Below are positions 1 through 64,000 of a DNA stretch of 64,000 bases, piece after piece. Position 1 is the stretch's first letter; each line of letters opens with the position of its first letter. Under the pieces are notes generated by a model. The model was not told where the DNA came from and did not search any database. It was given only the letters and a program-made list of their open reading frames with translations. The position numbers and the translations under genes were made by a program. Origin of the DNA: an uncultured Rhodopila sp. (GTDB lineage Bacteria; Pseudomonadota; Alphaproteobacteria; Acetobacterales; Acetobacteraceae); assembly GCA_903851415.1 (NCBI GenBank), contig CAINOE010000086.1:62001-126000 (forward strand), given 5' to 3'.

Positions 1-1088
1 GCCTCGATATCGGGCCGGCGCCCAGCTACCTGATTCCGGCGAATATCAAGGTCGCGGACGCGCCGGTTCGTTACCCGTTCCTGTGGAATGCGCCGAAACA
101 GGATTTCACCCAGTGGCCGGGCTTTGCGCCGAACGGCAACGACATTTACGGCCTGACCCGCAACCTCGGCGAGGTCTTCGGCGTGTTCGCGACGTTCCAT
201 CCTGAGAAGGACCCTGCGGATTGGCTGCTGAAGGTCAATTACACCAGGACCAACTCCGCGAATTTCAACGGTCTCGGCAAGCTTGAGGACCTGATCAAAA
301 AACTCGGGCCGCCGAAGTTTCAGTGGGACATCGATGCGGCGCTTGCCAAAAAGGGCGCGGAAATCTTCGGCTGGGAAACCTCGAAGGGCGGCTGCGTCGA
401 GTGCCACGGCATCAAACCGGGCGTGGAACGCTTCTATCAACAGCAGACGTGGGCAACGCCGATCCTGGATGTGGGAACCGATAGCAGGGAGTATCAGATT
501 TTGGCGCGCACCGCGCAGACCGGCGTGCTGTCCGGCGCCACCTTGCCGGGCGCCAAGCCGCTCAAGCCGGTGGATGCGGCGATCAATGTGCTGACCACGG
601 CGGTTGGTGGATCGATACTGCAAAAGGTCATTCCCGCTGCCGCGGCGCCGGAGAATGAAGTCCGCAGCAGCGCCGCGCCGGGGAGCGCAACGACCGCGGC
701 CACCGCGAACTCTGCGTTGGCGGCAACGCCGGAGGCGCAGCAGGTTTCGGTCGCGTTCCAGAAGCCGGCGGCCGGCACGTTCAGGTATGAATCACGGGTG
801 TTGCAGGGCATCTGGGCGACGGCGCCGTATCTGCATAACGGCTCCGTTCCGACTTTGGCGGATCTCCTGAAGCCCGCGGCGGAGCGGCCGGCATCGTTCA
901 AGGTCGGACCGGGCTATGATCCGGACAAAGCCGGGCTTGCCGCGGAGCAGACCGGATTGAGCACGACGTTGACCACGACGGGTTGCGAGGCGCGGGACTC
1001 GGGCAACAGCCGGTGCGGACATGAGTTCGGAACGACGTTGAGCGCGGACGACAAGAAGGCGTTGCTGGAATACCTGAAAACGCTCTGA
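1..1088 (+). CDS. RoxA-like c-type cytochrome (di-heme peroxidase/rubber-oxygenase family), 5'-truncated
   Basis: The reading frame is open from base 3, so the gene begins before the window; an internal GTG at 183 is not the start because coding-like sequence (...RYPFLWNAPKQDF...) precedes it. A heme c motif CVECH lies at 393-407. The C-terminal part has the segment GIWATAPYLHNGSVPTL and the ending GHEFGTTLSADDKKALLEYLKTL-type tail, both typical of the RoxA/LatA-like cytochrome family annotated as di-heme cytochrome c peroxidases. Such proteins are periplasmic or secreted redox enzymes; only one CXXCH is visible here, and a second would have to lie upstream. An Ala/Pro/Ser-rich insert (about 640-760) separates the heme part from the C-terminal part. 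The substrate cannot be told; rubber cleavage is not implied. Confidence 0.8.
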   Translation, partial: LDIGPAPSYLIPANIKVADAPVRYPFLWNAPKQDFTQWPGFAPNGNDIYGLTRNLGEVFGVFATFHPEKDPADWLLKVNYTRTNSANFNGLGKLEDLIKKLGPPKFQWDIDAALAKKGAEIFGWETSKGGCVECHGIKPGVERFYQQQTWATPILDVGTDSREYQILARTAQTGVLSGATLPGAKPLKPVDAAINVLTTAVGGSILQKVIPAAAAPENEVRSSAAPGSATTAATANSALAATPEAQQVSVAFQKPAAGTFRYESRVLQGIWATAPYLHNGSVPTLADLLKPAAERPASFKVGPGYDPDKAGLAAEQTGLSTTLTTTGCEARDSGNSRCGHEFGTTLSADDKKALLEYLKTL

Positions 1089-1149
1089 TGGAACCCGGTC
1101 CCCTCGGTCCGGACGTTGCCGTCCGGCGCCGAGGCGGCGCTCGATGAGG

Positions 1150-2757
1150 TCAGGAAGGCGGTGAAGCGGGTTGTGGTCGACCCGCCGCGTCCACCCGCGC
1201 GGCCGGCGGCGGAGTGGCAGTGCCGGTGCGCGCCGATCGGCGTGGTTTCGCCAGCCAGATCAAGACGATCAGCGCGACGAACAACCCGCCGGTCAGCTGG
1301 AAAAGATCGATTGCCGACAGTATGTAAGCCTGTCGCGTCACCTCCTGGTCGAGCATCGCGCTGGCCTGCAGCGTGGTCGTGCCGAGGCCCTGGATCGTGC
1401 TGAGCGTATCGCCAACGGCGGCGGTGCCGGCGGTGACGCTCTCGGTCAGGTAGGCATGGTGGCGGGCGGCGCCGTCCTCCCACAAAGTCGTCCAGACCGA
1501 GGCCGCGAACGATCCCGCCATGATGCGCATGAAGTTGTACAGACCCGAGGCCGCCGGCACCCGCTGCGGTTCCAGCCCGGACAGGATGATCGCGGTCAGC
1601 GGGATGAAGAACGTCGCCAGGGCGATGCCTTGCAGCAGATGCGTCAACGCTATGGTCCCGGGATCGACATCCGCGCTGAAGCCGGAGCGCCAGAAGCCGC
1701 AGGCGGCGAAGACCAGGAAGGATACGGTGGCGAAGACCCGCGGATCGATGCGGTCCATCAGCCGCCCCACCAGCGGCGAGAGCATCAGCGCGAAAAAGCC
1801 GACCGGCGCGGTGACCAGTCCCGCCCAGGTCGCGGTGTAGCCCATGAAGCGTTGCAGCCACATCGGGATCAGCACGATGTTGCCGAAGAACACCGCATAG
1901 CCCAGGGTGATCGCGATCGTCCCCGCGGTGAAATTCCTTCCGCGAAACAACGTCAGATCGACGATCGGCCGTGCCTCGGTCAGTTCCCAGATCAGGAAAA
2001 AGGTGAAGGCAACGACAGCGACGATCGAGAGACAAACGATTTGGCTGGAATTGAACCAGTCGAGTTCCTTGCCCTTGTCCAGCATGATCTGCGTGGCGCC
2101 GACCCAGATGACCAGCAGGATCAGGCCGACGTAATCGACCGAAAGCTTGCGCGCCGGCGTGTCGCGTCCGCGCAGCGCCAGCCAGGTCAGCCAGGCGGAA
2201 ATCAGCCCGAACGGCACATTGATGTAGAAAATCCATGGCCAGGAGAGGTTGTCCGTCAGCCAGCCGCCCAGCACCGGTCCCATCACCGGCGCGACCGTCG
2301 TCGTCATCGACCACATGGCGATCGCCGTGCCGGCTTTCGCTTTCGGGTAGCTCTGCAGCAGCAGCGCCTGAGACAGCGGAATCATCGGCCCCGCCACCAT
2401 GCCCTGCAAGGCGCGGCAGACCAGCAGCACCTCCAGGCTGCCGGCGAGGGCGCACAGCAGCGAGGCCAGGGTGAACAGCAGCACCGAAGCGATGAACAGG
2501 CGCAGCACCCCGAGCCGCTGGCTGAGCCAGCCGGTCAGCGGCACGGCGATGGCATTGGCAACGCCGAAGGAGGTGATGACCCAGGTCCCCTGGCTGGGAC
2601 TGACCCCAAGATCGCCGGCGATGCTGGTCAGCGCCACGTTGGCGATGGTGGTGTCCAGCACGTTCATGAAGGTGGCCAGCGAGAGCGCGATGGTGGCGAC
2701 AACCAGCCGCCCGCCAACCAGCGGCGGGAACGGTGCGGGGGCCGGGGGCGGAGCCAT
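1150..2757 (-). CDS. emrB: DHA2-family MFS multidrug efflux transporter (EmrB-like)
   Basis: A 535-residue inner-membrane protein with about 14 hydrophobic segments, the usual size for EmrB/QacA proton-driven drug exporters. The motif following the first helix (LDTTIANVAL) and the segment GPVLGGWL in the middle (motif C) are family hallmarks. Known EmrB proteins work with the periplasmic adaptor EmrA and an outer-membrane channel to expel hydrophobic toxic compounds. The start lies two bases after the stop of the emrA-like gene upstream, so translation is almost certainly coupled. The operon begins with a MarR regulator, matching the classical emrRAB arrangement. The C-terminus is Pro/Ala rich. 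Confidence 0.92.
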   Translation of the reverse strand: MAPPPAPAPFPPLVGGRLVVATIALSLATFMNVLDTTIANVALTSIAGDLGVSPSQGTWVITSFGVANAIAVPLTGWLSQRLGVLRLFIASVLLFTLASLLCALAGSLEVLLVCRALQGMVAGPMIPLSQALLLQSYPKAKAGTAIAMWSMTTTVAPVMGPVLGGWLTDNLSWPWIFYINVPFGLISAWLTWLALRGRDTPARKLSVDYVGLILLVIWVGATQIMLDKGKELDWFNSSQIVCLSIVAVVAFTFFLIWELTEARPIVDLTLFRGRNFTAGTIAITLGYAVFFGNIVLIPMWLQRFMGYTATWAGLVTAPVGFFALMLSPLVGRLMDRIDPRVFATVSFLVFAACGFWRSGFSADVDPGTIALTHLLQGIALATFFIPLTAIILSGLEPQRVPAASGLYNFMRIMAGSFAASVWTTLWEDGAARHHAYLTESVTAGTAAVGDTLSTIQGLGTTTLQASAMLDQEVTRQAYILSAIDLFQLTGGLFVALIVLIWLAKPRRSARTGTATPPPAARVDAAGRPQPASPPS

Positions 2758-2759
2758 GC

Positions 2760-3962
2760 TCAGCGCGCGGCCGCGGTGTGAGCGCCCTGCGGCGCGGCGG
2801 CGTTGTCGGCGATGATCCGGGCAATCAGCGGGGCAGCGCCGTGGTCGAGGTCTTCGAACACCGCGGTGCTTGCGGCGTCGTGCTGGCGGCCGGTGGACAG
2901 CAGGGGGCCGCTCTTGTCCTCGACCCGCACCGCCACCTGCATGGACAGCCCGATGCGCAGCGGATGCGCTTTGACCTCGGCCGGATCGAGCGCGATGCGC
3001 ACCGGCACGCGCTGGACGACCTTGAGCCAGTTGCCGGTGGCGTTCTGCGCCGGCAGCAGCGAAAACGCGCCTCCGGTGCCAGCCGCGAGTCCGGTGACCC
3101 GGCCATGGTATTGCACCCCGCCGCCGTAGATGTCGGCGGTCAGTTCCGCCGGCTGGCCGATGCGCACCTCGCGCAGTTGCGCCTCCTTGAAGTTGGCATC
3201 GACCCAGACCTGCTCCAGCGGCACGATGGTCATCAGCGCGACGCCCGGCGAGGTGCGCTGGCCGAGCTGGGCGCTGCGCCGCGCCACCTGGCCGGACACC
3301 GGCGCCGGCACGCTGCAGCGGCGCAGCGCCAGCCAGGCGTCGCGCACCTTCGATGCGGCGCGCAGCACGCGGGGGTGGTCCGGGATGGCGGTGTTGTCGG
3401 TCAGCGCGCGGTTGGCCTCGGCCTGGCTGCGGGCGGCGGCGAGTTGCGCCTGCACCTCCTGCAAGGTGTCGCTGGCGTGCTTGAGTTCCTCGGCCGAAAC
3501 GGCGCCGCTGCCGGCGAGCCGCTGGCGTCTGGCGAGGTCCTGTTCGGCGCGCGCCAGGGTTGCCTCGCGGGCCGAGACGACGGCGTTGAGGGCGCCATCC
3601 GTGCTGAACAGCGTCGCCACTTCCCGCACCGTCTGCGCGAGATCGGCTTTGGCCTGCTCCAGCGCGAGGCGGGCGTCGGCGTCGTCGATTTCGATCAGTG
3701 TTTGGCCGGCCTGGACGAAGTCGGTGTCGTCGGCGTGGATGGCGACGATGGTGCCGGAGACCTGCGGCGTCACCTGGATGACATTGCCGGCGACGTAGGC
3801 ATTGTCGGTGTCCACTTCAAAGCGGCCGATGCGGTCCCACCAGACGCCGTAGGCGCCGCCGAGGCCGAGGAAGCCGATGGTGGCGGCGAACAGCAGCCAG
3901 CGGCGTTTGGTGCTGCGGCGGGGCGGGGCGGCGGCGGGTTCGGCGGAAGGGGGCGGGTTCAT
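2760..3962 (-). CDS. emrA: HlyD/EmrA-family periplasmic adaptor subunit
   Basis: A 400-residue membrane-fusion protein. A Pro-rich cytoplasmic N-terminus is followed by one membrane anchor at about residues 22-42, then the biotinyl-lipoyl-like segment (DTDNAYVAGNVIQVTPQVSG...) and a long Ala/Gln-rich coiled-coil hairpin (about 110-215), then beta-barrel sequence with the typical VDANFKEAQL motif. Members bridge an inner-membrane MFS pump and an outer-membrane channel. Immediately upstream of emrB and 49 bases after the MarR gene on the same strand. No outer-membrane TolC-like partner is present nearby, so it presumably borrows one from elsewhere. Confidence 0.92.
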   Translation of the reverse strand: MNPPPSAEPAAAPPRRSTKRRWLLFAATIGFLGLGGAYGVWWDRIGRFEVDTDNAYVAGNVIQVTPQVSGTIVAIHADDTDFVQAGQTLIEIDDADARLALEQAKADLAQTVREVATLFSTDGALNAVVSAREATLARAEQDLARRQRLAGSGAVSAEELKHASDTLQEVQAQLAAARSQAEANRALTDNTAIPDHPRVLRAASKVRDAWLALRRCSVPAPVSGQVARRSAQLGQRTSPGVALMTIVPLEQVWVDANFKEAQLREVRIGQPAELTADIYGGGVQYHGRVTGLAAGTGGAFSLLPAQNATGNWLKVVQRVPVRIALDPAEVKAHPLRIGLSMQVAVRVEDKSGPLLSTGRQHDAASTAVFEDLDHGAAPLIARIIADNAAAPQGAHTAAAR

Positions 3963-4011
3963 CGGGCCGATCCTTGGCTGCGGTTGGGGCCGGGAAGGGG
4001 GGCGGGGCGGG

Positions 4012-4479
4012 TCATGCGGGCGCCCCGTTGGCCAGGAGGCGTTGCAGGAGGTTGGTCAGAGTCGCTGCTTCCTCGGTCGTGAAGCCCTGGAGGTGCTGGT
4101 TCAGGACCTCGACCGCGACGGGGCTGAGGCGGGGGCGGAGCGCCTCGCCGGCCTCGGTCAGGGAGAGGCGGATGATGCGGCGGTCCGCGTCGCTGCGGTC
4201 GCGCCGGATCAGGCCCTGGTCGACGAGGCGGTCGAGCATGCGGGTCATGGAGCCGCTGTCGTAGCCGATGGTGCGGCAGAGTTCGGCCGCCGTGCTGCCC
4301 ATGCCGTGGGCGATGCGCATCAGCATGACCCATTGCGGACCGGTCAGCCCGACCTCGTGGGCGCGGCGGTCGATGGCCCGGGAGAGCATGGCGGCGGCAT
4401 CGGCGATCAGGCGGCCGATGCTGCCGGTGGGGGTGTAGGTTTCTGCCGTGTAGATTGGGGTGGTGTCGGCGGCCGGCAT
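4012..4479 (-). CDS. MarR-family transcriptional regulator of the efflux operon
   Basis: About 155 residues with a winged helix-turn-helix (GLTGPQWVMLMRIAHG..., STAAELCRTIGYDSGSMTRMLDRLVDQGLI, then the wing RDRSDADRRIIRLSLTEAG). This is the MarR fold; EmrR-type members repress the efflux operon they head and release DNA on binding aromatic compounds. I chose the ATG at 4479; the frame could be extended to a TTG at 4533, but that codon falls inside a good -35 box, so the longer form is unlikely. First gene of the marR-emrA-emrB operon; the repressor role is inferred from position and family. Confidence 0.88.
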   Translation of the reverse strand: MPAADTTPIYTAETYTPTGSIGRLIADAAAMLSRAIDRRAHEVGLTGPQWVMLMRIAHGMGSTAAELCRTIGYDSGSMTRMLDRLVDQGLIRRDRSDADRRIIRLSLTEAGEALRPRLSPVAVEVLNQHLQGFTTEEAATLTNLLQRLLANGAPA

Positions 4480-4504
4480 GACGGGGGCTTTCGCTGCCTG
4501 GGCA

Positions 4505-4550
4505 GATATTGCCGAGGCAGGGATGCAAGTCAACAGGTCGGGTTGCGCAA
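4505..4550 (-). promoter_or_regulatory. Candidate promoter and operator of the marR-emrAB operon
   Basis: On the minus strand TTGACT (4528-4533) and AATATC (4505-4510) are spaced by 17 bases, a plausible sigma-70 promoter about 25 bases upstream of the chosen ATG. An 8-base perfect palindrome TTGCGCAA (4543-4550) lies just upstream of the -35 box and could be part of a MarR-type operator. Read from the sequence; function inferred. Confidence 0.4.
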
Positions 4551-5147
4551 GGCACTGCTCGCTACCATAGGTTGCATAATTGGGGGTGTTCCGCTGTCGT
4601 GAGCCAGGAGGTCCGGACGTCCAGCCTGCCGGTTAACAAACCGCGAAAGAGGCAACTTGACGTGGCGTCAACTTTTCTCCTGATATCATGGCACTCGATG
4701 ATGAACTCGGAGCAGAAGGCCACCTTCGATCCAAACGCGCTGTAAACCGAGGCATGTGTGCCTGATGGTTATACAGTTGTCGCTGTAGCGCTGCCGCCGG
4801 ACTGGCGACGCAACGGGTCCAAGGAAACGTGCACGCCATGGGTGATCCCGGGCAGGACCATCGGCAGCCGGGGCCGGACATTGCCGCACTGAGCAATGCG
4901 TTTTCTTCCTTCGTTTCTTGACCGTAGTCCGCGGACTGCCGCCCCGGTCGCCGCATGCAAGCCAGCCAAGACCGCACACGACTGCGCGCGCCGTTCCGCG
5001 ACGCGCCCGGGCGGCAGCTCGCATTGTGCTTTTGCTCACGTTTTCGTGATAGCGGCGGGGCCAGACAAACCGCATTCCGAAGCCTCCGTACCGGGCCGGG
5101 GTGCACCCGTCGGTTGCCGCCCTCGCGGACCTGTATAGAGTGACCCG
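4551..5147. other. Non-coding gap between marR and argE
   Basis: About 600 bases between divergent genes without a convincing reading frame; frames present lack a family signature or ribosome site. It has a 15-base inverted repeat, TTGACG-TGG-CGTCAA (4657-4671), which looks like an operator. No tRNA-like or riboswitch-like fold was recognised. A TATAGA hexamer sits about 15 bases before the argE start, without a good -35 box. Confidence 0.5.
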
Positions 5148-6320
5148 ATGCAGACGACACGCGAGACACCCCGGACGACCATCGCTTTGCTGGAGCGGCT
5201 GGTCTCCTTCGACAGCACGAGCCGGAACTCCAACCTTCAGCTCATCGATTACATCCGAGACTATCTCGACGGTTTCGGGGTGTTCTATCGCGTCGCCGGC
5301 GACCCGTCGGGGCAGAAAGCGGCCTTGCACGCGATCATCGGGCCGCTTGAGGCCGGCGGCATGGCCCTGAGCGGGCACGTCGATACCGTTCCGGTGGATG
5401 GCCAGGCGTGGACCGGCGATCCCTTCGCGATGCGCCGGCAGGACGGCCGGCTTATCGCCCGCGGAAGCTGCGACATGAAGGGGTTCGTTGCGTCCTGCCT
5501 GGCCGCGGTGCCGGACTTTATGGCGCGTCCCTTGCGGCGCCCTCTGCATCTGTTCATCAGTTATGATGAGGAAACCGACTGCACCGGCGCCAAGAGGCTG
5601 ATCCGGGATCTGGACGAATCGGGATTGCGCCCCAGTCTGTGTATCGTCGGCGAGCCGTCCGGCATGCAACCGATTCTGGCCCATAAGGGAAAGCTCAACC
5701 TGAACGTCACGGTGCGCGGCCTGACCGGCCATTCGAGCGATCCTGCCAAAGGCGTCAACGCGGTTCACGCCGCGGGCGAAGCGATCGCCCTCGTGGCAGC
5801 CGAGGCGCGCCGCCTCGCCGCCGAGGGCCCGTTCGAGGACGGGTTCGATCCCCCCCACACCACGATCCACGTGGGAACCGTGCAGGGCGGCTCGATCCTG
5901 AACATCATCCCGGAGCATGCCGCCTTCGCAATGGAATGGCGGCATATTCCCGGCGATTCACCCTACCGCCACATGGACTGTTTGCGGTCCGTGGTAGCCG
6001 GGACGATCGAACCGGCGATGAAAGCGGTGCGGCCGGAGTGCGGATTTTCCTACGAAATCTGCCTGGAGATGCCCGGCATGAAGCTGGCGGACGGCCACGC
6101 CCTGACCGAAGCGGTCAAGCAGGTCACCGGATCAAACAGCACCGGCAAGGTCAGCTACGGCACCGAGGGCGGGTTCTTCGAGCAGGCCGGCATCGCAACC
6201 ATCATCTGCGGCCCGGGGCATATCGCCCAGGCGCACCTGCCCGACGAATGGATCGCCGAATCTGAACTGCACGCCTGCGACCGTTTCGTCCGCGGCATGG
6301 CCGATCGGCTTTTGGTTTGA
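5148..6320 (+). CDS. argE: Acetylornithine deacetylase (M20 peptidase family)
   Basis: A 390-residue protein of the M20 family. Zinc-site motifs are visible: GHVDTVPVD, the GSCDMKGF segment with the bridging Asp, DEETDCTGAKRL with the catalytic Glu pair, and GPGHIAQAHLPDEW near the C-terminus with a metal His. The dimerisation segment (LNVTVRGLTGHSS) is typical of ArgE. It would release acetate from N-acetylornithine in arginine biosynthesis, in the cytoplasm. The related enzyme succinyl-diaminopimelate desuccinylase is less likely given the EWRHIPGD segment and overall pattern. Four bases separate its stop from the next gene, which is another metal-dependent amide hydrolase, so the two form an operon. 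Confidence 0.88.
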   Translation: MQTTRETPRTTIALLERLVSFDSTSRNSNLQLIDYIRDYLDGFGVFYRVAGDPSGQKAALHAIIGPLEAGGMALSGHVDTVPVDGQAWTGDPFAMRRQDGRLIARGSCDMKGFVASCLAAVPDFMARPLRRPLHLFISYDEETDCTGAKRLIRDLDESGLRPSLCIVGEPSGMQPILAHKGKLNLNVTVRGLTGHSSDPAKGVNAVHAAGEAIALVAAEARRLAAEGPFEDGFDPPHTTIHVGTVQGGSILNIIPEHAAFAMEWRHIPGDSPYRHMDCLRSVVAGTIEPAMKAVRPECGFSYEICLEMPGMKLADGHALTEAVKQVTGSNSTGKVSYGTEGGFFEQAGIATIICGPGHIAQAHLPDEWIAESELHACDRFVRGMADRLLV

Positions 6321-6324
6321 TCGT

Positions 6325-7305
6325 GTGGCAATGGTCCAGTTCGCGCACCCTGCGTCGCCGCTGCCTGATTTCAAGGTCCACCTGACCCGGCCGGATCTCG
6401 CGGCCTGGATCGCCGGCAATGCGGGCGTCCCCGGCATCATCACCCGCGACTCCGGCCGTTCGGGACCGCATGTCGCGCTGCTCTCGCTGATCCACGGCAA
6501 CGAGATCGCCGGCGCGATCGTGCTCGATCGGCTGCTGCGGGCAGGGTTGGCGCCGAACCGCGGCAAGCTGTCGTTTGCTTTCGTCAATCTGGCCGCGTTC
6601 GACCGCTTCGATCCGGTGCGGCCGACCGCCTCGCGCTTTCTGGATGAGGATCTGAACCGGGTCTGGGATGAGGCGATCCTGGACGGCCCCCGGCACACGA
6701 TCGAACTGGACCGCGCCCGGGAAGTGCGTCCGTTCGTTGACACCGTGGATGTGCTGCTGGACCTGCACTCGATGCTGTGGCCGTCGGAGGCGCTTATCCT
6801 GAGCGGTGTGCCGGCGAAGGGCCGGGCGCTGGCGCGGGCCATCGGCACGCCGTCTTTGGTGGTGGCGGACCATGGGCACGTGAACGGACGGCGGCTGATC
6901 GACTACCCGCGCTTCGCCGACCCCGGCACGCCCTCGGCCGGGTGCCTGGTTGAGGCCGGGCAGCATTGGGAGGAAGCGACGGTTGATACGATGCTCGGCA
7001 GCGTGTCGGGGCTGCTGCGCCATGTCGGCATCGTCGGACCGGATGCGCCGCTGCCGCCGCCGATGCGGGTCAGCGGCACGCGGATGGCCACGGTGACGGC
7101 CGCCGTGACAGCGATGACGTCCAACTTTGCGTTCGTGCAGACCTACCGCGGCGGCGATATCATTTCCCGGCGCAACACGCTGATCGCAGTCGACGGTGAG
7201 ACCGAGATCCGCACGCCGCACGATGACTGCCTGCTGGTGATGCCGGCGCTGCGGCCGAGCCGCGGTCACACGGCCGTGCGGCTGGCGCGCTTCGACGAGG
7301 GGTAG
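6325..7305 (+). CDS. Succinylglutamate desuccinylase/aspartoacylase family hydrolase
   Basis: 326 residues from a GTG at 6325 (an ATG two codons later, 6331, is equally possible). The zinc signature of this carboxypeptidase-like family is clear: IHGNEIAG (His and Glu ligands), RFLDEDLNRVWDE, and LLDLHSM with the third His ligand. Members cut an acyl group from acylated amino acids. It directly follows argE, suggesting a shared pathway that deacylates an amino acid or derivative; whether the substrate is succinylglutamate, acetylaspartate or something else cannot be read from the sequence. Confidence 0.82.
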   Translation: MAMVQFAHPASPLPDFKVHLTRPDLAAWIAGNAGVPGIITRDSGRSGPHVALLSLIHGNEIAGAIVLDRLLRAGLAPNRGKLSFAFVNLAAFDRFDPVRPTASRFLDEDLNRVWDEAILDGPRHTIELDRAREVRPFVDTVDVLLDLHSMLWPSEALILSGVPAKGRALARAIGTPSLVVADHGHVNGRRLIDYPRFADPGTPSAGCLVEAGQHWEEATVDTMLGSVSGLLRHVGIVGPDAPLPPPMRVSGTRMATVTAAVTAMTSNFAFVQTYRGGDIISRRNTLIAVDGETEIRTPHDDCLLVMPALRPSRGHTAVRLARFDEG

Positions 7306-7320
7306 GCAAGGTCCTTCCCA

Positions 7321-7403
7321 GTCGTCATGGCCCGGCTTGACCGGGCCACCTGTCGCGGCAGGGTGCTGGCATAAGTGGCCCGGACAAGCCGGGCCACGAC
7401 GAG
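7321..7403. repeat. Dispersed palindromic repeat, double-hairpin copy
   Basis: Two GC-rich palindromes, GGCCCGGCTTGACCGGGCC (7329-7347) and GGCCCGGACAAGCCGGGCC (7377-7395), face each other across about 29 bases containing TGTCGCGGCAG. It lies between the ends of two convergent genes and can fold as two hairpins or one large one. A nearly identical copy is inside the element at 34528-34692. Possibly also works as a bidirectional terminator. Confidence 0.8.
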
Positions 7404-7419
7404 GCGGCCGCCGGCGTCG

Positions 7420-8682
7420 CTAAACCAACCCCGCTCCGGACAGGCCCCCGAATACCCCCAGGGCACACGTCAGACCAGCCACCGCGACAACCACCCACAG
7501 ATACCACCCCTGCAGGCGATGCTTCCGCGGCAAGGCCATGACCGCCAGCGCGATCAGAAACCCGAGCACCACCGGCAGCATCAGCGCGTTCATCACCTGC
7601 ACCGCCACGTTCAGCGCCACGAGGTCCGGCCAGAACGCCACCGTCCCGGCACCCGCGACAACGCAGGCCGCGTAAACACCGTAGAACCAGCGCGCCTGCA
7701 GCGGTTTGCATTCCAGCGACCGCCGATAGCCCGTCACCTCGCCCAACCCCCAGGCGAACGCCAGGGACACCACGATTGACGCCACCATGCCGGCGCCGAG
7801 CACGCCCAGGCCGAACACCAGGTTCCCCATCGTCGTGCCGAGGAACGGGGTCAGCGCCTGCGCCATCTCCCCGACGGAGGTCAGCGCCGCGCCCGGGTTG
7901 GCGCGGCCGATGGTCGCCGCGCAGGCGATCAGCACCGCCACCATGATCAACTGGGTCAGCAGCGCGCCGATGGCCGTGTCCCAGCGGGCGGCGTTCAGGT
8001 GCTCCGGCTTCAGGCGCTTATCCGCCACGGCCGATTGCTGGTAGAAGATCATCCACGGCATGATCACCGCGCCGATATTCGCCGCCGACAGGTAAAGATA
8101 ATCCGGATTGCGGTAGGGAATGTGGACCGCGCCGGCCAGAAGTTCGCTGATGTCCGGATGTGCCGACCATGCGACGAAGAAAAACGCCAGCTCGAACAGG
8201 CCGACGGCGATGGCGACCCGCTCCACCCGGCGATACGATCCGGTAATCACCACCGCCAGCAAGGCCGCCGCCGCTATCGGCAGCGAGACAAGCCGCGGCA
8301 GGCCGTACAGCTCGCCGACACCGGCGACGCCGGAGAACTCCGTCAGCAACGCGCCGGTGGTGGCGATGCCGAGGCCGATGGCGGACATCCAGGCCCAGGC
8401 CGGGCCAAACGTTGCGCGAATCAATTCACCGTGCCCGCGCCCGGTGAAGATCGCCAGCCTTACCGTCAGCTCCTGGGTCATGAAAAGGATCGGCACCAGA
8501 ATGAGTTGCAGCAGCAGCAGGCTGTAGCCCCATTGCACGCCGCTCTGCCCGGCGGTGATGACGCTCCCGACATCCGTATCGGCGAGCATCACGACAAGTC
8601 CCGGGCCGAAAACCGCCATGAACCGGGTCAGGCGGGTGCCGGCGCGCAGGGTGGCCTCAGGAGTCAATGTCACACCGGTCAT
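7420..8682 (-). CDS. Divergent NRAMP-family divalent metal transporter
   Basis: A 420-residue, about 11-helix inner-membrane protein. The NRAMP pattern is recognisable: [29 protein letters not shown] aligns with the first helix, and the segment [19 protein letters not shown] with helix 6. Classical members (MntH) have DPGN and MPH at these places; here DTDVGS and MPW are found, so this belongs to a divergent branch and its metal (Mn, Fe, Mg or other) is uncertain. The ATG at 8682 begins [10 protein letters not shown] and is preceded by a 117-base divergent intergenic region shared with cysS. No Mn riboswitch or MntR/Mur box was recognised. Confidence 0.85.
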
Positions 8683-8799
8683 CTGCGAATGGTTCTCAAT
8701 GGGGTTTCCGTGCCTATCGCGGCGCCTCCGGTCTGTCAACGATATCTCACTCGCGCGTTGCATATGGGCCGGCTTTCCTTGACAAAGCGCGGGCCGACA

Positions 8800-10161
8800 A
8801 TGGACCGCCGCACGATGCCCGAGTTTCACCTGCACAACAGCCTGACCCGCCGCAAGGAGCGCTTCGAGCCGGCCGAACCGGGCAACGTGCGGATGTATGT
8901 GTGCGGGCCGACGGTCTATGACCTCGCGCATCTCGGCAACGCGCGGCCGGTGGTGGTGTTCGACGTCGTCGCGCGGCTGCTGCGGCGGCTGTACCCGGCG
9001 GTCACTTATGTCCGCAACATCACCGACGTGGACGACAAGATCAACGCGCGCGCCAAAGCGTCGGGCGAATCCATCGCCGCGGTCACCGCACGCACCGCCG
9101 CCGACTTCCATGCCGACATGGCGGCGCTGGGATCGCTGCCGCCGGACCGGGAGCCTCGGGCGACTGCGCATATCGCCGAGATGATCATGGTCGTCGAACG
9201 CCTGATCGCCTCCGGCCACGCCTATGAGGCGGAAGGGCATGTGCTGTTCTCGGTGGCGTCGGATCCGGACTACGGTGCGCTGTCGGGCCGCAGCCACGAT
9301 GAACTGATCGCGGGCGCCCGGGTGGAGGTCGCGCCGTACAAGCGGGACCCGGGGGATTTCGTGCTGTGGAAGCCGTCCCCGGACGACCTGCCCGGCTGGG
9401 ACAGCCCCTGGGGCCGCGGCCGGCCGGGGTGGCATATCGAGTGCTCCGCGATGTCGTGGAAGTATCTGGGCGAGACGTTCGACATCCACGGCGGCGGCAG
9501 CGACCTGATCTTCCCGCACCATGAAAACGAGCTGGCGCAGAGCCTGTGCGCGTTTCCCGGCAGCCGGTTCGCCCGCTACTGGATGCATAACGGCATGCTG
9601 CAGGTGAACGGCGAGAAGATGTCGAAAAGCCTCGGCAACTTCTTCACCGTCCGCGATGTGCTGGCGAAGGCGCCGGGCGAGGCGATCCGGCTGCTGCTGC
9701 TGCGCACCCATTACCGCTCGGTGCTGGATTTCAGCGACCAGGGGCTGGCCGAGGCGAAGCGCGACCTCGACCGGTTCTATCGCGCGCTGGAAGCGTTCCC
9801 CGGCGTCGTGGCGGGCGAGGTGCCAGATGCGGTGCTGGAGGCTCTGTGCGACGACCTGAACACACCGCTGGCTTTGACTGCGATGCACGGCTTGGCCGGG
9901 GCGGCTTTGGCCGGCGACGCGGAGGCCGCAGCGGGGCTGCGCGCGGCCGGGGACGTGCTGGGGCTGTTGCAGCAGGCGCCGGACGCCTGGTTCCGCGGCG
10001 GCACGGATGACGCGGCGGAGATCGAGGCGGCGATCGCCGATCGGCTGGCCGCGCGGAAGGCCAAGGATTTCGCGCGGGCGGATGCGATCCGGGCGGCGCT
10101 GGCGGCCCGCGGCATCCTGCTGGAGGACGGCCCCAAGGGCACGACCTGGCGGCGGGACTGA
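8800..10161 (+). CDS. cysS: Cysteinyl-tRNA synthetase
   Basis: 453 residues from ATG 8800 (ATG 8815 is an alternative, as the first codons are not conserved). Class I synthetase hallmarks: zinc-binding CGPTVYD, HIGH-type motif [13 protein letters not shown] with another zinc Cys, the zinc ligands of FPHHENE, and [10 protein letters not shown] as the KMSKS loop. The C-terminal helical anticodon domain is present, so the gene is full length. It loads tRNA-Cys in the cytoplasm. The stop overlaps the start of trmJ (TGATG), giving translational coupling of two tRNA functions. Confidence 0.96.
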
Positions 10162-10958
10162 TGACCGGGCGGGATGGCGGAGCCGATCTAAGGCCGCTCG
10201 GGAACAGCCCGGTGGTGGTGCTGGTGCGGCCTCAGTTGGCGGACAATGTCGGGGCCTGCGCGCGGGCGATGGCGAATGGCGGGCTGTTCCATATGCGGCT
10301 GGTGGCACCTCGGGATGGCTGGCCGCAGGAGATGGCGTGGCGTATGGCCTCCGGCGCGGATCGCATCCTGGACGCGGCGACGGTGCATGCGACGGTGGCC
10401 GAGGCGGTGGCGGACTTGCACCATGTGTTCGCGACGTGCCCCCGGCCGCGGCATATCGTCAAGCCGGTCCTGACGGCGCGGGGCGGGGCGGTGGAGCTGC
10501 GGGAGATTTGTGGCCGCGGGCTGCGGGCGGGCGTGCTGTTCGGGCCGGAGCGGGCCGGGCTGGACAATGACGACATGGCGGAGGCGGACGCTTTGATCCG
10601 GTTTCCGCTGAACCCCGGGTTCATGTCGCTGAACCTGGCGCAGGCGGTGATGGTGATGGCGTATGAGTGGTGGACGGCGGATGATGAAACGCCGCCCCGG
10701 ACGCTGATGACGAACGAGAGCCGGGTGGCGACGAAGGAGCGGTTGGGGAATTTTCTGGCGCATCTGGTGGATCAGCTCGATGCGTGCGGGTTTTTGCGCA
10801 ACCAGCCGAAGCGGCCGGGGATGGTGCGGAATTTGCAGCATTTGTTCCAGCGCGGGGAGGTGACGGAGCAGGAGCTGCGCACGCTGCACGGGGTGGTCAC
10901 GGAACTGGCGATCGGGCGGCGGCAGCGAGGGCGGTTGGAGACGGAGGGGGATGGGTGA
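10161..10958 (+). CDS. trmJ: tRNA (Cm32/Um32) methyltransferase, SPOUT family
   Basis: 265 residues. The SPOUT/TrmH trefoil-knot motifs are visible: an N-terminal VVVLVRPQLADNVGACARAM, then LFGPERAGLDNDD and IPLNP-like FPLNPGFMSLNLAQAVMVMAYE, which bind S-adenosylmethionine in the knot. A C-terminal helical extension (after about residue 175) is typical of TrmJ as opposed to TrmL. The predicted reaction is 2'-O-methylation of tRNA position 32. It overlaps the cysS stop by one base. Near the end the sequence is Arg/Gly rich and low in information. Confidence 0.9.
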   Translation: MTGRDGGADLRPLGNSPVVVLVRPQLADNVGACARAMANGGLFHMRLVAPRDGWPQEMAWRMASGADRILDAATVHATVAEAVADLHHVFATCPRPRHIVKPVLTARGGAVELREICGRGLRAGVLFGPERAGLDNDDMAEADALIRFPLNPGFMSLNLAQAVMVMAYEWWTADDETPPRTLMTNESRVATKERLGNFLAHLVDQLDACGFLRNQPKRPGMVRNLQHLFQRGEVTEQELRTLHGVVTELAIGRRQRGRLETEGDG

Positions 10959-11018
10959 TGATTGGGGAGGTTTGGGGCACGAGTGGGTCAGCCGGCGGCG
11001 TTGCTCCGTTGCCCTCGT

Positions 11019-11050
11019 GTCATGGCCGGACTTCGTCCGGCCATCCCGAC
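11019..11050. repeat. Dispersed palindromic repeat, single-hairpin copy
   Basis: One hairpin unit, GTCATGGCCGGACTTCGTCC followed by GGCCATCCCGAC, downstream of trmJ. The GGCCGGAC/GTCCGGCC arms form an 8-base-pair stem. It shares the GTCATGGCC...GGCCAT core with the other copies in this window and could act as the trmJ terminator. Confidence 0.7.
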
Positions 11051-11104
11051 TTGCGATATTTGATACGGTGAAGAGACATTCCGACCGAAAACCAAACGCG
11101 GGTT

Positions 11105-11539
11105 TCAGTCTCGCGGGGTAGCTTTTCCGTGCCCTTGTTTCCAAACCTCCACGAGCTTCGCCATGAGTTGGTTGAACAAACGCGGCGGCAGGAAGCCATA
11201 GGTGAAGCTGCCCGGCGCACCGGGAACGGGCCGTAGGTCGAAGCCGGGCCAGCCAAATTCGTTCACTTCGTCGAGGATGACCCACGACCGCTCCGCATCA
11301 AGCCCGAGATACCGCTTCACCGCCGCGGGCAACTCAAATGCCGCCGCCGGCTTCTCGGGCGGGCTGTGGGTCACAGGCACGACTCTGACGATTGCATTGC
11401 CGCCATCGGGACGCAGCACGGAAAACACGACGACGCACGGGCGGTTCTTTGCGCCCTCTTGCCGGCCGGCGCGATGTTCGTGATGCCAGAGATAGGAGTA
11501 GGACAGGACCAAGCCAATTTGCGGGTCAGGAATGGACAT
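11105..11539 (-). CDS. Putative PemK/MazF-like toxin of a type II toxin-antitoxin pair
   Basis: 144 residues. The N-terminal part (GLVLSYSYLWHHEHRAGRQEGAKNRPCVVV) resembles the start of the PemK/MazF/CcdB-like barrel, where a conserved Arg-Pro precedes a strand; the rest does not show a clear catalytic signature, so the family is suggested rather than proven. It follows, 63 bases downstream and on the same strand, a Phd/YefM antitoxin gene, which supports the toxin reading. If active it would be a sequence-specific endoribonuclease. The mixed order antitoxin first, toxin second is normal for such modules. Confidence 0.55.
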   Translation of the reverse strand: MSIPDPQIGLVLSYSYLWHHEHRAGRQEGAKNRPCVVVFSVLRPDGGNAIVRVVPVTHSPPEKPAAAFELPAAVKRYLGLDAERSWVILDEVNEFGWPGFDLRPVPGAPGSFTYGFLPPRLFNQLMAKLVEVWKQGHGKATPRD

Positions 11540-11602
11540 GCATCATCAGGAAACTGAGCAGAACGGTTAGGCGAATAGTGCCGGAGTCTGGCGGGGGAGG
11601 TC

Positions 11603-11872
11603 TTACGTCTCATCCAGCAGACTATCGAGGTGATCATGCTCAGGAGACATGCGACCCGCTGCCATCTGCTCGATTTCCTCTTTCGTCATGTCGGCTACCG
11701 CCCTGCTTCGCCGCCCGAACGCCTTGAGGCGCTGCAACTCCTCATACTCGACGGCGGACACGAAATAGCCGGTAGCCCGTCCATGGCTGGTCACGGCGAT
11801 CGGCTCCCGCTGGGCGATTTCGCGGTATTGGCCGAAGTTGCGGGTGAATTCAGTGGCCGGCACCTCACGCAT
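11603..11872 (-). CDS. Phd/YefM-family antitoxin
   Basis: 89 residues beginning MREVPATEFTRNFGQYREIAQREPIAVTSHGRATGYFVSAVEYEEL, a clear Phd/YefM fold (N-terminal DNA-binding dimer, C-terminal flexible toxin-neutralising tail). The ATG at 11872 is chosen because a strong ribosome site AAGGAGG precedes it by five bases; a longer form from 11923 would begin inside the -35 box. Downstream on the same strand is the PemK-like gene. Family members repress their own promoter, and the promoter here has a tandem repeat suitable for that. Confidence 0.85.
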   Translation of the reverse strand: MREVPATEFTRNFGQYREIAQREPIAVTSHGRATGYFVSAVEYEELQRLKAFGRRSRAVADMTKEEIEQMAAGRMSPEHDHLDSLLDET

Positions 11873-11894
11873 GACGTCCTCCTTAAATATGCAA

Positions 11895-11923
11895 ATTTTA
11901 CGCATTTTACGCCAGTCTGTCAA
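11895..11923 (-). promoter_or_regulatory. Promoter and tandem-repeat operator of the Phd/YefM module
   Basis: On the minus strand TTGACA (11918-11923) and TAAAAT (11895-11900) are exactly 17 bases apart, close to the sigma-70 consensus. A perfect 9-base tandem repeat, ATTTTACGC twice on the plus strand (11895-11912), covers the -10 box and most of the spacer, where a bound antitoxin would block RNA polymerase. Confidence 0.6.
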
Positions 11924-12073
11924 TGGGTAGGCCGTTCGGCCGCAGACAAGCGTTTTGGCCGTCCCGGTCCGGATCAGGCCTCGCCGTCCCTATTTCACGT
12001 AATCATATCGCTTATTCATATATGTGGATTCGGGTAGCATCAGTTTAGGAAACGGATTCGGAGTATCACACGC

Positions 12074-12220
12074 ATGAACTTCAGTGTCACAGGCCTCGAT
12101 AAACTCCAGCGCGACTTGGCAGATGCGCAGCGGGCATTCCGATCCCTCGAAGGTACGCGGCGAAGACTCGAAGTGAATCTAACAGCGGAAGGGTGTAATT
12201 CGACTAGCTCGGGAGGGTAG
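12074..12220 (+). pseudogene. N-terminal remnant of a small conserved protein (MNFSVTGLDKLQRDL...)
   Basis: Encodes 48 residues beginning MNFSVTGLDKLQRDLADAQR. The start resembles a family of roughly 100-residue proteins often found in accessory DNA that begin with a GLDKL..DL..A.RA helix and continue ...LDGT. After LEGT the frame becomes low-information and stops, consistent with truncation by frameshift. Family resemblance is from memory and not verified. Part of an AT-richer decaying stretch. Confidence 0.4.
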
Positions 12221-12222
12221 GT

Positions 12223-12315
12223 GTGAAACGGGACATGGATTTGGTTCGGGAGCAAAGTTTGACCTCTGATCCTTTCGACACAGCGCGATTCAAGGCTGAA
12301 AAAATGATAAGCTAG
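12223..12315 (+). pseudogene. Remnant with a DUF2513-like N-terminus
   Basis: A GTG-started 30-codon frame beginning MKRDMDLVRE, the characteristic opening of DUF2513 proteins of phages and islands, then diverging and stopping at 12313-12315. Its GTG follows the stop of the preceding fragment by two bases. Too short to be functional; probably the residue of an integrated accessory module. Confidence 0.35.
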
Positions 12316-12371
12316 CAAGGTCCCCGTTGGGTTTGACAACGAGGCAGCAAATCTATCTGACCTCGGTATCA

Positions 12372-12470
12372 ATGTTCTTCGCGATACTGCCCACCAGGGT
12401 ATTCATAGCGATATCAGGCGATGTCATACAGGTTGCGGTCATCATGGTTCCATTCGTGATAGCTTTATGA
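12372..12470 (+). CDS. Possible very small hydrophobic protein
   Basis: A 32-codon frame (MFFAILPTRVFIAISGDVIQ...) of strongly hydrophobic residues. Its TGA overlaps the ATG of the next frame (ATGA), which is the only hint that it is translated. No family recognised; could equally be chance in AT-richer DNA or a decayed 5' part of the next frame. Confidence 0.2.
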   Translation: MFFAILPTRVFIAISGDVIQVAVIMVPFVIAL

Positions 12471-12814
12471 CGGTAATGGTATCTATTGATATTACCTTTG
12501 GGCTTCCTATTCCTCCTGACGCGGTCGAGAAGATCGCAAAAAGACGAGAAAATTTCTCGAGTCGGCTCATTGATATATTGCGTATCAGCGTGGCTCTGAT
12601 AATGACGTCATCGGTCGCGAAATCGCTCACGGTGTGGTTCATTGATTGTGGTTGGTTGGCTTCGATTATCAACCATTTGTCCGCATTAACCGTGGGCGGG
12701 ATGCTCGCTGTCTTGTTGATCCGAATTGGGGATATTAGGGATATTTTCGGATACCTCCCTGTTGGAGCTGGAATTGCACAGCGTGTGCGGTCGCATGTGC
12801 AAAACAACAAATAG
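12467..12814 (+). CDS. Hypothetical membrane protein in AT-richer island DNA
   Basis: 115 residues with a charged N-terminal third (PPDAVEKIAKRRENFSSRLIDIL) and two likely membrane segments (about 40-60 and 70-88). Base composition is clearly less GC-rich than neighbouring genes, suggesting recent acquisition. An antisense frame of similar length (12442-12822) exists, but this strand gives the more protein-like mix of charged helix and hydrophobic segments. No family recognised. Confidence 0.35.
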   Translation: MTVMVSIDITFGLPIPPDAVEKIAKRRENFSSRLIDILRISVALIMTSSVAKSLTVWFIDCGWLASIINHLSALTVGGMLAVLLIRIGDIRDIFGYLPVGAGIAQRVRSHVQNNK

Positions 12815-12964
12815 TCGATCACATGGCCCGGTTACCACAACTCTGGTCGCGGTCGATCGCGCAAATGCTGCGCGCGCCGGAGAAGATCGCCCCCTCTGCG
12901 CTTACGTGGACCGCACCCGAAGATGAAAGAGCGCTGTTCTTTCACGGCCAAAGCCCGCCGTCAG

Positions 12965-13156
12965 CTAACCGCCGATATTCCCATGGGACCAAATCACAAG
13001 CCACAGTAGGACAAGGGCGAGAAACAGGTATCCAATGGCGGCGATCAGATAATCGCCTTGGCTCATTTTAGCCGGGGTAAGTTTCGGCCCCTTCCACTGC
13101 CACTTTGGCGTCCAGCCCCGTTCAGCGCTGATCCTGGCCCGTTCTTCGTCGGTCAT
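12965..13156 (-). CDS. Small membrane-anchored hypothetical protein
   Basis: 63 residues from ATG 13156, with AAGGGATG about seven bases upstream as a possible ribosome site. The N-terminal half is polar and charged (MTDEERARISAERGWTPKW), the C-terminal half has one strong membrane helix (about 37-56) ending SHGNIGG. The frame can be extended to 13255, but the upstream part is not protein-like. No family recognised. Confidence 0.5.
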   Translation of the reverse strand: MTDEERARISAERGWTPKWQWKGPKLTPAKMSQGDYLIAAIGYLFLALVLLWLVIWSHGNIGG

Positions 13157-13308
13157 GTTGGCACATCCCTTTTGATCAGTGCGAAACACGAGGGTTACGC
13201 CACTGAGTGAAGTGTGCCAAGGCGAATCGTCCTCCCACCGGGGGTCGTCTCCCATGGAGATTGGGACAGACGCGCGGAGGGCGGCCCATCCGCCATTGCG
13301 ACTATGCG

Positions 13309-13338
13309 TTTAAGATGCTGATATGCTATCAGTATAAG
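13309..13338 (+). promoter_or_regulatory. Promoter with operator palindrome before the RHH-PIN module
   Basis: TTTAAG (13309-13314) and TATAAG (13333-13338) are 18 bases apart. Exactly between them is CTGATA-TGC-TATCAG (13318-13332), a perfect inverted repeat with six-base arms, a good site for an autoregulating ribbon-helix-helix antitoxin whose start codon is at 13354. Confidence 0.5.
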
Positions 13339-13353
13339 TGTATAGAGAGCCGT

Positions 13354-13614
13354 ATGTCCGACGCCACCACCCGCTGGACCGTCTCAGTGTCCAAGGACAC
13401 CGACATCACTGTGCGCAGCTTCCTCGCCCGGCGCGGCATGAAGAAGGGCGACCTGTCGAAATTCATCGAAGACGCGGTGAAATGGCGGTTGCTCGACAGG
13501 ACGATCGCGGAGGCCCGCAGCAAATTCGCCGACATGCCGGCCGGCGAGCTGGAGGCGGTGATCGACGCAGCGGTGACCGCCGAGCGCCAGGAGCCATCCC
13601 CGCGGGCCGGCTGA
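13354..13614 (+). CDS. Ribbon-helix-helix antitoxin of an RHH-PIN module
   Basis: 86 residues from ATG 13354. The first half (RWTVSVSKDTDITVRSFLARRGMKKGDLSKFIEDAVKWRL) has the strand-helix-helix pattern of RHH DNA-binding antitoxins, with the alternating residues of the DNA-contacting strand; the C-terminal tail (DMPAGELEAVIDAAVTAER) would wrap the toxin. The toxin gene begins four bases after its stop, so the two are co-translated. Likely represses its own promoter through the palindrome upstream. Confidence 0.8.
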   Translation: MSDATTRWTVSVSKDTDITVRSFLARRGMKKGDLSKFIEDAVKWRLLDRTIAEARSKFADMPAGELEAVIDAAVTAERQEPSPRAG

Positions 13615-13618
13615 ACGA

Positions 13619-14038
13619 ATGCGGCTGGTCGTCGATACCAACGTCCTGATCAGTGCGTTGCTCGTCCAAAACTCGCTGCCGGCCCAGCTCATCACGCTGT
13701 GGCGGGAAGGCCGGTTCGATCTGCTGACCGCGGCCGAGCATCTTGACAGACTGAGGCGCGTCACCCGCTATCCCAAAATCCGCGAGCGTCTGACGCCCGC
13801 CCTCGCCGGTCGGCTGATCGACGAACTGCTCGATGTCGCCGTCCTGGTTCGGGATTTGCCCGAAGTAGTCCTCTGCGCCGATCCGAACGACAATTATCTG
13901 CTCGGCCTCGCGCAAGCCGGGGCGGCGGATTGGCTTGTCACAGGCGACAAACGCGACCTGCTGGGACTACAGGTGCATGGGCGTGCCCGCATCGTCACCG
14001 TCCGCATGTTTCTGTCCAGCATCGGGCGGCTGCCATGA
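13619..14038 (+). CDS. PIN-domain ribonuclease toxin
   Basis: 139 residues of the PIN fold (COG1569-like putative toxins). Acidic metal ligands are visible: Asp in the first strand (MRLVVDTNVLISALL), Glu in AAEHLDRL, Asp in VVLCADPNDNYLLGLA and the Asp of DWLVTGDKRDLLGL. Full length for the family, no break seen, so likely active as an RNase neutralised by the RHH protein upstream. Confidence 0.82.
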   Translation: MRLVVDTNVLISALLVQNSLPAQLITLWREGRFDLLTAAEHLDRLRRVTRYPKIRERLTPALAGRLIDELLDVAVLVRDLPEVVLCADPNDNYLLGLAQAGAADWLVTGDKRDLLGLQVHGRARIVTVRMFLSSIGRLP

Positions 14039-14116
14039 CCGCATCCACCAACCGGTGATGTTTATGGTGCGGCCTCGCTTAACAATGCCGGCGCATGCTG
14101 CCCATCGGCAGAGGAT

Positions 14117-14158
14117 TTACGCCTCATCCAGCAGGCTATTGGCCGGAACCTCACGCAT
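14117..14158 (-). pseudogene. Collapsed relic of a second Phd/YefM antitoxin gene
   Basis: On the minus strand a 13-codon frame reads MREVPANSLLDEA then TAA. Its first six residues equal the start of the antitoxin at 11603-11872 (MREVPA) and its last six match that protein's end (SLLDET). The gene has lost everything between in frame. The flanking DNA before the ATG also keeps traces of the same promoter/operator (a TTACGC...GCGC pattern and CTGTCA). This is best explained by an internal deletion in a former second copy. Confidence 0.7.
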
Positions 14159-14270
14159 GGCATTCTCCCTTAACGCGCGCTTACGCTTTTTGCGCGGGCC
14201 TGTCACATCCCTCGTTTCCCCTTGCCACTAAACCGCCGACTTATTACAGCGTGGCGCAGAGGAGCCCCTC

Positions 14271-14867
14271 ATGCCTGACCAGGTTGCCCACCGCCGCCTC
14301 CGCCGCCGCCGCCTCGTCCTGCCGCTGCTTTTGGCCATCGCCGCCAGCCCGGCCGCCATGGCGATGCAAAGCTGCAACGGCACTGTCGCAGCCACAGCGC
14401 TTCAGCCGATACCCGATCATCCAACGGTCGGCCTCGATGTCCGGGACGATTCCGCCGACACACAGAAGTTGGCACAACGCTTCAACGCCGGCCTCCGCCT
14501 CGCCGGGGTGGCTGTCGGGTCGAAGCCAAATGTAGTGCTGTATGTGACCGGTTCGACGCTTGACGACGGCTCTGGCCGTGGCGGGGGCAGTGCACGGACC
14601 TATTCAGACCTGTCAGTATTCAACAGCGGCAAAATGCCCAAACTGCCGCCGATGCCCAGCGAGCAGTCGCGCGGCGACCGGACACCGCCGTCGCTGCCGA
14701 TGCTGTCCATCAAAGCGCAGGCGACGGTTTCGGGCAGCGATCGGGTTGCCTGGGTCGCCTTGATTCAGTGTAAGCGAACCGGACACAATGACGGGCAGCT
14801 TGCAACGGAACTCGGCCAACTCGTTGGCGGTATCCTGGGCAAGCGCGTGGAAAACACCCGCCTGTAG
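14271..14867 (+). CDS. Secreted hypothetical protein
   Basis: 198 residues. An Arg-rich N-terminus and hydrophobic core ending AIAASPAAMAM form a Sec signal peptide, so the product is periplasmic or exported. The mature part has two Cys (one just after the signal, one near the C-terminus) that could form a disulfide, and a Gly/Ser/Pro-rich middle. No family recognised. A hairpin at 14893-14910 probably ends its transcript. Confidence 0.65.
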   Translation: MPDQVAHRRLRRRRLVLPLLLAIAASPAAMAMQSCNGTVAATALQPIPDHPTVGLDVRDDSADTQKLAQRFNAGLRLAGVAVGSKPNVVLYVTGSTLDDGSGRGGGSARTYSDLSVFNSGKMPKLPPMPSEQSRGDRTPPSLPMLSIKAQATVSGSDRVAWVALIQCKRTGHNDGQLATELGQLVGGILGKRVENTRL

Positions 14868-14892
14868 GGTCCGGACACGAAAACACTCTCTG

Positions 14893-14910
14893 CGTTCGGT
14901 TCGCCGAACG
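14893..14910 (+). terminator. Hairpin with TTCG loop after the secreted protein gene
   Basis: CGTTCGG-TTCG-CCGAACG, a seven-base-pair stem with a stable TTCG tetraloop, starts 26 bases after the stop codon. It has no following T-run, so it may be a weak intrinsic terminator or an mRNA-stabilising structure. Confidence 0.45.
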
Positions 14911-15060
14911 TAGCAGGACCGAGTATCCGTTTTCCGTCCGTCAAGAGACCGTCGTAAACCCGGGGGTACCATTCCTCTACCCGAAACGGTCGGCGAGCCC
15001 AACGCTCGGCGACGGCATGGCATGCGTTTTTCGCCGGGGGCCAACCGGTTGCGAATACGC

Positions 15061-15066
15061 TATAAT
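15061..15066 (+). promoter_or_regulatory. Candidate -10 box of the amide hydrolase gene
   Basis: A perfect TATAAT lies 38 bases before the ATG at 15104. The matching -35 region (about 15038-15043) is poor, so the promoter may be weak or activator-dependent. A GGAGAG ribosome site follows closer to the start. Confidence 0.4.
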
Positions 15067-15103
15067 CACGTTGTCCTGAACGCCCCAGCCCGGAGAGACA
15101 AGC

Positions 15104-16156
15104 ATGAAAAAGCAGATCATTTCTACCACGGTCGGCTTTGTCACCGCCGACGCGGCATGCCTCGGTTTCGTCGATGCAGCGAATTCATGCAGCCTCATCC
15201 TGTGGAACGACAACGGCCAGGCCGTTGTCGCCGTCAGGACCTGGGACCTCTACCGGGAGGATGAGGCACGCCTCGTCTACCTGCCGCGCGGCATCGCGCG
15301 GCGTGGCGTCACCGAGGCCAACGCGGCGCAGTGGAAGTCGAAATTCGCAAGCGCAGTGCTGACGGCCTTCGACGCCGGAGCGAGCGACGGCATGAACGAG
15401 GCAGGGCTCAGCGCGCACCTGCTGTATCTGCATGGCACCGAGCACGAGACCCCTAACACGCGCCCGGCCGTCTCGAACGTCCAGTGGGCGCAGTATGTCC
15501 TGGACAACTACGCCACGGTTGCGAATGCGCTGGACGGGCTCAACACCGTGCAAATCGTGTCGAGCAAGGCGGCCGGGCGCGAATGGCCACTGCACCTCGC
15601 CATCGAGGATGCCACGGGTGACAGCGCGGTCCTGGAATACGTCGGCGGCAAACTCGTCGTTCATCACGGCAAGGATGTCACCGTCATGACGAACGAACCG
15701 ACGATGGACGAGCAGCTCGCCAACCTGAAGCGCTACAAGCTGTTCGGCGGCGACCTATCGATGCCCGGCGACGTCGATCCGGCCAGCCGCTTCGTCCGCG
15801 CGAGCTCCTACCTCAAGACGCTGCCGAAGCCTGCAAACACCTATGAGGCGGTGAGCTATCTCGCCGGGGTTGCCCGCAACGTCGCCGTTCCATTCGGCGC
15901 TCACGACACCTCCGGCAGCGACTCCGTGGACACCTGGCCCACGCGGTGGGGCACGATCGTCGATCTCACCCACAAGGTCTTCTACGTGATACCCGCCAAG
16001 AGCCCGGCCGTGTTCTGGGTCGATTTCGCGGCGTTCAACCCGAAGTCGTCGAAAATCCTGGCCCTCGACCCCTACAACGTTCGCCTTAGCGGCAATGTGT
16101 CGAAGCAGTTGAAGAGCTTTGGCTCGGTGCAGAAGGCGTGGCCGCCCGCACCTTGA
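15104..16156 (+). CDS. Linear amide C-N hydrolase (choloylglycine hydrolase/penicillin V acylase family), exported
   Basis: 350 residues of the Ntn-hydrolase family. An N-terminal exported segment is followed by NSCSLILWNDNGQAVVAVRTWDLY: Cys29 would become the N-terminal nucleophile after processing, and the Arg and Asp of AVRTWDL are the usual catalytic partners. The segment VMTNEPTMDEQLANL contains the conserved Asn. Family members cleave amide bonds in bile salts, penicillin V or N-acyl-homoserine lactones; in soil and aquatic Gram-negatives the last is common, but the substrate here is not decided by sequence. Alone in its transcription unit. Confidence 0.85.
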   Translation: MKKQIISTTVGFVTADAACLGFVDAANSCSLILWNDNGQAVVAVRTWDLYREDEARLVYLPRGIARRGVTEANAAQWKSKFASAVLTAFDAGASDGMNEAGLSAHLLYLHGTEHETPNTRPAVSNVQWAQYVLDNYATVANALDGLNTVQIVSSKAAGREWPLHLAIEDATGDSAVLEYVGGKLVVHHGKDVTVMTNEPTMDEQLANLKRYKLFGGDLSMPGDVDPASRFVRASSYLKTLPKPANTYEAVSYLAGVARNVAVPFGAHDTSGSDSVDTWPTRWGTIVDLTHKVFYVIPAKSPAVFWVDFAAFNPKSSKILALDPYNVRLSGNVSKQLKSFGSVQKAWPPAP

Positions 16157-16173
16157 CGACACGGGAGCCGCGG

Positions 16174-16317
16174 TTATTTGGCCGCGATCGTACACTCGCC
16201 GTCCGGCATCTTACACCAGGTCAGGTCGCAGGCCCGCGATCCGGTCGGCGACATGACCGGCAAGGTATAGCGCAGCCTGTGGCACGGCCGGCCATCCTGC
16301 TGGCTTGACCCCACCAT
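16174..16317 (-). pseudogene. 3' fragment resembling a Cys-containing surface-antigen protein
   Basis: A 47-codon minus-strand frame (MVGSSQQDGRPCHRLRYTLPV...) with four Cys and the pattern DGRPC.....R.T...., as in the C-termini of 17-kDa-antigen/RT0821-type envelope proteins. No upstream start with coding character exists before the SMR gene, so either a tiny protein or, more likely, the end of a gene truncated at its 5' side. Family resemblance not checked by search. Confidence 0.35.
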
Positions 16318-16344
16318 CTGGATTGTCCCCCCCCGGCGATGTTC

Positions 16345-16677
16345 TCAGTGCACAACGGATTTGGAGAAGACGTTCGTGATGACGACGCCGGCAATGATGA
16401 GGCCGGTGCCGATCATTGCCGGCAGGTCAAGCGCTTGATGGAATTTCACGTAGCCGATGGCACAAATCAGAACGATGCCAAGTCCGCTCCAGATCCCATA
16501 GGCAATTCCGATAGGAATCGTTTTTAAGGCGAGCGACAGGAAATAGAGGCTTGCAAGATAGCACAAGCCCATGATCAATGCCGGAACCGGCTTGGTAAGC
16601 TGTTGCGACAATTGCAGGAACGTCGTGCCAGCGACTTCGGTAACGATCGCGATGGTCAAAGCGGCGGCGCTGTTCAT
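16345..16677 (-). CDS. Small multidrug resistance (SMR) transporter, EmrE-like
   Basis: 110 residues, exactly the EmrE length, with four membrane helices. The essential proton/drug-binding Glu14 is in place (MNSAAALTIAIVTEVAGTT), as are the helix 3 residues around GIAYGIWSGLGIV. Members work as antiparallel dimers in the inner membrane, exchanging protons for quaternary ammonium or guanidinium compounds. Lies 68 bases downstream of an outer-membrane barrel gene on the same strand. The start ATG 16677 gives the canonical numbering; upstream codons are not conserved. Confidence 0.93.
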   Translation of the reverse strand: MNSAAALTIAIVTEVAGTTFLQLSQQLTKPVPALIMGLCYLASLYFLSLALKTIPIGIAYGIWSGLGIVLICAIGYVKFHQALDLPAMIGTGLIIAGVVITNVFSKSVVH

Positions 16678-16745
16678 GAGACTGTTCCCGGTGTTGCAGG
16701 TTGCGCTGCCATCATGACTTGATCTCCTGTCCCGCGTTGCCCTGA

Positions 16746-17615
16746 TCAGAAAATGAACGTGGCTTGCAGGCTCAGTTGCCAGGGGGCGCCGTAGGCCGGC
16801 CTTACGACGTTGTAATAGGCGCTGAGCGACAGATCGACCGGCAGCGAGCCGATACGAAAGACCCGCCCGGGGCCGCCGCCGATGGGCACTGTCCATTTGG
16901 TCCCGTTGGCCTGCCAGTTCGCAGTCATGTTTGGCGAAGCGGAGATGTACCACCCGCTGTCGAAGTTGAATGCGACGAAGGGATTGGCGAGGAAGGTGCT
17001 GTAGCTGTTGCCTGAAGGCCCGTGCGTGCCGCCGAGCGACCAGATGTTGTTGACCAGCGCGCCGGCGACCCACGGCCCGGTCGAGTAGACGATCACCGCG
17101 CTCGGACCCGCACCCCAAACGCTCGAACCGAGCGTGGCGATGCTGATCAACGGAAGCTGCACCACCGGGCCGGCGCCCCACAGCCATCCGTTGACATCAT
17201 GACTGGGCGACAGGAATGCGGTAAAAGATGTCGGCGCGAGTCCGGCCGGCACGGTCGAAGCCGGCGATAAGTCCGGGTTCCAGACGATCGGCAGGATGGT
17301 GCGCGTGATGATGTTCCAGTCGTCGTTTACATGGAACGGTATCACGGGCTGCAGGTTGAGAACGTTCTGGACCGCTTTGTGCGGCCCGTAGCCAAAATTG
17401 ATATTGTCTTGCAATGGCAAACTGATGAGATCGCCGACGGGATTCTGGAGCTGCCTGGCGAGGTCGGCGTCGCTCTCAGTCGCCGCGTTGTCGCCGATCA
17501 CGGATCGCGGCTGTTCGGCGGTCTGTGCCAGGGACGGCGCCGAAGCGCCCGACAGCACCGCGTAGAGCAGCCCTGATGCGGCTGCGGCCAACGTAAGAGG
17601 GTTATTTCGATTCAT
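16746..17615 (-). CDS. Predicted outer-membrane beta-barrel protein
   Basis: About 289 residues from ATG 17615 (an ATG six codons earlier, 17633, is possible). A signal peptide ends near APSLAQTAEQ. The mature part has alternating amphipathic strands rich in aromatic residues, Gly and Asn (DVNGWLWGAGPVV..., NFDSGWYISASPN) and ends in Phe (LQATFIF), the usual signal for barrel assembly. Similar to the neuromedin-U-like/transporter barrels of unknown substrate. Its gene is followed by the SMR exporter, so both may be co-transcribed. Confidence 0.7.
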   Translation of the reverse strand: MNRNNPLTLAAAASGLLYAVLSGASAPSLAQTAEQPRSVIGDNAATESDADLARQLQNPVGDLISLPLQDNINFGYGPHKAVQNVLNLQPVIPFHVNDDWNIITRTILPIVWNPDLSPASTVPAGLAPTSFTAFLSPSHDVNGWLWGAGPVVQLPLISIATLGSSVWGAGPSAVIVYSTGPWVAGALVNNIWSLGGTHGPSGNSYSTFLANPFVAFNFDSGWYISASPNMTANWQANGTKWTVPIGGGPGRVFRIGSLPVDLSLSAYYNVVRPAYGAPWQLSLQATFIF

Positions 17616-17993
17616 GGAACCAAAATATTCCAATTAAGAACCAGATTATTGTCCGGAACCGATCGCCGATCAAGACAAAGGGAACTGCCGCAGGTGCATG
17701 GCTGGACGGGGGGTGGGACAAGGCCTTGTGGCTGGCCGCCTGAATGAGCCGATAGCCAAATCTAGCGATGAATTTGGGTGACTGTCGGTATGAAACCGGT
17801 CACGTGACTCCGAAATGTATTAAAGAGGCTATTGCCAAAATACGGCGGTGCCCACCGCGCGCCAGCGGCGCCGATCGCATTTTTCGCTGCACCCGACCGC
17901 GCCAAGAACGGCTCCCCCCGATGTCGCTAGCTCCCCCCGATTGCGCCGAACGGCCTCTACTTGCAAAATCGCCGGCCAAGGAGAACCTTCCGC
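17616..17993. other. Divergent intergenic region with a 10-base palindrome
   Basis: About 380 bases between divergent genes. It contains GTCACGTGAC (17799-17808), a perfect palindrome that could be a regulator site, and AT-richer DNA around 17625-17660 suited to a promoter for the barrel gene. An AAGGAGAA ribosome site (about 17978-17985) precedes the next start. No convincing gene seen. Confidence 0.45.
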
Positions 17994-18878
17994 ATGTGGC
18001 CCATCCGATCCGCCCTTTTCGTCCCCGCCCACCGCCGCGACTGGGTGGCGAAGGCGATCCGCGTCTCCCCCGGCGCCGCGGTGCTGGATATCGAGGACTC
18101 CGTCCCGCCGCAGTTCAAGCCGCAGGCGATGGAGCATCTGAAAAGCGAGATCCACGAATTGCGCGAAGCCGGCACCGGCGCCTTCGTCCGCATTCAGCCG
18201 CTGCATGACGGCACCGAAGCCGAGATCGCCGCCGCGGTGACGGACGGCCTGACCGCGATCGTCATGCCCAAGGTCGCGGCGCCGGATGAAATCCGCCGCG
18301 TTCACGACCTGCTGAGCTATGCCGAGGGCCGCGCCGGGCTGCCGCTCGGCAGCGTCGGCATCCTGCCACTGCCGGAAACCGCGCCGGGCATGTACGACGC
18401 ATACAATCTGGCCAAGGCCAGCCCCCGGGTGCGCGGCATCCACGGCGCGATCAGCGGCCCGGTGTCCGGCGATTTCGCCCGCGCCTTCGGCTTCCGCGCC
18501 ACGTCCGGGGGCGAGGAGCAACAGTATCTCGCCTCCAAGCTGGTGCTCGACAGCCGGGCAGGCGGTGCCCCGTATCCGATCGCCGGGATTTTCGGCACGC
18601 CGCAGGACGACCTGGCCGCGGTGGAGCGGCTGATCCGCCGGGCGAGGGACATCGGCTACGCCGGCGTCGCGGTGATGCACCCGTCGCATGTCGCTATCGC
18701 CAATGCGGTGTTCCGGCCGACGGCGGAGGAAGTCGCATACTTCACCGGCCTGCTCGCCGCTTTCGAAGCCGCGGAGAAAGCCGGATTGGGCGCGGTCAGC
18801 TACCAGGGCGCGATGGTGGACTATGCGATGCTTCCCCTGGCGCGGGAGGTTCTCGGAGAGGCGGCGCGCAACCGGTAG
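17994..18878 (+). CDS. CitE-like HpcH/HpaI aldolase/citrate lyase family (CoA ester lyase)
   Basis: 294 residues from ATG 17994, which has AAGGAGAA upstream. TIM-barrel family with the metal-binding Asp in VLDIEDSVPP, the phosphate/CoA-binding Arg in RIQPLHDG, and VMPKVAAPDEI. Members split (3S)-malyl-, citramalyl- or citryl-CoA-type thioesters. Not next to other citrate lyase subunits, so it is one of the stand-alone lyases; the exact acyl-CoA is unknown. Forty bases upstream of pepN, possibly co-transcribed. Confidence 0.85.
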   Translation: MWPIRSALFVPAHRRDWVAKAIRVSPGAAVLDIEDSVPPQFKPQAMEHLKSEIHELREAGTGAFVRIQPLHDGTEAEIAAAVTDGLTAIVMPKVAAPDEIRRVHDLLSYAEGRAGLPLGSVGILPLPETAPGMYDAYNLAKASPRVRGIHGAISGPVSGDFARAFGFRATSGGEEQQYLASKLVLDSRAGGAPYPIAGIFGTPQDDLAAVERLIRRARDIGYAGVAVMHPSHVAIANAVFRPTAEEVAYFTGLLAAFEAAEKAGLGAVSYQGAMVDYAMLPLAREVLGEAARNR

Positions 18879-18918
18879 CGTCCCTATATAAACGGCCCGA
18901 CCTCACGCCGGAGACAAC

Positions 18919-21555
18919 ATGCCAGCCGATTCCATCCGCACCGACGCCGCCTCCGCGGAAATCCGCCTCGCGGACTACACCCCGCCAGCCTTCCTGATCG
19001 ACACGGTCGACCTGACCTTCGAACTCGGCGAGGCGGCGACCACGGTGGTGTCGCGGCTGGCAGTCCGCCGGAACCCCGCCGTGGACCCGGCACCGGCGCT
19101 GCACCTGGATGGCGAGGCGTTGACCCTGGTCGGCATCACCCGCGACGGCGGACCGGTAACGCCAACCTTGACGGAGGCCGGCCTGACGATCGCCGATATG
19201 CCGGATGCCTGCGCGCTTGAGATCACGACGCGGATCTCGCCGCAGGACAACACCGAGCTCAGCGGGCTGTACGTCTCCGGCGGCAACTATTTCACGCAAT
19301 GCGAGGCGCAGGGCTTCCGCCGCATCACATATTTCCCCGATCGCCCGGACGTGATGTCGCGCTACAGCACGACGATCATCGCCGACAAGCGGGCGTGTCC
19401 GGTGATGCTGTCGAACGGTAACCCCGGGCCGGTGACGGCGCTCGGCGACGGGCGGCACAGCATCACGTGGTCCGATCCACACCCGAAGCCATGTTACCTG
19501 TTTGCGCTGGTGGCCGGCGATCTGATTTCGGTCAAGGACAGTTTCACCACCCGGTCGGGCCGTCACGTCGATCTCGGCATCTATGTCCGCCGCGGCGACG
19601 AGGACCGGTGCGCGCACGCGATGCAGTCGCTGAAGACGGCCATGCGCTGGGACGAAGAGGTGTTCGGCCTGGAATACGACCTGGACGTCTTCAACATCGC
19701 CGCCGTGTCCGACTTCAACATGGGCGCGATGGAGAACAAGGGGCTGAACGTCTTCAACACGAAATACGTCCTCGCCCGCCCGGAAACCGCCACGGATTCG
19801 GACTACCAGGGTATCGAGACGGTCATCGCGCACGAGTATTTCCACAACTGGACCGGCAACCGGGTGACCTGCCGCGACTGGTTCCAGCTCTCGCTGAAGG
19901 AAGGGCTGACGGTCTACCGCGACCAGGAGTTTTCCGGCGACCAGAACAGCCGCGCGGTGAAGCGGATCGCCGATGTGCGGGCGCTGCGGGCGGCGCAGTT
20001 CCGCGAGGATGGCGGCCCGCTGGCGCATCCGGTGCAGCCGCGGGCGTACATGGCCATCGACAATTTCTATACCGCGACGGTCTACAACAAGGGTGCCGAG
20101 GTCATCCGCATGATGGCCACCATCATCGGCCGCGCCGCGTTCCGCCGCGGCATGGACCTGTATTTCGCCCGGCACGACAACCACGCCGTGACGATCGACG
20201 ATTTCCTGCAGGCGATGCAGGATGCCTCTGGCGTCGATCTGACCGATTTCAGGCTGTGGTACCATCAGGCCGGCACGCCGGAGATTTCGATCGAAGACGT
20301 CTATAACCCGGACACCAAGCGCTACACGCTGACCATAAGCCAGCAGACGAAACCCACCCCCGGACAGCCGGACAAGCAGCCGCTGGTCATCCCGGTCGCC
20401 ATGGGCCTGCTGGACGGCAACGGGCAGGAACTTCCCACTCGCCTGGACGGCGAGGCGGAGGCGACGCAAGGCACCCGCGTCCTGCTGGCCGCCAAGGCGG
20501 CGAACCGGTTCGAGTTCGTCGATGTCGCCAGCCCGCCGGTGCCGTCGCTGCTGCGCGACTTCTCAGCGCCGGTGAAGCTGTCCGGCCTGTCGGCCGATCG
20601 GCTGCGGTTCCTGGCGGCGCACGACACCGACCCGTTCGTGCGCTGGGAGTCGGGGCAGCAATATGCCTCGACTGTGCTGCTCGACATGATCGCCGCCATC
20701 CAGGAGGGGCGTCAGCCGGAGGTCGATCCGGCGCTGATCGAGGCGATGGCCTCCGCCCTGAAGCAAGAGCCGGCCTTCGCCGCCGAGGCGCTGTCGCTGC
20801 CGGGTGAAGCGACCCTGGCGGACAAGATGGCGGTGGTGGATGTCGATGCGATCCATACCGCCCGCGACCTCGCCCGCACTGCCGTCGGCCAGGCGTTGGC
20901 CACGGAATTGCGCGCGACGTATACGTCCCTGGCCGATGACGGGGGTTACCGGATCGACGGCGCCTCGATCGGGCGGCGTTCGCTGCGCAACACCTGCCTG
21001 AACTACCTTGTCGCCAGCGGGGACCGCGCCGCCGTCGCCCTGGCCAAGGCGCAGTTCGACGCCGCGGAGAATATGACCGACGTGCTGGCGGCGCTGGCGA
21101 TCCTGGCGGGCGTCGACTGCCCGGAGCGTGGGGATGCGCTGGCGGCGTTCTACCAGGCGTGGCGCGGCGATCCGCTGGTGCTGGACAAGTGGTTCGCGAT
21201 CCACGCGCTATCGCCGCTGCCGGGAACCGTGCAGGCAGTCGAGGCGCTGAAATCGCATGCGGATTTCGATTTGCGCAACCCGAACCGCATCCGCGCGCTG
21301 ATCAGCAGCTTCGCCGGCAACCAGGTGCGGTTCCATGACGGCTCCGGCGCCGGCTACCGGCTGTATGCCGACACGCTGATCCAACTCGATCCCACGAACG
21401 GGCAGGTGGCGGCGCGGATGGTGTCGCCGCTGGGCCAGTGGCGGCGCTTCGATGAGAAGCGACAGGCGCTGATGCGGCAGGAACTGGAGCGGATCCTGGC
21501 GCTGCCGAACCTGTCGCGCAACACGTTCGAGATGGCGTCGAAAAGTTTGGCATGA
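18919..21555 (+). CDS. pepN: Aminopeptidase N (M1 metallopeptidase)
   Basis: 878 residues, full length. The substrate-binding motif GAMENKGLN and the zinc motif HEYFHNWTGN (His305, Glu306, His309) with the distal Glu in LKEGLTVYRDQEF are intact. Cytoplasmic enzyme that removes N-terminal residues from peptides. Followed ten bases later by the tenA-like gene on the same strand, so likely an operon. Confidence 0.96.
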   Translation: MPADSIRTDAASAEIRLADYTPPAFLIDTVDLTFELGEAATTVVSRLAVRRNPAVDPAPALHLDGEALTLVGITRDGGPVTPTLTEAGLTIADMPDACALEITTRISPQDNTELSGLYVSGGNYFTQCEAQGFRRITYFPDRPDVMSRYSTTIIADKRACPVMLSNGNPGPVTALGDGRHSITWSDPHPKPCYLFALVAGDLISVKDSFTTRSGRHVDLGIYVRRGDEDRCAHAMQSLKTAMRWDEEVFGLEYDLDVFNIAAVSDFNMGAMENKGLNVFNTKYVLARPETATDSDYQGIETVIAHEYFHNWTGNRVTCRDWFQLSLKEGLTVYRDQEFSGDQNSRAVKRIADVRALRAAQFREDGGPLAHPVQPRAYMAIDNFYTATVYNKGAEVIRMMATIIGRAAFRRGMDLYFARHDNHAVTIDDFLQAMQDASGVDLTDFRLWYHQAGTPEISIEDVYNPDTKRYTLTISQQTKPTPGQPDKQPLVIPVAMGLLDGNGQELPTRLDGEAEATQGTRVLLAAKAANRFEFVDVASPPVPSLLRDFSAPVKLSGLSADRLRFLAAHDTDPFVRWESGQQYASTVLLDMIAAIQEGRQPEVDPALIEAMASALKQEPAFAAEALSLPGEATLADKMAVVDVDAIHTARDLARTAVGQALATELRATYTSLADDGGYRIDGASIGRRSLRNTCLNYLVASGDRAAVALAKAQFDAAENMTDVLAALAILAGVDCPERGDALAAFYQAWRGDPLVLDKWFAIHALSPLPGTVQAVEALKSHADFDLRNPNRIRALISSFAGNQVRFHDGSGAGYRLYADTLIQLDPTNGQVAARMVSPLGQWRRFDEKRQALMRQELERILALPNLSRNTFEMASKSLA

Positions 21556-21565
21556 CGGCGGGGGC

Positions 21566-22252
21566 ATGACAGGGTTCTGCGATCTCGCCTGGCAGCGGAC
21601 GTCCGCGCTTCGGGCGGCGATCCACGACCTGCCGTTCAACCGGGAACTGGCGGCGGGCACGCTGGATCAGGCGCGGTTCCGCTTCTACATCGTGCAGGAT
21701 GCGCTGTACCTCGACCAGTATGCGCGCATCCTGGCGATGGCGGCGGCGCGCGGTCCGGATGGCGCAACATTGCGGCTGTTCGCGGATGCCGCGCTGGAGG
21801 GAATCGCCGTCGAGCAGGCTCTGCATGCGCAATACCTGACCCGGTTCGGTGCCGAAGCCGGCGCGGCGGAACCGTCGCCGGATTGCCTGAGCTATACCAG
21901 CTTCCTGCTCGCCACCGCGTATCACGAACCGTGGGAGGTGCTGCTGGCGGCGCTGCTGCCATGCTTCTGGATCTATTGGGTCGTCGGGCAGGCCATCGCG
22001 CGCGAGGCGGCGGCCGACAACCCCTACCGCGCCTGGATCGACACCTATGCCGACGATGGCTTCGGCTCGGTCGTCCAGTCGGTGAAGGCCGCTGCCGATC
22101 GAGCCGCCGCGGCGACCTCGGATGCGGTGCGGGCGAGGATGTTGACGGCGTTCATCCGATCCACGCAGTACGAGTGGCTGTTCTGGGACGGCGCGTATCA
22201 GCTTCGGGAATGGCCGGCGGGGGGTTCTCGCGCCGCCCTGTCCGAGCATTGA
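21566..22252 (+). CDS. tenA: TenA-family thiaminase/aminopyrimidine hydrolase
   Basis: 228 residues, all-helical TenA/HemeO-like fold. The active-site Cys lies in LLPCFWIYWVVG, and the acidic/aromatic pocket residues in FRFYIVQDALYLDQYARIL and the final STQYEWLFWDGAY match the family. TenA salvages the thiamine pyrimidine (aminopyrimidine hydrolase). No other thiamin gene is nearby, and it follows pepN, so the link is positional only. The paralogue PqqC is excluded by the Cys motif. Confidence 0.88.
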   Translation: MTGFCDLAWQRTSALRAAIHDLPFNRELAAGTLDQARFRFYIVQDALYLDQYARILAMAAARGPDGATLRLFADAALEGIAVEQALHAQYLTRFGAEAGAAEPSPDCLSYTSFLLATAYHEPWEVLLAALLPCFWIYWVVGQAIAREAAADNPYRAWIDTYADDGFGSVVQSVKAAADRAAAATSDAVRARMLTAFIRSTQYEWLFWDGAYQLREWPAGGSRAALSEH

Positions 22253-22300
22253 CATGACGGGGACTGACTCTGCCCTTCCGGCACGGGCCGTTTCTACCGT

Positions 22301-22388
22301 GTCATGGCCGGATTTAGTCCGGCCATCCACGACTTTGGCTGGTTCGGCACCGCAGGTCGTGGATGGCCGGCACAAGGCCGGCCATGAG
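22301..22388. repeat. Dispersed palindromic repeat, large inverted-repeat copy
   Basis: Left arm GTCATGGCCGGATTTAGTCC plus GGCCATCCACGACT, right arm its approximate reverse complement (AGGTCGTGGATGGCCGGCACA plus AGGCCGGCCATGAGAC). Each arm is itself a small hairpin, and the arms pair with each other. Lies between tenA and hemW. Confidence 0.75.
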
Positions 22389-22438
22389 ACAGGACTGCCG
22401 GCCCGCCCGGGTTTCACGGCACCCGCCGGAGCCTGGAG

Positions 22439-23614
22439 GTGATCGAAACGGATGCGGTACGGCCGGTTTCCGGTCTGGCGCTCTATATCCACTGGCCGTT
22501 CTGCCTGTCGAAGTGCCCATATTGCGACTTCAACTCGCACGTGCGGGACCGCATCGACCAGGACCGGTTCGCCCGTGCGCTGCGGCGGGAACTGGCGACC
22601 GAAGCCGCGCGGCTCGGGCGGCGGAGGCTCACATCGGTGTTCTTCGGCGGCGGCACGCCCAGCCTGATGGACGCTTCAACAGTCGCCGCCATCCTCGACG
22701 ACGCGGCGCGGCACTTCGATGCGGCCGGGGACCTTGAAATCACCCTGGAAGCCAATCCGACCAGCATCGAGGCCGGCCGCCTCGCGGACTACCGCGCCGC
22801 CGGGGTCAACCGGGTCTCCATCGGCATCCAGAGCCTCGACGAAGCGGCGTTGCGCGGCCTCGGGCGGCGGCACTCCGCGGCAGAAGGGGTCGCTGCGCTG
22901 GCCCTGGCGCGGCGGCTGTTTCCGCGCGTGTCGTTCGACCTGATCTACGCGCGCCCCGGGCAGAACCTGCCATCCTGGCGGGCCGAACTGCGCGCCGCGC
23001 TGGCGATCGCGGCGGACCACCTGTCGTTGTATCAACTGACGATCGAGCCGGCGACGCCGTTTGCCGCGCTGCACCGGCAGGGCCGGATCATCCTGCCCGA
23101 CGACGACACCGCCGCCGCGCTGTACGACGCCACCGGGGAGGAATGCGCCCGCTCCGGCCTGCTGGCCTATGAAATTTCCAACTACGCGCGTCCCGGCCAG
23201 GAAAGCCGCCACAACCTGGCCTACTGGCGCTACCAGGACTACGCTGGCATCGGCCCCGGTGCGCATGGCCGGGTCACCGTGGACGGCGTATTGCGGGCGA
23301 CGCGGCGGCACCGGGCGCCGGAGCCGTGGGCCGAACGGGTCGAGCAATCCGGCGACGGGACCACCTCGAACGAGCCGGTAGAAGACGCCGAACGCGCCAG
23401 GGAGGCGCTTCTGATGGGGCTGCGGCTGGCGGAGGGCATCGACCTCGCGTGGTTCGAAGCGCGCACCGGCCGGACGCTGGCGCAGTCGGTTGATGCGGAT
23501 GTTTTCGCGCAGGCGGTGGCGGAAGGCTATCTGACCGCGACGCCGGAGCGGCTGACGGCAACGCGGGAGGGCCGGATCAGGCTGGACTCGCTGCTGGGCC
23601 GGCTGGTGGCGTGA
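22439..23614 (+). CDS. hemW: HemW-type radical SAM heme chaperone
   Basis: 391 residues. The radical SAM cluster motif CLSKCPYCDF has the extra Cys of the HemN/HemW group, followed by FFGGGTPSLM and the EANPTS segment. As in HemW, and unlike coproporphyrinogen oxidase HemN, the N-terminus begins directly with ALYIHWPFC. HemW binds heme and hands it to membrane cytochromes. The start is a GTG at 22439 with CGGA eight bases upstream. Single gene, following a palindromic repeat. Confidence 0.9.
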   Translation: MIETDAVRPVSGLALYIHWPFCLSKCPYCDFNSHVRDRIDQDRFARALRRELATEAARLGRRRLTSVFFGGGTPSLMDASTVAAILDDAARHFDAAGDLEITLEANPTSIEAGRLADYRAAGVNRVSIGIQSLDEAALRGLGRRHSAAEGVAALALARRLFPRVSFDLIYARPGQNLPSWRAELRAALAIAADHLSLYQLTIEPATPFAALHRQGRIILPDDDTAAALYDATGEECARSGLLAYEISNYARPGQESRHNLAYWRYQDYAGIGPGAHGRVTVDGVLRATRRHRAPEPWAERVEQSGDGTTSNEPVEDAERAREALLMGLRLAEGIDLAWFEARTGRTLAQSVDADVFAQAVAEGYLTATPERLTATREGRIRLDSLLGRLVA

Positions 23615-23623
23615 CGGGTGCAG

Positions 23624-23950
23624 CTACTCCTTCGCCTCGCCGGACATCCTGCCGAAGGCCATGCGGTCCTTGTTCTCCCGCATCAGCATCGTGAAGCCGG
23701 GGATCGTGTCCAGGCCGAAATTCAGCGGCAGCCCGGTGTCCGCATCGGGCTGGATTTTCGCGTAGCTCTGGCCGGCGACTTTTTCCCACTTCCCGGCAGG
23801 CTTCTTGATTTCCAGGTTCGCCACGGTGGTCTTGAACACCATCCGGACGATCGCCTCCCGCGGCCGGTTCGGCCTTGTCAGGCTGGGGCAGCCGGCGATG
23901 ACCTGCCAGCCGTTGCGCAGCGCCCACTCGGTGAGTTGGTCCTTGTCCAT
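23624..23950 (-). CDS. Small conserved hypothetical protein
   Basis: 108 residues from ATG 23950. Soluble, with a mix of Lys/Arg and aromatic residues (MDKDQLTEWALRNGWQVIAG...). No signal peptide, membrane helix or family motif recognised. The composition and codon pattern match neighbouring genes, so it is probably a real resident gene. Convergent with hemW, ten bases from its stop. Confidence 0.6.
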   Translation of the reverse strand: MDKDQLTEWALRNGWQVIAGCPSLTRPNRPREAIVRMVFKTTVANLEIKKPAGKWEKVAGQSYAKIQPDADTGLPLNFGLDTIPGFTMLMRENKDRMAFGRMSGEAKE

Positions 23951-24150
23951 GCGGCGTCCCCGGCGTGATGCGGGCGTTGTAGAGGCTTGCGCGCGGTGAT
24001 GCCAGCGGCGCGAGCGCCGTCTCGGCCTGTTGCCTTGCCATTGCCCTGAGCGATGCTCATGTAGCGTCTGGCTGGCATCCGCATCGGCGGGCGGCAGTGT
24101 GTCCGCAGCGTAATCTGCGCGTGGATATCGGCGTTGACAGGGATATTGAC

Positions 24151-24624
24151 ATGACGAGTTCGAACGCATTCGCCTTGAAAGAGTCCGGCCTGAACGACTT
24201 CCTGTTTGCCGAGGTCGGAACGGAACTGAACGGTTCGCCTCTGACGATCCTTTCGATTCTGGCCAGGCTCGGGCAGGATCCGTGGGCTGAGGCCGCGCGC
24301 TGGGCAAAGCTGCCGAAGGCGGCGACGATCGACAAGCTGGCGCAGAGCATCGCCCAGATGCCGTTGCCGCCGCAGGCGATCGCCGAGGCGCGCACAACGG
24401 CGTCCCGGCTGATCCTGCTGCTGCCCTCGCAGGCCCAATCGCCCCGCGCGGAGCCGAAAGCGGCGAAGGCAGCGAAGCCGGCGGCGTCGAAATGGGTGCT
24501 GGTGGGGATCTTCGGGGCGGCGTTAGTTTTGGGTGTGACGTTCAGCCTGTTGTCGTCGACGCCCCGCTCTGACGGTGTCGTGCCGCTGTCGGCCATTGAC
24601 GCTCCCCATTCGCCGGGAAAATGA
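24151..24624 (+). CDS. Hypothetical protein with a C-terminal membrane anchor
   Basis: 157 residues from ATG 24151. About 110 residues of helical soluble sequence (NDFLFAEVGTELNGSPLTILSILARLGQDPWAEAARWA...) are followed by an Ala/Lys-rich linker and one membrane helix (about 122-142) near the C-terminus with a short periplasmic tail. The start is chosen because the preceding codons are not protein-like. No family recognised. Confidence 0.6.
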   Translation: MTSSNAFALKESGLNDFLFAEVGTELNGSPLTILSILARLGQDPWAEAARWAKLPKAATIDKLAQSIAQMPLPPQAIAEARTTASRLILLLPSQAQSPRAEPKAAKAAKPAASKWVLVGIFGAALVLGVTFSLLSSTPRSDGVVPLSAIDAPHSPGK

Positions 24625-24740
24625 GTGCTCGCGGCCGGCGGCGATTTTCCTCGTTATTGCAAGGAGTGTTGGCTGCCGACCCGGGCTGAGCGGCCCGGGC
24701 TTCGCCAAGGAGATTGCTCCGGCCGACGGGCTTCCCACTC

Positions 24741-25610
24741 CTACTCCTCCAGTTGCCCGCGTATCGCCAGGAGCTCGCGGTGCCGCTCCTCCGTTGTTTC
24801 CGGGTAGCTCATTTTCAGTCCGGTCAGCGTCTCCAGGATGATCTCCGACACGATCAGCCGCGCATTCTCCTTGTCGTCGGCCGGCACGACGTACCATGGC
24901 GCATAATCCGTGCTGGTCGCCGCCAGGCATTTCTCATACGCCTTCATGTATTTGTCCCAGAATTTCCGTTCCTCGATATCCGCCTGGCTGAACTTCCAGT
25001 TCTTCTCCGGATCGTCGATGCGTGCAAGAAACCGCTTCCGCTGCTCATCTTTCGACAGATGCAGGAAGAACTTGACGATGCGGGTTCCACAGCCGTTCAG
25101 ATGCCGCTCCAGGTTCGTTATGGAACGATACCTGTTGTGCCAGAAATCCTTGTCATCGGGCGACGCATCGGGAAGTCCTTCGCCCAGCAGAATCTCCGGA
25201 TGCACCCGGGCGATTAAGACTTCCTCGTAATAGGAACGGTTGAAAATGCCGATGCGGCCGCGTTCCGGAAGGTCGCGGGTGGTGCGCCAGAGGAAGTCGT
25301 GCTGTAGTTCCTCCGCGCTCGGGTGCTTGAAGCTGAACACCTGGCAGCCCTGCGGATTGACCCCCGACATGACATGCCTGATCGCGCCGTCCTTGCCCGC
25401 CGCGTCCATCGCCTGGAAGATCAGCAAGATGGCGTGGCTGTTCGACGCATAAAGAAGCTGCTGCTGCTTGCTCAGCCGATCGACATGATCGCTCAACAGC
25501 GCGTGGTAGTCCTCTTTCGACTTGTAGACGGGCTTTACCGCCGTCGGCCATTTGTCGAGGTCCACGGAGTCGTCTTCGCGAACCCGGTAATCCTTCGGGC
25601 TGATTTTCAT
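24741..25610 (-). CDS. Polyphosphate kinase 2 family (PPK2) nucleotide phosphotransferase
   Basis: 289 residues. Walker [10 protein letters not shown] (67-75), the lid/Walker B region [19 protein letters not shown] (120-138) and the [16 protein letters not shown] segment define the PPK2 domain. Members transfer phosphate between polyphosphate and nucleotides; this short single-domain form resembles polyphosphate:AMP/ADP phosphotransferases (class II/III), but the class is not certain. Transcribed in the same direction as, and 45 bases after, the MaoC-Pta and phaC genes: a cluster storing carbon and phosphate energy. Confidence 0.85.
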
Positions 25611-25655
25611 GCTGTGCCCCTCCTGCGCCGATGCTGGCGCGGTTCGAGCCGGCTG

Positions 25656-27086
25656 TCACCCCCGCTCCGGCGCCGCCAGCGCCGCCTGCCTGGCCTGGGC
25701 CATCAGCACCGCCACCGCGCAAGACGCAATCCGCGTCCGCTCCGAATCCGCCCGGCTGGTCAGGATGATCGGCACGCGCGCACCGACCACCACGCCGGCC
25801 GCATCCGCGCCGGCCAGGAAGGCAAGCTGCTTGGCCAGCATGTTGCCGGCCTCCAGGTCAGGCACGACCAGGATGTCGGCCCGGCCGGCGACCGGCGAAA
25901 CGATGCCCTTGTCCCGAGCGGCCTTCGGACTGACCGCATTGTCGAAGGCCAGCGGCCCGTCCACGATCCCGCCGGTGATCTGGCCGCGATCCGCCATCTT
26001 GCACAGCGCCGCCGCGTCCACCGTCGATCGCATCTCCGGATTGACCACCTCCACCGCCGCCAGGATCGCCACCCGAGGCTCCTTCACCCCCATCACATGC
26101 GCAAGATCGATGGCGTTCTGCACGATGTCCCGCTTGATCTCCAATGTCGGCGCGATGTTGATCGCGGCATCGGTGATCAGCAGCGGCCGGGGATATGTCG
26201 GCACATCCAGCACATAGACATGGCTGAGCCGGCGTTCCGTGCGCAATCCGGTCTCGGCCGCAACGACCTCGTGCATCAGCTCATCGGTGTGCAGCGAGCC
26301 TTTCATCAGCAGCACCGCCTCGCCCGCCCGCACCAGCGCCACCGCGCGCGCCGCCGCCGCATGGCTGTGCGGCACGTCCACCAGGCGGTAGCGGGTGATA
26401 TCCAGTCCTCCCGCCACCGCGGCCGCCTGGATCTTCGCCGCGGGTCCGATCAGGATGGGAATGACCAGCCCCAGTTCCGCGACCTCCACCGCCGCCCCAA
26501 GCGACAGCGCATCGCACGGATGCACCACCGCGATCGGCACCGCCGGCCGCCCGGCCGCATGCGCCATCAGGTCGCGGAAGCGCTGATGGCGCATCAGCCG
26601 CACATCGGGCAGTTCCGTCCGGTTGCGGCGGACCTTCTCCGCCGGAGCCTGCACCTCGGCGGTGCCGCTGATCACCTCGTTGCCGGCCTGATTGGTGCAG
26701 TGGCAATCGAACACCACGTGGTGCCTGTCCGGGATCTTTTCGCGCGCAACGATCCGCGTCGTGATCGTATCGCCAATGCTGATGGGATGATGGAAATGCA
26801 GATCCTGGGAGATGTAGATGGTGCCGGGACCCGGCAGTTGCGTGCCCAGCACCGCGGAGATCAGCGCGCCGCCCCACATGCCATGCGCAATGATCCGGTG
26901 GAACAGATCCGTTTCGGCATAAGCAGGATCGAGATGCGCCGGATTGACGTCGCCGGACACCACTGCGAACAGCTCGATGTCCTCTTGCGTCAGGGTCCGC
27001 ACGGCGCTCGCGCTCTCGCCAATGGCGATCTCGTCGAAGGTGCGGTTCTCCATGACCGCGTCGTTGGGAACTTGCAACAGGTCCAC
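25656..27086 (-). CDS. Bifunctional MaoC-like hydratase/phosphotransacetylase
   Basis: 476 residues with two domains: an N-terminal MaoC hot-dog domain (about 12-150, with DVNPAHLDPAYA and HGMWGGALISAVLG) and a C-terminal phosphate acetyl/butyryltransferase domain (about 165-470). The fusion occurs in rhizobia and relatives next to PHA synthase and acetate kinase. The domains would handle (R)-3-hydroxyacyl-CoA and acyl-phosphate. Here it lies 26 bases after phaC on the same strand; no acetate kinase follows, its place being taken by PPK2. Confidence 0.88.
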   Translation of the reverse strand: MDLLQVPNDAVMENRTFDEIAIGESASAVRTLTQEDIELFAVVSGDVNPAHLDPAYAETDLFHRIIAHGMWGGALISAVLGTQLPGPGTIYISQDLHFHHPISIGDTITTRIVAREKIPDRHHVVFDCHCTNQAGNEVISGTAEVQAPAEKVRRNRTELPDVRLMRHQRFRDLMAHAAGRPAVPIAVVHPCDALSLGAAVEVAELGLVIPILIGPAAKIQAAAVAGGLDITRYRLVDVPHSHAAAARAVALVRAGEAVLLMKGSLHTDELMHEVVAAETGLRTERRLSHVYVLDVPTYPRPLLITDAAINIAPTLEIKRDIVQNAIDLAHVMGVKEPRVAILAAVEVVNPEMRSTVDAAALCKMADRGQITGGIVDGPLAFDNAVSPKAARDKGIVSPVAGRADILVVPDLEAGNMLAKQLAFLAGADAAGVVVGARVPIILTSRADSERTRIASCAVAVLMAQARQAALAAPERG

Positions 27087-27112
27087 GGTTTCGTTCCTTT
27101 ATCCAGGCGCCG

Positions 27113-28831
27113 TCACGCTTCCAGCACATAGGTGCCCGGGGCATCGCACAGAGCGGCCCCCATCGGCGGCGGATCAACCGGCGGGCCGGAGCGCTGCTGC
27201 AGCCAGCGGTTCCACTCCACCCACCATGACCCGTCCCGCGGCGCTGTCGCTGCCTGCCATTCGTCTGGACCAAACGTATGGCCGCCGGGCTCGCGGACCC
27301 GCACGCGGAAATGGCGGTGCGGGTGCCCGGGCTCGCTGACGATCCCGGCGTTGTGGCCACCCGATGTCAGGACAAACGTCAGTTCGGCGTCGGTGAACAG
27401 ATGCAGCTTGTAGACCGATTGCCACGGCGCGATGTGATCCTGCTCGGTGCCGACGACGAATATAGGCACCCGGATATCCTCCAGCGCCAGCGGATGCCCG
27501 CCGACGGTGAAGCGGCCCTCGGCGAGTTCGTTGCGGAGATACAGGCTGCGCAGATACTCGATATGCATGCGCGCCGGCAGGCGGGTCCCGTCGGCGTTCC
27601 ATGCCATCAGGTCGAACGCCGCGTCCTGCTGGCCGAGCAGATAGCGATGGACCGCCCTCGACCAGACCAGGTCATTGGATTGCAGCATCCGGAACGCGCC
27701 GCCCATCTGCTCGGCGCTGAGGAACCCCTGCGTCCGCATCAGGTCGCCGAGGAAACTGAGCTGGTCCTCGGTGATGAACAGTTGCAGCTCGCCCGCTTCG
27801 GTGAAGTCGGTCTGCGCGGCGAACAGCGATACGCTCGCCAGACGATTGTCATTGTCGCGTGCCATGGCGGCGGCGGCGATGGTCAGAAGCGTGCCGCCCA
27901 GGCAGTAGCCGGCGGCATGCACCTTCGCGCCGCCGCAGATCGCGCCGATTGCGTCGAGCGCCGCCATGACGCCGAGCGTGCGATAGGCGTCGAACGCGGT
28001 GTCCTGCATGTCCGCGCCTGGATTGCGCCAGGAGATCGCGAACACCGTGCGGCCCTGCGCCACCAGCCAGCGAATCAAAGAGTTCCCCGGCGACAGGTCG
28101 AGGATGTAATATTTCATGATCCAGGCCGGCACGATCAGCACCGGTTCGGCGCCGACCTTGGGGGTCGAAGGCGTGTACTGGATCAGTTCGATCAGGCGGT
28201 TGCGGAATACCACCTTGCCGGGGGTCACCGCCAGGTTCTTGCCGGCGGCAAAGTTGCCGCGCGCCGGCGTTCCGTTGACGTCGTGCAGCAGGTTGACCAA
28301 GCCATCGAGGAAATTCCGCCCGCCGGTGGCGCCTGTAGCCTCGATCACCTCCGGATTCAGCCAGGGCACGTTCGACGGGGAAATCAAATCCAGCCATTGC
28401 CGGACAGTAAAGGCGACGATCCGTCTGTTGCGCGGATTGACCCCCGGCGGTTCGGCAACGACACCGTCCCACCATTCTTCCGCCAGCAGCACGGCCTGGG
28501 TCAGCAGATCGTACGGGTGCTTCTGCCAGGCGGGACTGGCGAACCGGTGGTCGCCCGGTGGCGGCGTCAGCTTCGCCTCCGTCCCCGTCGCGATGCGGAC
28601 CAGCCGTTTCCACCGCTCCAGACCGGCCCGCGCCAACTCCGCCGTCTGGAACGGCGCGTTGGCTGCATGCGCCGCCCAATCGAGATAGGCCAGCGGCACG
28701 GTGCTGGGTGAGCGTCCGCCGGTGAAGCGGCTCTGCCAGGCGTGCAGCCATTGATCGACTTCCCCCGGTGTCGCGCCTGCCGGCACCGGCTGCCTATCCG
28801 GGAGCAAAACGAGCGTGTTCGTGTCGGGCAT
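27113..28831 (-). CDS. phaC: Class I poly(3-hydroxyalkanoate) synthase
   Basis: 572 residues. The lipase-like box GYCLGG carries the nucleophile Cys; the catalytic Asp lies in GTEQDHIAPW and the His in TSGGHNAGI. The long N-terminal domain before the alpha/beta-hydrolase core and the conserved PAWIMKYYILDLSPGNSLI segment are typical of class I PhaC. It polymerises hydroxyacyl-CoA into storage granules. First gene of a PhaC-(MaoC-Pta)-PPK2 unit, divergent from a universal stress protein. Confidence 0.93.
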   Translation of the reverse strand: MPDTNTLVLLPDRQPVPAGATPGEVDQWLHAWQSRFTGGRSPSTVPLAYLDWAAHAANAPFQTAELARAGLERWKRLVRIATGTEAKLTPPPGDHRFASPAWQKHPYDLLTQAVLLAEEWWDGVVAEPPGVNPRNRRIVAFTVRQWLDLISPSNVPWLNPEVIEATGATGGRNFLDGLVNLLHDVNGTPARGNFAAGKNLAVTPGKVVFRNRLIELIQYTPSTPKVGAEPVLIVPAWIMKYYILDLSPGNSLIRWLVAQGRTVFAISWRNPGADMQDTAFDAYRTLGVMAALDAIGAICGGAKVHAAGYCLGGTLLTIAAAAMARDNDNRLASVSLFAAQTDFTEAGELQLFITEDQLSFLGDLMRTQGFLSAEQMGGAFRMLQSNDLVWSRAVHRYLLGQQDAAFDLMAWNADGTRLPARMHIEYLRSLYLRNELAEGRFTVGGHPLALEDIRVPIFVVGTEQDHIAPWQSVYKLHLFTDAELTFVLTSGGHNAGIVSEPGHPHRHFRVRVREPGGHTFGPDEWQAATAPRDGSWWVEWNRWLQQRSGPPVDPPPMGAALCDAPGTYVLEA

Positions 28832-28925
28832 GGGAAGATCCCTGAATCGTCACAGACACAATTTGGCGGCTGTTCTGCGATCCACCAACGCCTGATGAGC
28901 ATAGGACCAATGCCGCGGCGGCCGT

Positions 28926-28975
28926 TTGATCCACGTCATGGCGAACCGCGGCCCGTCTGACCAATGTGTTACAAT
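28926..28975 (+). promoter_or_regulatory. FNR/FixK-like box and -10 element before the universal stress gene
   Basis: TTGATCCACGTCAT (28926-28939) fits the CRP/FNR pattern TTGA-N6-TCAA with one mismatch. A -10-like TACAAT lies at 28970-28975 with no good -35 box, as expected for an activator-dependent promoter; the centre would be about 49 bases before the start point, not the ideal 41.5. It could also serve the divergent phaC. Inferred. Confidence 0.35.
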
Positions 28976-29009
28976 ACGGGGTGTTCGCGGTTGGGAGGCG
29001 GTTGGGAGA

Positions 29010-29846
29010 ATGACGATGACCTATTCGGCCGTGATGGTGAATCTGGAACTCGGCTGCTCCAATGCCGGCGTGATGGCGGCGGCCGGCGATCTCGCCGAGC
29101 GCTTCGGCTCCAGCGTCATCGGCATCGCGGCCTGCCGCCGGGTGCCCGTCGCGGCGATGGGTGCCGATTACGTCCCGGACGAGTGGAGCGGGCCTGATTG
29201 CGGGCAACTCGACTGCGAGGTCAGGACGGCGGAGGCGGAATTCCGCGACGCGCTGCACGGCCGCGCGAAGACGATTTCATGGCGGTCGAAGGTGATATCC
29301 GAACCTTTGGCGGATTATCTCGGCGACGAAGCGCGCTGCGCGGATATCGTGGTGACGGCGGCCTCGGCCGATACCCCGTCGGACCTGACCCGGCGGGTCA
29401 ATCCGGGCGATCTGTTGATGACGATGGGGCGCCCGGTGCTGGTGGTGCCGTCCGCGGGGGCTCCGTTGAACCTCGATCGCGCCGTGGTTGCCTGGAAGGA
29501 ATCGCGGCAGGCGCGGCGCGCGGTGGCCGATGCGTTGCCGCTGCTGCAAAAGGCGACGCATGTCGCGGTGGCGACGATTGCGGCGGCGGATGTGCTCGCC
29601 ACCGCGCGGTCCTGCGTGGCGGATGTCATCGGCTGGCTGAAGCAGCATGGGATCAAGGCGGTCCCGGTGGTGGCGCGGCCGAACGGCGACGATGCGGCTC
29701 AGCTTCAGGGAATCGCGCGGGAGCATGACGCAGGGGTGATCGTCGCTGGCGCGTTCGGGCACAGCCGGTTGCGGGACTGGGCGCTGGGCGGCGTCACGCG
29801 GCACCTGCTGTTGCGCGGGCAGGGGTGCGCGCTGCTGTCGCATTAG
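29010..29846 (+). CDS. Tandem universal stress protein (UspA family)
   Basis: 278 residues with two Usp-like halves. The second half has GVIVAGAFGHSRLRDWALGGVTRHLL, matching the G-2X-G-9X-G(S/T) ATP-binding pattern; in the first half the motif is degenerate. Start ATG 29010 is preceded by GGGAGG at a good distance. Such tandem Usps in alphaproteobacteria are often induced by low oxygen. Divergent from the phaC unit, sharing a 178-base region with an FNR-like site. Confidence 0.87.
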   Translation: MTMTYSAVMVNLELGCSNAGVMAAAGDLAERFGSSVIGIAACRRVPVAAMGADYVPDEWSGPDCGQLDCEVRTAEAEFRDALHGRAKTISWRSKVISEPLADYLGDEARCADIVVTAASADTPSDLTRRVNPGDLLMTMGRPVLVVPSAGAPLNLDRAVVAWKESRQARRAVADALPLLQKATHVAVATIAAADVLATARSCVADVIGWLKQHGIKAVPVVARPNGDDAAQLQGIAREHDAGVIVAGAFGHSRLRDWALGGVTRHLLLRGQGCALLSH

Positions 29847-29959
29847 CGGCCTGCGCCAGTCCGGCGGTCCACCGATACCGTCGGACGGGTGCGGGGTTCT
29901 ACGGTTTGCAACCGGCGAGGCCGACCCTTTGGGCGTCCCCGCATCGTCATGGCGGCGCA

Positions 29960-29981
29960 TGCACGCCAATAAAGGCGTGCA
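29960..29981. terminator. Hairpin between convergent usp and SRPBCC genes
   Basis: TGCACGCC-AATAAA-GGCGTGCA, an eight-base-pair perfect stem in the gap between converging genes. It is preceded by CGTCATGGCGGC, reminiscent of the dispersed repeat. No T-run follows, so termination is only probable. Confidence 0.45.
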
Positions 29982-30042
29982 CGTCCGGCACCCAATCTGC
30001 GGTCCGGCTGGCGGCGGACCCTGAGGCAAATCGCACATCGCA

Positions 30043-30492
30043 TTACGGTTTGAGCAGGATCTCTCCGGTTTCCAGGAGCGACTTCAGGTTTGACAGGATG
30101 CGCGGCCACCCGCCCGACACCGCCTCGATCAGTTTGGACCCCGGACGGTCGATGGCGTGGGTGATGGTCAGCCTGACGGCATCCCCCAATGGCTCAATCT
30201 CCATGGTGCAGCGGGCGAAGCCTTCGGCGTTCAACTCCGGCCGGAATTCGTTGCGCCATTTCAGCACAATCCGCTTCGGCCGATCGGCTTCGACAACCTC
30301 GCCTGCGTCGGCGACCCGGCCGTCAGGGAAGACGAGGCGCCACGGCGATCCCGCCTGCCAGTCGGTTTCCTGGTGCATGCCGAACCAGTATTGCTTCATC
30401 ATGTCCGGATTGGTGAGTGCCGCCCAAAGGTCGTCGGCCGTCGTGCGAATAAAGGTAACATACACAAAACGTGTGCCGGCGGTGTCAGTCAT
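30043..30492 (-). CDS. SRPBCC (AHSA1-like) domain protein
   Basis: 149 residues of the START/Bet v1-like fold: RFVYVTFIRTTADDLWAALTNPDMMKQYW, a central GSPWRLVFPDGRV and the C-terminal helix GGWPRILSNLKSLLETGE. Binds unknown hydrophobic ligands. Its start overlaps the stop of the ArsR-family regulator by eight bases, a very common two-gene arrangement in which the SRPBCC partner may sense or act on a ligand. Confidence 0.88.
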   Translation of the reverse strand: MTDTAGTRFVYVTFIRTTADDLWAALTNPDMMKQYWFGMHQETDWQAGSPWRLVFPDGRVADAGEVVEADRPKRIVLKWRNEFRPELNAEGFARCTMEIEPLGDAVRLTITHAIDRPGSKLIEAVSGGWPRILSNLKSLLETGEILLKP

Positions 30493-30808
30493 CGTTGTCT
30501 CCTTCCAGTTTTCTTTTCAGGTTCGAAAGTGCACTCAAGCGGGGCTGTTCGAACTTTCCTATCCAGCGCTCGGCGATCTCATTGATTGGCACTGGATTTA
30601 TGAAATGAAGTTTCTCCCGGCCATGGCGTTTGCTCGACACCAGGTTGGCGTGTTCGAGGATCGAAAGATGTTTCGTCACGGCTTGCCGGGTCATGTCGAG
30701 TCCCTGACAAAGCCCGGTCAATGTTTGGCCGTTGTCGTGGTGCAACATGTCCAGCAGCCGCCGGCGGCTTGCGTCCGCCAAGGCTCGGAAAACGCTGTCT
30801 TCATCCAT
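30485..30808 (-). CDS. ArsR-family winged-helix regulator
   Basis: 107 residues from ATG 30808 (MDEDSVFRALADASRRRLLDML). Helix-turn-helix in TLTGLCQGLDMTRQAVTKHLSILEHANLV, then the wing. No metal-binding Cys cluster, so it belongs to the non-metal ArsR group paired with SRPBCC proteins. The start is nearly at the predicted transcription start, implying a leaderless message. Translation coupled with the SRPBCC gene. Confidence 0.88.
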   Translation of the reverse strand: MDEDSVFRALADASRRRLLDMLHHDNGQTLTGLCQGLDMTRQAVTKHLSILEHANLVSSKRHGREKLHFINPVPINEIAERWIGKFEQPRLSALSNLKRKLEGDNDD

Positions 30809-30812
30809 GCAT

Positions 30813-30842
30813 GGAATATGCAACCTTTTGGTTGCCTGTCAA
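30813..30842 (-). promoter_or_regulatory. Promoter and operator of the ArsR-SRPBCC operon
   Basis: On the minus strand TTGACA (30837-30842) is followed by a -10-like stretch CATATTCC (30813-30820), 16-18 bases away depending on register. Between them is GCAACC-TTTT-GGTTGC (30820-30835, plus strand), a perfect inverted repeat with six-base arms, ideally placed for autorepression. Confidence 0.6.
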
Positions 30843-30904
30843 GTCGCAGCCCGCTTTTTCCACATGCTGCGGACTTCCCCGATCTCCGCGCCGCCGGTGC
30901 GCGG

Positions 30905-31867
30905 TCAGCCGATCGCGCCGGACCGCGGCGGCAACAGCCGCTCTGCTTCGGCAACGATCCGCCGCACGATGTCGCCAGCCGGGGGGATGTCGTGGATCAG
31001 GCCGCAGGCCTCGCCGGCAATGACGGCAGCGATATCGAAGTCGCCACGCTCCCGCGCCTCGGCGTAGTCTCGCGCGACCTCACTGACCCTGGCCTCCAAC
31101 TCCGTCTCCCGGCCAATCCACCGGTCGGCATGTTGATTACGCAATACGCGGCCGGTGAAGGGATCGGGCCAGCGGTTCCGGCGTGAAATGTCGAACACGA
31201 TCGAGCGAACGGTCTCGCCGCCCTGCGCCGCCACGATGCGCCGCTTGGCCTCGGGGTGTCCGTCCGCCTCCAGCGAGGCATAAAACCGCGTTCCCATCAG
31301 CACGCCCTCAGCGCCCAGCATCATCGCCGCCGCCATGCCGCGTCCGTCGGCGATCCCTCCGGCCGCGACCACGGGAACATGCGGGCAGGCGTCCACGACC
31401 TGCGGAAGCAGAGCGAACAGCGACTCCGACTGGCCGTGGCCTCCGGCTTCGGCTCCCTGCGCCACGATCACATCCGCGCCGGCATCGCACGCCTCGCGCG
31501 CCTGCGCTACGCTCTGGACCTGGCAAACCAGCCGCACGCCGGCCGCTCGGATCGCGGCAGCGAACGGCCCCGGGTCGCCGAAGGACAGCATGACAGCGGC
31601 GGGTTGACGGGCAAGCACGCCGTCCAGCAACTCGGGATGTCGCGCAAGGCTCCAGGTGATGAAGCCGCAGCCGATACGGGCGTTGCCGGCGCGCGCCCAC
31701 TCCCGATCGATCCAATCGCCATCGCCATAGCCTCCGCCGATGAGGCCGAGACCGCCCGCATGGCTCACCGCCGCGGCCAGATTGCCGCCGGAGATCATGT
31801 CCATCGGAGCGAGCAAAACCGGGTGCTCGATGCCAAGGGTTTGCGTAAGCCGGTTTGTTATGGCCAT
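30905..31867 (-). CDS. Nitronate monooxygenase (2-nitropropane dioxygenase family)
   Basis: 320 residues, FMN-binding TIM barrel. Motifs: HPVLLAPMDMISGGNLAAAVSHAGGLGLIGGG at the N-terminus, DVIVAQGAEAGGHG with the active-site His, and VVAAGGIADGRGMAAAMMLGAEGVLMGTRF for phosphate binding. It would oxidise alkyl nitronates such as propionate-3-nitronate. Single gene; the neighbouring PhnD-like gene is divergent. Confidence 0.88.
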   Translation of the reverse strand: MAITNRLTQTLGIEHPVLLAPMDMISGGNLAAAVSHAGGLGLIGGGYGDGDWIDREWARAGNARIGCGFITWSLARHPELLDGVLARQPAAVMLSFGDPGPFAAAIRAAGVRLVCQVQSVAQAREACDAGADVIVAQGAEAGGHGQSESLFALLPQVVDACPHVPVVAAGGIADGRGMAAAMMLGAEGVLMGTRFYASLEADGHPEAKRRIVAAQGGETVRSIVFDISRRNRWPDPFTGRVLRNQHADRWIGRETELEARVSEVARDYAEARERGDFDIAAVIAGEACGLIHDIPPAGDIVRRIVAEAERLLPPRSGAIG

Positions 31868-32113
31868 TGCACCTGCTCCCGTTCATTTTGAGTCGGTCCG
31901 ATCGACGACTGGCGCTTATTCTGCCGTCAAGGCTGCCATTGCCGCCGCATGATTGTCCGCGGGTGCGGCAAGACTCGCAACCCGCCGACATGGCGTGTTC
32001 ACTGAACTGACATCCGTTTGTCATCAGCCGCGGGCTATCCGGTCGCGGACCAACGCATCAGGCAGCGCCGTCGAACCGCGCCGTCCGGGTATCCGCAATC
32101 GGGAGAGACAGCA

Positions 32114-33037
32114 ATGCTTCGCAGACACCTCATCGCCATGGGCGCCACCGCCGCCGGGCTGGCTCTGACCGGCAGGCAAAGCCGTGCCCAGATGCCGTCG
32201 GCATTCCGCATCGGCCTGCTGGGCGGCGAGAACACGCAGGATCGTCTCGCCCGCTATGACGAGTTCCAGAAGCTGCTGTCGCAGCACCTCCGGATGCCGG
32301 TGAAGCTCTACCCGGCCGCCGACTATGCGGGCGTCATGCAGGGCATCGCCGCCGGCCAGCTCGAGGCCGCCGAGTTCGGCGCCTCCGGCTTCGCCGGCGC
32401 CTGGCTCGATTGCAAGTGCATTGAGCCGGTGGTGGTGCCGCAGGAGAAGGACGGTTCCACCTATTACTACTCGGTCATGGTCGTGCGCGCCGATTCCGGT
32501 ATCAAGTCGCTGGCCGACATGAAGGGGCATTCGCTCGCCTGGGCTGATCCCAACTCGACGTCGGGGTATCTGATCCCGAGCGCCACGTTGAAGACGAAGG
32601 GCATCAACCTGGCGGACGGTGCGTATTTCTCCAAGACCGGCTTCTCCGGCGGGCATGAGCAGGGCGTCGTGGCGGTGCTGAACAAGCAGTACGACGCAGC
32701 GGTCACCTGGACGTCCGGCCAGGGCGACCAGGCGGAAGGCTTCACCCGCGGCAACCTGCGGACGATGGTGGACCGGCATATGCTGAAGATGGCGGACATC
32801 AACATCATCTGGCAGTCGGGCAAAATCCCCAACGGCCCGTGGGCCATCCGCACCGCGCTGCCGGAGGCGCTGAAGACCTCGTTCCGGGACTTCCTGCTCG
32901 ATCTGCCCAAGTCCAACCCCAAGGTCTACGCCGACATTGAGCAAGGCTCCGGCGTAGGCTACGTGCCGGCGACGATGGAACTGTATAAGGACATCATCGA
33001 CCTGCGCCTGGCCGAGCGGCAAGCCAACCGCTCCTGA
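32114..33037 (+). CDS. PhnD-like phosphate/phosphonate ABC substrate-binding protein
   Basis: 307 residues from ATG 32114. An export signal (RRHLIAMGATAAGLALTGRQSRAQ) with an RR pair is possibly Tat-type. The mature domain (FRIGLLGGENTQDRLARYDEFQKLLSQHL, LEAAEFGASGFAGAW, WADPNSTSGYLIPSATLKTKGI) is the PhnD/PtxB-like two-lobed binder. No ATPase or permease gene is adjacent, so it is either an orphan binder serving a transporter elsewhere or a sensor-linked one. Phosphonate specificity is not proven. Confidence 0.85.
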   Translation: MLRRHLIAMGATAAGLALTGRQSRAQMPSAFRIGLLGGENTQDRLARYDEFQKLLSQHLRMPVKLYPAADYAGVMQGIAAGQLEAAEFGASGFAGAWLDCKCIEPVVVPQEKDGSTYYYSVMVVRADSGIKSLADMKGHSLAWADPNSTSGYLIPSATLKTKGINLADGAYFSKTGFSGGHEQGVVAVLNKQYDAAVTWTSGQGDQAEGFTRGNLRTMVDRHMLKMADINIIWQSGKIPNGPWAIRTALPEALKTSFRDFLLDLPKSNPKVYADIEQGSGVGYVPATMELYKDIIDLRLAERQANRS

Positions 33038-33055
33038 CACCCGGAACCGGCGGCG

Positions 33056-34468
33056 TCAGCAGCCTTCGCCTGATGCCGCCGCCCGGGCTACATCTTCCGG
33101 CGGCTCCGCCGGGATATCGTCGTTTGCGAACGGCGTGAGGTCGTCGCTGCCGGTGGGGTCCGGTTCGGCCGCCGGCGGGACGTTCAAACTCAGGACCGCG
33201 CCGTCCAGGACCGCATCTGCAAAACTCGCGCCGCGCAGCTCGGTGTTGCGGAGGTCGGCCCGCTGCAATGTGGCGCAGCCAAGATCGGCCCCGTTCAGGT
33301 CGGCGCCGTACAACACGGCATCGCTGAGATCGGCCCATTGTAGAATCGTCCCGGCGAGATCGGCCCAGCTCAAATCGGCGCGGATGAGATTTGCCGCCCG
33401 CAGGTCCGCCCCCCGGAGATTTGCGTTGTAGAGATGAACATCGCCGAGGTTCGCCTTTTCCAGGTTCGCTTTGGCCAGGATGGAGCGGTGCAGACTGGCG
33501 CCGCTCAGGTTCGATCTGCCCAGCCGGGCCGCGCTGAAATCCGCGCCGCTGGCATCGGCTTCGCGAAGATCCGCGCCCGTCAGGTCCGCCGCTTCAAGCC
33601 GGGCGTTGCCCAGGTTCGCGCCGCGCAAATCGGCTCCTTTGAGCATGGCCCCGCCGAGATCGGCCCAACAGATGTCGGCGCCGCGCAGGTCGGCGTTATG
33701 CAAATCGGCCCCCCGCAAATCGGCTCCTTTGAGATCGGCGCCGTGAAGGTCGGTTCCCGCCAGCGCCGCGCCGCCGAGGTTGGTCCGGCTGAGGTTGGCT
33801 TTGAACAGATTGGCGCCGTCCAGGTTGGCGCCGGAAAGATTGGCGCCGGAAAAATTTGCCTTCTGCAGCGACGCGTTGGCCAGCAGAGCGCCCCGGAGAT
33901 CGCTCTTCCTCAGGTCAACCAGCGAGTCGCCGGCGCCGTTCGCCGCGGGTTCCCGGCGGACGATGACAGCGACCACGGCGGCAACGTCCGCCCACGGTTT
34001 CAGCCGCGCCGGGTTTTCGTCCGGCAACAGCGGCGCCTTCCGCGCAGCCGCGTGAGGCGTCCAGCGCGCGCGCTGGCGGACAAAGGCCGACAGCACCTCC
34101 ATGGCAGCGGCATAGTCCGGACGGCTTTGGCGGGAGATGCGTTCCAGAGTGTAGATTCCGCCCAGCCGGATATCGAGCCGGTCGCTGGCGAGTTGTTCGA
34201 CGGCCCTGCCGAAGATCTCGGCGGCTCGCTCCGCCGGGTCGGCGTCCGGGCGCGCCCGGAACCTGCGCCGCTCCTCCACCGGGTTCCGGCGGGCCGTCCA
34301 CATCAGAACCCCGCCCGCAACCAGCGCGTCGATGGTCGTCACCGCTTCCCGATGCTGCACCAGCCAGTCCCACGCCATCCCAAGCAAGGTCATCAGGCTG
34401 CTCTTGTGCTGGGCATTGCCGGAAAATCGCTTCAGCGCGAGGGCATCCGGGGTGGGTGCGATCGTCAT
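33056..34468 (-). CDS. Pentapeptide-repeat protein with conserved N-terminal domain
   Basis: 470 residues. The N-terminal 180 residues contain a short hydrophobic segment (about 43-58) and the block AEIFGRAVEQLASDRLDIRLGGIYTLERI, common ahead of pentapeptide repeats. Residues about 185-425 consist of A(D/N)LXX repeats that form a right-handed square helix resembling DNA in some family members (MfpA/Qnr). An acidic tail follows. The role is unknown; DNA gyrase protection is only one possibility. It converges with the PhnD-like gene. Confidence 0.88.
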   Translation of the reverse strand: MTIAPTPDALALKRFSGNAQHKSSLMTLLGMAWDWLVQHREAVTTIDALVAGGVLMWTARRNPVEERRRFRARPDADPAERAAEIFGRAVEQLASDRLDIRLGGIYTLERISRQSRPDYAAAMEVLSAFVRQRARWTPHAAARKAPLLPDENPARLKPWADVAAVVAVIVRREPAANGAGDSLVDLRKSDLRGALLANASLQKANFSGANLSGANLDGANLFKANLSRTNLGGAALAGTDLHGADLKGADLRGADLHNADLRGADICWADLGGAMLKGADLRGANLGNARLEAADLTGADLREADASGADFSAARLGRSNLSGASLHRSILAKANLEKANLGDVHLYNANLRGADLRAANLIRADLSWADLAGTILQWADLSDAVLYGADLNGADLGCATLQRADLRNTELRGASFADAVLDGAVLSLNVPPAAEPDPTGSDDLTPFANDDIPAEPPEDVARAAASGEGC

Positions 34469-34527
34469 TACGTCTGTAGCATAACGTCCGGGCCGGTTGC
34501 ACCAAATTGGTGAACCATCCAGTTTCC

Positions 34528-34692
34528 TAGAGCATTTTCAGGCTGACCGGAATCGTGGCGATGAGCTTGTTCGTCATGGCCCGGCTTGTCCGGGCCACCT
34601 ATCGCGGCAGTGTGCTGGCATAGGTGGCCCGGACAAGCCGGGCCGCGACGGTGTGGCAGCGTCCGCCGCCTTTCCAGCCTGAACACGCTCTA
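34528..34692. mobile_element. MITE-like composite element with terminal inverted repeats
   Basis: About 165 bases bounded by TAGAGCATTTTCAGGCTG (34528-34545) and the reverse complement of TAGAGCGTGTTCAGGCTG (34675-34692); 16 of 18 positions match. Inside is a near-identical copy of the double-hairpin repeat also found at 7321-7403 (palindromes at about 34578-34597 and 34626-34644). No reading frame; size and termini fit a non-autonomous miniature transposon. Confidence 0.6.
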
Positions 34693-34716
34693 ACGGCGCC
34701 TGTGCAAGCCCCGGTA

Positions 34717-36051
34717 TCAGACCGGCAGGCGGATGCGGGCGCGCAGCCCGCCGAGCGGACTGTCCTCCAGGACGATCTCTCCGCCATGCGCACGGACGAT
34801 GTCACGGGCGATCGTCAGTCCCAGCCCGGTGCCCCCTGCCGCACCGCTCTCGAACGGCCGGAACACACTCTCCCGCCGATCGGCCGGGATCCCCGGACCA
34901 TCGTCATCGACGGTAACCAACACCGAGCGTCCCTGCGCCGATGCCGACAGCGCGACGCGGTGGGCATGGCGGCGGGCATTGTCCACCAGGTTGGTCACCG
35001 CGCGCCGGACCGCATCGGCACGCAGCTTCAGCGTCAGGTCCGGCGGCACGTCGAGGTCCAGCTCCGCCCCCGCCCGCCGGGCGCCGGCCGCGACTTCCTC
35101 AAGGATGCAGCACAGGTTGACCGGCATCGCCTGCTCGGTCTTCTCGCCCCGGGCGAACGCCAGATAGCCGCCGATCATGCGCTCCATTTCGTCCACGTCG
35201 GCGGCCATCTCGGCGATGTCCTGGCGCAGATCTTCCGTTGGAGGCAGCATCGCCAACGCCAGCCGCAGCCGGGTCAAGGGCGTGCGCAGGTCATGCGACA
35301 CGCCCGCCAGCATTTCGGTCCGCTGCGCCAGGAAGCGCCGGATGCGCTCCTGCATCTTGTTGAACGCCGCGGCAGCCTGCCGCACCTCGGCGGCGCCCTC
35401 AGGCCGGATCGGCGGCACCTCCCGCCCCATGCCGAACGCCTCGGCCGAGCGGGCCAGCCGGCGGATGGCGCGCACCTGGTTGCGCATGAACAGCGCGGCG
35501 ATGACGAACAGCAGCAGCGCCGAACCCACCAGCCAGCCGACGAACAGGAACAGCGTTCCGATGGCCAGCCGCTTGCGCGGCGCCGAGACATCCAGCACCC
35601 CCTCCGGCAATTGCAGCCGGATCAGCACCGATTGCGGGTCGGAGGTCCAGTCCATGGTGAACGGCGCATTGAATTTCTCGGTCAGCGCCGCCGCCAGGTC
35701 GTCATCCATCGGCCCCAGTACGTTCTTCCATTTCCGCCCTTCGAGGACGGCGCCAGGCTCCATTTTGATATCGAGCGTGAACTGGCGCCGGGCCATGTCC
35801 AGCACCCAGTCGCGGCCCTGGGCGGTGGGCGCCTGCTGCATCAGCTCGACGGTGTAGGCGATCTCCCCGGCGATGGCGCTGGACAGGCGCCGCGACACGA
35901 TCCCCAGATGACTGCCGTAGAACATTTGCAGCGCGATCGCCTGCACCAGTACCAGCGGCACCAGCATGATCAGCAGCGTGCGCCCGAGCAGCGATGTCGG
36001 CAGGAACTGTTTGATCCGGGCCTCGAATGGCAGACCGATGTGCATCCGCAT
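34717..36051 (-). CDS. EnvZ-like sensor histidine kinase
   Basis: 444 residues with two membrane helices (about 23-45 and 162-188) flanking a periplasmic sensor domain, a HAMP linker, HisKA with phospho-acceptor His253 (AGVSHDLRTPLTRL) and a HATPase domain with NLVDNARRHA, DDDGPGIP and GTGLGLTIARDIVRAHGG. Partner of the OmpR-type regulator upstream, whose stop is three bases before this start. The sensed signal is unknown. Third gene of a MarR-OmpR-kinase operon. Confidence 0.93.
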   Translation of the reverse strand: MRMHIGLPFEARIKQFLPTSLLGRTLLIMLVPLVLVQAIALQMFYGSHLGIVSRRLSSAIAGEIAYTVELMQQAPTAQGRDWVLDMARRQFTLDIKMEPGAVLEGRKWKNVLGPMDDDLAAALTEKFNAPFTMDWTSDPQSVLIRLQLPEGVLDVSAPRKRLAIGTLFLFVGWLVGSALLLFVIAALFMRNQVRAIRRLARSAEAFGMGREVPPIRPEGAAEVRQAAAAFNKMQERIRRFLAQRTEMLAGVSHDLRTPLTRLRLALAMLPPTEDLRQDIAEMAADVDEMERMIGGYLAFARGEKTEQAMPVNLCCILEEVAAGARRAGAELDLDVPPDLTLKLRADAVRRAVTNLVDNARRHAHRVALSASAQGRSVLVTVDDDGPGIPADRRESVFRPFESGAAGGTGLGLTIARDIVRAHGGEIVLEDSPLGGLRARIRLPV

Positions 36052-36054
36052 GCG

Positions 36055-36753
36055 TCAGACGCCCGGCTTCAGGATATAGCCCCGCCCGCGCACCGTATGC
36101 AGGAACCGGGGCTCGCGCGGATCGGCCTCGATCTTGCGCCGCAGGCGGACCACCTGCACGTCGATCGCGCGTTCCCCGGCATCGTCCATGCCCAGCGCCT
36201 CGGCGATCTCCTCGCGCGACAGCACTTCATTCGGCTTGCGCGCGAGCGCCGTCAGCAGCGCCGCTTCGCCGCCGGTCAGCCGGATTGGACCTTCGGCATC
36301 GCGCAGCTCGCCGCGTTCGACATCGAACTCCGCCCCGCCGATGCGCACGGCAGCGAGCGGGGCGTCCGGCGGCGGCGGAGGTGGCGCGCGGCGCAGCAAC
36401 GCGCGGATGCGCAGCACCAGTTCCCGCGGCTCGAACGGCTTGCCGAGGTAGTCGTCGGCTCCGGCCTCGAAGCCGGCGATCCTGTCTTCGGGCGCGCCCC
36501 GCGCGGTAAGCATCAGGATTGGCAGGTCCTGGGTCTCCCGGCGCAGCGATTCGGTGAGTTCCAATCCGTTTTCCCCCGGCATCATCACGTCCAGCACCAA
36601 CAGGTCGGGATTGATCGAGCGCAGCTTGGAGCGGGCCTCGGCGGCGTCGGCCGCCGCGGTGACGCGGAAGCCCTCTCCCGCCAGATAGCGTGCCAGACGT
36701 TCCCGCAGCCGCGGATCGTCTTCGACGACAAGAATATGGCATTCGTCGGCCAT
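36055..36753 (-). CDS. OmpR-family response regulator (PetR-like)
   Basis: 232 residues. The receiver domain has acidic residues EDD at 11-13, phospho-acceptor Asp55 (LLVLDVMMPG), and the Lys of GKPFEPREL; after a Pro-rich linker comes an OmpR winged helix ending TVRGRGYILKP. Lies between a MarR-type gene and the histidine kinase, an order matching petP-petR of Rhodobacter and relatives, where PetR is essential and affects photosynthesis/respiration genes. Symbol not assigned because equivalence is inferred from order only. Confidence 0.92.
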   Translation of the reverse strand: MADECHILVVEDDPRLRERLARYLAGEGFRVTAAADAAEARSKLRSINPDLLVLDVMMPGENGLELTESLRRETQDLPILMLTARGAPEDRIAGFEAGADDYLGKPFEPRELVLRIRALLRRAPPPPPPDAPLAAVRIGGAEFDVERGELRDAEGPIRLTGGEAALLTALARKPNEVLSREEIAEALGMDDAGERAIDVQVVRLRRKIEADPREPRFLHTVRGRGYILKPGV

Positions 36754-36770
36754 GACGTATGGGTATCCTT

Positions 36771-37319
36771 TTAGGCGTCCTCGGGCGACCCGGTCCCGTC
36801 GATGTAGTCCCGTGCGCCCTTGTCCATCATAGCACGCATGAGCGTGCGAAATCCCTGCACCCCCAGCGGACCTGCTGCACGGTAGGCTTGCACCAATTTC
36901 TCCCGCTGGCTGTCGAACAGCCGGCGCTCAAGCGCCTGGCCCGCTTCCGTGAGGGTCAGCAGGCGCAGACGGCGATCCTCGAAGCCCGGAGCCTGGGCGA
37001 CGTAACCCTGATCGACCAGGGCATTCAGCACGCGGGCGAGGGATTGCTTGGTGATGCGGAGGATGGCCAGCAGCCCTGACACGGTGATGCCGGGGTTGCG
37101 GCCGATAAAGTGCAGGGCGCGATGGTGCGCGCGGCCAAGCTCGAGTTCCTCCAGTACCTTGTCGGCGACAGTGGTGAAATCGCGGTAGGCGAAGAACAGC
37201 AGATCCTGCGCCAGCCGCATCTCGGGATCGCCGACATCGACAACCGGGGACGGCGGCGGCAGTTTTGGCGGCGGCACGAAGCGGTCGGCTTTGGGTTCCC
37301 GGGGCGTGGATTTCAGCAT
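36771..37319 (-). CDS. MarR-family regulator (PetP-like)
   Basis: 182 residues. A Pro-rich N-terminal tail (PPPKLPPPSPVVDV) precedes the MarR domain with helix-turn-helix GITVSGLLAILRITKQSLARVLNALVDQGYV and the wing FEDRRLRLLTLTEAG. The tail plus domain order agrees with PetP of Rhodobacter. First gene of the operon, divergent from ilvE over a 101-base region. Seventeen bases separate its stop from the regulator gene. Confidence 0.88.
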   Translation of the reverse strand: MLKSTPREPKADRFVPPPKLPPPSPVVDVGDPEMRLAQDLLFFAYRDFTTVADKVLEELELGRAHHRALHFIGRNPGITVSGLLAILRITKQSLARVLNALVDQGYVAQAPGFEDRRLRLLTLTEAGQALERRLFDSQREKLVQAYRAAGPLGVQGFRTLMRAMMDKGARDYIDGTGSPEDA

Positions 37320-37420
37320 GCCTGATATTCGATCCCAAATAGGTCAGCAGTATTGACTGAATTGCCGCGATGTTTTAGGTCTGGGGCACGGTACGCAAGA
37401 AAATTACGGAGTAGACGGCC

Positions 37421-38320
37421 ATGGCGCTTCTTCCTTTCGACGACCGAGACGGATCGATCTGGTTGGACGGTTCCCTGGTGCCCTGGCGCGACGCCAGGCT
37501 GCATGTCCTGTCACACGGCCTTCACTATGCCAGCGCCGTGTTCGAAGGGGAACGTGCATACGCAAGTAATATTTTCCGGCTGCGGGATCATACCAGGCGT
37601 CTGATCGGCTCCGGCCGCCTGCTGAGCTTCAACATCCCCTTCACGGAAGACCAGATCGATGCCGCATGCGCGGCGGTGCTGCGGGCGAACGGCCTGACTG
37701 ACGGTTATGTGCGGCCGATTGCCTGGCGCGGGTCGGAGCAATTGGCGGTGTCCGCGACGGGTACCTCGATCCATCTGGCGATCGCCGCCTGGCCATGGCC
37801 GAGCTATTTCGGGACGGAACGGATGCAGGGCATCCGTGTCGGTCAGGCGGAGTGGCGGCGGCCGCCGCCGGAGACTGCTCCGGTCAGGGCGAAAGCGTCC
37901 GGACTCTATGTCATTGCCTCGCTGGCCAAGGTGAAGGCGGAGCAGGAGGGATATTCCGACGCGCTGATGCTGGATTGGCGCGGGCTGGTGGCGGAGACGA
38001 CCGGGGCGAACATCTTCTTTGTGATGAACGGCGAACTGCATACGCCGGTGCCGGACTGCTTCCTGGACGGAATCACGCGCCGCACGGTGATCAGCCTGGC
38101 GAAGCGGAACCAAATGAAGGTGATTGAACGCCACATCGATCCGTCCGAACTCGCCAACGCCACGGAGGTGTTCCTGGCCGGCACCGCGGCCGAGGTGACG
38201 GCGGTGCGGGAGATCGGGCCGCATCGGTTCACCCCGGGGGCGATCACCGAGACGCTGATGAAGGATTACGACCGGCTGGTGCAGCAGTCGCCCGAGGAGG
38301 TCGCGCGCGTCGTGGCCTGA
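37421..38320 (+). CDS. ilvE: Branched-chain amino-acid aminotransferase (PLP fold type IV)
   Basis: 299 residues. Fold type IV features: LHYASAVFEGERAY, the PLP-lysine segment in RAKASGLYVIASLAK, and VAETTGANIFFV with the Glu that contacts the cofactor. Catalyses the last step of Leu/Ile/Val synthesis, linking to ilvB, ilvH and ilvC 12-18 kb downstream. A D-amino-acid aminotransferase is an alternative, but the WRGSEQLAV region is of the IlvE type. Divergent from the petP-like gene. Confidence 0.9.
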   Translation: MALLPFDDRDGSIWLDGSLVPWRDARLHVLSHGLHYASAVFEGERAYASNIFRLRDHTRRLIGSGRLLSFNIPFTEDQIDAACAAVLRANGLTDGYVRPIAWRGSEQLAVSATGTSIHLAIAAWPWPSYFGTERMQGIRVGQAEWRRPPPETAPVRAKASGLYVIASLAKVKAEQEGYSDALMLDWRGLVAETTGANIFFVMNGELHTPVPDCFLDGITRRTVISLAKRNQMKVIERHIDPSELANATEVFLAGTAAEVTAVREIGPHRFTPGAITETLMKDYDRLVQQSPEEVARVVA

Positions 38321-38423
38321 TCGCGTCATTATCCGGCGCGGCGGGGCCTCGCATTTATCATTTATTAACGAATTGCCGGTAGTCCTGGGGGCACCCCGCT
38401 TCCAGCCGCCAGGATATGAGCCG

Positions 38424-39455
38424 ATGAATGGTCCGCCGATCGAAGATCCCTCCGACATCCGCAAGTGGGCGGCCCGCGCGTGGCTGGAGATGGAGAGCGC
38501 GGGGGTGCTGCCGACACCGCGCAATTTCGATCTCTGGTTCAGCCATGTCAGCGGCGCCAATCCCGAGCTCAGCCGCCAGATCGGGGAGATCCTGGCGAGG
38601 CAGCCGGTGATCTCTGCTGCAAGCCTGGAGGATCTGCATGCCATCTCCGGCAGTCCCGACGATGCCATGGATCAGGTGGCAGATCGGGCGGAGGCCATTC
38701 AGCAGGCGGCTCAGCTTTTCGTAACTCAACTGGCCGGCAACGGCGAACAGTTGCGGCAGTATGGCAACACCCTGTCGCTCTGGTCCGATCGCCTGAGCCA
38801 GGACCGGACGCTGGAGACGCTGTTGCAGGCTGTTTCCAGTGTCCTGACCGAGACGGCGCGGGCGAGCGAGCGAAACCGGGCTTTGGAACAGCAGCTTTCC
38901 GCTTCGACCGCGCGGATCACGCGGCTCAAGGACAGCATCGCGGAACTGAAGCGGGAGGCGACGGTCGACGTCCTGACCGGTCTGTGCAACCGCAAGGCTT
39001 TCACCGCCAGGCTGCGGAAAGCCCTGGCCGAGGCGAAGGCGGACGGCAGTCCGGTTTCATTGCTGATGATCGACGTGGACCATTTCAAGCGCGTGAACGA
39101 TACCTACGGGCACCCGACCGGGGACCTGTTTCTGCGCCTGATCGGCCGGGTGTTGGCCGAGAGCATCAAGGGCCGCGATATCTCCGCGCGGTACGGCGGC
39201 GAGGAATTCGCCGTGCTGCTGGTCAAGGCGAATCTGAAGGCCGGAACGACCGTCGCGAACGAAATCCGCCTTCTGCTCGAGAAGAAGCAGATCATCCGGA
39301 GCAAGGCAGATGACCAGCCGATCGGCGTGACCGTGTCGATCGGGGTCGCGCAGTTCCGAACCACCGAGACGGCCGCATCCTTGATCGACCGGGCGGACGT
39401 CGCGCTGTACCAGGCCAAGGCGCTTGGCCGCAACCGGGTCTGCGCCGCGCAATAG
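38424..39455 (+). CDS. GGDEF-domain diguanylate cyclase, soluble
   Basis: 343 residues from ATG 38424. The N-terminal half (about 1-165) is helical with a coiled coil (ASERNRALEQQLSASTARITRLKDSIAELKREA); the C-terminal half is a complete GGDEF domain with YGGEEF as the active site. The inhibitory site, normally RxxD nine residues upstream, reads KGRD, so product inhibition may be weak. Makes cyclic-di-GMP in the cytoplasm. No membrane helix. The N-terminal region resembles that of other alphaproteobacterial soluble cyclases. Confidence 0.92.
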   Translation: MNGPPIEDPSDIRKWAARAWLEMESAGVLPTPRNFDLWFSHVSGANPELSRQIGEILARQPVISAASLEDLHAISGSPDDAMDQVADRAEAIQQAAQLFVTQLAGNGEQLRQYGNTLSLWSDRLSQDRTLETLLQAVSSVLTETARASERNRALEQQLSASTARITRLKDSIAELKREATVDVLTGLCNRKAFTARLRKALAEAKADGSPVSLLMIDVDHFKRVNDTYGHPTGDLFLRLIGRVLAESIKGRDISARYGGEEFAVLLVKANLKAGTTVANEIRLLLEKKQIIRSKADDQPIGVTVSIGVAQFRTTETAASLIDRADVALYQAKALGRNRVCAAQ

Positions 39456-39565
39456 ACCGGACTGCGGCGCGGGCTTGCGGGGGCGCGCGCGGGTGTCGCG
39501 TGCGGGGTTGCCTCTCCGCGCCGGCGATGACAGCTTGCCGCCCGCACCAGACGGGAGAAAGCCGC

Positions 39566-40879
39566 GTGACCGATACCGACGTTCTGATTATCGGCGCCGG
39601 ATTGGCAGGACTCGGCGCGGCGGCGGCGTTGCGCGACCGCGGTCGGCCGGCGGTCGTGCTGGAAGCGTCCGGCCGTGTCGGCGGCCGGGCCTGGACGGCG
39701 TATCCTGAAGCCTTCGGCGGCGTCTGGTTCGACATGGGCGCGGTCTGGTTCCACGACGCCGAACGCAATCCCCTGGTCGCAATTGCCCGGGCCGCGGGCG
39801 ATGGGCTGATACGGTCGGACGAACTGCGCCAGACCCGGATGTTTGTCGGCAACCGCCTCGCGACCGAGGCTGAGTTGGCGGACTACGACGCGGCGTCGCC
39901 GCGCTACGAGGCGATGGCGGAGCGGGTTCTCGCCGCCGAGGGCGATGTGCCGCTGGCCGAGATCGCGCGCCGGCTTCCGGACGACCCGTGGGCGCAGACG
40001 GTCGGGGCCTGGGAGGGTCCGGTGATCTGCGCCGCCGATGCGGAGCGGTTCAGCGCAAGAGACTGGCACCGCAACGCTTTGAACGGCAGCAACCTCGTGC
40101 CGGACGGCGGCGTCGGCGCCTTCGTGGTGCGCCGCCTGGCCGAGGGGCTGGATATCCGCCTGAACACGCCGGTGATCCGGGTGCGCTGGGGCGGCCCGGG
40201 CGGACGCGTCAGTGTGGAAACCGCGCGTGGCGCTTTGTCCGCCGGGGCCTGCATCGTCACGGTTTCGACCGGCGTGCTGGCCTCCGGCACGATTGTGTTC
40301 GACCCGCCGCTGCCGCCGCGGGTCACCGAGGCGGTGCATAACCTGCCCATGGGCCTCGCGATGAAGGTCGCCCTTCGCGCCACCACAGCCGATCGGCTGG
40401 ACCTGCCGATGCATTGCTCGGTGTACCGGGCTGTTACGGAGGACGGTGATGCGCTGACTCCCTTCCAGTGCTGGCCGCTCGGGCGGGATTACGTGCAGGG
40501 CTGGTTCGGCGGGCCTTTGGGCCGCGACCTGGCCCGCGCGGGTGACGCGGCGGCGGTGGACTACGCCCTTGGATGTCTGCGCTCAATGTTCGGTAGCCGG
40601 GCCGATCGGCTGTTCGCCGGCGGTGCGGCGCTGGTGACGCATTGGGAAGACGATCCGTATGTGCGCGGGGCATACTGCTATGCCGTTCCGGGCGCGTCGG
40701 GTGCGCGCGATGCGCTGGCCGAACCGCTGTCCGACGGGCGGCTGATGTTCGCCGGGGAAGCATGTGCGGTGCCATATGCCGGGACGTTGGCGGGCGCCTG
40801 GCTGAGCGGGCAGGCGGCGGCCACGGTGGCGGGGGAGGCGGTTCGGCGGACGTGGTCCGGCACATCCACCCCACCTTGA
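39566..40879 (+). CDS. FAD-dependent amine oxidase (flavin monooxygenase-like)
   Basis: 437 residues from GTG 39566, chosen because GGGAGAAA precedes it and the Rossmann motif begins at once (DVLIIGAGLAGLGAAAALRDRGRPAVVLEASGRVGGRAW). The C-terminal FAD contact LMFAGEACAVPYAGTLAGAWLSGQAAA is also present. Related to monoamine/polyamine oxidases and L-amino-acid oxidases. Close to the Orn/Lys/Arg decarboxylase gene, so a polyamine link is conceivable, but it is on the other strand and separated by the Uma2 relic. Confidence 0.87.
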   Translation: MTDTDVLIIGAGLAGLGAAAALRDRGRPAVVLEASGRVGGRAWTAYPEAFGGVWFDMGAVWFHDAERNPLVAIARAAGDGLIRSDELRQTRMFVGNRLATEAELADYDAASPRYEAMAERVLAAEGDVPLAEIARRLPDDPWAQTVGAWEGPVICAADAERFSARDWHRNALNGSNLVPDGGVGAFVVRRLAEGLDIRLNTPVIRVRWGGPGGRVSVETARGALSAGACIVTVSTGVLASGTIVFDPPLPPRVTEAVHNLPMGLAMKVALRATTADRLDLPMHCSVYRAVTEDGDALTPFQCWPLGRDYVQGWFGGPLGRDLARAGDAAAVDYALGCLRSMFGSRADRLFAGGAALVTHWEDDPYVRGAYCYAVPGASGARDALAEPLSDGRLMFAGEACAVPYAGTLAGAWLSGQAAATVAGEAVRRTWSGTSTPP

Positions 40880-40945
40880 GGATTTTGCCGGGCCCAGGGT
40901 CCAGGGTCATGGGTGTGATAGGTTTCGTCATTCAGGAGGGCGTGG

Positions 40946-41435
40946 ATGGCCGATCCGGCGGCAAAACCCTGGACTGTTGAGCAGTTCTTCGAGTGGCAGA
41001 GCGCGCAGACCGAGCGGTACGAACTGGTGGACGGCTTCCCGGTGCGCATGATGACCGGAGCGCGAAATGTTCACGACGACATCGTGGTGAACCTTTTGGC
41101 CGAATTGCGCGGTCAGTTGCGCGGGAGCGGCTGCCGTCCGTTCACGGGTGACAGCAGTGTCGAGACTTTGCCGGGGCAAATCCGGCGGCCGGATGTTGGG
41201 GTCGATCGCGGACGGCGCGATCCCGATGCTTTCAAGGCCGCGTTGCCGCGGTTGGTGATCATGGGTTCGGCGGGTTGTCGAAGGGCTTGACCGGACGGTG
41301 GCTTTGCCTGCGATCGGGGTGACCCTGCCGCTGACGGAGATTTACGACGGCGTTGTGTTTCCGGCGCGGTCCCGGTTGGTCAGGCGGGATGACGCACCCG
41401 GCTTGCAACCCGATGACGAGGGGCCGGCGAAATAG
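40946..41435 (+). pseudogene. Uma2-family (DUF820) endonuclease-like gene, broken by internal deletion
   Basis: Begins with AGGAGG eight bases before the ATG and encodes MADPAAKPWTVEQFFEWQS...RYELVDGFPVRMMTG, a typical Uma2 start. The frame runs to about 41250 (PRLVIM), then a different frame continues from about 41255-41271 with RVVEGLDRTVALPAIGVTLPLTEIYDGVVF to TAG 41433. The middle of the protein, which carries the nuclease core strands after the PRLV(V)EVLS-type motif, is missing. Left as two pieces in different frames; not functional. The original stop of the first piece is at 41288-41290. Confidence 0.8.
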
Positions 41436-41463
41436 CGGCGGGAGGGTCTCGGGCGGGTTGATC

Positions 41464-43797
41464 CTACCTCGTCACATACGTGAAGATCCGGATCGACCCG
41501 TCCGCCTGTTTCTCCCGGTACAGCCCCTGAATCTCCGTCTCGAACCCGGGAAACAGGTTCGACCCCTGCTCGAACACCTTCAGATACTCGATCATCGGCT
41601 GCGCCCGCTCGTCCAGCCGCTCGCCCGGCACGATTGTTGCGATCCCCGGAGGGTAAACCACCCACAGCGTGGTCGCGATGCGGCCGGACAGTTCCTCCAG
41701 CGGCAGGTAGTCCACGTCGTTCTTCACCAACCGCCGCACAGCCTCCTGCGGGCGCATCGCCAGGGTCGGGAAATGCTGCGGCCGGAACTGCTTGCGCTGC
41801 AGTCCGCTGGTGTCCTTGTCGCGGTAGAACGCATGCATCTGCCGGCACAGGTCGCGCAGCCGCATCCCGGCATACCGGTGCGGCCGGGCGCGGACGAATT
41901 CCGGGATCACCTCCTCCAGCGGCGCGTTGTCGTCGTGCAGCCGCTTGAAGAACACGAGCGCACTGAGCAGCGTCCCCGCCTTGCTGGACTCCACGCCCGG
42001 CGTCAGCAGGAACAGGATGCTGTTGAGGTCGTTCTTCTCCGCCACGATGCGGTTTTCGCGCAGATACTGCGCCAGCACCGGGGCAGGGATGCCGTGCTCG
42101 CTATAGGCTCCGGTCAGGCGATCGAAGCCCGGCGTCAGCAAGGTCAGCTTGTTCGGATCGGTCATCGCATAGCCGGGCGTCACATGCCGGTAGCCATGCC
42201 AGGCCGCACCCGGGGTCAACTGCCAGTAGCGCGGATCGGACGCGAGTTCATCCGTCGGCACATCCTCCCACTTCGTAAGGCCGCCGTTATAATCGACCGC
42301 ATCAGGCACAAACGGATCGAAGAACCAGCGCCGCTCCGGGTCGCTTTCCTTCTGCTCGAACTCGTGCGTGATCGCGCGCAGTTTCTTGCGCAGTTCGATC
42401 CCGAGATGGATCGTGTCGTCCCACAGCACCTCGCCCTGCCGCCCCTTCATCATCTGCGCGCCGACGTCGAGCGAGGCAAACAGCGGATAGAATGGCGATG
42501 TCGAAGCGTGCATCATGAACATCTCGTTGAACCGGCGATGCTCGACCCGGCGGCGCTGGCCGGTGATGTGGGTGTCCTTGATATGGATCTGGCTGGCCTG
42601 GCTGAAGCTGGCGAGCTGTTTGTGCGTCGATTGCGTCGCGATGATGCCGGGATGCTCCGGCCCCAGTCCCTCCAGTCCCATGGCGAAACGGCCGCGGTAG
42701 ATCGGATGGAATTTCATGAAGCCGGCCCAGGCTTCGTCGAACAGGATATAGTCGCACAGCTTCCCGAGCTTCTCGATGATCGTCTGGGCACTGTAGATCG
42801 TGCCGTCATAGCTGCACTGCTCGATAACCGCCGCGCGGAACGGCCGCGGCCGCCGCCAGGCTTCGGGATCGTCTATCAGCGGATGCACGCGGATCTTTTC
42901 CCGGATCAGTTCTTCATCCAAAGCCTCGTAATCGATGGGGCCGATCAGTCCGTGAGCATTACGGTCGGTTTCGAGAAAGACGGGGATGCCGCCGCCGAGA
43001 TACAGAGCGCCGTGGTGCGCGGCCTTGTGGTTGTTGCGATCGAACAGGACCAGGTCGTCCTCGGCCACCAGCGACTGCAAGACGATCTTGTTCGACGAGG
43101 ATGTTCCGTTCAGCACGAAATAGGTCCGCTCCGCGCCGAAGATTTTCGCCGCCTCCTGCTGCGCGGCCAAAGCCGGGCCTTCGTGCGTCAGCAGATCGCC
43201 AAGATCCAGAACGGAATTATCGAGATCGTCGCGGAACACCGCCTCGCCCAGGTGCTGGAAGAAAATGCGGCCGATGGGGCTGCGCGCATAGAAAACGCCG
43301 CCGTTATGGCCGGGGCAGGTCCAAAGCTGGTTGCCTTCCTCGGCGTAGTCCACCAGCGCGCCGAAGAACGGCGTTTTCAGTGTTTCAGCGTATTGGCGCA
43401 GCCGGCTGATCAGGTTCTTGGCGATGAAGTCGGGGGTTTCCTCCGCCAGGAAGACGTAGCCGTCGGCCTCCCGCAGCACGTCCACCGGAATGTCTTCCAG
43501 CCGGTGCCGGCGCACCAGGATGATGATCGGCATGTCCAGGCCGCGTTTGCGGATCAGCGTGACCAGACCGCCCATCTTGCCCTGCGGCCCGCGCTTGCCC
43601 CAGTCCAGCAGCACGCATCCGACGGCGGCATCCGTCTGGATCACCAGCTCCGCATCATCGACTTTGCGCGCCTTCATGACGCCATAGCCGTCGCGTTCGA
43701 TCTCGTCGGCGATTTCCTGCAGCCTCTGGCCTTCCAGATCGGCCGGGTCGAAGGCCGGAGCGCAGATCAGAAACTTGAAATGGCGGGAGTATTCCAT
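41464..43797 (-). CDS. Orn/Lys/Arg decarboxylase (fold-type I, PLP)
   Basis: 777 residues with an N-terminal wing/receiver-like domain (about 1-130), the PLP domain with Lys in the motif QSTHKQLASFSQ (about residue 390), and the C-terminal domain with GVESSKAG. Matches the large bacterial inducible-type decarboxylases (AdiA/LdcA/SpeC/F-like); which amino acid is used cannot be told. Acts in acid resistance or polyamine synthesis, in the cytoplasm. Without an antiporter gene next to it, a role in polyamine formation is more likely than a classical acid-resistance pair. Confidence 0.9.
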   Translation of the reverse strand: MEYSRHFKFLICAPAFDPADLEGQRLQEIADEIERDGYGVMKARKVDDAELVIQTDAAVGCVLLDWGKRGPQGKMGGLVTLIRKRGLDMPIIILVRRHRLEDIPVDVLREADGYVFLAEETPDFIAKNLISRLRQYAETLKTPFFGALVDYAEEGNQLWTCPGHNGGVFYARSPIGRIFFQHLGEAVFRDDLDNSVLDLGDLLTHEGPALAAQQEAAKIFGAERTYFVLNGTSSSNKIVLQSLVAEDDLVLFDRNNHKAAHHGALYLGGGIPVFLETDRNAHGLIGPIDYEALDEELIREKIRVHPLIDDPEAWRRPRPFRAAVIEQCSYDGTIYSAQTIIEKLGKLCDYILFDEAWAGFMKFHPIYRGRFAMGLEGLGPEHPGIIATQSTHKQLASFSQASQIHIKDTHITGQRRRVEHRRFNEMFMMHASTSPFYPLFASLDVGAQMMKGRQGEVLWDDTIHLGIELRKKLRAITHEFEQKESDPERRWFFDPFVPDAVDYNGGLTKWEDVPTDELASDPRYWQLTPGAAWHGYRHVTPGYAMTDPNKLTLLTPGFDRLTGAYSEHGIPAPVLAQYLRENRIVAEKNDLNSILFLLTPGVESSKAGTLLSALVFFKRLHDDNAPLEEVIPEFVRARPHRYAGMRLRDLCRQMHAFYRDKDTSGLQRKQFRPQHFPTLAMRPQEAVRRLVKNDVDYLPLEELSGRIATTLWVVYPPGIATIVPGERLDERAQPMIEYLKVFEQGSNLFPGFETEIQGLYREKQADGSIRIFTYVTR

Positions 43798-43960
43798 GAG
43801 CAGCGCGTCTCCGGCGTGGGCGGTCGCCGCCCTATAGCACCGAAGCGGTTGCGGACGGCAATCCGTTCTCCCGACATCGAAGCTTCATCGGCGGCGGGTT
43901 CGCTCATGGCGGCACGGCGCAAGTCTCGTCAGTGGGGAGTGCCCGCACAGCGTCGGCAGG

Positions 43961-45142
43961 TCACGCCCTGCCCGCGGCCAGATCCCGATAGAGGTCGCTG
44001 TAGCGGCGGGCGATCTTGCTGAGATCGAACCGCTCTCGCGCCGCCTCGGCCGCGGCCCGCCCCATGGCAAGCCTCCGTTCCGGATCGGCGATCAGAGTGC
44101 GAACCGCGTTCTGATAGCCGGTAGCGGTTTCAAACAGCAGGCCGGTGTCACCGTCGTCGATGATCAGGTCGGTTACGCCGGGCAGACGCCGGCTGACAAT
44201 GGGCAGCGTCAGGGCCATGGCCTCGATCAGAACATTGCCAAAACCTTCCTTCCCCGAGGCGAAAACGAACATGTCCGCGGCAGCGTATGCCGGCGAAGGG
44301 TCGTCCATATAGTCTTGCATGACGATGTCGGCTGCGCACGGAGACCCGGCAATCGCGAGCCGCAGGCTTTCGACATAGTCGTGCTCCAGATGCGGACCGA
44401 CCAGCAGCAGCTTCACCGGTAGATTGCCCGCGCGGATGGCGGCATGGTTCTCGATCAGGAACATCACGTCCTTGCGGGCGCACATGCCGCCGACGAACAG
44501 CAAAACGATGTCATCGCGCCGGAATCCCCAGCGGCCGCGGTCCCGCTCCCCTTTTACAGGCGACAAATCGACACCCTGCGGGATCAGCCAGCTTCGTGCG
44601 GCGGGCAGCACCTCAAGATTCTCGGCATGCAACTTGGGGTTGATCGCAACCACGGCATCGATCAATTTGCACATGCGTCGCAGAAATGGACGGTAGAGCG
44701 GCCGGTAGCCAAGCACAACCGAGGCCAGCCCGTCATCGAGCGTGCAAGAATGTACGGTACGACAACCGGATAAACGAGCGATCAGGTGAAGCAGCAGAAG
44801 GCGGTCGACGAAGGCATGGAAATGCACCACGTCATAGCTTCGCGCGTTGATCGCGAACCAAAGCATCATCCGGAGCTGAATGCGCAGCGGCCGGTAAACT
44901 CCCTGGCCGAAAAATCGGACGCGGCGCACTCCATCCGTGGTGTGGACGACTTGCGGCGCCCGGGTGCATCCAACCACCACATCCGAGCGGACCGCGAAAG
45001 CGGCGAGATGGCGCGCCAACTTCTCGAGGTACAGGCCCTCGCCCGTGAAATCCGGTCGGAAATAACGGAAGACGTGGAGCACGTTCAAGGGCGTGACGGG
45101 CGCATCGAACACGGGCGGCGCAATTTTCTTGATCGACGACAT
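43961..45142 (-). CDS. GT4-family glycosyltransferase
   Basis: 393 residues from ATG 45142. GT-B fold: N-terminal NVLHVFRYFRPDFTGEGLYLEKLARHLA; C-terminal nucleotide-sugar part with FVFASGKEGFGNVLIEAMALTLPIV, containing the EX7E motif. Likely adds a sugar to a lipid-linked glycan or polysaccharide at the membrane face. Same strand as the decarboxylase but 163 bases away. Not in a complete polysaccharide cluster, although the methyltransferase/GT unit at 47-50 kb is near. Confidence 0.88.
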   Translation of the reverse strand: MSSIKKIAPPVFDAPVTPLNVLHVFRYFRPDFTGEGLYLEKLARHLAAFAVRSDVVVGCTRAPQVVHTTDGVRRVRFFGQGVYRPLRIQLRMMLWFAINARSYDVVHFHAFVDRLLLLHLIARLSGCRTVHSCTLDDGLASVVLGYRPLYRPFLRRMCKLIDAVVAINPKLHAENLEVLPAARSWLIPQGVDLSPVKGERDRGRWGFRRDDIVLLFVGGMCARKDVMFLIENHAAIRAGNLPVKLLLVGPHLEHDYVESLRLAIAGSPCAADIVMQDYMDDPSPAYAAADMFVFASGKEGFGNVLIEAMALTLPIVSRRLPGVTDLIIDDGDTGLLFETATGYQNAVRTLIADPERRLAMGRAAAEAARERFDLSKIARRYSDLYRDLAAGRA

Positions 45143-45363
45143 AGCCTCCGCTTTGCCAACCAACGGCGGATGGCGTTTCCGTCGGCCGTAGCGGCACCTC
45201 GCCGGTCTCGCCAATCAAACGATACCGATAAGGTTGCGGATTTTCAATGCAAATGCCGGGGCGCCGATACATAAAGTTTCGTTGTGAGCGGTTTTGTCAT
45301 ATTCCGGACCCGCATAAGCAGGCGGCGACTGTTGCCAGCGCGAACCAGGTCCTACCCGCCGCA

Positions 45364-45385
45364 GGCGGCGCATCGCTGCGCCGCC
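45364..45385. terminator. GC-rich hairpin after the small secreted protein gene
   Basis: GGCGGCGC-ATCGCT-GCGCCGCC, eight perfect pairs, starts seven bases beyond the stop of the gene at 45393-45692. Its short T-run (TTTAT) is on the plus-strand side, so it would work better for transcription in the plus direction; on the minus strand it is a hairpin without a T-run. Confidence 0.5.
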
Positions 45386-45392
45386 TTTATCA

Positions 45393-45692
45393 TCAGGACT
45401 TGCCCGGCTCGACCGCCTTCGCGGGGGCCGGATGTGCCGGTGCGATCAGCCTGGCATGCTCCGGCTTCGAAACGGGAACTGTCTTGCCGGCGACCGGTGT
45501 CGTAGCGCCGGCGCCGCCGGATCGGACCTGCGCGGCGCTGTGCGGTGTCACCGCCGCCGGGGTCTTGGTCGCCTCGGTCCCCGGGGCTGGCGTCTGCGCC
45601 GGGGTCGCCGCTTGTTGTGCGAAAGCAGCGATCGGCACAACCGCAAGGCTGGCCGCGAGAACGCTGCACATAAGGCTCGGAATGGGTGTCAT
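45393..45692 (-). CDS. Small exported Ala/Pro-rich hypothetical protein
   Basis: 99 residues from ATG 45692. A signal peptide (MTPIPSLMCSVLAASLAVVPIAAFAQQ) is followed by a low-complexity Ala/Pro/Thr-rich tail (ATPAQTPAPGTEATKTPAAV...). Longer forms in the same frame lack coding character and the AAAAGGATC site lies just upstream of 45692. No family; such proteins are often periplasmic or wall-associated. Confidence 0.55.
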   Translation of the reverse strand: MTPIPSLMCSVLAASLAVVPIAAFAQQAATPAQTPAPGTEATKTPAAVTPHSAAQVRSGGAGATTPVAGKTVPVSKPEHARLIAPAHPAPAKAVEPGKS

Positions 45693-45892
45693 TGTCGTGA
45701 TCCTTTTTCGCCGGGCGGGATTTGAGTTGCTCCCGGCTTGACGGCGATAAGGCCAGGACATTGTGACGTCCCCGGGATCGCGATGCGGCGAAACCACGGC
45801 GAACGATGCGAAATCGGATTAAATATCGGTCATGCTGGCAACCTCTTCGGCCGGGTGGGATAATCAGCCCCGTCAAAGATGGGAATCGCTCA

Positions 45893-47068
45893 ATGCCGCT
45901 GTCCGGGGTGAAAGTTGTCGACCTTACCCGAGTGCTTTCCGGCCCCTTCTGCACCGCCCTGCTCGGCGACCTCGGAGCGGACGTCATCAAGATAGAGGCG
46001 CCGGAGGGCGACCCGGTGCGGCGATCGGGAACCATCCAGGACGGGCTGTCATGGTATTTCGCCCAGTTCAATCGCAACAAGCGGTCGGTGCGGCTGGATC
46101 TGCGCCGATCGGCGGGCAAGGCGATCCTGGCGCGGCTTATCGAGCAGTCTGATGTGCTGGTGGAAAATTTCCGCCCCGGTGTGCTGGCGCGGATGGGGTT
46201 CCACGATGAGCGGCTGCACGTGTTGCGGCCGAGCCTCGTCATCTGCTCGATCAACGGCTTTGGCAGCACCGGCCCGTACCGCGACCGCCCGGCGTTCGAT
46301 TTCATCGCCCAGGCGATGAGCGGTTTCATGAGCGTCAACGGCGGCGCGGACGACCCGCCAATGCGCTCCGGTTTGCCGATAAGCGACCTGGTGGCGGGGC
46401 TGTATGCGGCGTTGAGCATCGCCGCGTGCGTGCCGCGCGCCCGCGCGACGGGCCAGGGTCAGCGGGCGGAGGTTAGCCTGACCAACAGCCTGGTCAGCCT
46501 GCTGTCCTATATCGCGTCCGCCACCTTCGCCACCGGCGCCCCTCCGCCGCGCAGCGGCAACGACCATCCGATCACCGCGCCGTACGGGTTGTTCCCGACG
46601 CGGGACGGCGAGATCGCTCTGGCCCCGCCGGATGATGCGTTTTTCGCGCGGCTGGCGGATGCGCTCGAAGAGCCGGAGCTGAAGGACGATCCGCTGTACG
46701 CGACGCAGGCGGCGCGGGTGGCGAACCGCGGACGGATCAATGCCATCGTTGGCGGAAAGCTGGCGGCGAACACCTCCGCGTATTGGATCGAGACCCTGAA
46801 CAAGGCCGGTGTTCCATGCGGGCCGGTGAACAGCGTGACGGAAGTGTTCCAGGACCCTCAGATCCTGGACCAGGAGATGGCGATCGACGTCGGCCATCCG
46901 GGCCACGGGACCGTCAGGATGCTGGGCTTTCCCATCAAGCTGTCGGATACCCCCTGCCGGGTGCGGCGTGCCGCCCCGGATCTGGGGCAGCACTCAGACG
47001 AGGTACTGGCTGAGCTGGGTTATACCGAAGAAGAACGGGCGGCGTTGCTGCGGGATGGGGTGATCTGA
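45893..47068 (+). CDS. CaiB/BaiF-family CoA-transferase (class III)
   Basis: 391 residues from ATG 45893. Opens with LSGVKVVDLTRVLSGPFCTALLGDLGADVIKIEAPEGDPVRR; the active-site Asp lies in RPAFDFIAQAMSG. Class III enzymes form an aspartyl-CoA intermediate and move CoA between organic acids. Substrate unknown. First gene of a plus-strand run, but 54 bases before the methyltransferase and likely functionally separate. Full length; no break. Confidence 0.9.
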   Translation: MPLSGVKVVDLTRVLSGPFCTALLGDLGADVIKIEAPEGDPVRRSGTIQDGLSWYFAQFNRNKRSVRLDLRRSAGKAILARLIEQSDVLVENFRPGVLARMGFHDERLHVLRPSLVICSINGFGSTGPYRDRPAFDFIAQAMSGFMSVNGGADDPPMRSGLPISDLVAGLYAALSIAACVPRARATGQGQRAEVSLTNSLVSLLSYIASATFATGAPPPRSGNDHPITAPYGLFPTRDGEIALAPPDDAFFARLADALEEPELKDDPLYATQAARVANRGRINAIVGGKLAANTSAYWIETLNKAGVPCGPVNSVTEVFQDPQILDQEMAIDVGHPGHGTVRMLGFPIKLSDTPCRVRRAAPDLGQHSDEVLAELGYTEEERAALLRDGVI

Positions 47069-47122
47069 GTTCGTACCTGGGCCGTTAACCATTTGTTAAC
47101 CGCGCCGGTTTACGACTGCGGC

Positions 47123-47776
47123 ATGCAACAAGCCGCACCCGGGGTGTTTCAGGCACCCCAATCGCCGCCTCATGCCCCGGCCATCCCCTGGTCGGCTGCC
47201 TACTGGGATATGCGCTATCGCCGCGGCGGACACTCCGGGGCGGGGTCTTCCGGACATCTCGCCCAGTTCAAGGCCGATATCGTCAACCGGATCGTCCGCC
47301 GGCACGGCATCGCCAGCGTGATCGAGTATGGCTGCGGTGACGGACGGCAGCTTCAATTGGCGCGTTATCCGGGCAGCTATGTTGGCCTGGATGTTTCGCC
47401 GGAAGCCGTCCGGCTGTGTTCAGAGCGGTTTTCCGGCGATCCCGGCAAGCGTTTTCTGGCGGCCAGCGAAGATCCGGGGACAGCCGATTTGGTGCTGTCG
47501 TTGGATGTTATCTTTCACCTGGTGGAAGACGAGACGTTCCATCGATATATGCGCCAGTTGTTCGACCATGCGCTTCGTTTCGTCGTCATCTACTCGAGCG
47601 ACTATGATGCGGTGACGCCGGACGCCCATGTCCGCCACCGCCGGTTCTCCGGTTGGATCCGGGAGCATGCGCCGGACTGGCAGCGTGTCCTGCATATCCC
47701 CAATCCCTATCCGTTCGACCCGCGCGCCCCGGACGATACGTCGTTCGCGGACTTCCACGTTTACGCGCATGGATGA
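47123..47776 (+). CDS. Class I SAM-dependent methyltransferase
   Basis: 217 residues from ATG 47123. The SAM site is VIEYGCGDGRQLQLARYPGSYVGLDVSPEAVRLC (motif I GCGDG, acidic motif II) and LVLSLDVIFHLVEDETFHRYMRQLF is the post-motif. Start chosen at the first ATG; upstream codons from a TTG at 47093 are possible. Its stop overlaps the start of the next gene by eight bases. Probably modifies a glycan or lipid with the glycosyltransferase and FkbM enzyme that follow. Confidence 0.82.
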   Translation: MQQAAPGVFQAPQSPPHAPAIPWSAAYWDMRYRRGGHSGAGSSGHLAQFKADIVNRIVRRHGIASVIEYGCGDGRQLQLARYPGSYVGLDVSPEAVRLCSERFSGDPGKRFLAASEDPGTADLVLSLDVIFHLVEDETFHRYMRQLFDHALRFVVIYSSDYDAVTPDAHVRHRRFSGWIREHAPDWQRVLHIPNPYPFDPRAPDDTSFADFHVYAHG

Positions 47777-48758
47777 GTTTTCAACCCGCCGCCCGCGGCT
47801 GGCTTTCCTGCTGCTCCGCGGCCTGGATCATTTTGCACAGGACCTGATCGCGCTGCTCCCGCATCATTCCGGCTGGGACGTGCGGCCGTTCCATGTCTCC
47901 GGTCCCGCTGACCTTGAGGCGGCGCTTGCCTGGACGGATCGCCCCGATCGCGACGCGGTCTGGTTCGAGTTCTGTTGGCCGCCTTTCCCCGCCCTGATCG
48001 CGCAGACCGAGTTCGCCGGCCGCCGCGTCATCGTGCGCGTGCACCGGATCGAGGCGATGGAGACGGCGCATGTCGCGCAGACGCCCTGGGGCAAAGTGCA
48101 TGACCTGATCGTGGTCAGCAGCGATATGGCGCGGCGGGTCCGCCACATGGCGCCCGCGGCGGATCGGTCGACGCGGCTGCATTGCATATACAATGGTCTT
48201 GATGCCGATCGGTTCGCGCCTCTGGCGGATTGGAATCCGTTCCGCGTCGGCTGGTGCGGATTGATGACCCTGCGTAAGAATCCGGTGCTTGCATTGCAGG
48301 TGCTGTTTGCCTTGCGCGTCCAGGACGAGCGTTACCACCTGCATGTCTGCGGCAACGGCGGCGACGTGCTGGCGGCCGAAACGTTCTTCCACCTCGCGCG
48401 GCATCTCGATCTGATGGATGCCGTGCACATGGATGGCACGTTGCCGCAGCGAGCGATGCCGGACTGGCATGCGCGCAACGGCGTGCTGCTGCACACCAGC
48501 CTGCATGAAAGCTTCGGCTACGCCATCGCCGAAGCCGCCGCCGCCGGATGCGACATCGCCGTGCTTGAGCACCCGGGTGCCGCGGAATTCTGGCCGGCGG
48601 CGAGACGCTTCGGCACGGTCGATGAGGCTGTGTGGCTTATCCGGGACGCCCGGCCGCATCGCTGGCGCGATCATGTCGTGCAAAATTTTTCGCTGGCGCG
48701 CCAGATCGCCGCGACCGCCGCCTTGCTGCAAGCCCCATCGTTCGCGAGCGCGTCATGA
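47769..48758 (+). CDS. GT-B (GT4-like) glycosyltransferase
   Basis: 329 residues. The C-terminal half shows GWCGLMTLRKNPVLALQVLFALR, and HTSLHESFGYAIAEAAAAGCDIAVLEHPGA has the EX7E-type motif (ESFGYAIAE). Overlaps the upstream methyltransferase stop and, by four bases (ATGA), the downstream FkbM gene, so all three are translated together. Substrate unknown; likely surface polysaccharide or glycolipid. Confidence 0.83.
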   Translation: MDEFSTRRPRLAFLLLRGLDHFAQDLIALLPHHSGWDVRPFHVSGPADLEAALAWTDRPDRDAVWFEFCWPPFPALIAQTEFAGRRVIVRVHRIEAMETAHVAQTPWGKVHDLIVVSSDMARRVRHMAPAADRSTRLHCIYNGLDADRFAPLADWNPFRVGWCGLMTLRKNPVLALQVLFALRVQDERYHLHVCGNGGDVLAAETFFHLARHLDLMDAVHMDGTLPQRAMPDWHARNGVLLHTSLHESFGYAIAEAAAAGCDIAVLEHPGAAEFWPAARRFGTVDEAVWLIRDARPHRWRDHVVQNFSLARQIAATAALLQAPSFASAS

Positions 48759-49654
48759 TCGGGACGGCCGTTTGCCAGCCCGCGGATCCCGCGGATTGCG
48801 TGACGTGGCGCAACCGGAATTTCCGCGTGGTCCGGCACCCCGCCGTCGCGGCAGCCCTGACCGAATTCCGCTCGCCGTTCGAGGCGGGGACGCTGGAGTT
48901 CTTTGATGCCGCGCTGCCGGCGTGCGACAAGATGATCGACATCGGCGCCTATGTCGGCCTGATGAGCCTGTACGCAGCCGATCGGCTTGAGGAAGTTTGT
49001 GCTTTTGAGGCCAGTCCGGGGAACTTCGATCTGCTTCGGCAAAACGTTGCGGTCAACGGGCGGCTGCGCCGCCGCATCAGGTTGTTCGGATTCGGGCTTG
49101 GCGACCGCGACGACCATGTTCCGCTTTACCGGAAAGCCGTTGCGGATTCCGGCTCGACCATCTTCCGCACGGTGGAGCGTGGCGGCCTTGTCGATGGCGC
49201 ACCGGAGGCGATGGTTGAGTTGCGAGATGCGGATACAGTCCTGTGCGGCATCGGCGTCACCGGACGGACGTTGTTAAAGATCGACATCGAAGGCGCCGAA
49301 TACTCGGTTGTGCCGACCATCGCCGCGCTGCTGGCGGAGGCGAAGCCGTTCCTGCATTTGTCGTTCCATCCGTTCAACATCGTCGCCGATGGCGATGACT
49401 ATTTGACCGCGGTGACCCGGTTGCGGCGGGCGCTGCAGGTCGCGGAAGCGCTGGCGGTCTATCGATACATGTATTTCTACGAGGATGGCCAGTGGCGCTG
49501 CGTCGGCGGCTCGGATCGGATGATGTTTTTCCGCCAGTACCTGCTGCGGCCCAAGCCGCTCCCGCGGATCGCAAGCCAGCAATACGGCTTTATCGATGCG
49601 ATCGGCTTTGCCGACGCCGCTCTTCCAGCGCTGGGTTCCACTTCTGGCGACTGA
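48755..49654 (+). CDS. FkbM-family methyltransferase
   Basis: 299 residues from ATG 48755 in an ATGA overlap. FkbM features: MIDIGAYVGLMSLYAADRLEEVCAFEASPGNFDLLRQNVAVNG and the TLLKIDIEGAEYSVVPTI block with the catalytic region. FkbM enzymes methylate hydroxyl groups of sugars or polyketides. Last gene of the methyltransferase-GT-methyltransferase unit, suggesting synthesis of a methylated surface glycan. Confidence 0.88.
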   Translation: MIGTAVCQPADPADCVTWRNRNFRVVRHPAVAAALTEFRSPFEAGTLEFFDAALPACDKMIDIGAYVGLMSLYAADRLEEVCAFEASPGNFDLLRQNVAVNGRLRRRIRLFGFGLGDRDDHVPLYRKAVADSGSTIFRTVERGGLVDGAPEAMVELRDADTVLCGIGVTGRTLLKIDIEGAEYSVVPTIAALLAEAKPFLHLSFHPFNIVADGDDYLTAVTRLRRALQVAEALAVYRYMYFYEDGQWRCVGGSDRMMFFRQYLLRPKPLPRIASQQYGFIDAIGFADAALPALGSTSGD

Positions 49655-49669
49655 GGCCATGCCGCGCTG

Positions 49670-50653
49670 TCAGATCCACTTCTTCACGCGCAGAACCACC
49701 AACGGAATCACTGTGGTCACGGCGATCAACCCCAATCCCCAGACATAGCCGTAGGTCCATTCCAGTTCAGGCATGAATTTGAAATTCATCCCGTAGATCC
49801 CCGCGATCGCGACCGGCGGGATGCCGATGACAGACGCCACCGCCAGCACCTTCATCACGTTGTTCTGCGCGATGTTGATGAATCCCAGCGTCGCGTCCAG
49901 CAGGAACTGCAGCTTATCGGTGAGGTGCGTCTCGAAGTCGCGGATCGAGGCGATATCCTGCCGCAGGGTCTTCAGCCGCGGCGTGAGATCCTTCGGCAGC
50001 CACCCCGAGGTCATCGCCAGCACGAACGGAACGATGCGGGCCGCGCCCGTTTGGGTGTCCCGGACATGGGAGATCAGGTCGCTGATGCGTCCGAGTTCGC
50101 CCAGCGTCTGCCGCAACGTGAGGTCTTCCTGCTTACGGCCGCCGGACTGCTTCACGCCCATCGCGAAAATCCGGTGCGACAGCGCCTCCAGATCGTTGCG
50201 GACAATTTCCAGCGCATCGGCCTGACGGTCGACGACCGCCTCCAACAGGCCGACAAAGATATGCGCGGCGCTGTCGTGCCCGGACTCACCGGCGGCCGCT
50301 TCAGCGCAGAAATGATCGAAGATCGAGCTGGGGGCGAAGCGGACGGTGATCAGCCGCTCCGGCGTCAGCACAAAGCCGGCCGACACGCCGCGCGCGCCGC
50401 CGTTCCGCATGCTGATCAACTGGAGGCTGAGATAGAGGACGCCGTCGTGGATCGCGAGCCGGCTGGAGTTTTCGATCTCGCTGACGTCGGCTTCGGTGGG
50501 GATTCGCAGACCGGTTGCCTCCCGGGTGCGCTCGACCTCGGCCGGTCCCGAACTGATCAGATCGATCCACACCGCCCGGCGCAGGGCGTCGGCCGAGCCG
50601 GTTTCGGGCAGCCGCGCCAGATGGCCGCCGGTGCATACAAAGGCGTTAATCAT
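49670..50653 (-). CDS. CorA-family magnesium/cobalt or zinc transporter
   Basis: 327 residues from ATG 50653. Large cytoplasmic N-terminal funnel, long helix, then two C-terminal membrane helices with the signature YGMNFKFMPEL between them. The short DxxxW-type and C-terminal basic segment (RVKKWI) are usual. Could be CorA or the related ZntB; the sequence EL rather than MPE-type for ZntB leaves it open. Last gene of the minus-strand run after ilvC and a terminator-like hairpin. Confidence 0.9.
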   Translation of the reverse strand: MINAFVCTGGHLARLPETGSADALRRAVWIDLISSGPAEVERTREATGLRIPTEADVSEIENSSRLAIHDGVLYLSLQLISMRNGGARGVSAGFVLTPERLITVRFAPSSIFDHFCAEAAAGESGHDSAAHIFVGLLEAVVDRQADALEIVRNDLEALSHRIFAMGVKQSGGRKQEDLTLRQTLGELGRISDLISHVRDTQTGAARIVPFVLAMTSGWLPKDLTPRLKTLRQDIASIRDFETHLTDKLQFLLDATLGFINIAQNNVMKVLAVASVIGIPPVAIAGIYGMNFKFMPELEWTYGYVWGLGLIAVTTVIPLVVLRVKKWI

Positions 50654-50721
50654 TGTCAACCATCCCGGGTGAGGCGCGATTCGAGTTGGCGAACATTACC
50701 GCAGCCCACCCGGCGGGCGAA

Positions 50722-50743
50722 GCCCGGCCTCGGTCGAGGCCGG
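50722..50743 (-). terminator. Intrinsic-terminator-like hairpin after ilvC
   Basis: CCCGGCCTC-GGTC-GAGGCCGGG: nine perfect GC-rich pairs with a four-base loop, 15 bases beyond the ilvC stop on the minus strand. Lacks a T-run, so it is a weak terminator candidate, separating ilvC from corA. Confidence 0.5.
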
Positions 50744-50758
50744 GGGCGTCTCCGCGGA

Positions 50759-51790
<1,032 letters not shown>

Positions 51791-51839
51791 TCACGATGTG
51801 ACAAAAAAGTGTCGCGGCTTATGACCGAAGCCGCGTGGT

Positions 51840-52499
51840 TTATCCAGACGGGGTTTGTCCGGGCTGTATTGCGGGTGCGGCGACCAGGCGGCGGAGACCG
51901 TCGCGCAGCTTGATGAAGCTGGGGGAGCGGTTGGCGTCCGGGTTCATCAGCGGGCCGATGCGGTTGGCCCATTCGTGTTTCAGGTCGCCGGGCAGGGGGC
52001 CTCCGGGTTTGCCCGGGTGGAGCGCGCCGGCGAGCATCTCCCACGTGCCGCAGACTGCATCCTGTCGGTAGCGCTTGAGAACGGCCTTCCGGGCTTTTGG
52101 GTAAGCGGTTTGCAAAGCGTTGGGGTCGCCGAAATACCAGGCGTCGGTTTCCTCGATCGCCAGCCGGAACATGGTCTTGCCTTCGGCACCGCGGGAAGCG
52201 GCGAGATAGCGCAGTTCGGCCAGAAAGGCGGCGCAGTCGCGGTCGTCGGCGTCCAGCACGACGACCACCGCGTCGATGTCGGGTGTTTTGGCGTAGCCGC
52301 CCAGCACACGGGGGAGCTGATCAAGCAGGATGCGTTTGGCCGGGTCGCCGCTTTTCATGCTCGGAGGGATGCGGCCAATGCCGCGGTAGGCTGTGACGCG
52401 CCAGGAATGCGGCTCACCGTTTCGCCCGATCAGCTTTGGCAGCAGGTGTTCGAGCAGCACCTTGCCGGAGCTGTCCTCGGTGAGAACCTCGATGTGCAT
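51840..52499 (-). CDS. DUF4276-family protein, probable Toprim-like nuclease partner
   Basis: 219 residues. N-terminus MHIEVLTEDSSGKVLLEHLLPKL corresponds to the VEGxTE opening of DUF4276, with two acidic residues (Glu4, Glu8); AVVVVLDADDRDC has the Asp-x-Asp of a Toprim-like metal site; AIEETDAWYFGDPNALQTAYPKA is the typical third block. These acidic positions make a nuclease likely, but that is an inference; no such protein is characterised here. Its gene starts two bases after the ATPase stop, so the two are one translational unit. Confidence 0.7.
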   Translation of the reverse strand: MHIEVLTEDSSGKVLLEHLLPKLIGRNGEPHSWRVTAYRGIGRIPPSMKSGDPAKRILLDQLPRVLGGYAKTPDIDAVVVVLDADDRDCAAFLAELRYLAASRGAEGKTMFRLAIEETDAWYFGDPNALQTAYPKARKAVLKRYRQDAVCGTWEMLAGALHPGKPGGPLPGDLKHEWANRIGPLMNPDANRSPSFIKLRDGLRRLVAAPAIQPGQTPSG

Positions 52500-52501
52500 C
52501 G

Positions 52502-53713
52502 CTATCTGGGGTCAAGGTAATCGCTGAACCAAAGCCCGCCCAGCGGCAGGCCCTCGGCGACCATGTTGCGGACGAGTTCGCTGTCCGAGGCGCGGCGGAT
52601 GGTGGAGAACCCGTCGGCACCTTTTTCGAGGATCCAGACTTCCTCGGGCGACAGGGCGTCCACGAAGTATGGCTGGTGGGTGGTGACAATGATCTGCGTC
52701 GCGTTATCCGCACCGGTGGCGTGTGCGCGAAATTCCTTCGCAAGGACTTCCAGCAGCTTGGGATAGAGGCCGTTCTCGGGTTCCTCGATACAGATCAGCG
52801 GCGGCGGTTCGGGGTCCTCAAGCAGCAGCATGTAGGCGAATAGCTTCAACGTGCCGTCCGACATCTGTTGGGCGAAAAAAGGATCGGTGAAGCCCCGGTC
52901 GTTGAAGCGCAGCAGCACGCGATTGTCTTCGGTGACTGTTGTTTCGATCTTTTCGATCCCGGGGATGCGTTCGGCGATGCGGCGCAGAACCGACTGGAAG
53001 CGCACCTTGTTGTCGCGCTCCATGAACTGGACGACGTTGCCGATGTTGTCGCCGCGCATGTTCAGGTGGCGTTGTGGACCAGCGGAGGGAAGGACGCGTG
53101 CAGCGTCTGGTGTGAAATAGGAAAGATACCAACGCTTCATGAAGTCGCGAAAGCGACTTATGCGGGGATGGTCCCGCAATGATCCCAGGGTGGCAACGCC
53201 GAGTTGGCTTGTATCGGCTAACTCGACCTCCACAGCCGTTTCTGATTCGGATGGTTGCTCGCCGGTCTTTACCCACCCTTTGCCCTGCAACAAGTCCAGG
53301 AACGCCCAATCATGGACATTTGGTTGCCGCTTCTCTTGAAGAAGTGCCTCGGAGTACACACTCGGTCGACCGGTTTTGTCTGTGTCGATCAGAAGCTCGT
53401 AAAAGATAGGGCTGTGATCGCCGGACTCCCGGTAGCGGACCGTAAAGCTAATGGGCGCGGTTACACCTTGCGAACGCAGACGCTCGAACCCGCCGCGCTG
53501 CTCCTTATCGCAAGCCGCTTCAACGCCAGAATTCAGGCAGTCGGCCAGGAAACCAAAGGCATCGAACAGGGAGCTCTTGCCCGACCCGTTCTGCCCAATC
53601 ACGGCCGTAAGACCGGTCAAAGGGCTTCGTACACCGTCACCCGGCGCTTGCCCAAGCGTAACGTCCCGCAGCGAGCGGTAGTTCTGAACCCGGAATCCCT
53701 CGATCAGCGCCAC
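52502..53713 (-). CDS. AAA ATPase (AAA_21/OLD-like ABC-type ATPase)
   Basis: 403 residues. Walker A at 40-47 (GQNGSGKSS), ABC-like signature QQMSDGTLKLFAYML, Walker B LICIEEPENGLYPKLLEVL, and the switch His in IIVTTHQPYFVDAL. No Toprim domain of its own, unlike OLD proteins, which fits with its separate DUF4276 partner. Such SMC/OLD-type ATPases are frequent sensors in phage defence modules. Base composition is a little less GC-rich than the ilv genes around it, consistent with acquisition. Sits 57 bases after ilvH. Confidence 0.85.
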   Translation of the reverse strand: MALIEGFRVQNYRSLRDVTLGQAPGDGVRSPLTGLTAVIGQNGSGKSSLFDAFGFLADCLNSGVEAACDKEQRGGFERLRSQGVTAPISFTVRYRESGDHSPIFYELLIDTDKTGRPSVYSEALLQEKRQPNVHDWAFLDLLQGKGWVKTGEQPSESETAVEVELADTSQLGVATLGSLRDHPRISRFRDFMKRWYLSYFTPDAARVLPSAGPQRHLNMRGDNIGNVVQFMERDNKVRFQSVLRRIAERIPGIEKIETTVTEDNRVLLRFNDRGFTDPFFAQQMSDGTLKLFAYMLLLEDPEPPPLICIEEPENGLYPKLLEVLAKEFRAHATGADNATQIIVTTHQPYFVDALSPEEVWILEKGADGFSTIRRASDSELVRNMVAEGLPLGGLWFSDYLDPR

Positions 53714-53770
53714 CCCCGCTCCTTTCCTCCAACCCGACCCGCCGCCAAACGACGGGTTCGGCGGGAAAGC

Positions 53771-54289
53771 CTATATCACCCGCGTCCCGCGCGCGATGGC
53801 GGCGATGCCGCTGCGCGACACCTCGGCCAGGCCCAGATTCCGCATCAGCTCGATGAACGCGTCGATCTTCTCGGTCGCCCCGGTCAGCTCGAACACGAAG
53901 CTGCCGAGCGTCGTATCGACCACCCGGGCGCGGAACGTATTGCCGACCTGCAGCGCCTCGACCCGTTGTTCGGCGGAGCAGACCACCTTCACCAGCGCCA
54001 GTTCCCGCGCCACATGCGGCCCCTCCATCGTCAGGTCCGCCACGCGGTGCACCGGCACCAGACGATCAAGCTGAGCCTTGATCTGCTCGATCACCATGCT
54101 GGTGCCCGACGTCACGATATTGATCCGGCTGCGCAGCCCGGCCTCATCTATCGGCGCCACCGTCAGACTGTCGATGTTGTAGCCGCGGCCGGAGAACAGC
54201 CCGATGACCCGCGCCAAAACGCCGGCTTCGTTGTCCACCACGACCGATATGGTCGCGCTGCGTTGGGTCGTGTCAGTGATGCTGGACAT
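53771..54289 (-). CDS. ilvH: Acetolactate synthase small (regulatory) subunit
   Basis: 172 residues from ATG 54289. An N-terminal ACT domain (ATISVVVDNEAGVLARVIGLFSGRGYNIDSLTVAP) binds valine for feedback control, followed by the C-terminal ACT-like domain. Partner of the large subunit just upstream (90 bases). A longer form to 54352 lacks homology. On its other side the ATPase/DUF4276 pair separates it from ilvC. Confidence 0.95.
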   Translation of the reverse strand: MSSITDTTQRSATISVVVDNEAGVLARVIGLFSGRGYNIDSLTVAPIDEAGLRSRINIVTSGTSMVIEQIKAQLDRLVPVHRVADLTMEGPHVARELALVKVVCSAEQRVEALQVGNTFRARVVDTTLGSFVFELTGATEKIDAFIELMRNLGLAEVSRSGIAAIARGTRVI

Positions 54290-54379
54290 CGTTTCAACCG
54301 GAACTGCAAGGGGAAAAAGGAAACCCGCGCGCGCGAGGTGATGCCCCGCCACGCCCGGATAGGCGAGAAAAAGCCGCGA

Positions 54380-56158
54380 TCAGACCAGCGCAAGACCCGC
54401 GTCGGTGATCCCGGCGCCGGAGGCTTCATGCTCCGGACCCAGCAGCATCTCGTTATGCGCCGCGCCGCTGGGGATCATCGGGAAGCAGTTCTCCGCCTGG
54501 TCCACCGCGATATCGGCGATCACCGCGGTCGGGCAATCGAGCATGGCATGGATCACCGCATCCAGTTCATCGACCGACTGCGCCCGCATGCCGGTCGCAT
54601 GGTAGGACTCCGCCAGCTTGACGAAATCCGGCAGCGCGTTCGAGTAGGTCTCGGAATACCGGCTGCCATGCAGCAGTTCCTGCCACTGCCGCACCATGCC
54701 CATGTACTGGTTGTTCAGGATGAAGATCTTCACCGGCAGGCGATACTGCGCGATCGTGCCCATCTCCTGGATGTTCATCTGGATCGAGGCCTCGCCGGCG
54801 ATGTCGATCACCAGCGCATCGGGATGCGCAAGCTGCACACCCATCGCGGCCGGCAGGCCATAGCCCATGGTGCCCAGCCCGCCGGAGGTCATCCAGCGGT
54901 TCGGCTTCTCGAAATTGAAGTGCTGCGCCGCCCACATCTGGTGCTGGCCGACCTCGGTGGTGATGAAGACTTCCTGTTTGCGCGCGCGGGTGATCTCATA
55001 CAGGCGCTGGATGGCGTATTGCGGCTTGATGATGCCGCCGCGCCGCATGTCCTGGGTGAATTTCAGGCTCTTCTTTTCGCGCCAAACGTCGATCTGGCGC
55101 CACCAGGACGCCAAAGCCGGCTTGTCCACCGGCGCGTCGCTGGCCTTCCAGGCCGCCAGCAGCGCTTCGAGAGCCTTGCCCGCGTCGGCGACGATCGGGA
55201 TGTCCACGGCAACGTTCTTGTTGATGGACGACCCGTCTATGTCGATATGGATCTTCTGCGAGCCCTGGCTGAACGCGTCCAGCCGCCCGGTGATCCGGTC
55301 GTCGAAGCGCGCCCCGATGGCCAGCATGACGTCGCAGCCATGCATCGCCAGGTTCGCTTCATATGTCCCGTGCATGCCGAGCATGCCGAGGAACTGCGGA
55401 TCGCTGGCCGGATAGCTGCCCAGGCCCATCAGCGTGTTGGTGATCGGGAAGCCTGTCGTGCGGGCGAACTGCGTCAGCAGCGCCGACGCTTCCGGCCCGG
55501 CGTTGATCACGCCGCCCCCGGCATAGATGACCGGCCGCTTCGCCCCCTTCAGCAGCGCCACAGCCTTGGCGATCTGTTCGGCGTCCGGCTCGGTGCGCGG
55601 GCGATAGCTCGGGTGCTGCACCGTCGGCTCCGCATACGGAGCCTTGTTGATCACGATGTCCTTCGGCAGATCGATCACCACCGGGCCGGGGCGGCCATGG
55701 CTGGCGACATAGAACGCCTCATGCACCACACGCGCGAGGTCTTCCGGCCGCTTGACCAGGTAGTTGTGCTTTGTCGCCGGCCGGGTGATGCCGGTGGTGT
55801 CGGCTTCCTGGAACGCATCGTTGCCAATCAGATGCGTCGGCACCTGTCCGGTCAGGCAGACGATCGGGATGCTGTCCATCAGCGCATCGACCAGTCCGGT
55901 GACCGCGTTCGTCGCGCCCGGCCCCGAGGTCACAAGCACGCAGCCGGTGCGGCCCGTGGACCGGGCATAGCCCTCGGCCGCATGCACCGCCGCCTGCTCG
56001 TGCCGCACCAGGATGTGGCGGATCGAGTTCTGCTGGAACAGCGCATCGTAAATCGGCAAAACGGCGCCGCCGGGATAGCCGAAGATGATCTCTACGCCCT
56101 GATCCTTAAGCGCCCGTAGAAGAATTTCCGCTCCCGACTGAGTCAATTCCGCCGCCAT
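54380..56158 (-). CDS. ilvB: Acetolactate synthase large (catalytic) subunit
   Basis: 592 residues of ThDP-dependent enzyme. The catalytic Glu is in RHEQAAVHAAEGYARSTG; the ThDP/Mg motif GEASIQMNIQEMGTIAQYRLPVKIFILNN starts with G and ends NN. FAD-binding middle domain present. Condenses two pyruvates. Comes 55 bases after miaA on the same strand; whether miaA is in the same transcript is uncertain. Confidence 0.97.
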   Translation of the reverse strand: MAAELTQSGAEILLRALKDQGVEIIFGYPGGAVLPIYDALFQQNSIRHILVRHEQAAVHAAEGYARSTGRTGCVLVTSGPGATNAVTGLVDALMDSIPIVCLTGQVPTHLIGNDAFQEADTTGITRPATKHNYLVKRPEDLARVVHEAFYVASHGRPGPVVIDLPKDIVINKAPYAEPTVQHPSYRPRTEPDAEQIAKAVALLKGAKRPVIYAGGGVINAGPEASALLTQFARTTGFPITNTLMGLGSYPASDPQFLGMLGMHGTYEANLAMHGCDVMLAIGARFDDRITGRLDAFSQGSQKIHIDIDGSSINKNVAVDIPIVADAGKALEALLAAWKASDAPVDKPALASWWRQIDVWREKKSLKFTQDMRRGGIIKPQYAIQRLYEITRARKQEVFITTEVGQHQMWAAQHFNFEKPNRWMTSGGLGTMGYGLPAAMGVQLAHPDALVIDIAGEASIQMNIQEMGTIAQYRLPVKIFILNNQYMGMVRQWQELLHGSRYSETYSNALPDFVKLAESYHATGMRAQSVDELDAVIHAMLDCPTAVIADIAVDQAENCFPMIPSGAAHNEMLLGPEHEASGAGITDAGLALV

Positions 56159-56213
56159 GTCCGGTTCCCGTTGCTGAATACCGGCGGACGGTTAGGCCGG
56201 TTGAAACCGGGGG

Positions 56214-57173
56214 TCAACCCAAGTTTTCAATAAACATGAACAAATCAGCGCGTTCGCTTTCCGAAAGTTGCTCTAAACGAGAAAATCGCGCATTAATCCG
56301 CAATATGCGGGTCTGGGGTGCAAGCACGTGATGACGAAACCATGTCGCCTGGCGCTTTGTGTACTGGCCGGTAACCAGCTCCGTCCGCCGCCCGGCCTCC
56401 TGCAAGGACAAATCGCCGCGCAGATGCGCCGACAGTTCCGGCACGCCATGCGCCCGCATTGCCGGCAGGCTCGGGTCGAGATCGAGTGCCGCCAACCGCC
56501 GCACTTCGTCCAGCGCGCCCTGCCGCATCATGCTGCCGAACCGCATGGCGATGGCAGCGCGCAGGCTGTCGCGCGGAGGGTCGAGCAGGATGGCGGAAAA
56601 GCGCCATGGGGCCGGCTCGGACCTGCGGTCCTGCCAGGCCGCCAGGCCAAGACCTGTGCCGCGCCAGACTTCCCAGGCGCGCGCCACACGCTGGCTGTCC
56701 TCGGGCTTCAGCCGCGCGGCGGTGAGCGGATCGACGGCGGCCAGCTCGGCGTGCAGCGCGGCGGGGCCGCGCCCGGCCAGCAGCGCGCGCGCCTCCGCCC
56801 GCGCGTCCGGCCCCGGATCGGGCACATCGGCGATGCCATCCGTCAGCGCCGCGAAATACATTCCCGAGCCGCCGGTCAGTATCGGCAGGCGGCCGGCGCT
56901 CCGGGCTTCCTGCATCGCCGCCAGCGCCTGTTCCCGCCACCACGCCACGCTGCCGGCCTCGGCGGCGGGACGGATGCCGTAAAGACGGTGGGGAACGAGA
57001 CCCTCTTCATCAGGCGTCGGCCGCGCTGTGAGAACGCGGAGTTCCTGATACACCTGCATCGAATCGGTGTTGATGATGGTGCCGCCGAGGCGCCGTGCGA
57101 TGTCCAGCGCCAGCGCGGACTTGCCGCTGGCCGTCGGCCCCGCGACAAGCAGCGCGCCGGGCCAATCGGCCAT
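56214..57173 (-). CDS. miaA: tRNA dimethylallyltransferase (delta(2)-isopentenyl-diphosphate transferase)
   Basis: 319 residues from ATG 57173. P-loop GPTASGKSALALDIARRL, then DSMQVYQELRVLTARPT and GGSGMYFAALTDG. Transfers a dimethylallyl group to A37 of tRNAs reading UNN codons. The C-terminal half (TGQYTKRQATWFRHH) is intact. A tiny gene lies five bases upstream, on the same strand. Confidence 0.95.
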   Translation of the reverse strand: MADWPGALLVAGPTASGKSALALDIARRLGGTIINTDSMQVYQELRVLTARPTPDEEGLVPHRLYGIRPAAEAGSVAWWREQALAAMQEARSAGRLPILTGGSGMYFAALTDGIADVPDPGPDARAEARALLAGRGPAALHAELAAVDPLTAARLKPEDSQRVARAWEVWRGTGLGLAAWQDRRSEPAPWRFSAILLDPPRDSLRAAIAMRFGSMMRQGALDEVRRLAALDLDPSLPAMRAHGVPELSAHLRGDLSLQEAGRRTELVTGQYTKRQATWFRHHVLAPQTRILRINARFSRLEQLSESERADLFMFIENLG

Positions 57174-57178
57174 CGCGG

Positions 57179-57346
57179 TCAGGGAAACAGGCGACACGGC
57201 GTCATCGCGCCGGTTTCATCACGCACGAAGAACTGCCTGGCATTTTCGGTTTCGCGGATAAGCGCTTCACACAGGCGCAAGGCGTTACTGACCGCTTCGG
57301 TATAAGACGCGGCCTCGGTCTTCAGCGTCAGCACTGTTTCCCTCAT
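57179..57346 (-). CDS. Small hypothetical protein upstream of miaA
   Basis: 55 residues from ATG 57346 (MRETVLTLKTEAASYTEAVSNALRLCEALIRETENARQFFVRDETGAMTPCRLFP), largely amphipathic helix. It ends five bases before the miaA start, so it may be translated with it. A longer frame up to 57415 is unlikely as it would run into the divergent serB start region. No family recognised; the protein-like composition supports it being real. Confidence 0.45.
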   Translation of the reverse strand: MRETVLTLKTEAASYTEAVSNALRLCEALIRETENARQFFVRDETGAMTPCRLFP

Positions 57347-57413
57347 GGTTCTGCGCACCCGTTCCGGCATTCGCTTGCATGTCCGGCAGCCCGCTGTCAG
57401 GTTCCCGGCCGCC

Positions 57414-58289
57414 ATGAACTACGTAACGACCATCGTCGCCCGGCGCGAGGCTATCACCCTCACCCCCGCCATTATCAATCAAATCCGCAACGCCCTGCGC
57501 GGTGCGCCGCCCGTCATCCTGTCGGCGGGGGAGGCGGCGGATATCCCGCTGTCAGCGCCGCCGGGCCCGGACTTGCTGCTCGCGGCGCTGGAGGGCAGGC
57601 CGATCGACGCGATTACGGTGAAAACCAGGGCGCGGCGCAAGGCGCTGCTGCTGGCCGACATGGACAGCACCATCGTCACCGGCGAGACGCTGGACGAACT
57701 CGCCGGTTTCGCCGGCATCGGCGAGACGATTGCCGCCATCACAGCCCGCGCGATGCGCGGCGAACTGGACTTCAAGGAGGCGCTGCGGGAGCGCGTGGCG
57801 ATGCTCAAGGGTCTGAACCTGGACGCGTTGGAAAAGACCTGGGAGCGCATCCAACTGACCGAAGGCGCGCGGGAACTGGTCGCGACGATGCGGTCGAAGG
57901 GCGCGCTGACGGCGCTGATCTCCGGCGGGTTCAGCTTTTTCACTGGCAAGGTGGCGGCGCAGCTCGGCTTCGACGTGCACCGGTCGAACACCCTGCTGGA
58001 CGATGGCGTGGCGCTCACCGGGCAGGTTGGCGAGCCGATTATCGATCGGGACAGCAAACTGGCCGCGTTGACCGAACTGGCGGCGCAGCGCGGGTTGAAG
58101 CTGTCGGCGACGTTGGCGGTGGGCGACGGCGCCAACGATCTCGATATGATCCGTGCCGCCGGGCTGGGTGTGGCGTTCCACGCCAAGCCGATCGTCGCGG
58201 CCGAGGCGCGGGCGAAGGTCGAGCATGCGGATTTGCGGGCGCTCCTGTTCGCGCAAGGCTATCCGGCGTCGGAATTCGCCGATGTCTAA
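57414..58289 (+). CDS. serB: Phosphoserine phosphatase
   Basis: 291 residues from ATG 57414. HAD motif I DMDSTIVTGETLDELA with nucleophile and acid Asp, motif II in LISGGFSFF, and motif IV GDGANDLDMI. The N-terminal part (about 1-75) is a degenerate ACT-like domain. Last step of serine synthesis. Divergent from the small gene before miaA. Start chosen by homology; the frame extends upstream to 57345. Confidence 0.94.
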   Translation: MNYVTTIVARREAITLTPAIINQIRNALRGAPPVILSAGEAADIPLSAPPGPDLLLAALEGRPIDAITVKTRARRKALLLADMDSTIVTGETLDELAGFAGIGETIAAITARAMRGELDFKEALRERVAMLKGLNLDALEKTWERIQLTEGARELVATMRSKGALTALISGGFSFFTGKVAAQLGFDVHRSNTLLDDGVALTGQVGEPIIDRDSKLAALTELAAQRGLKLSATLAVGDGANDLDMIRAAGLGVAFHAKPIVAAEARAKVEHADLRALLFAQGYPASEFADV

Positions 58290-58348
58290 ACGCCAGCCCG
58301 CGTTGACCTGAAACCGCCCTGACAACATCCGGTCCCTGAGGATCGCGC

Positions 58349-59319
58349 ATGACAGACCCGGCCCATCCGGAGACCGCCTCGCTGGCCGGCGTCTTTCTGT
58401 CCTGCGCTGACGCGCTGGCCGGCACCGCCAGCGCCGGCGATGCCGCTTCTGAGGGGCTGCATCGGCTCGGCTATCGGGATGACGCGCCGAGCCTGGCCCC
58501 CCACCGTGTCCGTCTCTTGCGCGCGGCCACCCGCTTCAGCCGGGTCTTCACGCTCGACTCCCCTGACGCGCCAGGGCTGGTCGCGGTCGGGGCGGAGGCT
58601 GATCCGGCGTGCCTCGGGCTGTCCGGGCAAGCGCTGGGCGGGGCGGCCGGAAAGGGAGTCACGTTCCAGTCCGCGTTCGAAGGCTGCATCGGCGAGGGTG
58701 TCGAATATCTGTCATCCTTCCTCATGCCGGGCGATTTGGTCGAACGGCTGCCGGCCGGGGCGGCGATCGAGCCGGGGCCGGTGACGGGTCTGTGGGACAG
58801 TCTGCGCCCGTTCCTGCGGCGGTCGGACGCCGAGTCCATCGACTGGACCGTCGCCGTGGACGTGGCCGACGGCCGGCCGGTGCGTGTGCCGCTCGATCTT
58901 TGCCTGCGCCGGCCGGCGGCCGAACGCGACATCGATATTCCCTGGCCGCTCAGCGTCGGGTGCGCGGCGGGCACGGATGCGCTCTCCGCCACCCTCTCCG
59001 CATTGCTCGAACTGATCGAGCGGCATGCCGTCACCGCCTGGTGGAACGAAGGCCGCCCGGGGCGCGCCGTCGCCCTCGACTCGCCGGCCACTACCGCCGG
59101 TTCCGCGGTGCTAACCCGGCTGCGCGGCGCCGCCGGCCGCCGGATGACCTGGCTGCTCGACATTACGCAAGCGGACCTGCCGGTGCCGTGCTTCGCCGCC
59201 GTATCGTGCGATCGCGGAGGGCGGGGCGTTTGCCTCGGCTTGCCGCCAGCCTGTCCGCGGCGGCCGCAGCGCGCGGCGCGCGCCAGGATCGCTCGCCCGC
59301 GGGCATTCCGCTGTTCTGA
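58349..59319 (+). pseudogene. YcaO-family gene, frameshifted and C-terminally truncated
   Basis: From ATG 58349 reads a typical alphaproteobacterial YcaO-like protein: FQSAFEGCIGEGVEYLSSF and GCAAGTDALSATLSALLELIERHAVTAWW (ATP-binding region). At about 59237-59240 (GVCLG) the conserved sequence moves to the next frame (LAASLSAAAAARGARQDRSPAGIPLF, stop 59317-59319), while the original frame runs on as low-quality Arg/Pro-rich sequence to 59422. The rest of the C-terminal domain, including the final Pro-rich tail, is missing. YcaO enzymes activate peptide amides for azoline formation or act in S12 methylthiolation. Likely inactive. Confidence 0.72.
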
Positions 59320-59379
59320 CCGGCCGCCGCCCCGGATTTCGTGTGAAACAATCGCCAGGTGTGTTAAGCAGCCAAGCTG

Positions 59380-61980
59380 TTGCGCCGGACGAGGATTTAT
59401 GTCCCTGCAACGAACCGGTTGAAGGCTTTGGCCCCCGGCCATGGAGATGACCATGTTTCAGCCCCCGGCCGGCGGCGGAGGTCCGGGTTGCCTGGCCTGA
59501 CACCGAACGGCATCAGGGCGCAATCCTGGCGCTGGCTGGCAATCGCAGCGTCTGTGGTTCTGCTGTGGGCCGCGATCGGGCTGACGCTGTGGCACGACCG
59601 CGCGCTGGCCGAACAGGGCGCGGTGAAGGATACCGCCAATCTGGCGCGCACCTTCGAGGAAAGCATTACCCGGACAGTCGAGGCGGTCGACCAGACGCTG
59701 CTGTTCCTGCGCGACGAGTATCAGGAGCACCAGGCCTCGTTTCTTCAGCAAACCTGGGCGGAGAACCATTCCTTCCTGAACGACCTGCATGTGCAGATAG
59801 CCATGGCGGACCGCGGCGGCAAGGCGATCTGGACCAACCTCGGTCCCGTCGACCGGACGATAGACATCTCCGATCGCGAGCATTTTCAGGTGCAGAAGGC
59901 GAGCAAGGACGACTCCCTGTTCATCAGCCGGCCTTTGATCGGCCGCCAATCGAACAAATGGAGCATTCAGTTCGTCCGCAAATTGCTGGCGCCGGACGGA
60001 TCGTTCGATGGCATTGCAGTCGTGTCGCTGGATCCGAACTACCTGTCCCGGTTTTACGCCTCGATTGCCATCGGCAACGGGACCATCCTGCTGGCCAATA
60101 CCGGCGGCATCATCCTGGCTCGCGCGCCGGCTTCCGCTTCGTTGATCGGCCGCCAGTTGCCGGCGGGAAGCGAGAGCCGGTTGCTGAAGGGCCCGCCGAG
60201 CGGCAGTTTCCGCACGATCAGCGATATCGACCAAGTGGAGCGGATCGTCAGCTTTCGGCGGCTGGACGGATACCCGCTCGTCGTTGCCGTCGGATTGGCA
60301 GCCAGCGACGTGTTCGCCGTCTATGGCCGCAATGAACGGCTCTATATGGCCGCCGGCATCGTTCTGTCCGCCGGTATCATCGTCGCCGGCCTGGCGATGC
60401 AGCGTCAGCGGCGCCTGCTGATCGATTCGCGCCAAACCCTGGCGGTGACCCTGGACAACATGTCGCAGGGCATCGCCATGATCCGCGCCGACGGAAGCGT
60501 GCCGGTGGTCAACCGGCGCGCAATTTCGCTGCTGGGCTTGCCGCCGGAGCTGATGACCGGCCGGGTCATGCTCAGGGACGTGGTCGAATGGCAGGTAGCC
60601 AACGGGGAATTCGGCGACGAGGCGACCCTTGATCCAACCCTGGCACGCCTGCTGCGGGAGAAGGGCAGGCATCTCCACGACTATGTGTATGAGCGCACCC
60701 GGCCCAACGGAACGGTTCTGGAAGTGCGCAGCCAGACCCTTCCGGACGGTGGCGTCGTCTGCACCTATACCGACATCACCGAACGCAAAGCCAACGAGGC
60801 GGCGCTGGCCGAGGCTCAGGTCCGGGTGGCCCATGCCGAACGCATGCAGGCGCTCGGCCAACTGGCCGGGGGTATCGCGCACGACTTCAACAACATTTTG
60901 CAAGCCGTTCAGGGCGCCGCCAGCCTGATCGATCGGCGCGCCGCGGGCGATGCTGAAACTATCAAGCGGTTTGCCCGGATGATCCTGGAGGCCACCGGCC
61001 GCGGCGCCTCCATCACCCGCCGGCTGCTGGCCTTCGCGCGGCGGGGCGAGCTGCGTGCCGAACCGGTGGAGCCGAAGGCGCTTCTGCACGATCTGGGCGA
61101 TGTCCTGAGCCAAACGCTGGGTGCCGCGATTTCAGTGATTGTCGAGATTGCCGGCGACCTGCCGGCGGTGCTGGCGGACAAGGGGCAGTTGGAAACCGCG
61201 CTGGTCAACCTTGCCACCAATGCGCGCGACGCCATGCCCAACGGCGGCACGCTGCGATTTCATGGCGCGACCGAGATGGTGCCGGCCGGCGCGGTCCACC
61301 CGGCGGATTTGCGGCCGGGGCGGTATGTGCGTTTGACGATCTCGGATGACGGGACGGGGATGGAGCGGACGATGCTCGCGCGGGCCTCGGAGCCGTTCTT
61401 CACGACCAAGCCGATCGGCCAGGGCACCGGGCTGGGTTTGTCGATGGTGAAGGGCTTCACCGAGCAAAGCGGCGGCGGCATGACGATCGACAGCGCGCCC
61501 GGCCGCGGCACCGTGGTGACGATGTGGCTTCCGGCGGTCGATCGGGCGGACATCGCGCCGCCAACCCGCCCCCTGACGCCGGCGCGCATCCCCGCCGATC
61601 GGCCGAGACGGGTTGTGCTGGTGGATGACGAGGCCATGGTGCGGGACACGCTGGCGGCCGGCCTCGAAGATGCCGGCTACGCCGTGATCGTCCGAAAAAG
61701 CGGATCGGAGGCTCTGGCCCTGCTGCGATCGGCCGAGGCGGTGGATGTGCTGGTCAGCGACCTGTCGATGCCGGGGATGGATGGCCTGACGGTCATCAAG
61801 GAAGCTCAGCGCATCCGTCCCGGGCTGCCGGCCGTGCTGCTGACCGGCTACGCCGGCCATGGTGCGCAACTCGCCGTCGGACGCGCGCTGGAGAGGTCGT
61901 TTGCATTGGTGCGAAAACCCGTCCAGGCCAGACAACTGTCCGACAAGATCGAGGCGCTGCTGGCCGTGGCGCCGGTTTGA
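59380..61980 (+). CDS. Hybrid sensor histidine kinase/response regulator
   Basis: Up to 866 residues; the true start is uncertain because the first about 45 codons look non-conserved (a TTG at 59488 is an alternative). Two membrane helices (about 49-70 and 328-348) flank a periplasmic dCache/PDC sensor. Then a PAS domain (about 360-470), HisKA with His in ALGQLAGGIAHDFNNILQAV, a HATPase with NLATNARDAMPNGG and GTGLGLSMVKGFTEQSGG, and a C-terminal receiver with phospho-acceptor Asp in VLVSDLSMPGMDG. No adjacent regulator. Signal unknown. Confidence 0.9.
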   Translation: MRRTRIYVPATNRLKALAPGHGDDHVSAPGRRRRSGLPGLTPNGIRAQSWRWLAIAASVVLLWAAIGLTLWHDRALAEQGAVKDTANLARTFEESITRTVEAVDQTLLFLRDEYQEHQASFLQQTWAENHSFLNDLHVQIAMADRGGKAIWTNLGPVDRTIDISDREHFQVQKASKDDSLFISRPLIGRQSNKWSIQFVRKLLAPDGSFDGIAVVSLDPNYLSRFYASIAIGNGTILLANTGGIILARAPASASLIGRQLPAGSESRLLKGPPSGSFRTISDIDQVERIVSFRRLDGYPLVVAVGLAASDVFAVYGRNERLYMAAGIVLSAGIIVAGLAMQRQRRLLIDSRQTLAVTLDNMSQGIAMIRADGSVPVVNRRAISLLGLPPELMTGRVMLRDVVEWQVANGEFGDEATLDPTLARLLREKGRHLHDYVYERTRPNGTVLEVRSQTLPDGGVVCTYTDITERKANEAALAEAQVRVAHAERMQALGQLAGGIAHDFNNILQAVQGAASLIDRRAAGDAETIKRFARMILEATGRGASITRRLLAFARRGELRAEPVEPKALLHDLGDVLSQTLGAAISVIVEIAGDLPAVLADKGQLETALVNLATNARDAMPNGGTLRFHGATEMVPAGAVHPADLRPGRYVRLTISDDGTGMERTMLARASEPFFTTKPIGQGTGLGLSMVKGFTEQSGGGMTIDSAPGRGTVVTMWLPAVDRADIAPPTRPLTPARIPADRPRRVVLVDDEAMVRDTLAAGLEDAGYAVIVRKSGSEALALLRSAEAVDVLVSDLSMPGMDGLTVIKEAQRIRPGLPAVLLTGYAGHGAQLAVGRALERSFALVRKPVQARQLSDKIEALLAVAPV

Positions 61981-62073
61981 TGCCAGTCCGCCAGCGTCAC
62001 GGTCCATGTCCAGGCCATGACAGTACGCGGCGATCTCGACCGCGATGCCGATACGGGCCAGGCGATCGTCCCG

Positions 62074-63153
62074 CTACGCCCCAAGCACTTCGATCGACGT
62101 GGACTTGATCAGCCCAAGCACAGCACTCCCCGGTTCCAGCGCGAGGCGCTCAATAGCGTCCGGTGTCACCCGCGACAGCAAAACCCCGTCCGGCAGAGCG
62201 ATTTCCACCAGCACCGACTTCCGCCGGTCCCCGTCGGTCAGCCGCCGCACAGTGGCGGGGATGATGTTGTGAAGACTGATAGCCTCCGGCACCCGGTTGG
62301 CCAGAATGACCTCCCGCGCCGGAATCCGGACGCGGCATTCGGCGCCGACCGCAGCGTCCAGGCAGGGGACCCATAGCGAGATCCCGCCGCCTTCCAGCCG
62401 GGTCAGCACGCGGTCGCCATCGTGCTCGGCCACCCGGCAGACCAGCACCGCGCCCGCATCGTCGCGCTGCCCCAGCGGCAAATCGGCCCGCCCGGCGATG
62501 TCCGGCACCGAACCGCAGGCCACAACGCGGCCCCTTTCCAGCAGCACCACCGAATCGCCCAACTGAGACAACTCGTCCGGCGAGTGCGTCACGTAGATGA
62601 TCGGCAATCGCAGCGCGGTCTTGAGCCGCGTCAGGAACGGCAAAATCTCCGCCTTGCGCGGCGCATCGAGGCTGGCCAGCGGCTCATCCATCAGCAGCAG
62701 ATGCGGCTGCGCCAGCAGGCCGCGGCCGATGGCGACGCGCTGGCGCTCCCCGCCGGACAGCGTTTTCGGCCGGCGGTCCAGCAGGTGGCCGATGCCGAGC
62801 AGATCGACCACCTCGTCGAAGCGGATCGATCCCGGCTCGGTCCGCCGCATGCCGAAGCGCAGGTTCGTCTCGATCGTCATGTGCGGAAACAGCTTGGCGT
62901 CCTGGAACACGAGGCCCACGCGCCGCCGCTCCGGCGGCAGCCAGACGCCGGACCGGGTGTCGCACAGCACCTTGTCATCGACGCTGATATGGCACTCGTC
63001 CGGCCTGAACAGGCCGGCGGCGGCGTTGATGACGGTGGTCTTGCCGCAGCCGGACGGACCGAACAGCATCGTCACGCCCGGCGAGGGAACCTCGAACGCC
63101 ATGTCCATGTCGATCGACGGGAAATGATGGCGCAGCCGGAACGCGAGCGTCAT
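62074..63153 (-). CDS. modC: Molybdate ABC transporter ATP-binding protein
   Basis: 359 residues from ATG 63153. Walker A GPSGCGKTT, signature LSGGERQRVAIGR, Walker B LLLMDEPLASLD and a C-terminal TOBE/Mop domain (after about residue 290) for oxyanion sensing. Start overlaps the modB stop by ATGA. Energises molybdate uptake with ModB and ModA. Converges with the hybrid kinase gene. Confidence 0.95.
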   Translation of the reverse strand: MTLAFRLRHHFPSIDMDMAFEVPSPGVTMLFGPSGCGKTTVINAAAGLFRPDECHISVDDKVLCDTRSGVWLPPERRRVGLVFQDAKLFPHMTIETNLRFGMRRTEPGSIRFDEVVDLLGIGHLLDRRPKTLSGGERQRVAIGRGLLAQPHLLLMDEPLASLDAPRKAEILPFLTRLKTALRLPIIYVTHSPDELSQLGDSVVLLERGRVVACGSVPDIAGRADLPLGQRDDAGAVLVCRVAEHDGDRVLTRLEGGGISLWVPCLDAAVGAECRVRIPAREVILANRVPEAISLHNIIPATVRRLTDGDRRKSVLVEIALPDGVLLSRVTPDAIERLALEPGSAVLGLIKSTSIEVLGA

Positions 63154-63839
63154 CGGCCCAGCGCCACGTTCAGCCGCTTGCCAAGCCATTCCGACAGCAG
63201 CAGGCCGATCAGGGCGAGAGTGAGGGACACCATGGACAGTTCGGCAGCCTTGGCCTCGCCGCCCGGCACCTGCAGCGCGGAGTAGATCGCCAGCGGCAGG
63301 GTCTGCGTCTGTCCGGGGATGTTGGCGGCGAAGGTGATGACCGCGCCGAACTCGCCGAGGCAGGTCGCGTAGGCGACGATCCCGCCCACCAGGATGCCCG
63401 GCGAGGCGAGCGGCAGGGTGATGTTGAACAGCCGGTCCAGCCGCCCGGCGCCAAGCGTGCGGGCCGCCTGTTCGAGCCCGAAATCCGCGGCTTCCAGCGA
63501 CAGCCGGATCGACCGGACCATCACCGGGAAGGTCATCACCGCGCAGGCCAGGCTGGCGCCCGCCGTGGTGAACACCAGCCGGATGCCGAGGTAGTCGTAC
63601 AGCAGCGACCCGATGGGGCCGCGGATGCCGAACAGGATCAGCAGCAGCCAGCCGGTGACGACCGGCGGCAGCACCAGCGGCAGATGCACGAAGGCATTCA
63701 GCAGCGAGCGGCCCGGGAAGCGGTGCCGCACCAGCACCCAGGCGGTGATCACCGCCAGCGGCAGGCCAAAGCCGACGGCGCGCGCGGCGACGATCAGAGT
63801 GAGCCGGACGGCGGTCCATTCTTCGGAGGTAAGGTTCAT
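63150..63839 (-). CDS. modB: Molybdate ABC transporter permease
   Basis: 229 residues from ATG 63839, five or six membrane helices, with the EAA-type loop RSIRLSLEAADFGLEQAARTLGAGRLDRLFNITLPLASPGI. Length and LGEFGAVITFAANIPGQTQTLPLAIY are typical of ModB. The gene overlaps modC by four bases. The long 120-base interval to modA is filled by the dispersed repeat. Confidence 0.94.
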   Translation of the reverse strand: MNLTSEEWTAVRLTLIVAARAVGFGLPLAVITAWVLVRHRFPGRSLLNAFVHLPLVLPPVVTGWLLLILFGIRGPIGSLLYDYLGIRLVFTTAGASLACAVMTFPVMVRSIRLSLEAADFGLEQAARTLGAGRLDRLFNITLPLASPGILVGGIVAYATCLGEFGAVITFAANIPGQTQTLPLAIYSALQVPGGEAKAAELSMVSLTLALIGLLLSEWLGKRLNVALGR

Positions 63840-63845
63840 TTGCCC

Positions 63846-63945
63846 GTCATGGCCCGGCGTGTCCGGGCCATCCCCACCGGCACCTGCCGCGATAGGTGGC
63901 CCGGAGATACCCCGGACAAGCCGGGGCAGGGCCATGACGATGACG
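63846..63945. repeat. Dispersed palindromic repeat inside the mod operon
   Basis: Contains GTCATGGCCCGGCGTGTCC followed by GGGCCATCC, then CTGCCGCGATAGGTGGCCCGG (reverse complement of the spacer of the copies at 7.3 and 34.6 kb) and a third hairpin CCCCGGACAAGCCGGGG. Lies between the modA stop and the modB start. Confidence 0.7.
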
Positions 63946-63958
63946 TTGAGGGGTCAGC

Positions 63959-64000
63959 TTATTCGACCTTGAAGCCGCGGCTGACGAACACCTCGCGCGC
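63959..64000 (-). CDS. modA: Molybdate-binding protein, 3' end only
   Basis: Fourteen codons ending the gene that enters the window from the right: ...AREVFVSRGFKVE and TAA at 63959-63961. The ending V.R.GF..E-type and its position ahead of modB and modC on the same strand identify it as modA. Too short for a domain call of its own. Confidence 0.7.
   Translation of the reverse strand, partial: AREVFVSRGFKVE

Follow-up and report, generated by a model that had tools for sequence, protein, structure and literature searches.

The window analysed here is the whole 64,000-nucleotide stretch from an uncultured Rhodopila sp. Its ORF list and Pfam matches give the gene order ilvB, ilvH, A, B, ilvC, all on the minus strand, so that a co-oriented pair of genes, A and B, occupies the slot between the genes for the small subunit of acetolactate synthase and for ketol-acid reductoisomerase (Table 1). 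The two genes of the pair are 2 bp apart (52500-52501), B ends 61 bp from ilvC, and neither the ORF list nor Pfam places any other gene in the ilvH-ilvC interval of the window. The start of ilvH was set at 54286 inside an ORF that is open to 54352, and the matches of its relatives begin nearby. A repeat search around the pair returned short, chance-like repeats only. The GC3 of A (0.715) is below that of the six neighbours measured, B included (0.784-0.909), which hints weakly at a foreign origin; B, at 0.791, falls inside the range of the flanking genes (miaA 0.784).

Table 1. Coordinates of the features at the ilvH-ilvC slot, listed from ilvB to ilvC.
Feature	Positions	Strand	Evidence
ilvB, acetolactate synthase large subunit	54380..56158	-	Pfam TPP_enzyme_N/M/C
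ilvH, acetolactate synthase small subunit, upstream flank of the slot	53771..54286	-	Pfam ALS_ss_C 5e-25, ACT
ilvH-A spacer, 57 bp, with AGGAAAGGAG, a putative ribosome-binding-like stretch	53714..53770	-	
Gene A, HEC-01A OLD/ABC-type ATPase, 403 aa, GTG start	52502..53713	-	PADLOC, Pfam, motifs
Gene B, HEC-01B DUF4276 Toprim-like protein, 219 aa	51840..52499	-	PADLOC, Pfam, conservation
Terminator-like hairpin, then ACACTTTTTT, between B and ilvC	51813..51835	-	hairpin scan
ilvC, ketol-acid reductoisomerase, downstream flank of the slot	50759..51778	-	Pfam KARI_N 1.6e-71, KARI_C 4.2e-65

Gene A matches the Pfam family AAA_21 (1.7e-39) and, over residues 1-401 of 403, the PADLOC HEC-01A model PDLC04182 (model positions 1-401 of 406; 3.1e-178, 590.9 bits). 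It carries four intact motifs, which we take to be a Walker A (GQNGSGKS at 40), an ABC-type signature of the SDGT type (MSDGT at 284), a Walker B (ICIEEPENG at 307) and a His switch (TTHQP at 344), and their key residues are invariant across an alignment of 39 rows. The same four elements define the OLD ABC-ATPase family. Judged by these motifs, the layout of A is that of an OLD/ABC rather than an AAA+ protein, a point also made for related modules in the accessible text of PMC12839542. In a profile search of solved structures the nearest relative of A was the OLD-family protein 6p74 (E 2.9e-5). Relatives of A were found in 110 of 72,556 plasmid records, 109 of them at less than 60% identity, and in 4 of 50,697 phage records; matches to B on plasmids number three.

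Gene B aligns over residues 1-204 of 219 with the PADLOC HEC-01B model PDLC04205 (model positions 1-211 of 213; 1e-79, 265.2 bits). Its match to Pfam DUF4276 spans residues 8-202 at 6.8e-6 and, with 26.9 bits, stays below the gathering score of 30.2. The metal set of Toprim domains consists of a Glu followed by an Asp-x-Asp, and B shows this arrangement in E8, D83 and D85, which, together with D9 and E117, are invariant in all 79 aligned rows, the window included. E4 is kept in 77 and E116 in 78 of these rows; position 119 is Asp in B and Glu in most relatives. The 79 rows are those left of 92 after removal of five duplicates and of two groups of four loci, one in which the B match does not run from its start (L012, L013, L101, L133) and one in which the B frame is shorter than 200 aa (L065, L080, L114, L130). 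An earlier note on this DNA had described an OLD/SMC-like ATPase with intact Walker motifs and, two bases away and oriented with the ilv genes, a DUF4276 protein with acidic residues in a Toprim-like pattern (Glu4/Glu8, Asp83-x-Asp85). Coordinates, Pfam matches and alignments agree with that description throughout, and the acidic cluster, a putative metal-binding site, is conserved in the B rows.

The fold of B was approached through profile comparisons. By sequence, no solved relative of B was found (best E 0.57 in a profile search of solved structures); the same kind of search reached a best E of 0.3 for DUF4435, and for RloB its top matches were two designed proteins (0.0025 and 0.011) that we judged to be chance. 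Compared with each other, a wider DUF4276 set of nine proteins and 33 RloB-type ORFs match at 88% in hhalign (E 3.1e-6), in an alignment that spans the Glu, Asp and E/FE-W blocks. The nine proteins come from 11 loci, namely ten from other genomes in a 240-genome sample of the class and the second copy in the window's own genome, with two omitted for an internal stop; of 37 RloB ORFs, 33 were used. Adding 16 HEC-01B rows to the wide set lowered the RloB match to 32% (E 5e-4), and a narrow HEC-01B profile gave hhalign values of 2.4% for RloB, 0.45% for DUF4435 (a set of five rows, two of them under Pfam's cut-off) and 0.15% for an IlvH control. Since RloB against DUF4435 is equally weak (2.2%), narrow profiles cannot decide; the Pfam RloB family itself was reached by one of 47 relatives, at E 0.044. 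The motifs and the profile match between DUF4276 and RloB make a Toprim fold the most likely one for B. Together with the Pfam assignments and the conserved acidic residues, they sustain the view of the earlier note that the ATPase is accompanied by a separate Toprim-like partner.

The pair is not new: PADLOC-DB 2.0.0 already models it as the candidate defence system HEC-01. The window holds a HEC-01A ATPase and a HEC-01B partner as adjacent, co-oriented genes, and because the two models match both proteins near full length, HEC-01 is the nearest described system, with which the pair shares both genes, their order and the embedding of some relatives in other defence operons. A difference lies in the housing, as the window copy stands alone inside a biosynthetic operon and the eight ilv-sited loci examined matched no BREX or restriction query. 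The HECs reportedly stem from a preprint by Payne and colleagues. HEC stands for 'Hma-embedded candidate', and several of these candidates, including HEC-06, have been shown to be active according to the accessible part of PMC12988326; a term search of the 2021 PADLOC paper (PMC8565338) did not return HEC. A literature search whose scope left subscription papers and most preprints outside found no paper on DUF4276, no test of HEC-01 and no earlier report of the pair at ilvH-ilvC.

Several better-known systems resemble the pair in layout. In PARIS (AriA + AriB), the common arrangement is likewise a separate OLD-type ABC ATPase with a Toprim-like gene. AriB is described in PMC12409363 as a tRNA nuclease that uses two metals and loses its activity in the E26A mutant, and this need for an early effector Glu is a further likeness to B. 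A fits AriA (4.8e-36) far worse than HEC-01A, however, and an assignment to PARIS was rejected, as B has no DUF4435 match in Pfam, no AriB among its 13 PADLOC matches and the low DUF4435 value in hhalign given above. Similarly, AbiL/RloB pairs combine a small Toprim-like gene with an AAA-type ATPase and are linked to B by the DUF4276-RloB profile similarity; their partner is of the OLD-TOPRIM kind, to which RloB is reported to be related in the part of PMC10440598 available, whereas B is a DUF4276 protein. By analogy, the pair most likely works like PARIS and AbiL, yet is not PARIS. Another parallel is offered by the TOPRIM-linked OLD-ABC modules in BREX treated in PMC12839542: same-family pairs lie between PglX and BrxH/PglZ in several bacteria. 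Those modules sit in BREX, whereas no BREX gene was found around the ilv-sited pairs, and DUF4276 is not named in the main text of that paper. For the window pair, the label of a BREX-embedded module was rejected, its neighbours being ilvH and ilvC and PglX, BrxH and PglZ being matched at none of eight ilv-sited loci. Gabija (GajA/GajB) was set aside as well: the 403 residues of A hold no Toprim family in Pfam, and A is followed by B and then ilvC.

The surroundings of relatives show some of the company that such pairs keep. A search of genome contigs returned 208 loci with relatives of A, and the best 80 were fetched. Among these best 80 of 208, a B match lies directly downstream of A in 79, confined to the N-terminal part of B in three of them (L080, L114, L130); L101 has none. 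An A-like ATPase ORF is likewise present in the fetched stretch of all 11 DUF4276 loci and of 28 of the 37 RloB loci examined (39 were fetched). No ilv gene occurs in the fetched stretch of 72 of the best 80. Ten of these 72 loci have BREX genes (11 matched a BREX query, and L095 was dropped for a short helicase match at 39%), and five further ones have a type I restriction-like gene beside the pair, four of these calls resting on 27-30% identity to a gene of L072 that is REase_I in PADLOC. Defence-gene contexts, BREX or type I restriction, thus total 15 of 72. The order in L057 and L059 is PglX, A, B, BrxH, PglZ, and in L066 PglX and A are separated by HEC-02. At the other 57 loci none of 11 context queries matched; these queries are narrow and drawn from the same loci, and flank lengths vary. 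The eight ilv-sited loci of the set likewise matched none of the 11 BREX/restriction queries.

In the genus, the slot is more often empty than filled. Stretches around ilvC were fetched from 40 genomes, and the ilvH-ilvC gap was readable in 39. Among same-genus genomes, 29 of 32 could be read (in G016, G017 and G028 ilvC is partial or was not found): eight have the intact pair, 20 are empty, with 14-373 bp from the ilvH stop to the ilvC start, and G006 has a remnant in which an internal deletion leaves A residues 1-146 and B residues 43-219. Outside the genus the pair is absent from all ten readable ilv operons (G034 was unreadable). As 20 of the 29 same-genus sites are without it, the pair is an insertion relative to most relatives. 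The earlier note had proposed just such an insertion into the ilv operon, and had named a constant presence among relatives as housekeeping genes as the finding that would speak against its reading; the mixture of filled, broken and empty sites is the opposite of that. In a sample of 299 genomes of the family, nine have a match of at least 60% identity, the window's own genome included. In eight of these the match lies at ilv genes; three of the eight, G516, G632 and G680, belong to other genera and are, by their contig coordinates, the same records as L099, L056 and L058. The ninth, G703, shows no ilv match in its stretch of 3057 bp.

The layout of a defence module, which the earlier note had also recognized, is borne out by the HEC-01 model matches and by the BREX and restriction neighbourhoods of relatives elsewhere, and we regard a role of the pair in defence as quite probable, although one PARIS-like AAA-toxin pair phage-tested in E. 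coli gave no protection (PMC10440598). The pair might instead be a selfish one of the toxin-antitoxin kind, with B as toxin and A as antitoxin, kept by addiction and giving no real protection from phages. Such a reading draws on the two-gene operon that A and B form and on toxicity-neutralisation assays, in which AAA partners neutralise OLD-TOPRIM-related toxins, among them a TOPRIM_OLD toxin of an RloB-like node in E. coli (PMC10440598). The empty same-genus sites and the G006 remnant suggest, however, that loss is tolerated, and the embedding of relatives in BREX and restriction operons points to defence, so that we consider pure addiction unlikely.

The history of the pair was retraced by comparing its tree with that of its flanks. 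In a tree of 79 A+B pairs, built by a quick method and with long rows noted, G010 among them, a single branch (SH-aLRT 99) separates all 12 ilv-sited pairs from the 67 others; three of the 12 come from two other genera. On an ilvBHC tree of 39 rows, presence and absence change at least eight times, seven of these changes being forced by starred branches. The pair label is barely clustered on this tree: it takes 9 changes where shuffled labels average 10.5, and 104 of 500 shuffles need as few. The empty state is clustered, with 8 changes against a shuffled average of 11.1 and 9 of 500 shuffles needing as few; counts of this kind cannot tell gain from loss. The repeated changes, the scattered label and the conflict between the pair tree and the ilv tree could speak for independent insertions into a hot spot at ilvH-ilvC instead of one entry followed by exchange. 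Against repeated insertion stand the single clade of all 12 ilv-sited pairs, the chance-like repeats, the slot that holds no extra gene, and the empty junction of G011, which consists of the ilvH stop and the ilvC leader with a microhomology of 2 bp only; we find it improbable. A single entry followed by many losses and by exchange through the flanking ilv genes is the best fit, and we infer both that the changes were losses rather than gains and that recombination was the vehicle.

Two similar operons were compared in detail. Between G026, which has the pair, and G011, which is empty, 23 of 2200 positions (1%) differ from just before ilvB to late ilvH, and 13 of 136 at the ilvH end adjoining the pair. 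Over most of ilvC the difference is about 1.8%, with seven differences in the last 88 positions, and upstream of ilvB it is about 12%.

Exchange after entry is indicated by the trees of the 12 carriers, for which the ilv topology scores 261 log units worse than the tree of the pair itself (AU p ~4e-73). The pair of L099, from another genus, nests with those of G001, G009 and G026 at 99.6/100 or better; its ilv genes lie outside the 99/97 clade of these three, and outside the bulk of the genus at 81/59 only. The pair of G010 joins those of the window genome (G000), G008 and G029 at 100/100, and its ilv genes join those of G012, also at 100/100. An rpoB tree of 19 genomes again groups G010 and G012 (100/100), with G013 close by and G000, G006 and G008 at a distance. 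Because rpoB agrees with the ilv genes on G010, it is the pair that moved in this genome. The reverse, a stationary cassette whose ilv flanks were exchanged, is made less likely for G010 by the rpoB tree and would also be recombination at the slot.

The exchange could still be only apparent if vertical inheritance and fast evolution of the pair had produced the tree conflict as an artefact of rate. A and B are indeed far more divergent than their neighbours: between the window genome and G008 identity is 74% for A and 72% for B, and 97-98% for IlvB and IlvC and 93% for IlvH; the branch of G010 is also long. An artefact of this kind is nevertheless hard to reconcile with the margin at which the AU test rejects the ilv topology, with the nesting of the L099 pair against the placement of its ilv genes, and with the position of the G010 pair against both ilv and rpoB. 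Divergence at four-fold sites between G000 and G008 is high as well (A 0.47, B 0.39, ilv genes 0.17-0.22), though seven other flanking genes reach 0.23-0.44, so that codon constraint on the ilv genes explains part of the gap. For the same reason, synonymous divergence, which might suggest a cassette older than its flanks, was not used as proof of replacement. Overall, we judge the explanation by rate to be quite unlikely. A role in branched-chain amino-acid synthesis, whether housekeeping or regulatory, to which the co-oriented position within ilvBHC might point, was rejected as highly improbable on the absence of the pair from most ilv operons (20 of 29 in the genus and ten of ten outside it, where readable), and 72 of the best 80 of 208 relatives have no ilv gene in the fetched stretch, some of them lying in BREX or restriction contexts.

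Signals for expression were sought around the slot. A may have its own ribosome-binding-like site in the ilvH-A spacer. A hairpin with a T-run between B and ilvC was reported by a hairpin scan in the window genome, G008, G006 and G029, and the same scan gave no terminator-like hairpin between B and ilvC at the other nine ilv-sited loci; in G010 the B stop used lies beyond the stretch, leaving it unscanned, and a like hairpin is visible upstream of that stop. Terminator-like matches also appeared in four gaps that have no pair (G014, G003, G035, G038), so the scan is not specific, and with a hairpin between B and ilvC it is doubtful whether transcripts even read through into ilvC. The earlier note's proposal that the insertion gives constant expression from an amino-acid promoter, or sensitivity to valine/leucine status, draws no support from these results and is best taken as speculative. 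A search of the window between 49000 and 58000 returned no ilv leader RNA family; a match to a SAM riboswitch at 56169-56250 was sub-threshold (21.8 bits against a gathering score of 44.4) and was disregarded.

Taken together, the best explanation, and in our view a likely one, is that A and B form an anti-phage module of the HEC-01 kind, one that entered the ilv operon a single time and was then lost and swapped. In its action, A would assemble with B, keep it inactive and sense infection; B, as a metal nuclease of the Toprim fold, would then be released or switched on and cut nucleic acid. By analogy with PARIS, the target may be host RNA such as tRNA, and cleavage would stop the infected cell. 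We lean only slightly towards this specific Toprim-effector mechanism. An ancestor of these Acetobacteraceae would have acquired the module in the ilvH-ilvC gap in a single event, and the module would be translated from its own ribosome-binding site on the ilv transcript. Many losses and swaps between lineages may have followed, the latter most simply by homologous recombination through the flanking ilv genes.

A broader proposal follows these lines, and we hold it in about even balance with doubt: in a group of Acetobacteraceae the ilvH-ilvC junction would be a fixed immune slot, where a defence pair with no adjoining mobility gene is gained, lost and exchanged across lineages and genera by homologous recombination through the conserved ilv flanks, the core operon being both the site at which the pair docks and the platform for its expression. 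Parts of this kind are known; what specialists would not expect is their housing and mode of exchange. The locus offers a natural experiment, with similar operons that have and lack the pair (G026 and G011), a broken copy in G006 and swapped alleles. It also suggests that a search focused on defence islands can overlook a system placed by itself in a core operon, and that a defence module may pass from one genus to another by means of its conserved flanks alone.

Apart from the pair at the ilv locus, the genome of the Rhodopila sp. itself carries another such pair of an ATPase gene with a DUF4276 gene (G000:C96:45343-47246, loci L001 and L257); it is divergent in sequence, its ATPase being a partial-length match at 35% identity. 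An ATPase with 45% identity to that of the pair (A, HEC-01A) across 99% of its length is encoded at 7027-8244 of MT836340.1, whose database entry describes it as a human faecal bacteriophage. In three of the fetched loci, genes of HEC-02, like HEC-01 a candidate defence system, lie side by side with HEC-01 close to BREX genes, and these arrangements are stacked candidate modules.

Features of the pair and its relatives
Feature	Stretch	Coordinates	Position or basis
HEC-02 genes adjoining HEC-01	L066	4448-5997	BREX genes nearby
HEC-02 genes adjoining HEC-01	L060	1941-3478	BREX genes nearby
HEC-02 genes adjoining HEC-01	L061	5740-5997	BREX genes nearby
Pair remnant	L133	3849-4813	ilvH-ilvC site of G006
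Terminator-like hairpin with T6	window	51813-51835, T-run after	B-ilvC gap; hairpin scan

Among the best 80 of 208 relatives of A, only the Noviherbaspirillum suwonense stretch (L101) holds A without a match to the DUF4276 gene (B). In the G006 remnant, which lies between whole ilvH and ilvC genes, A lacks its second half and B its first 42 residues. Unusually long ilvH-ilvC gaps without the pair occur in G038 (L167, 670 bp), G030 (L146, 320 bp) and G019 (L147, 373 bp).

Comparing G026, which carries the pair, with G011, whose site is empty (L156/L157), we found 98-99% identity from ilvB to ilvC but about 12% difference upstream of ilvB; the entire operon may therefore have been exchanged by recombination between both lineages, although conservation of the ilv genes explains part of this similarity.

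The terminator-like hairpin and T-run between B and ilvC are also present in G008, G006 and G029, and a similar hairpin can be seen in this region of G010. This element should lower ilvC transcription, unless ilvC has a separate promoter.
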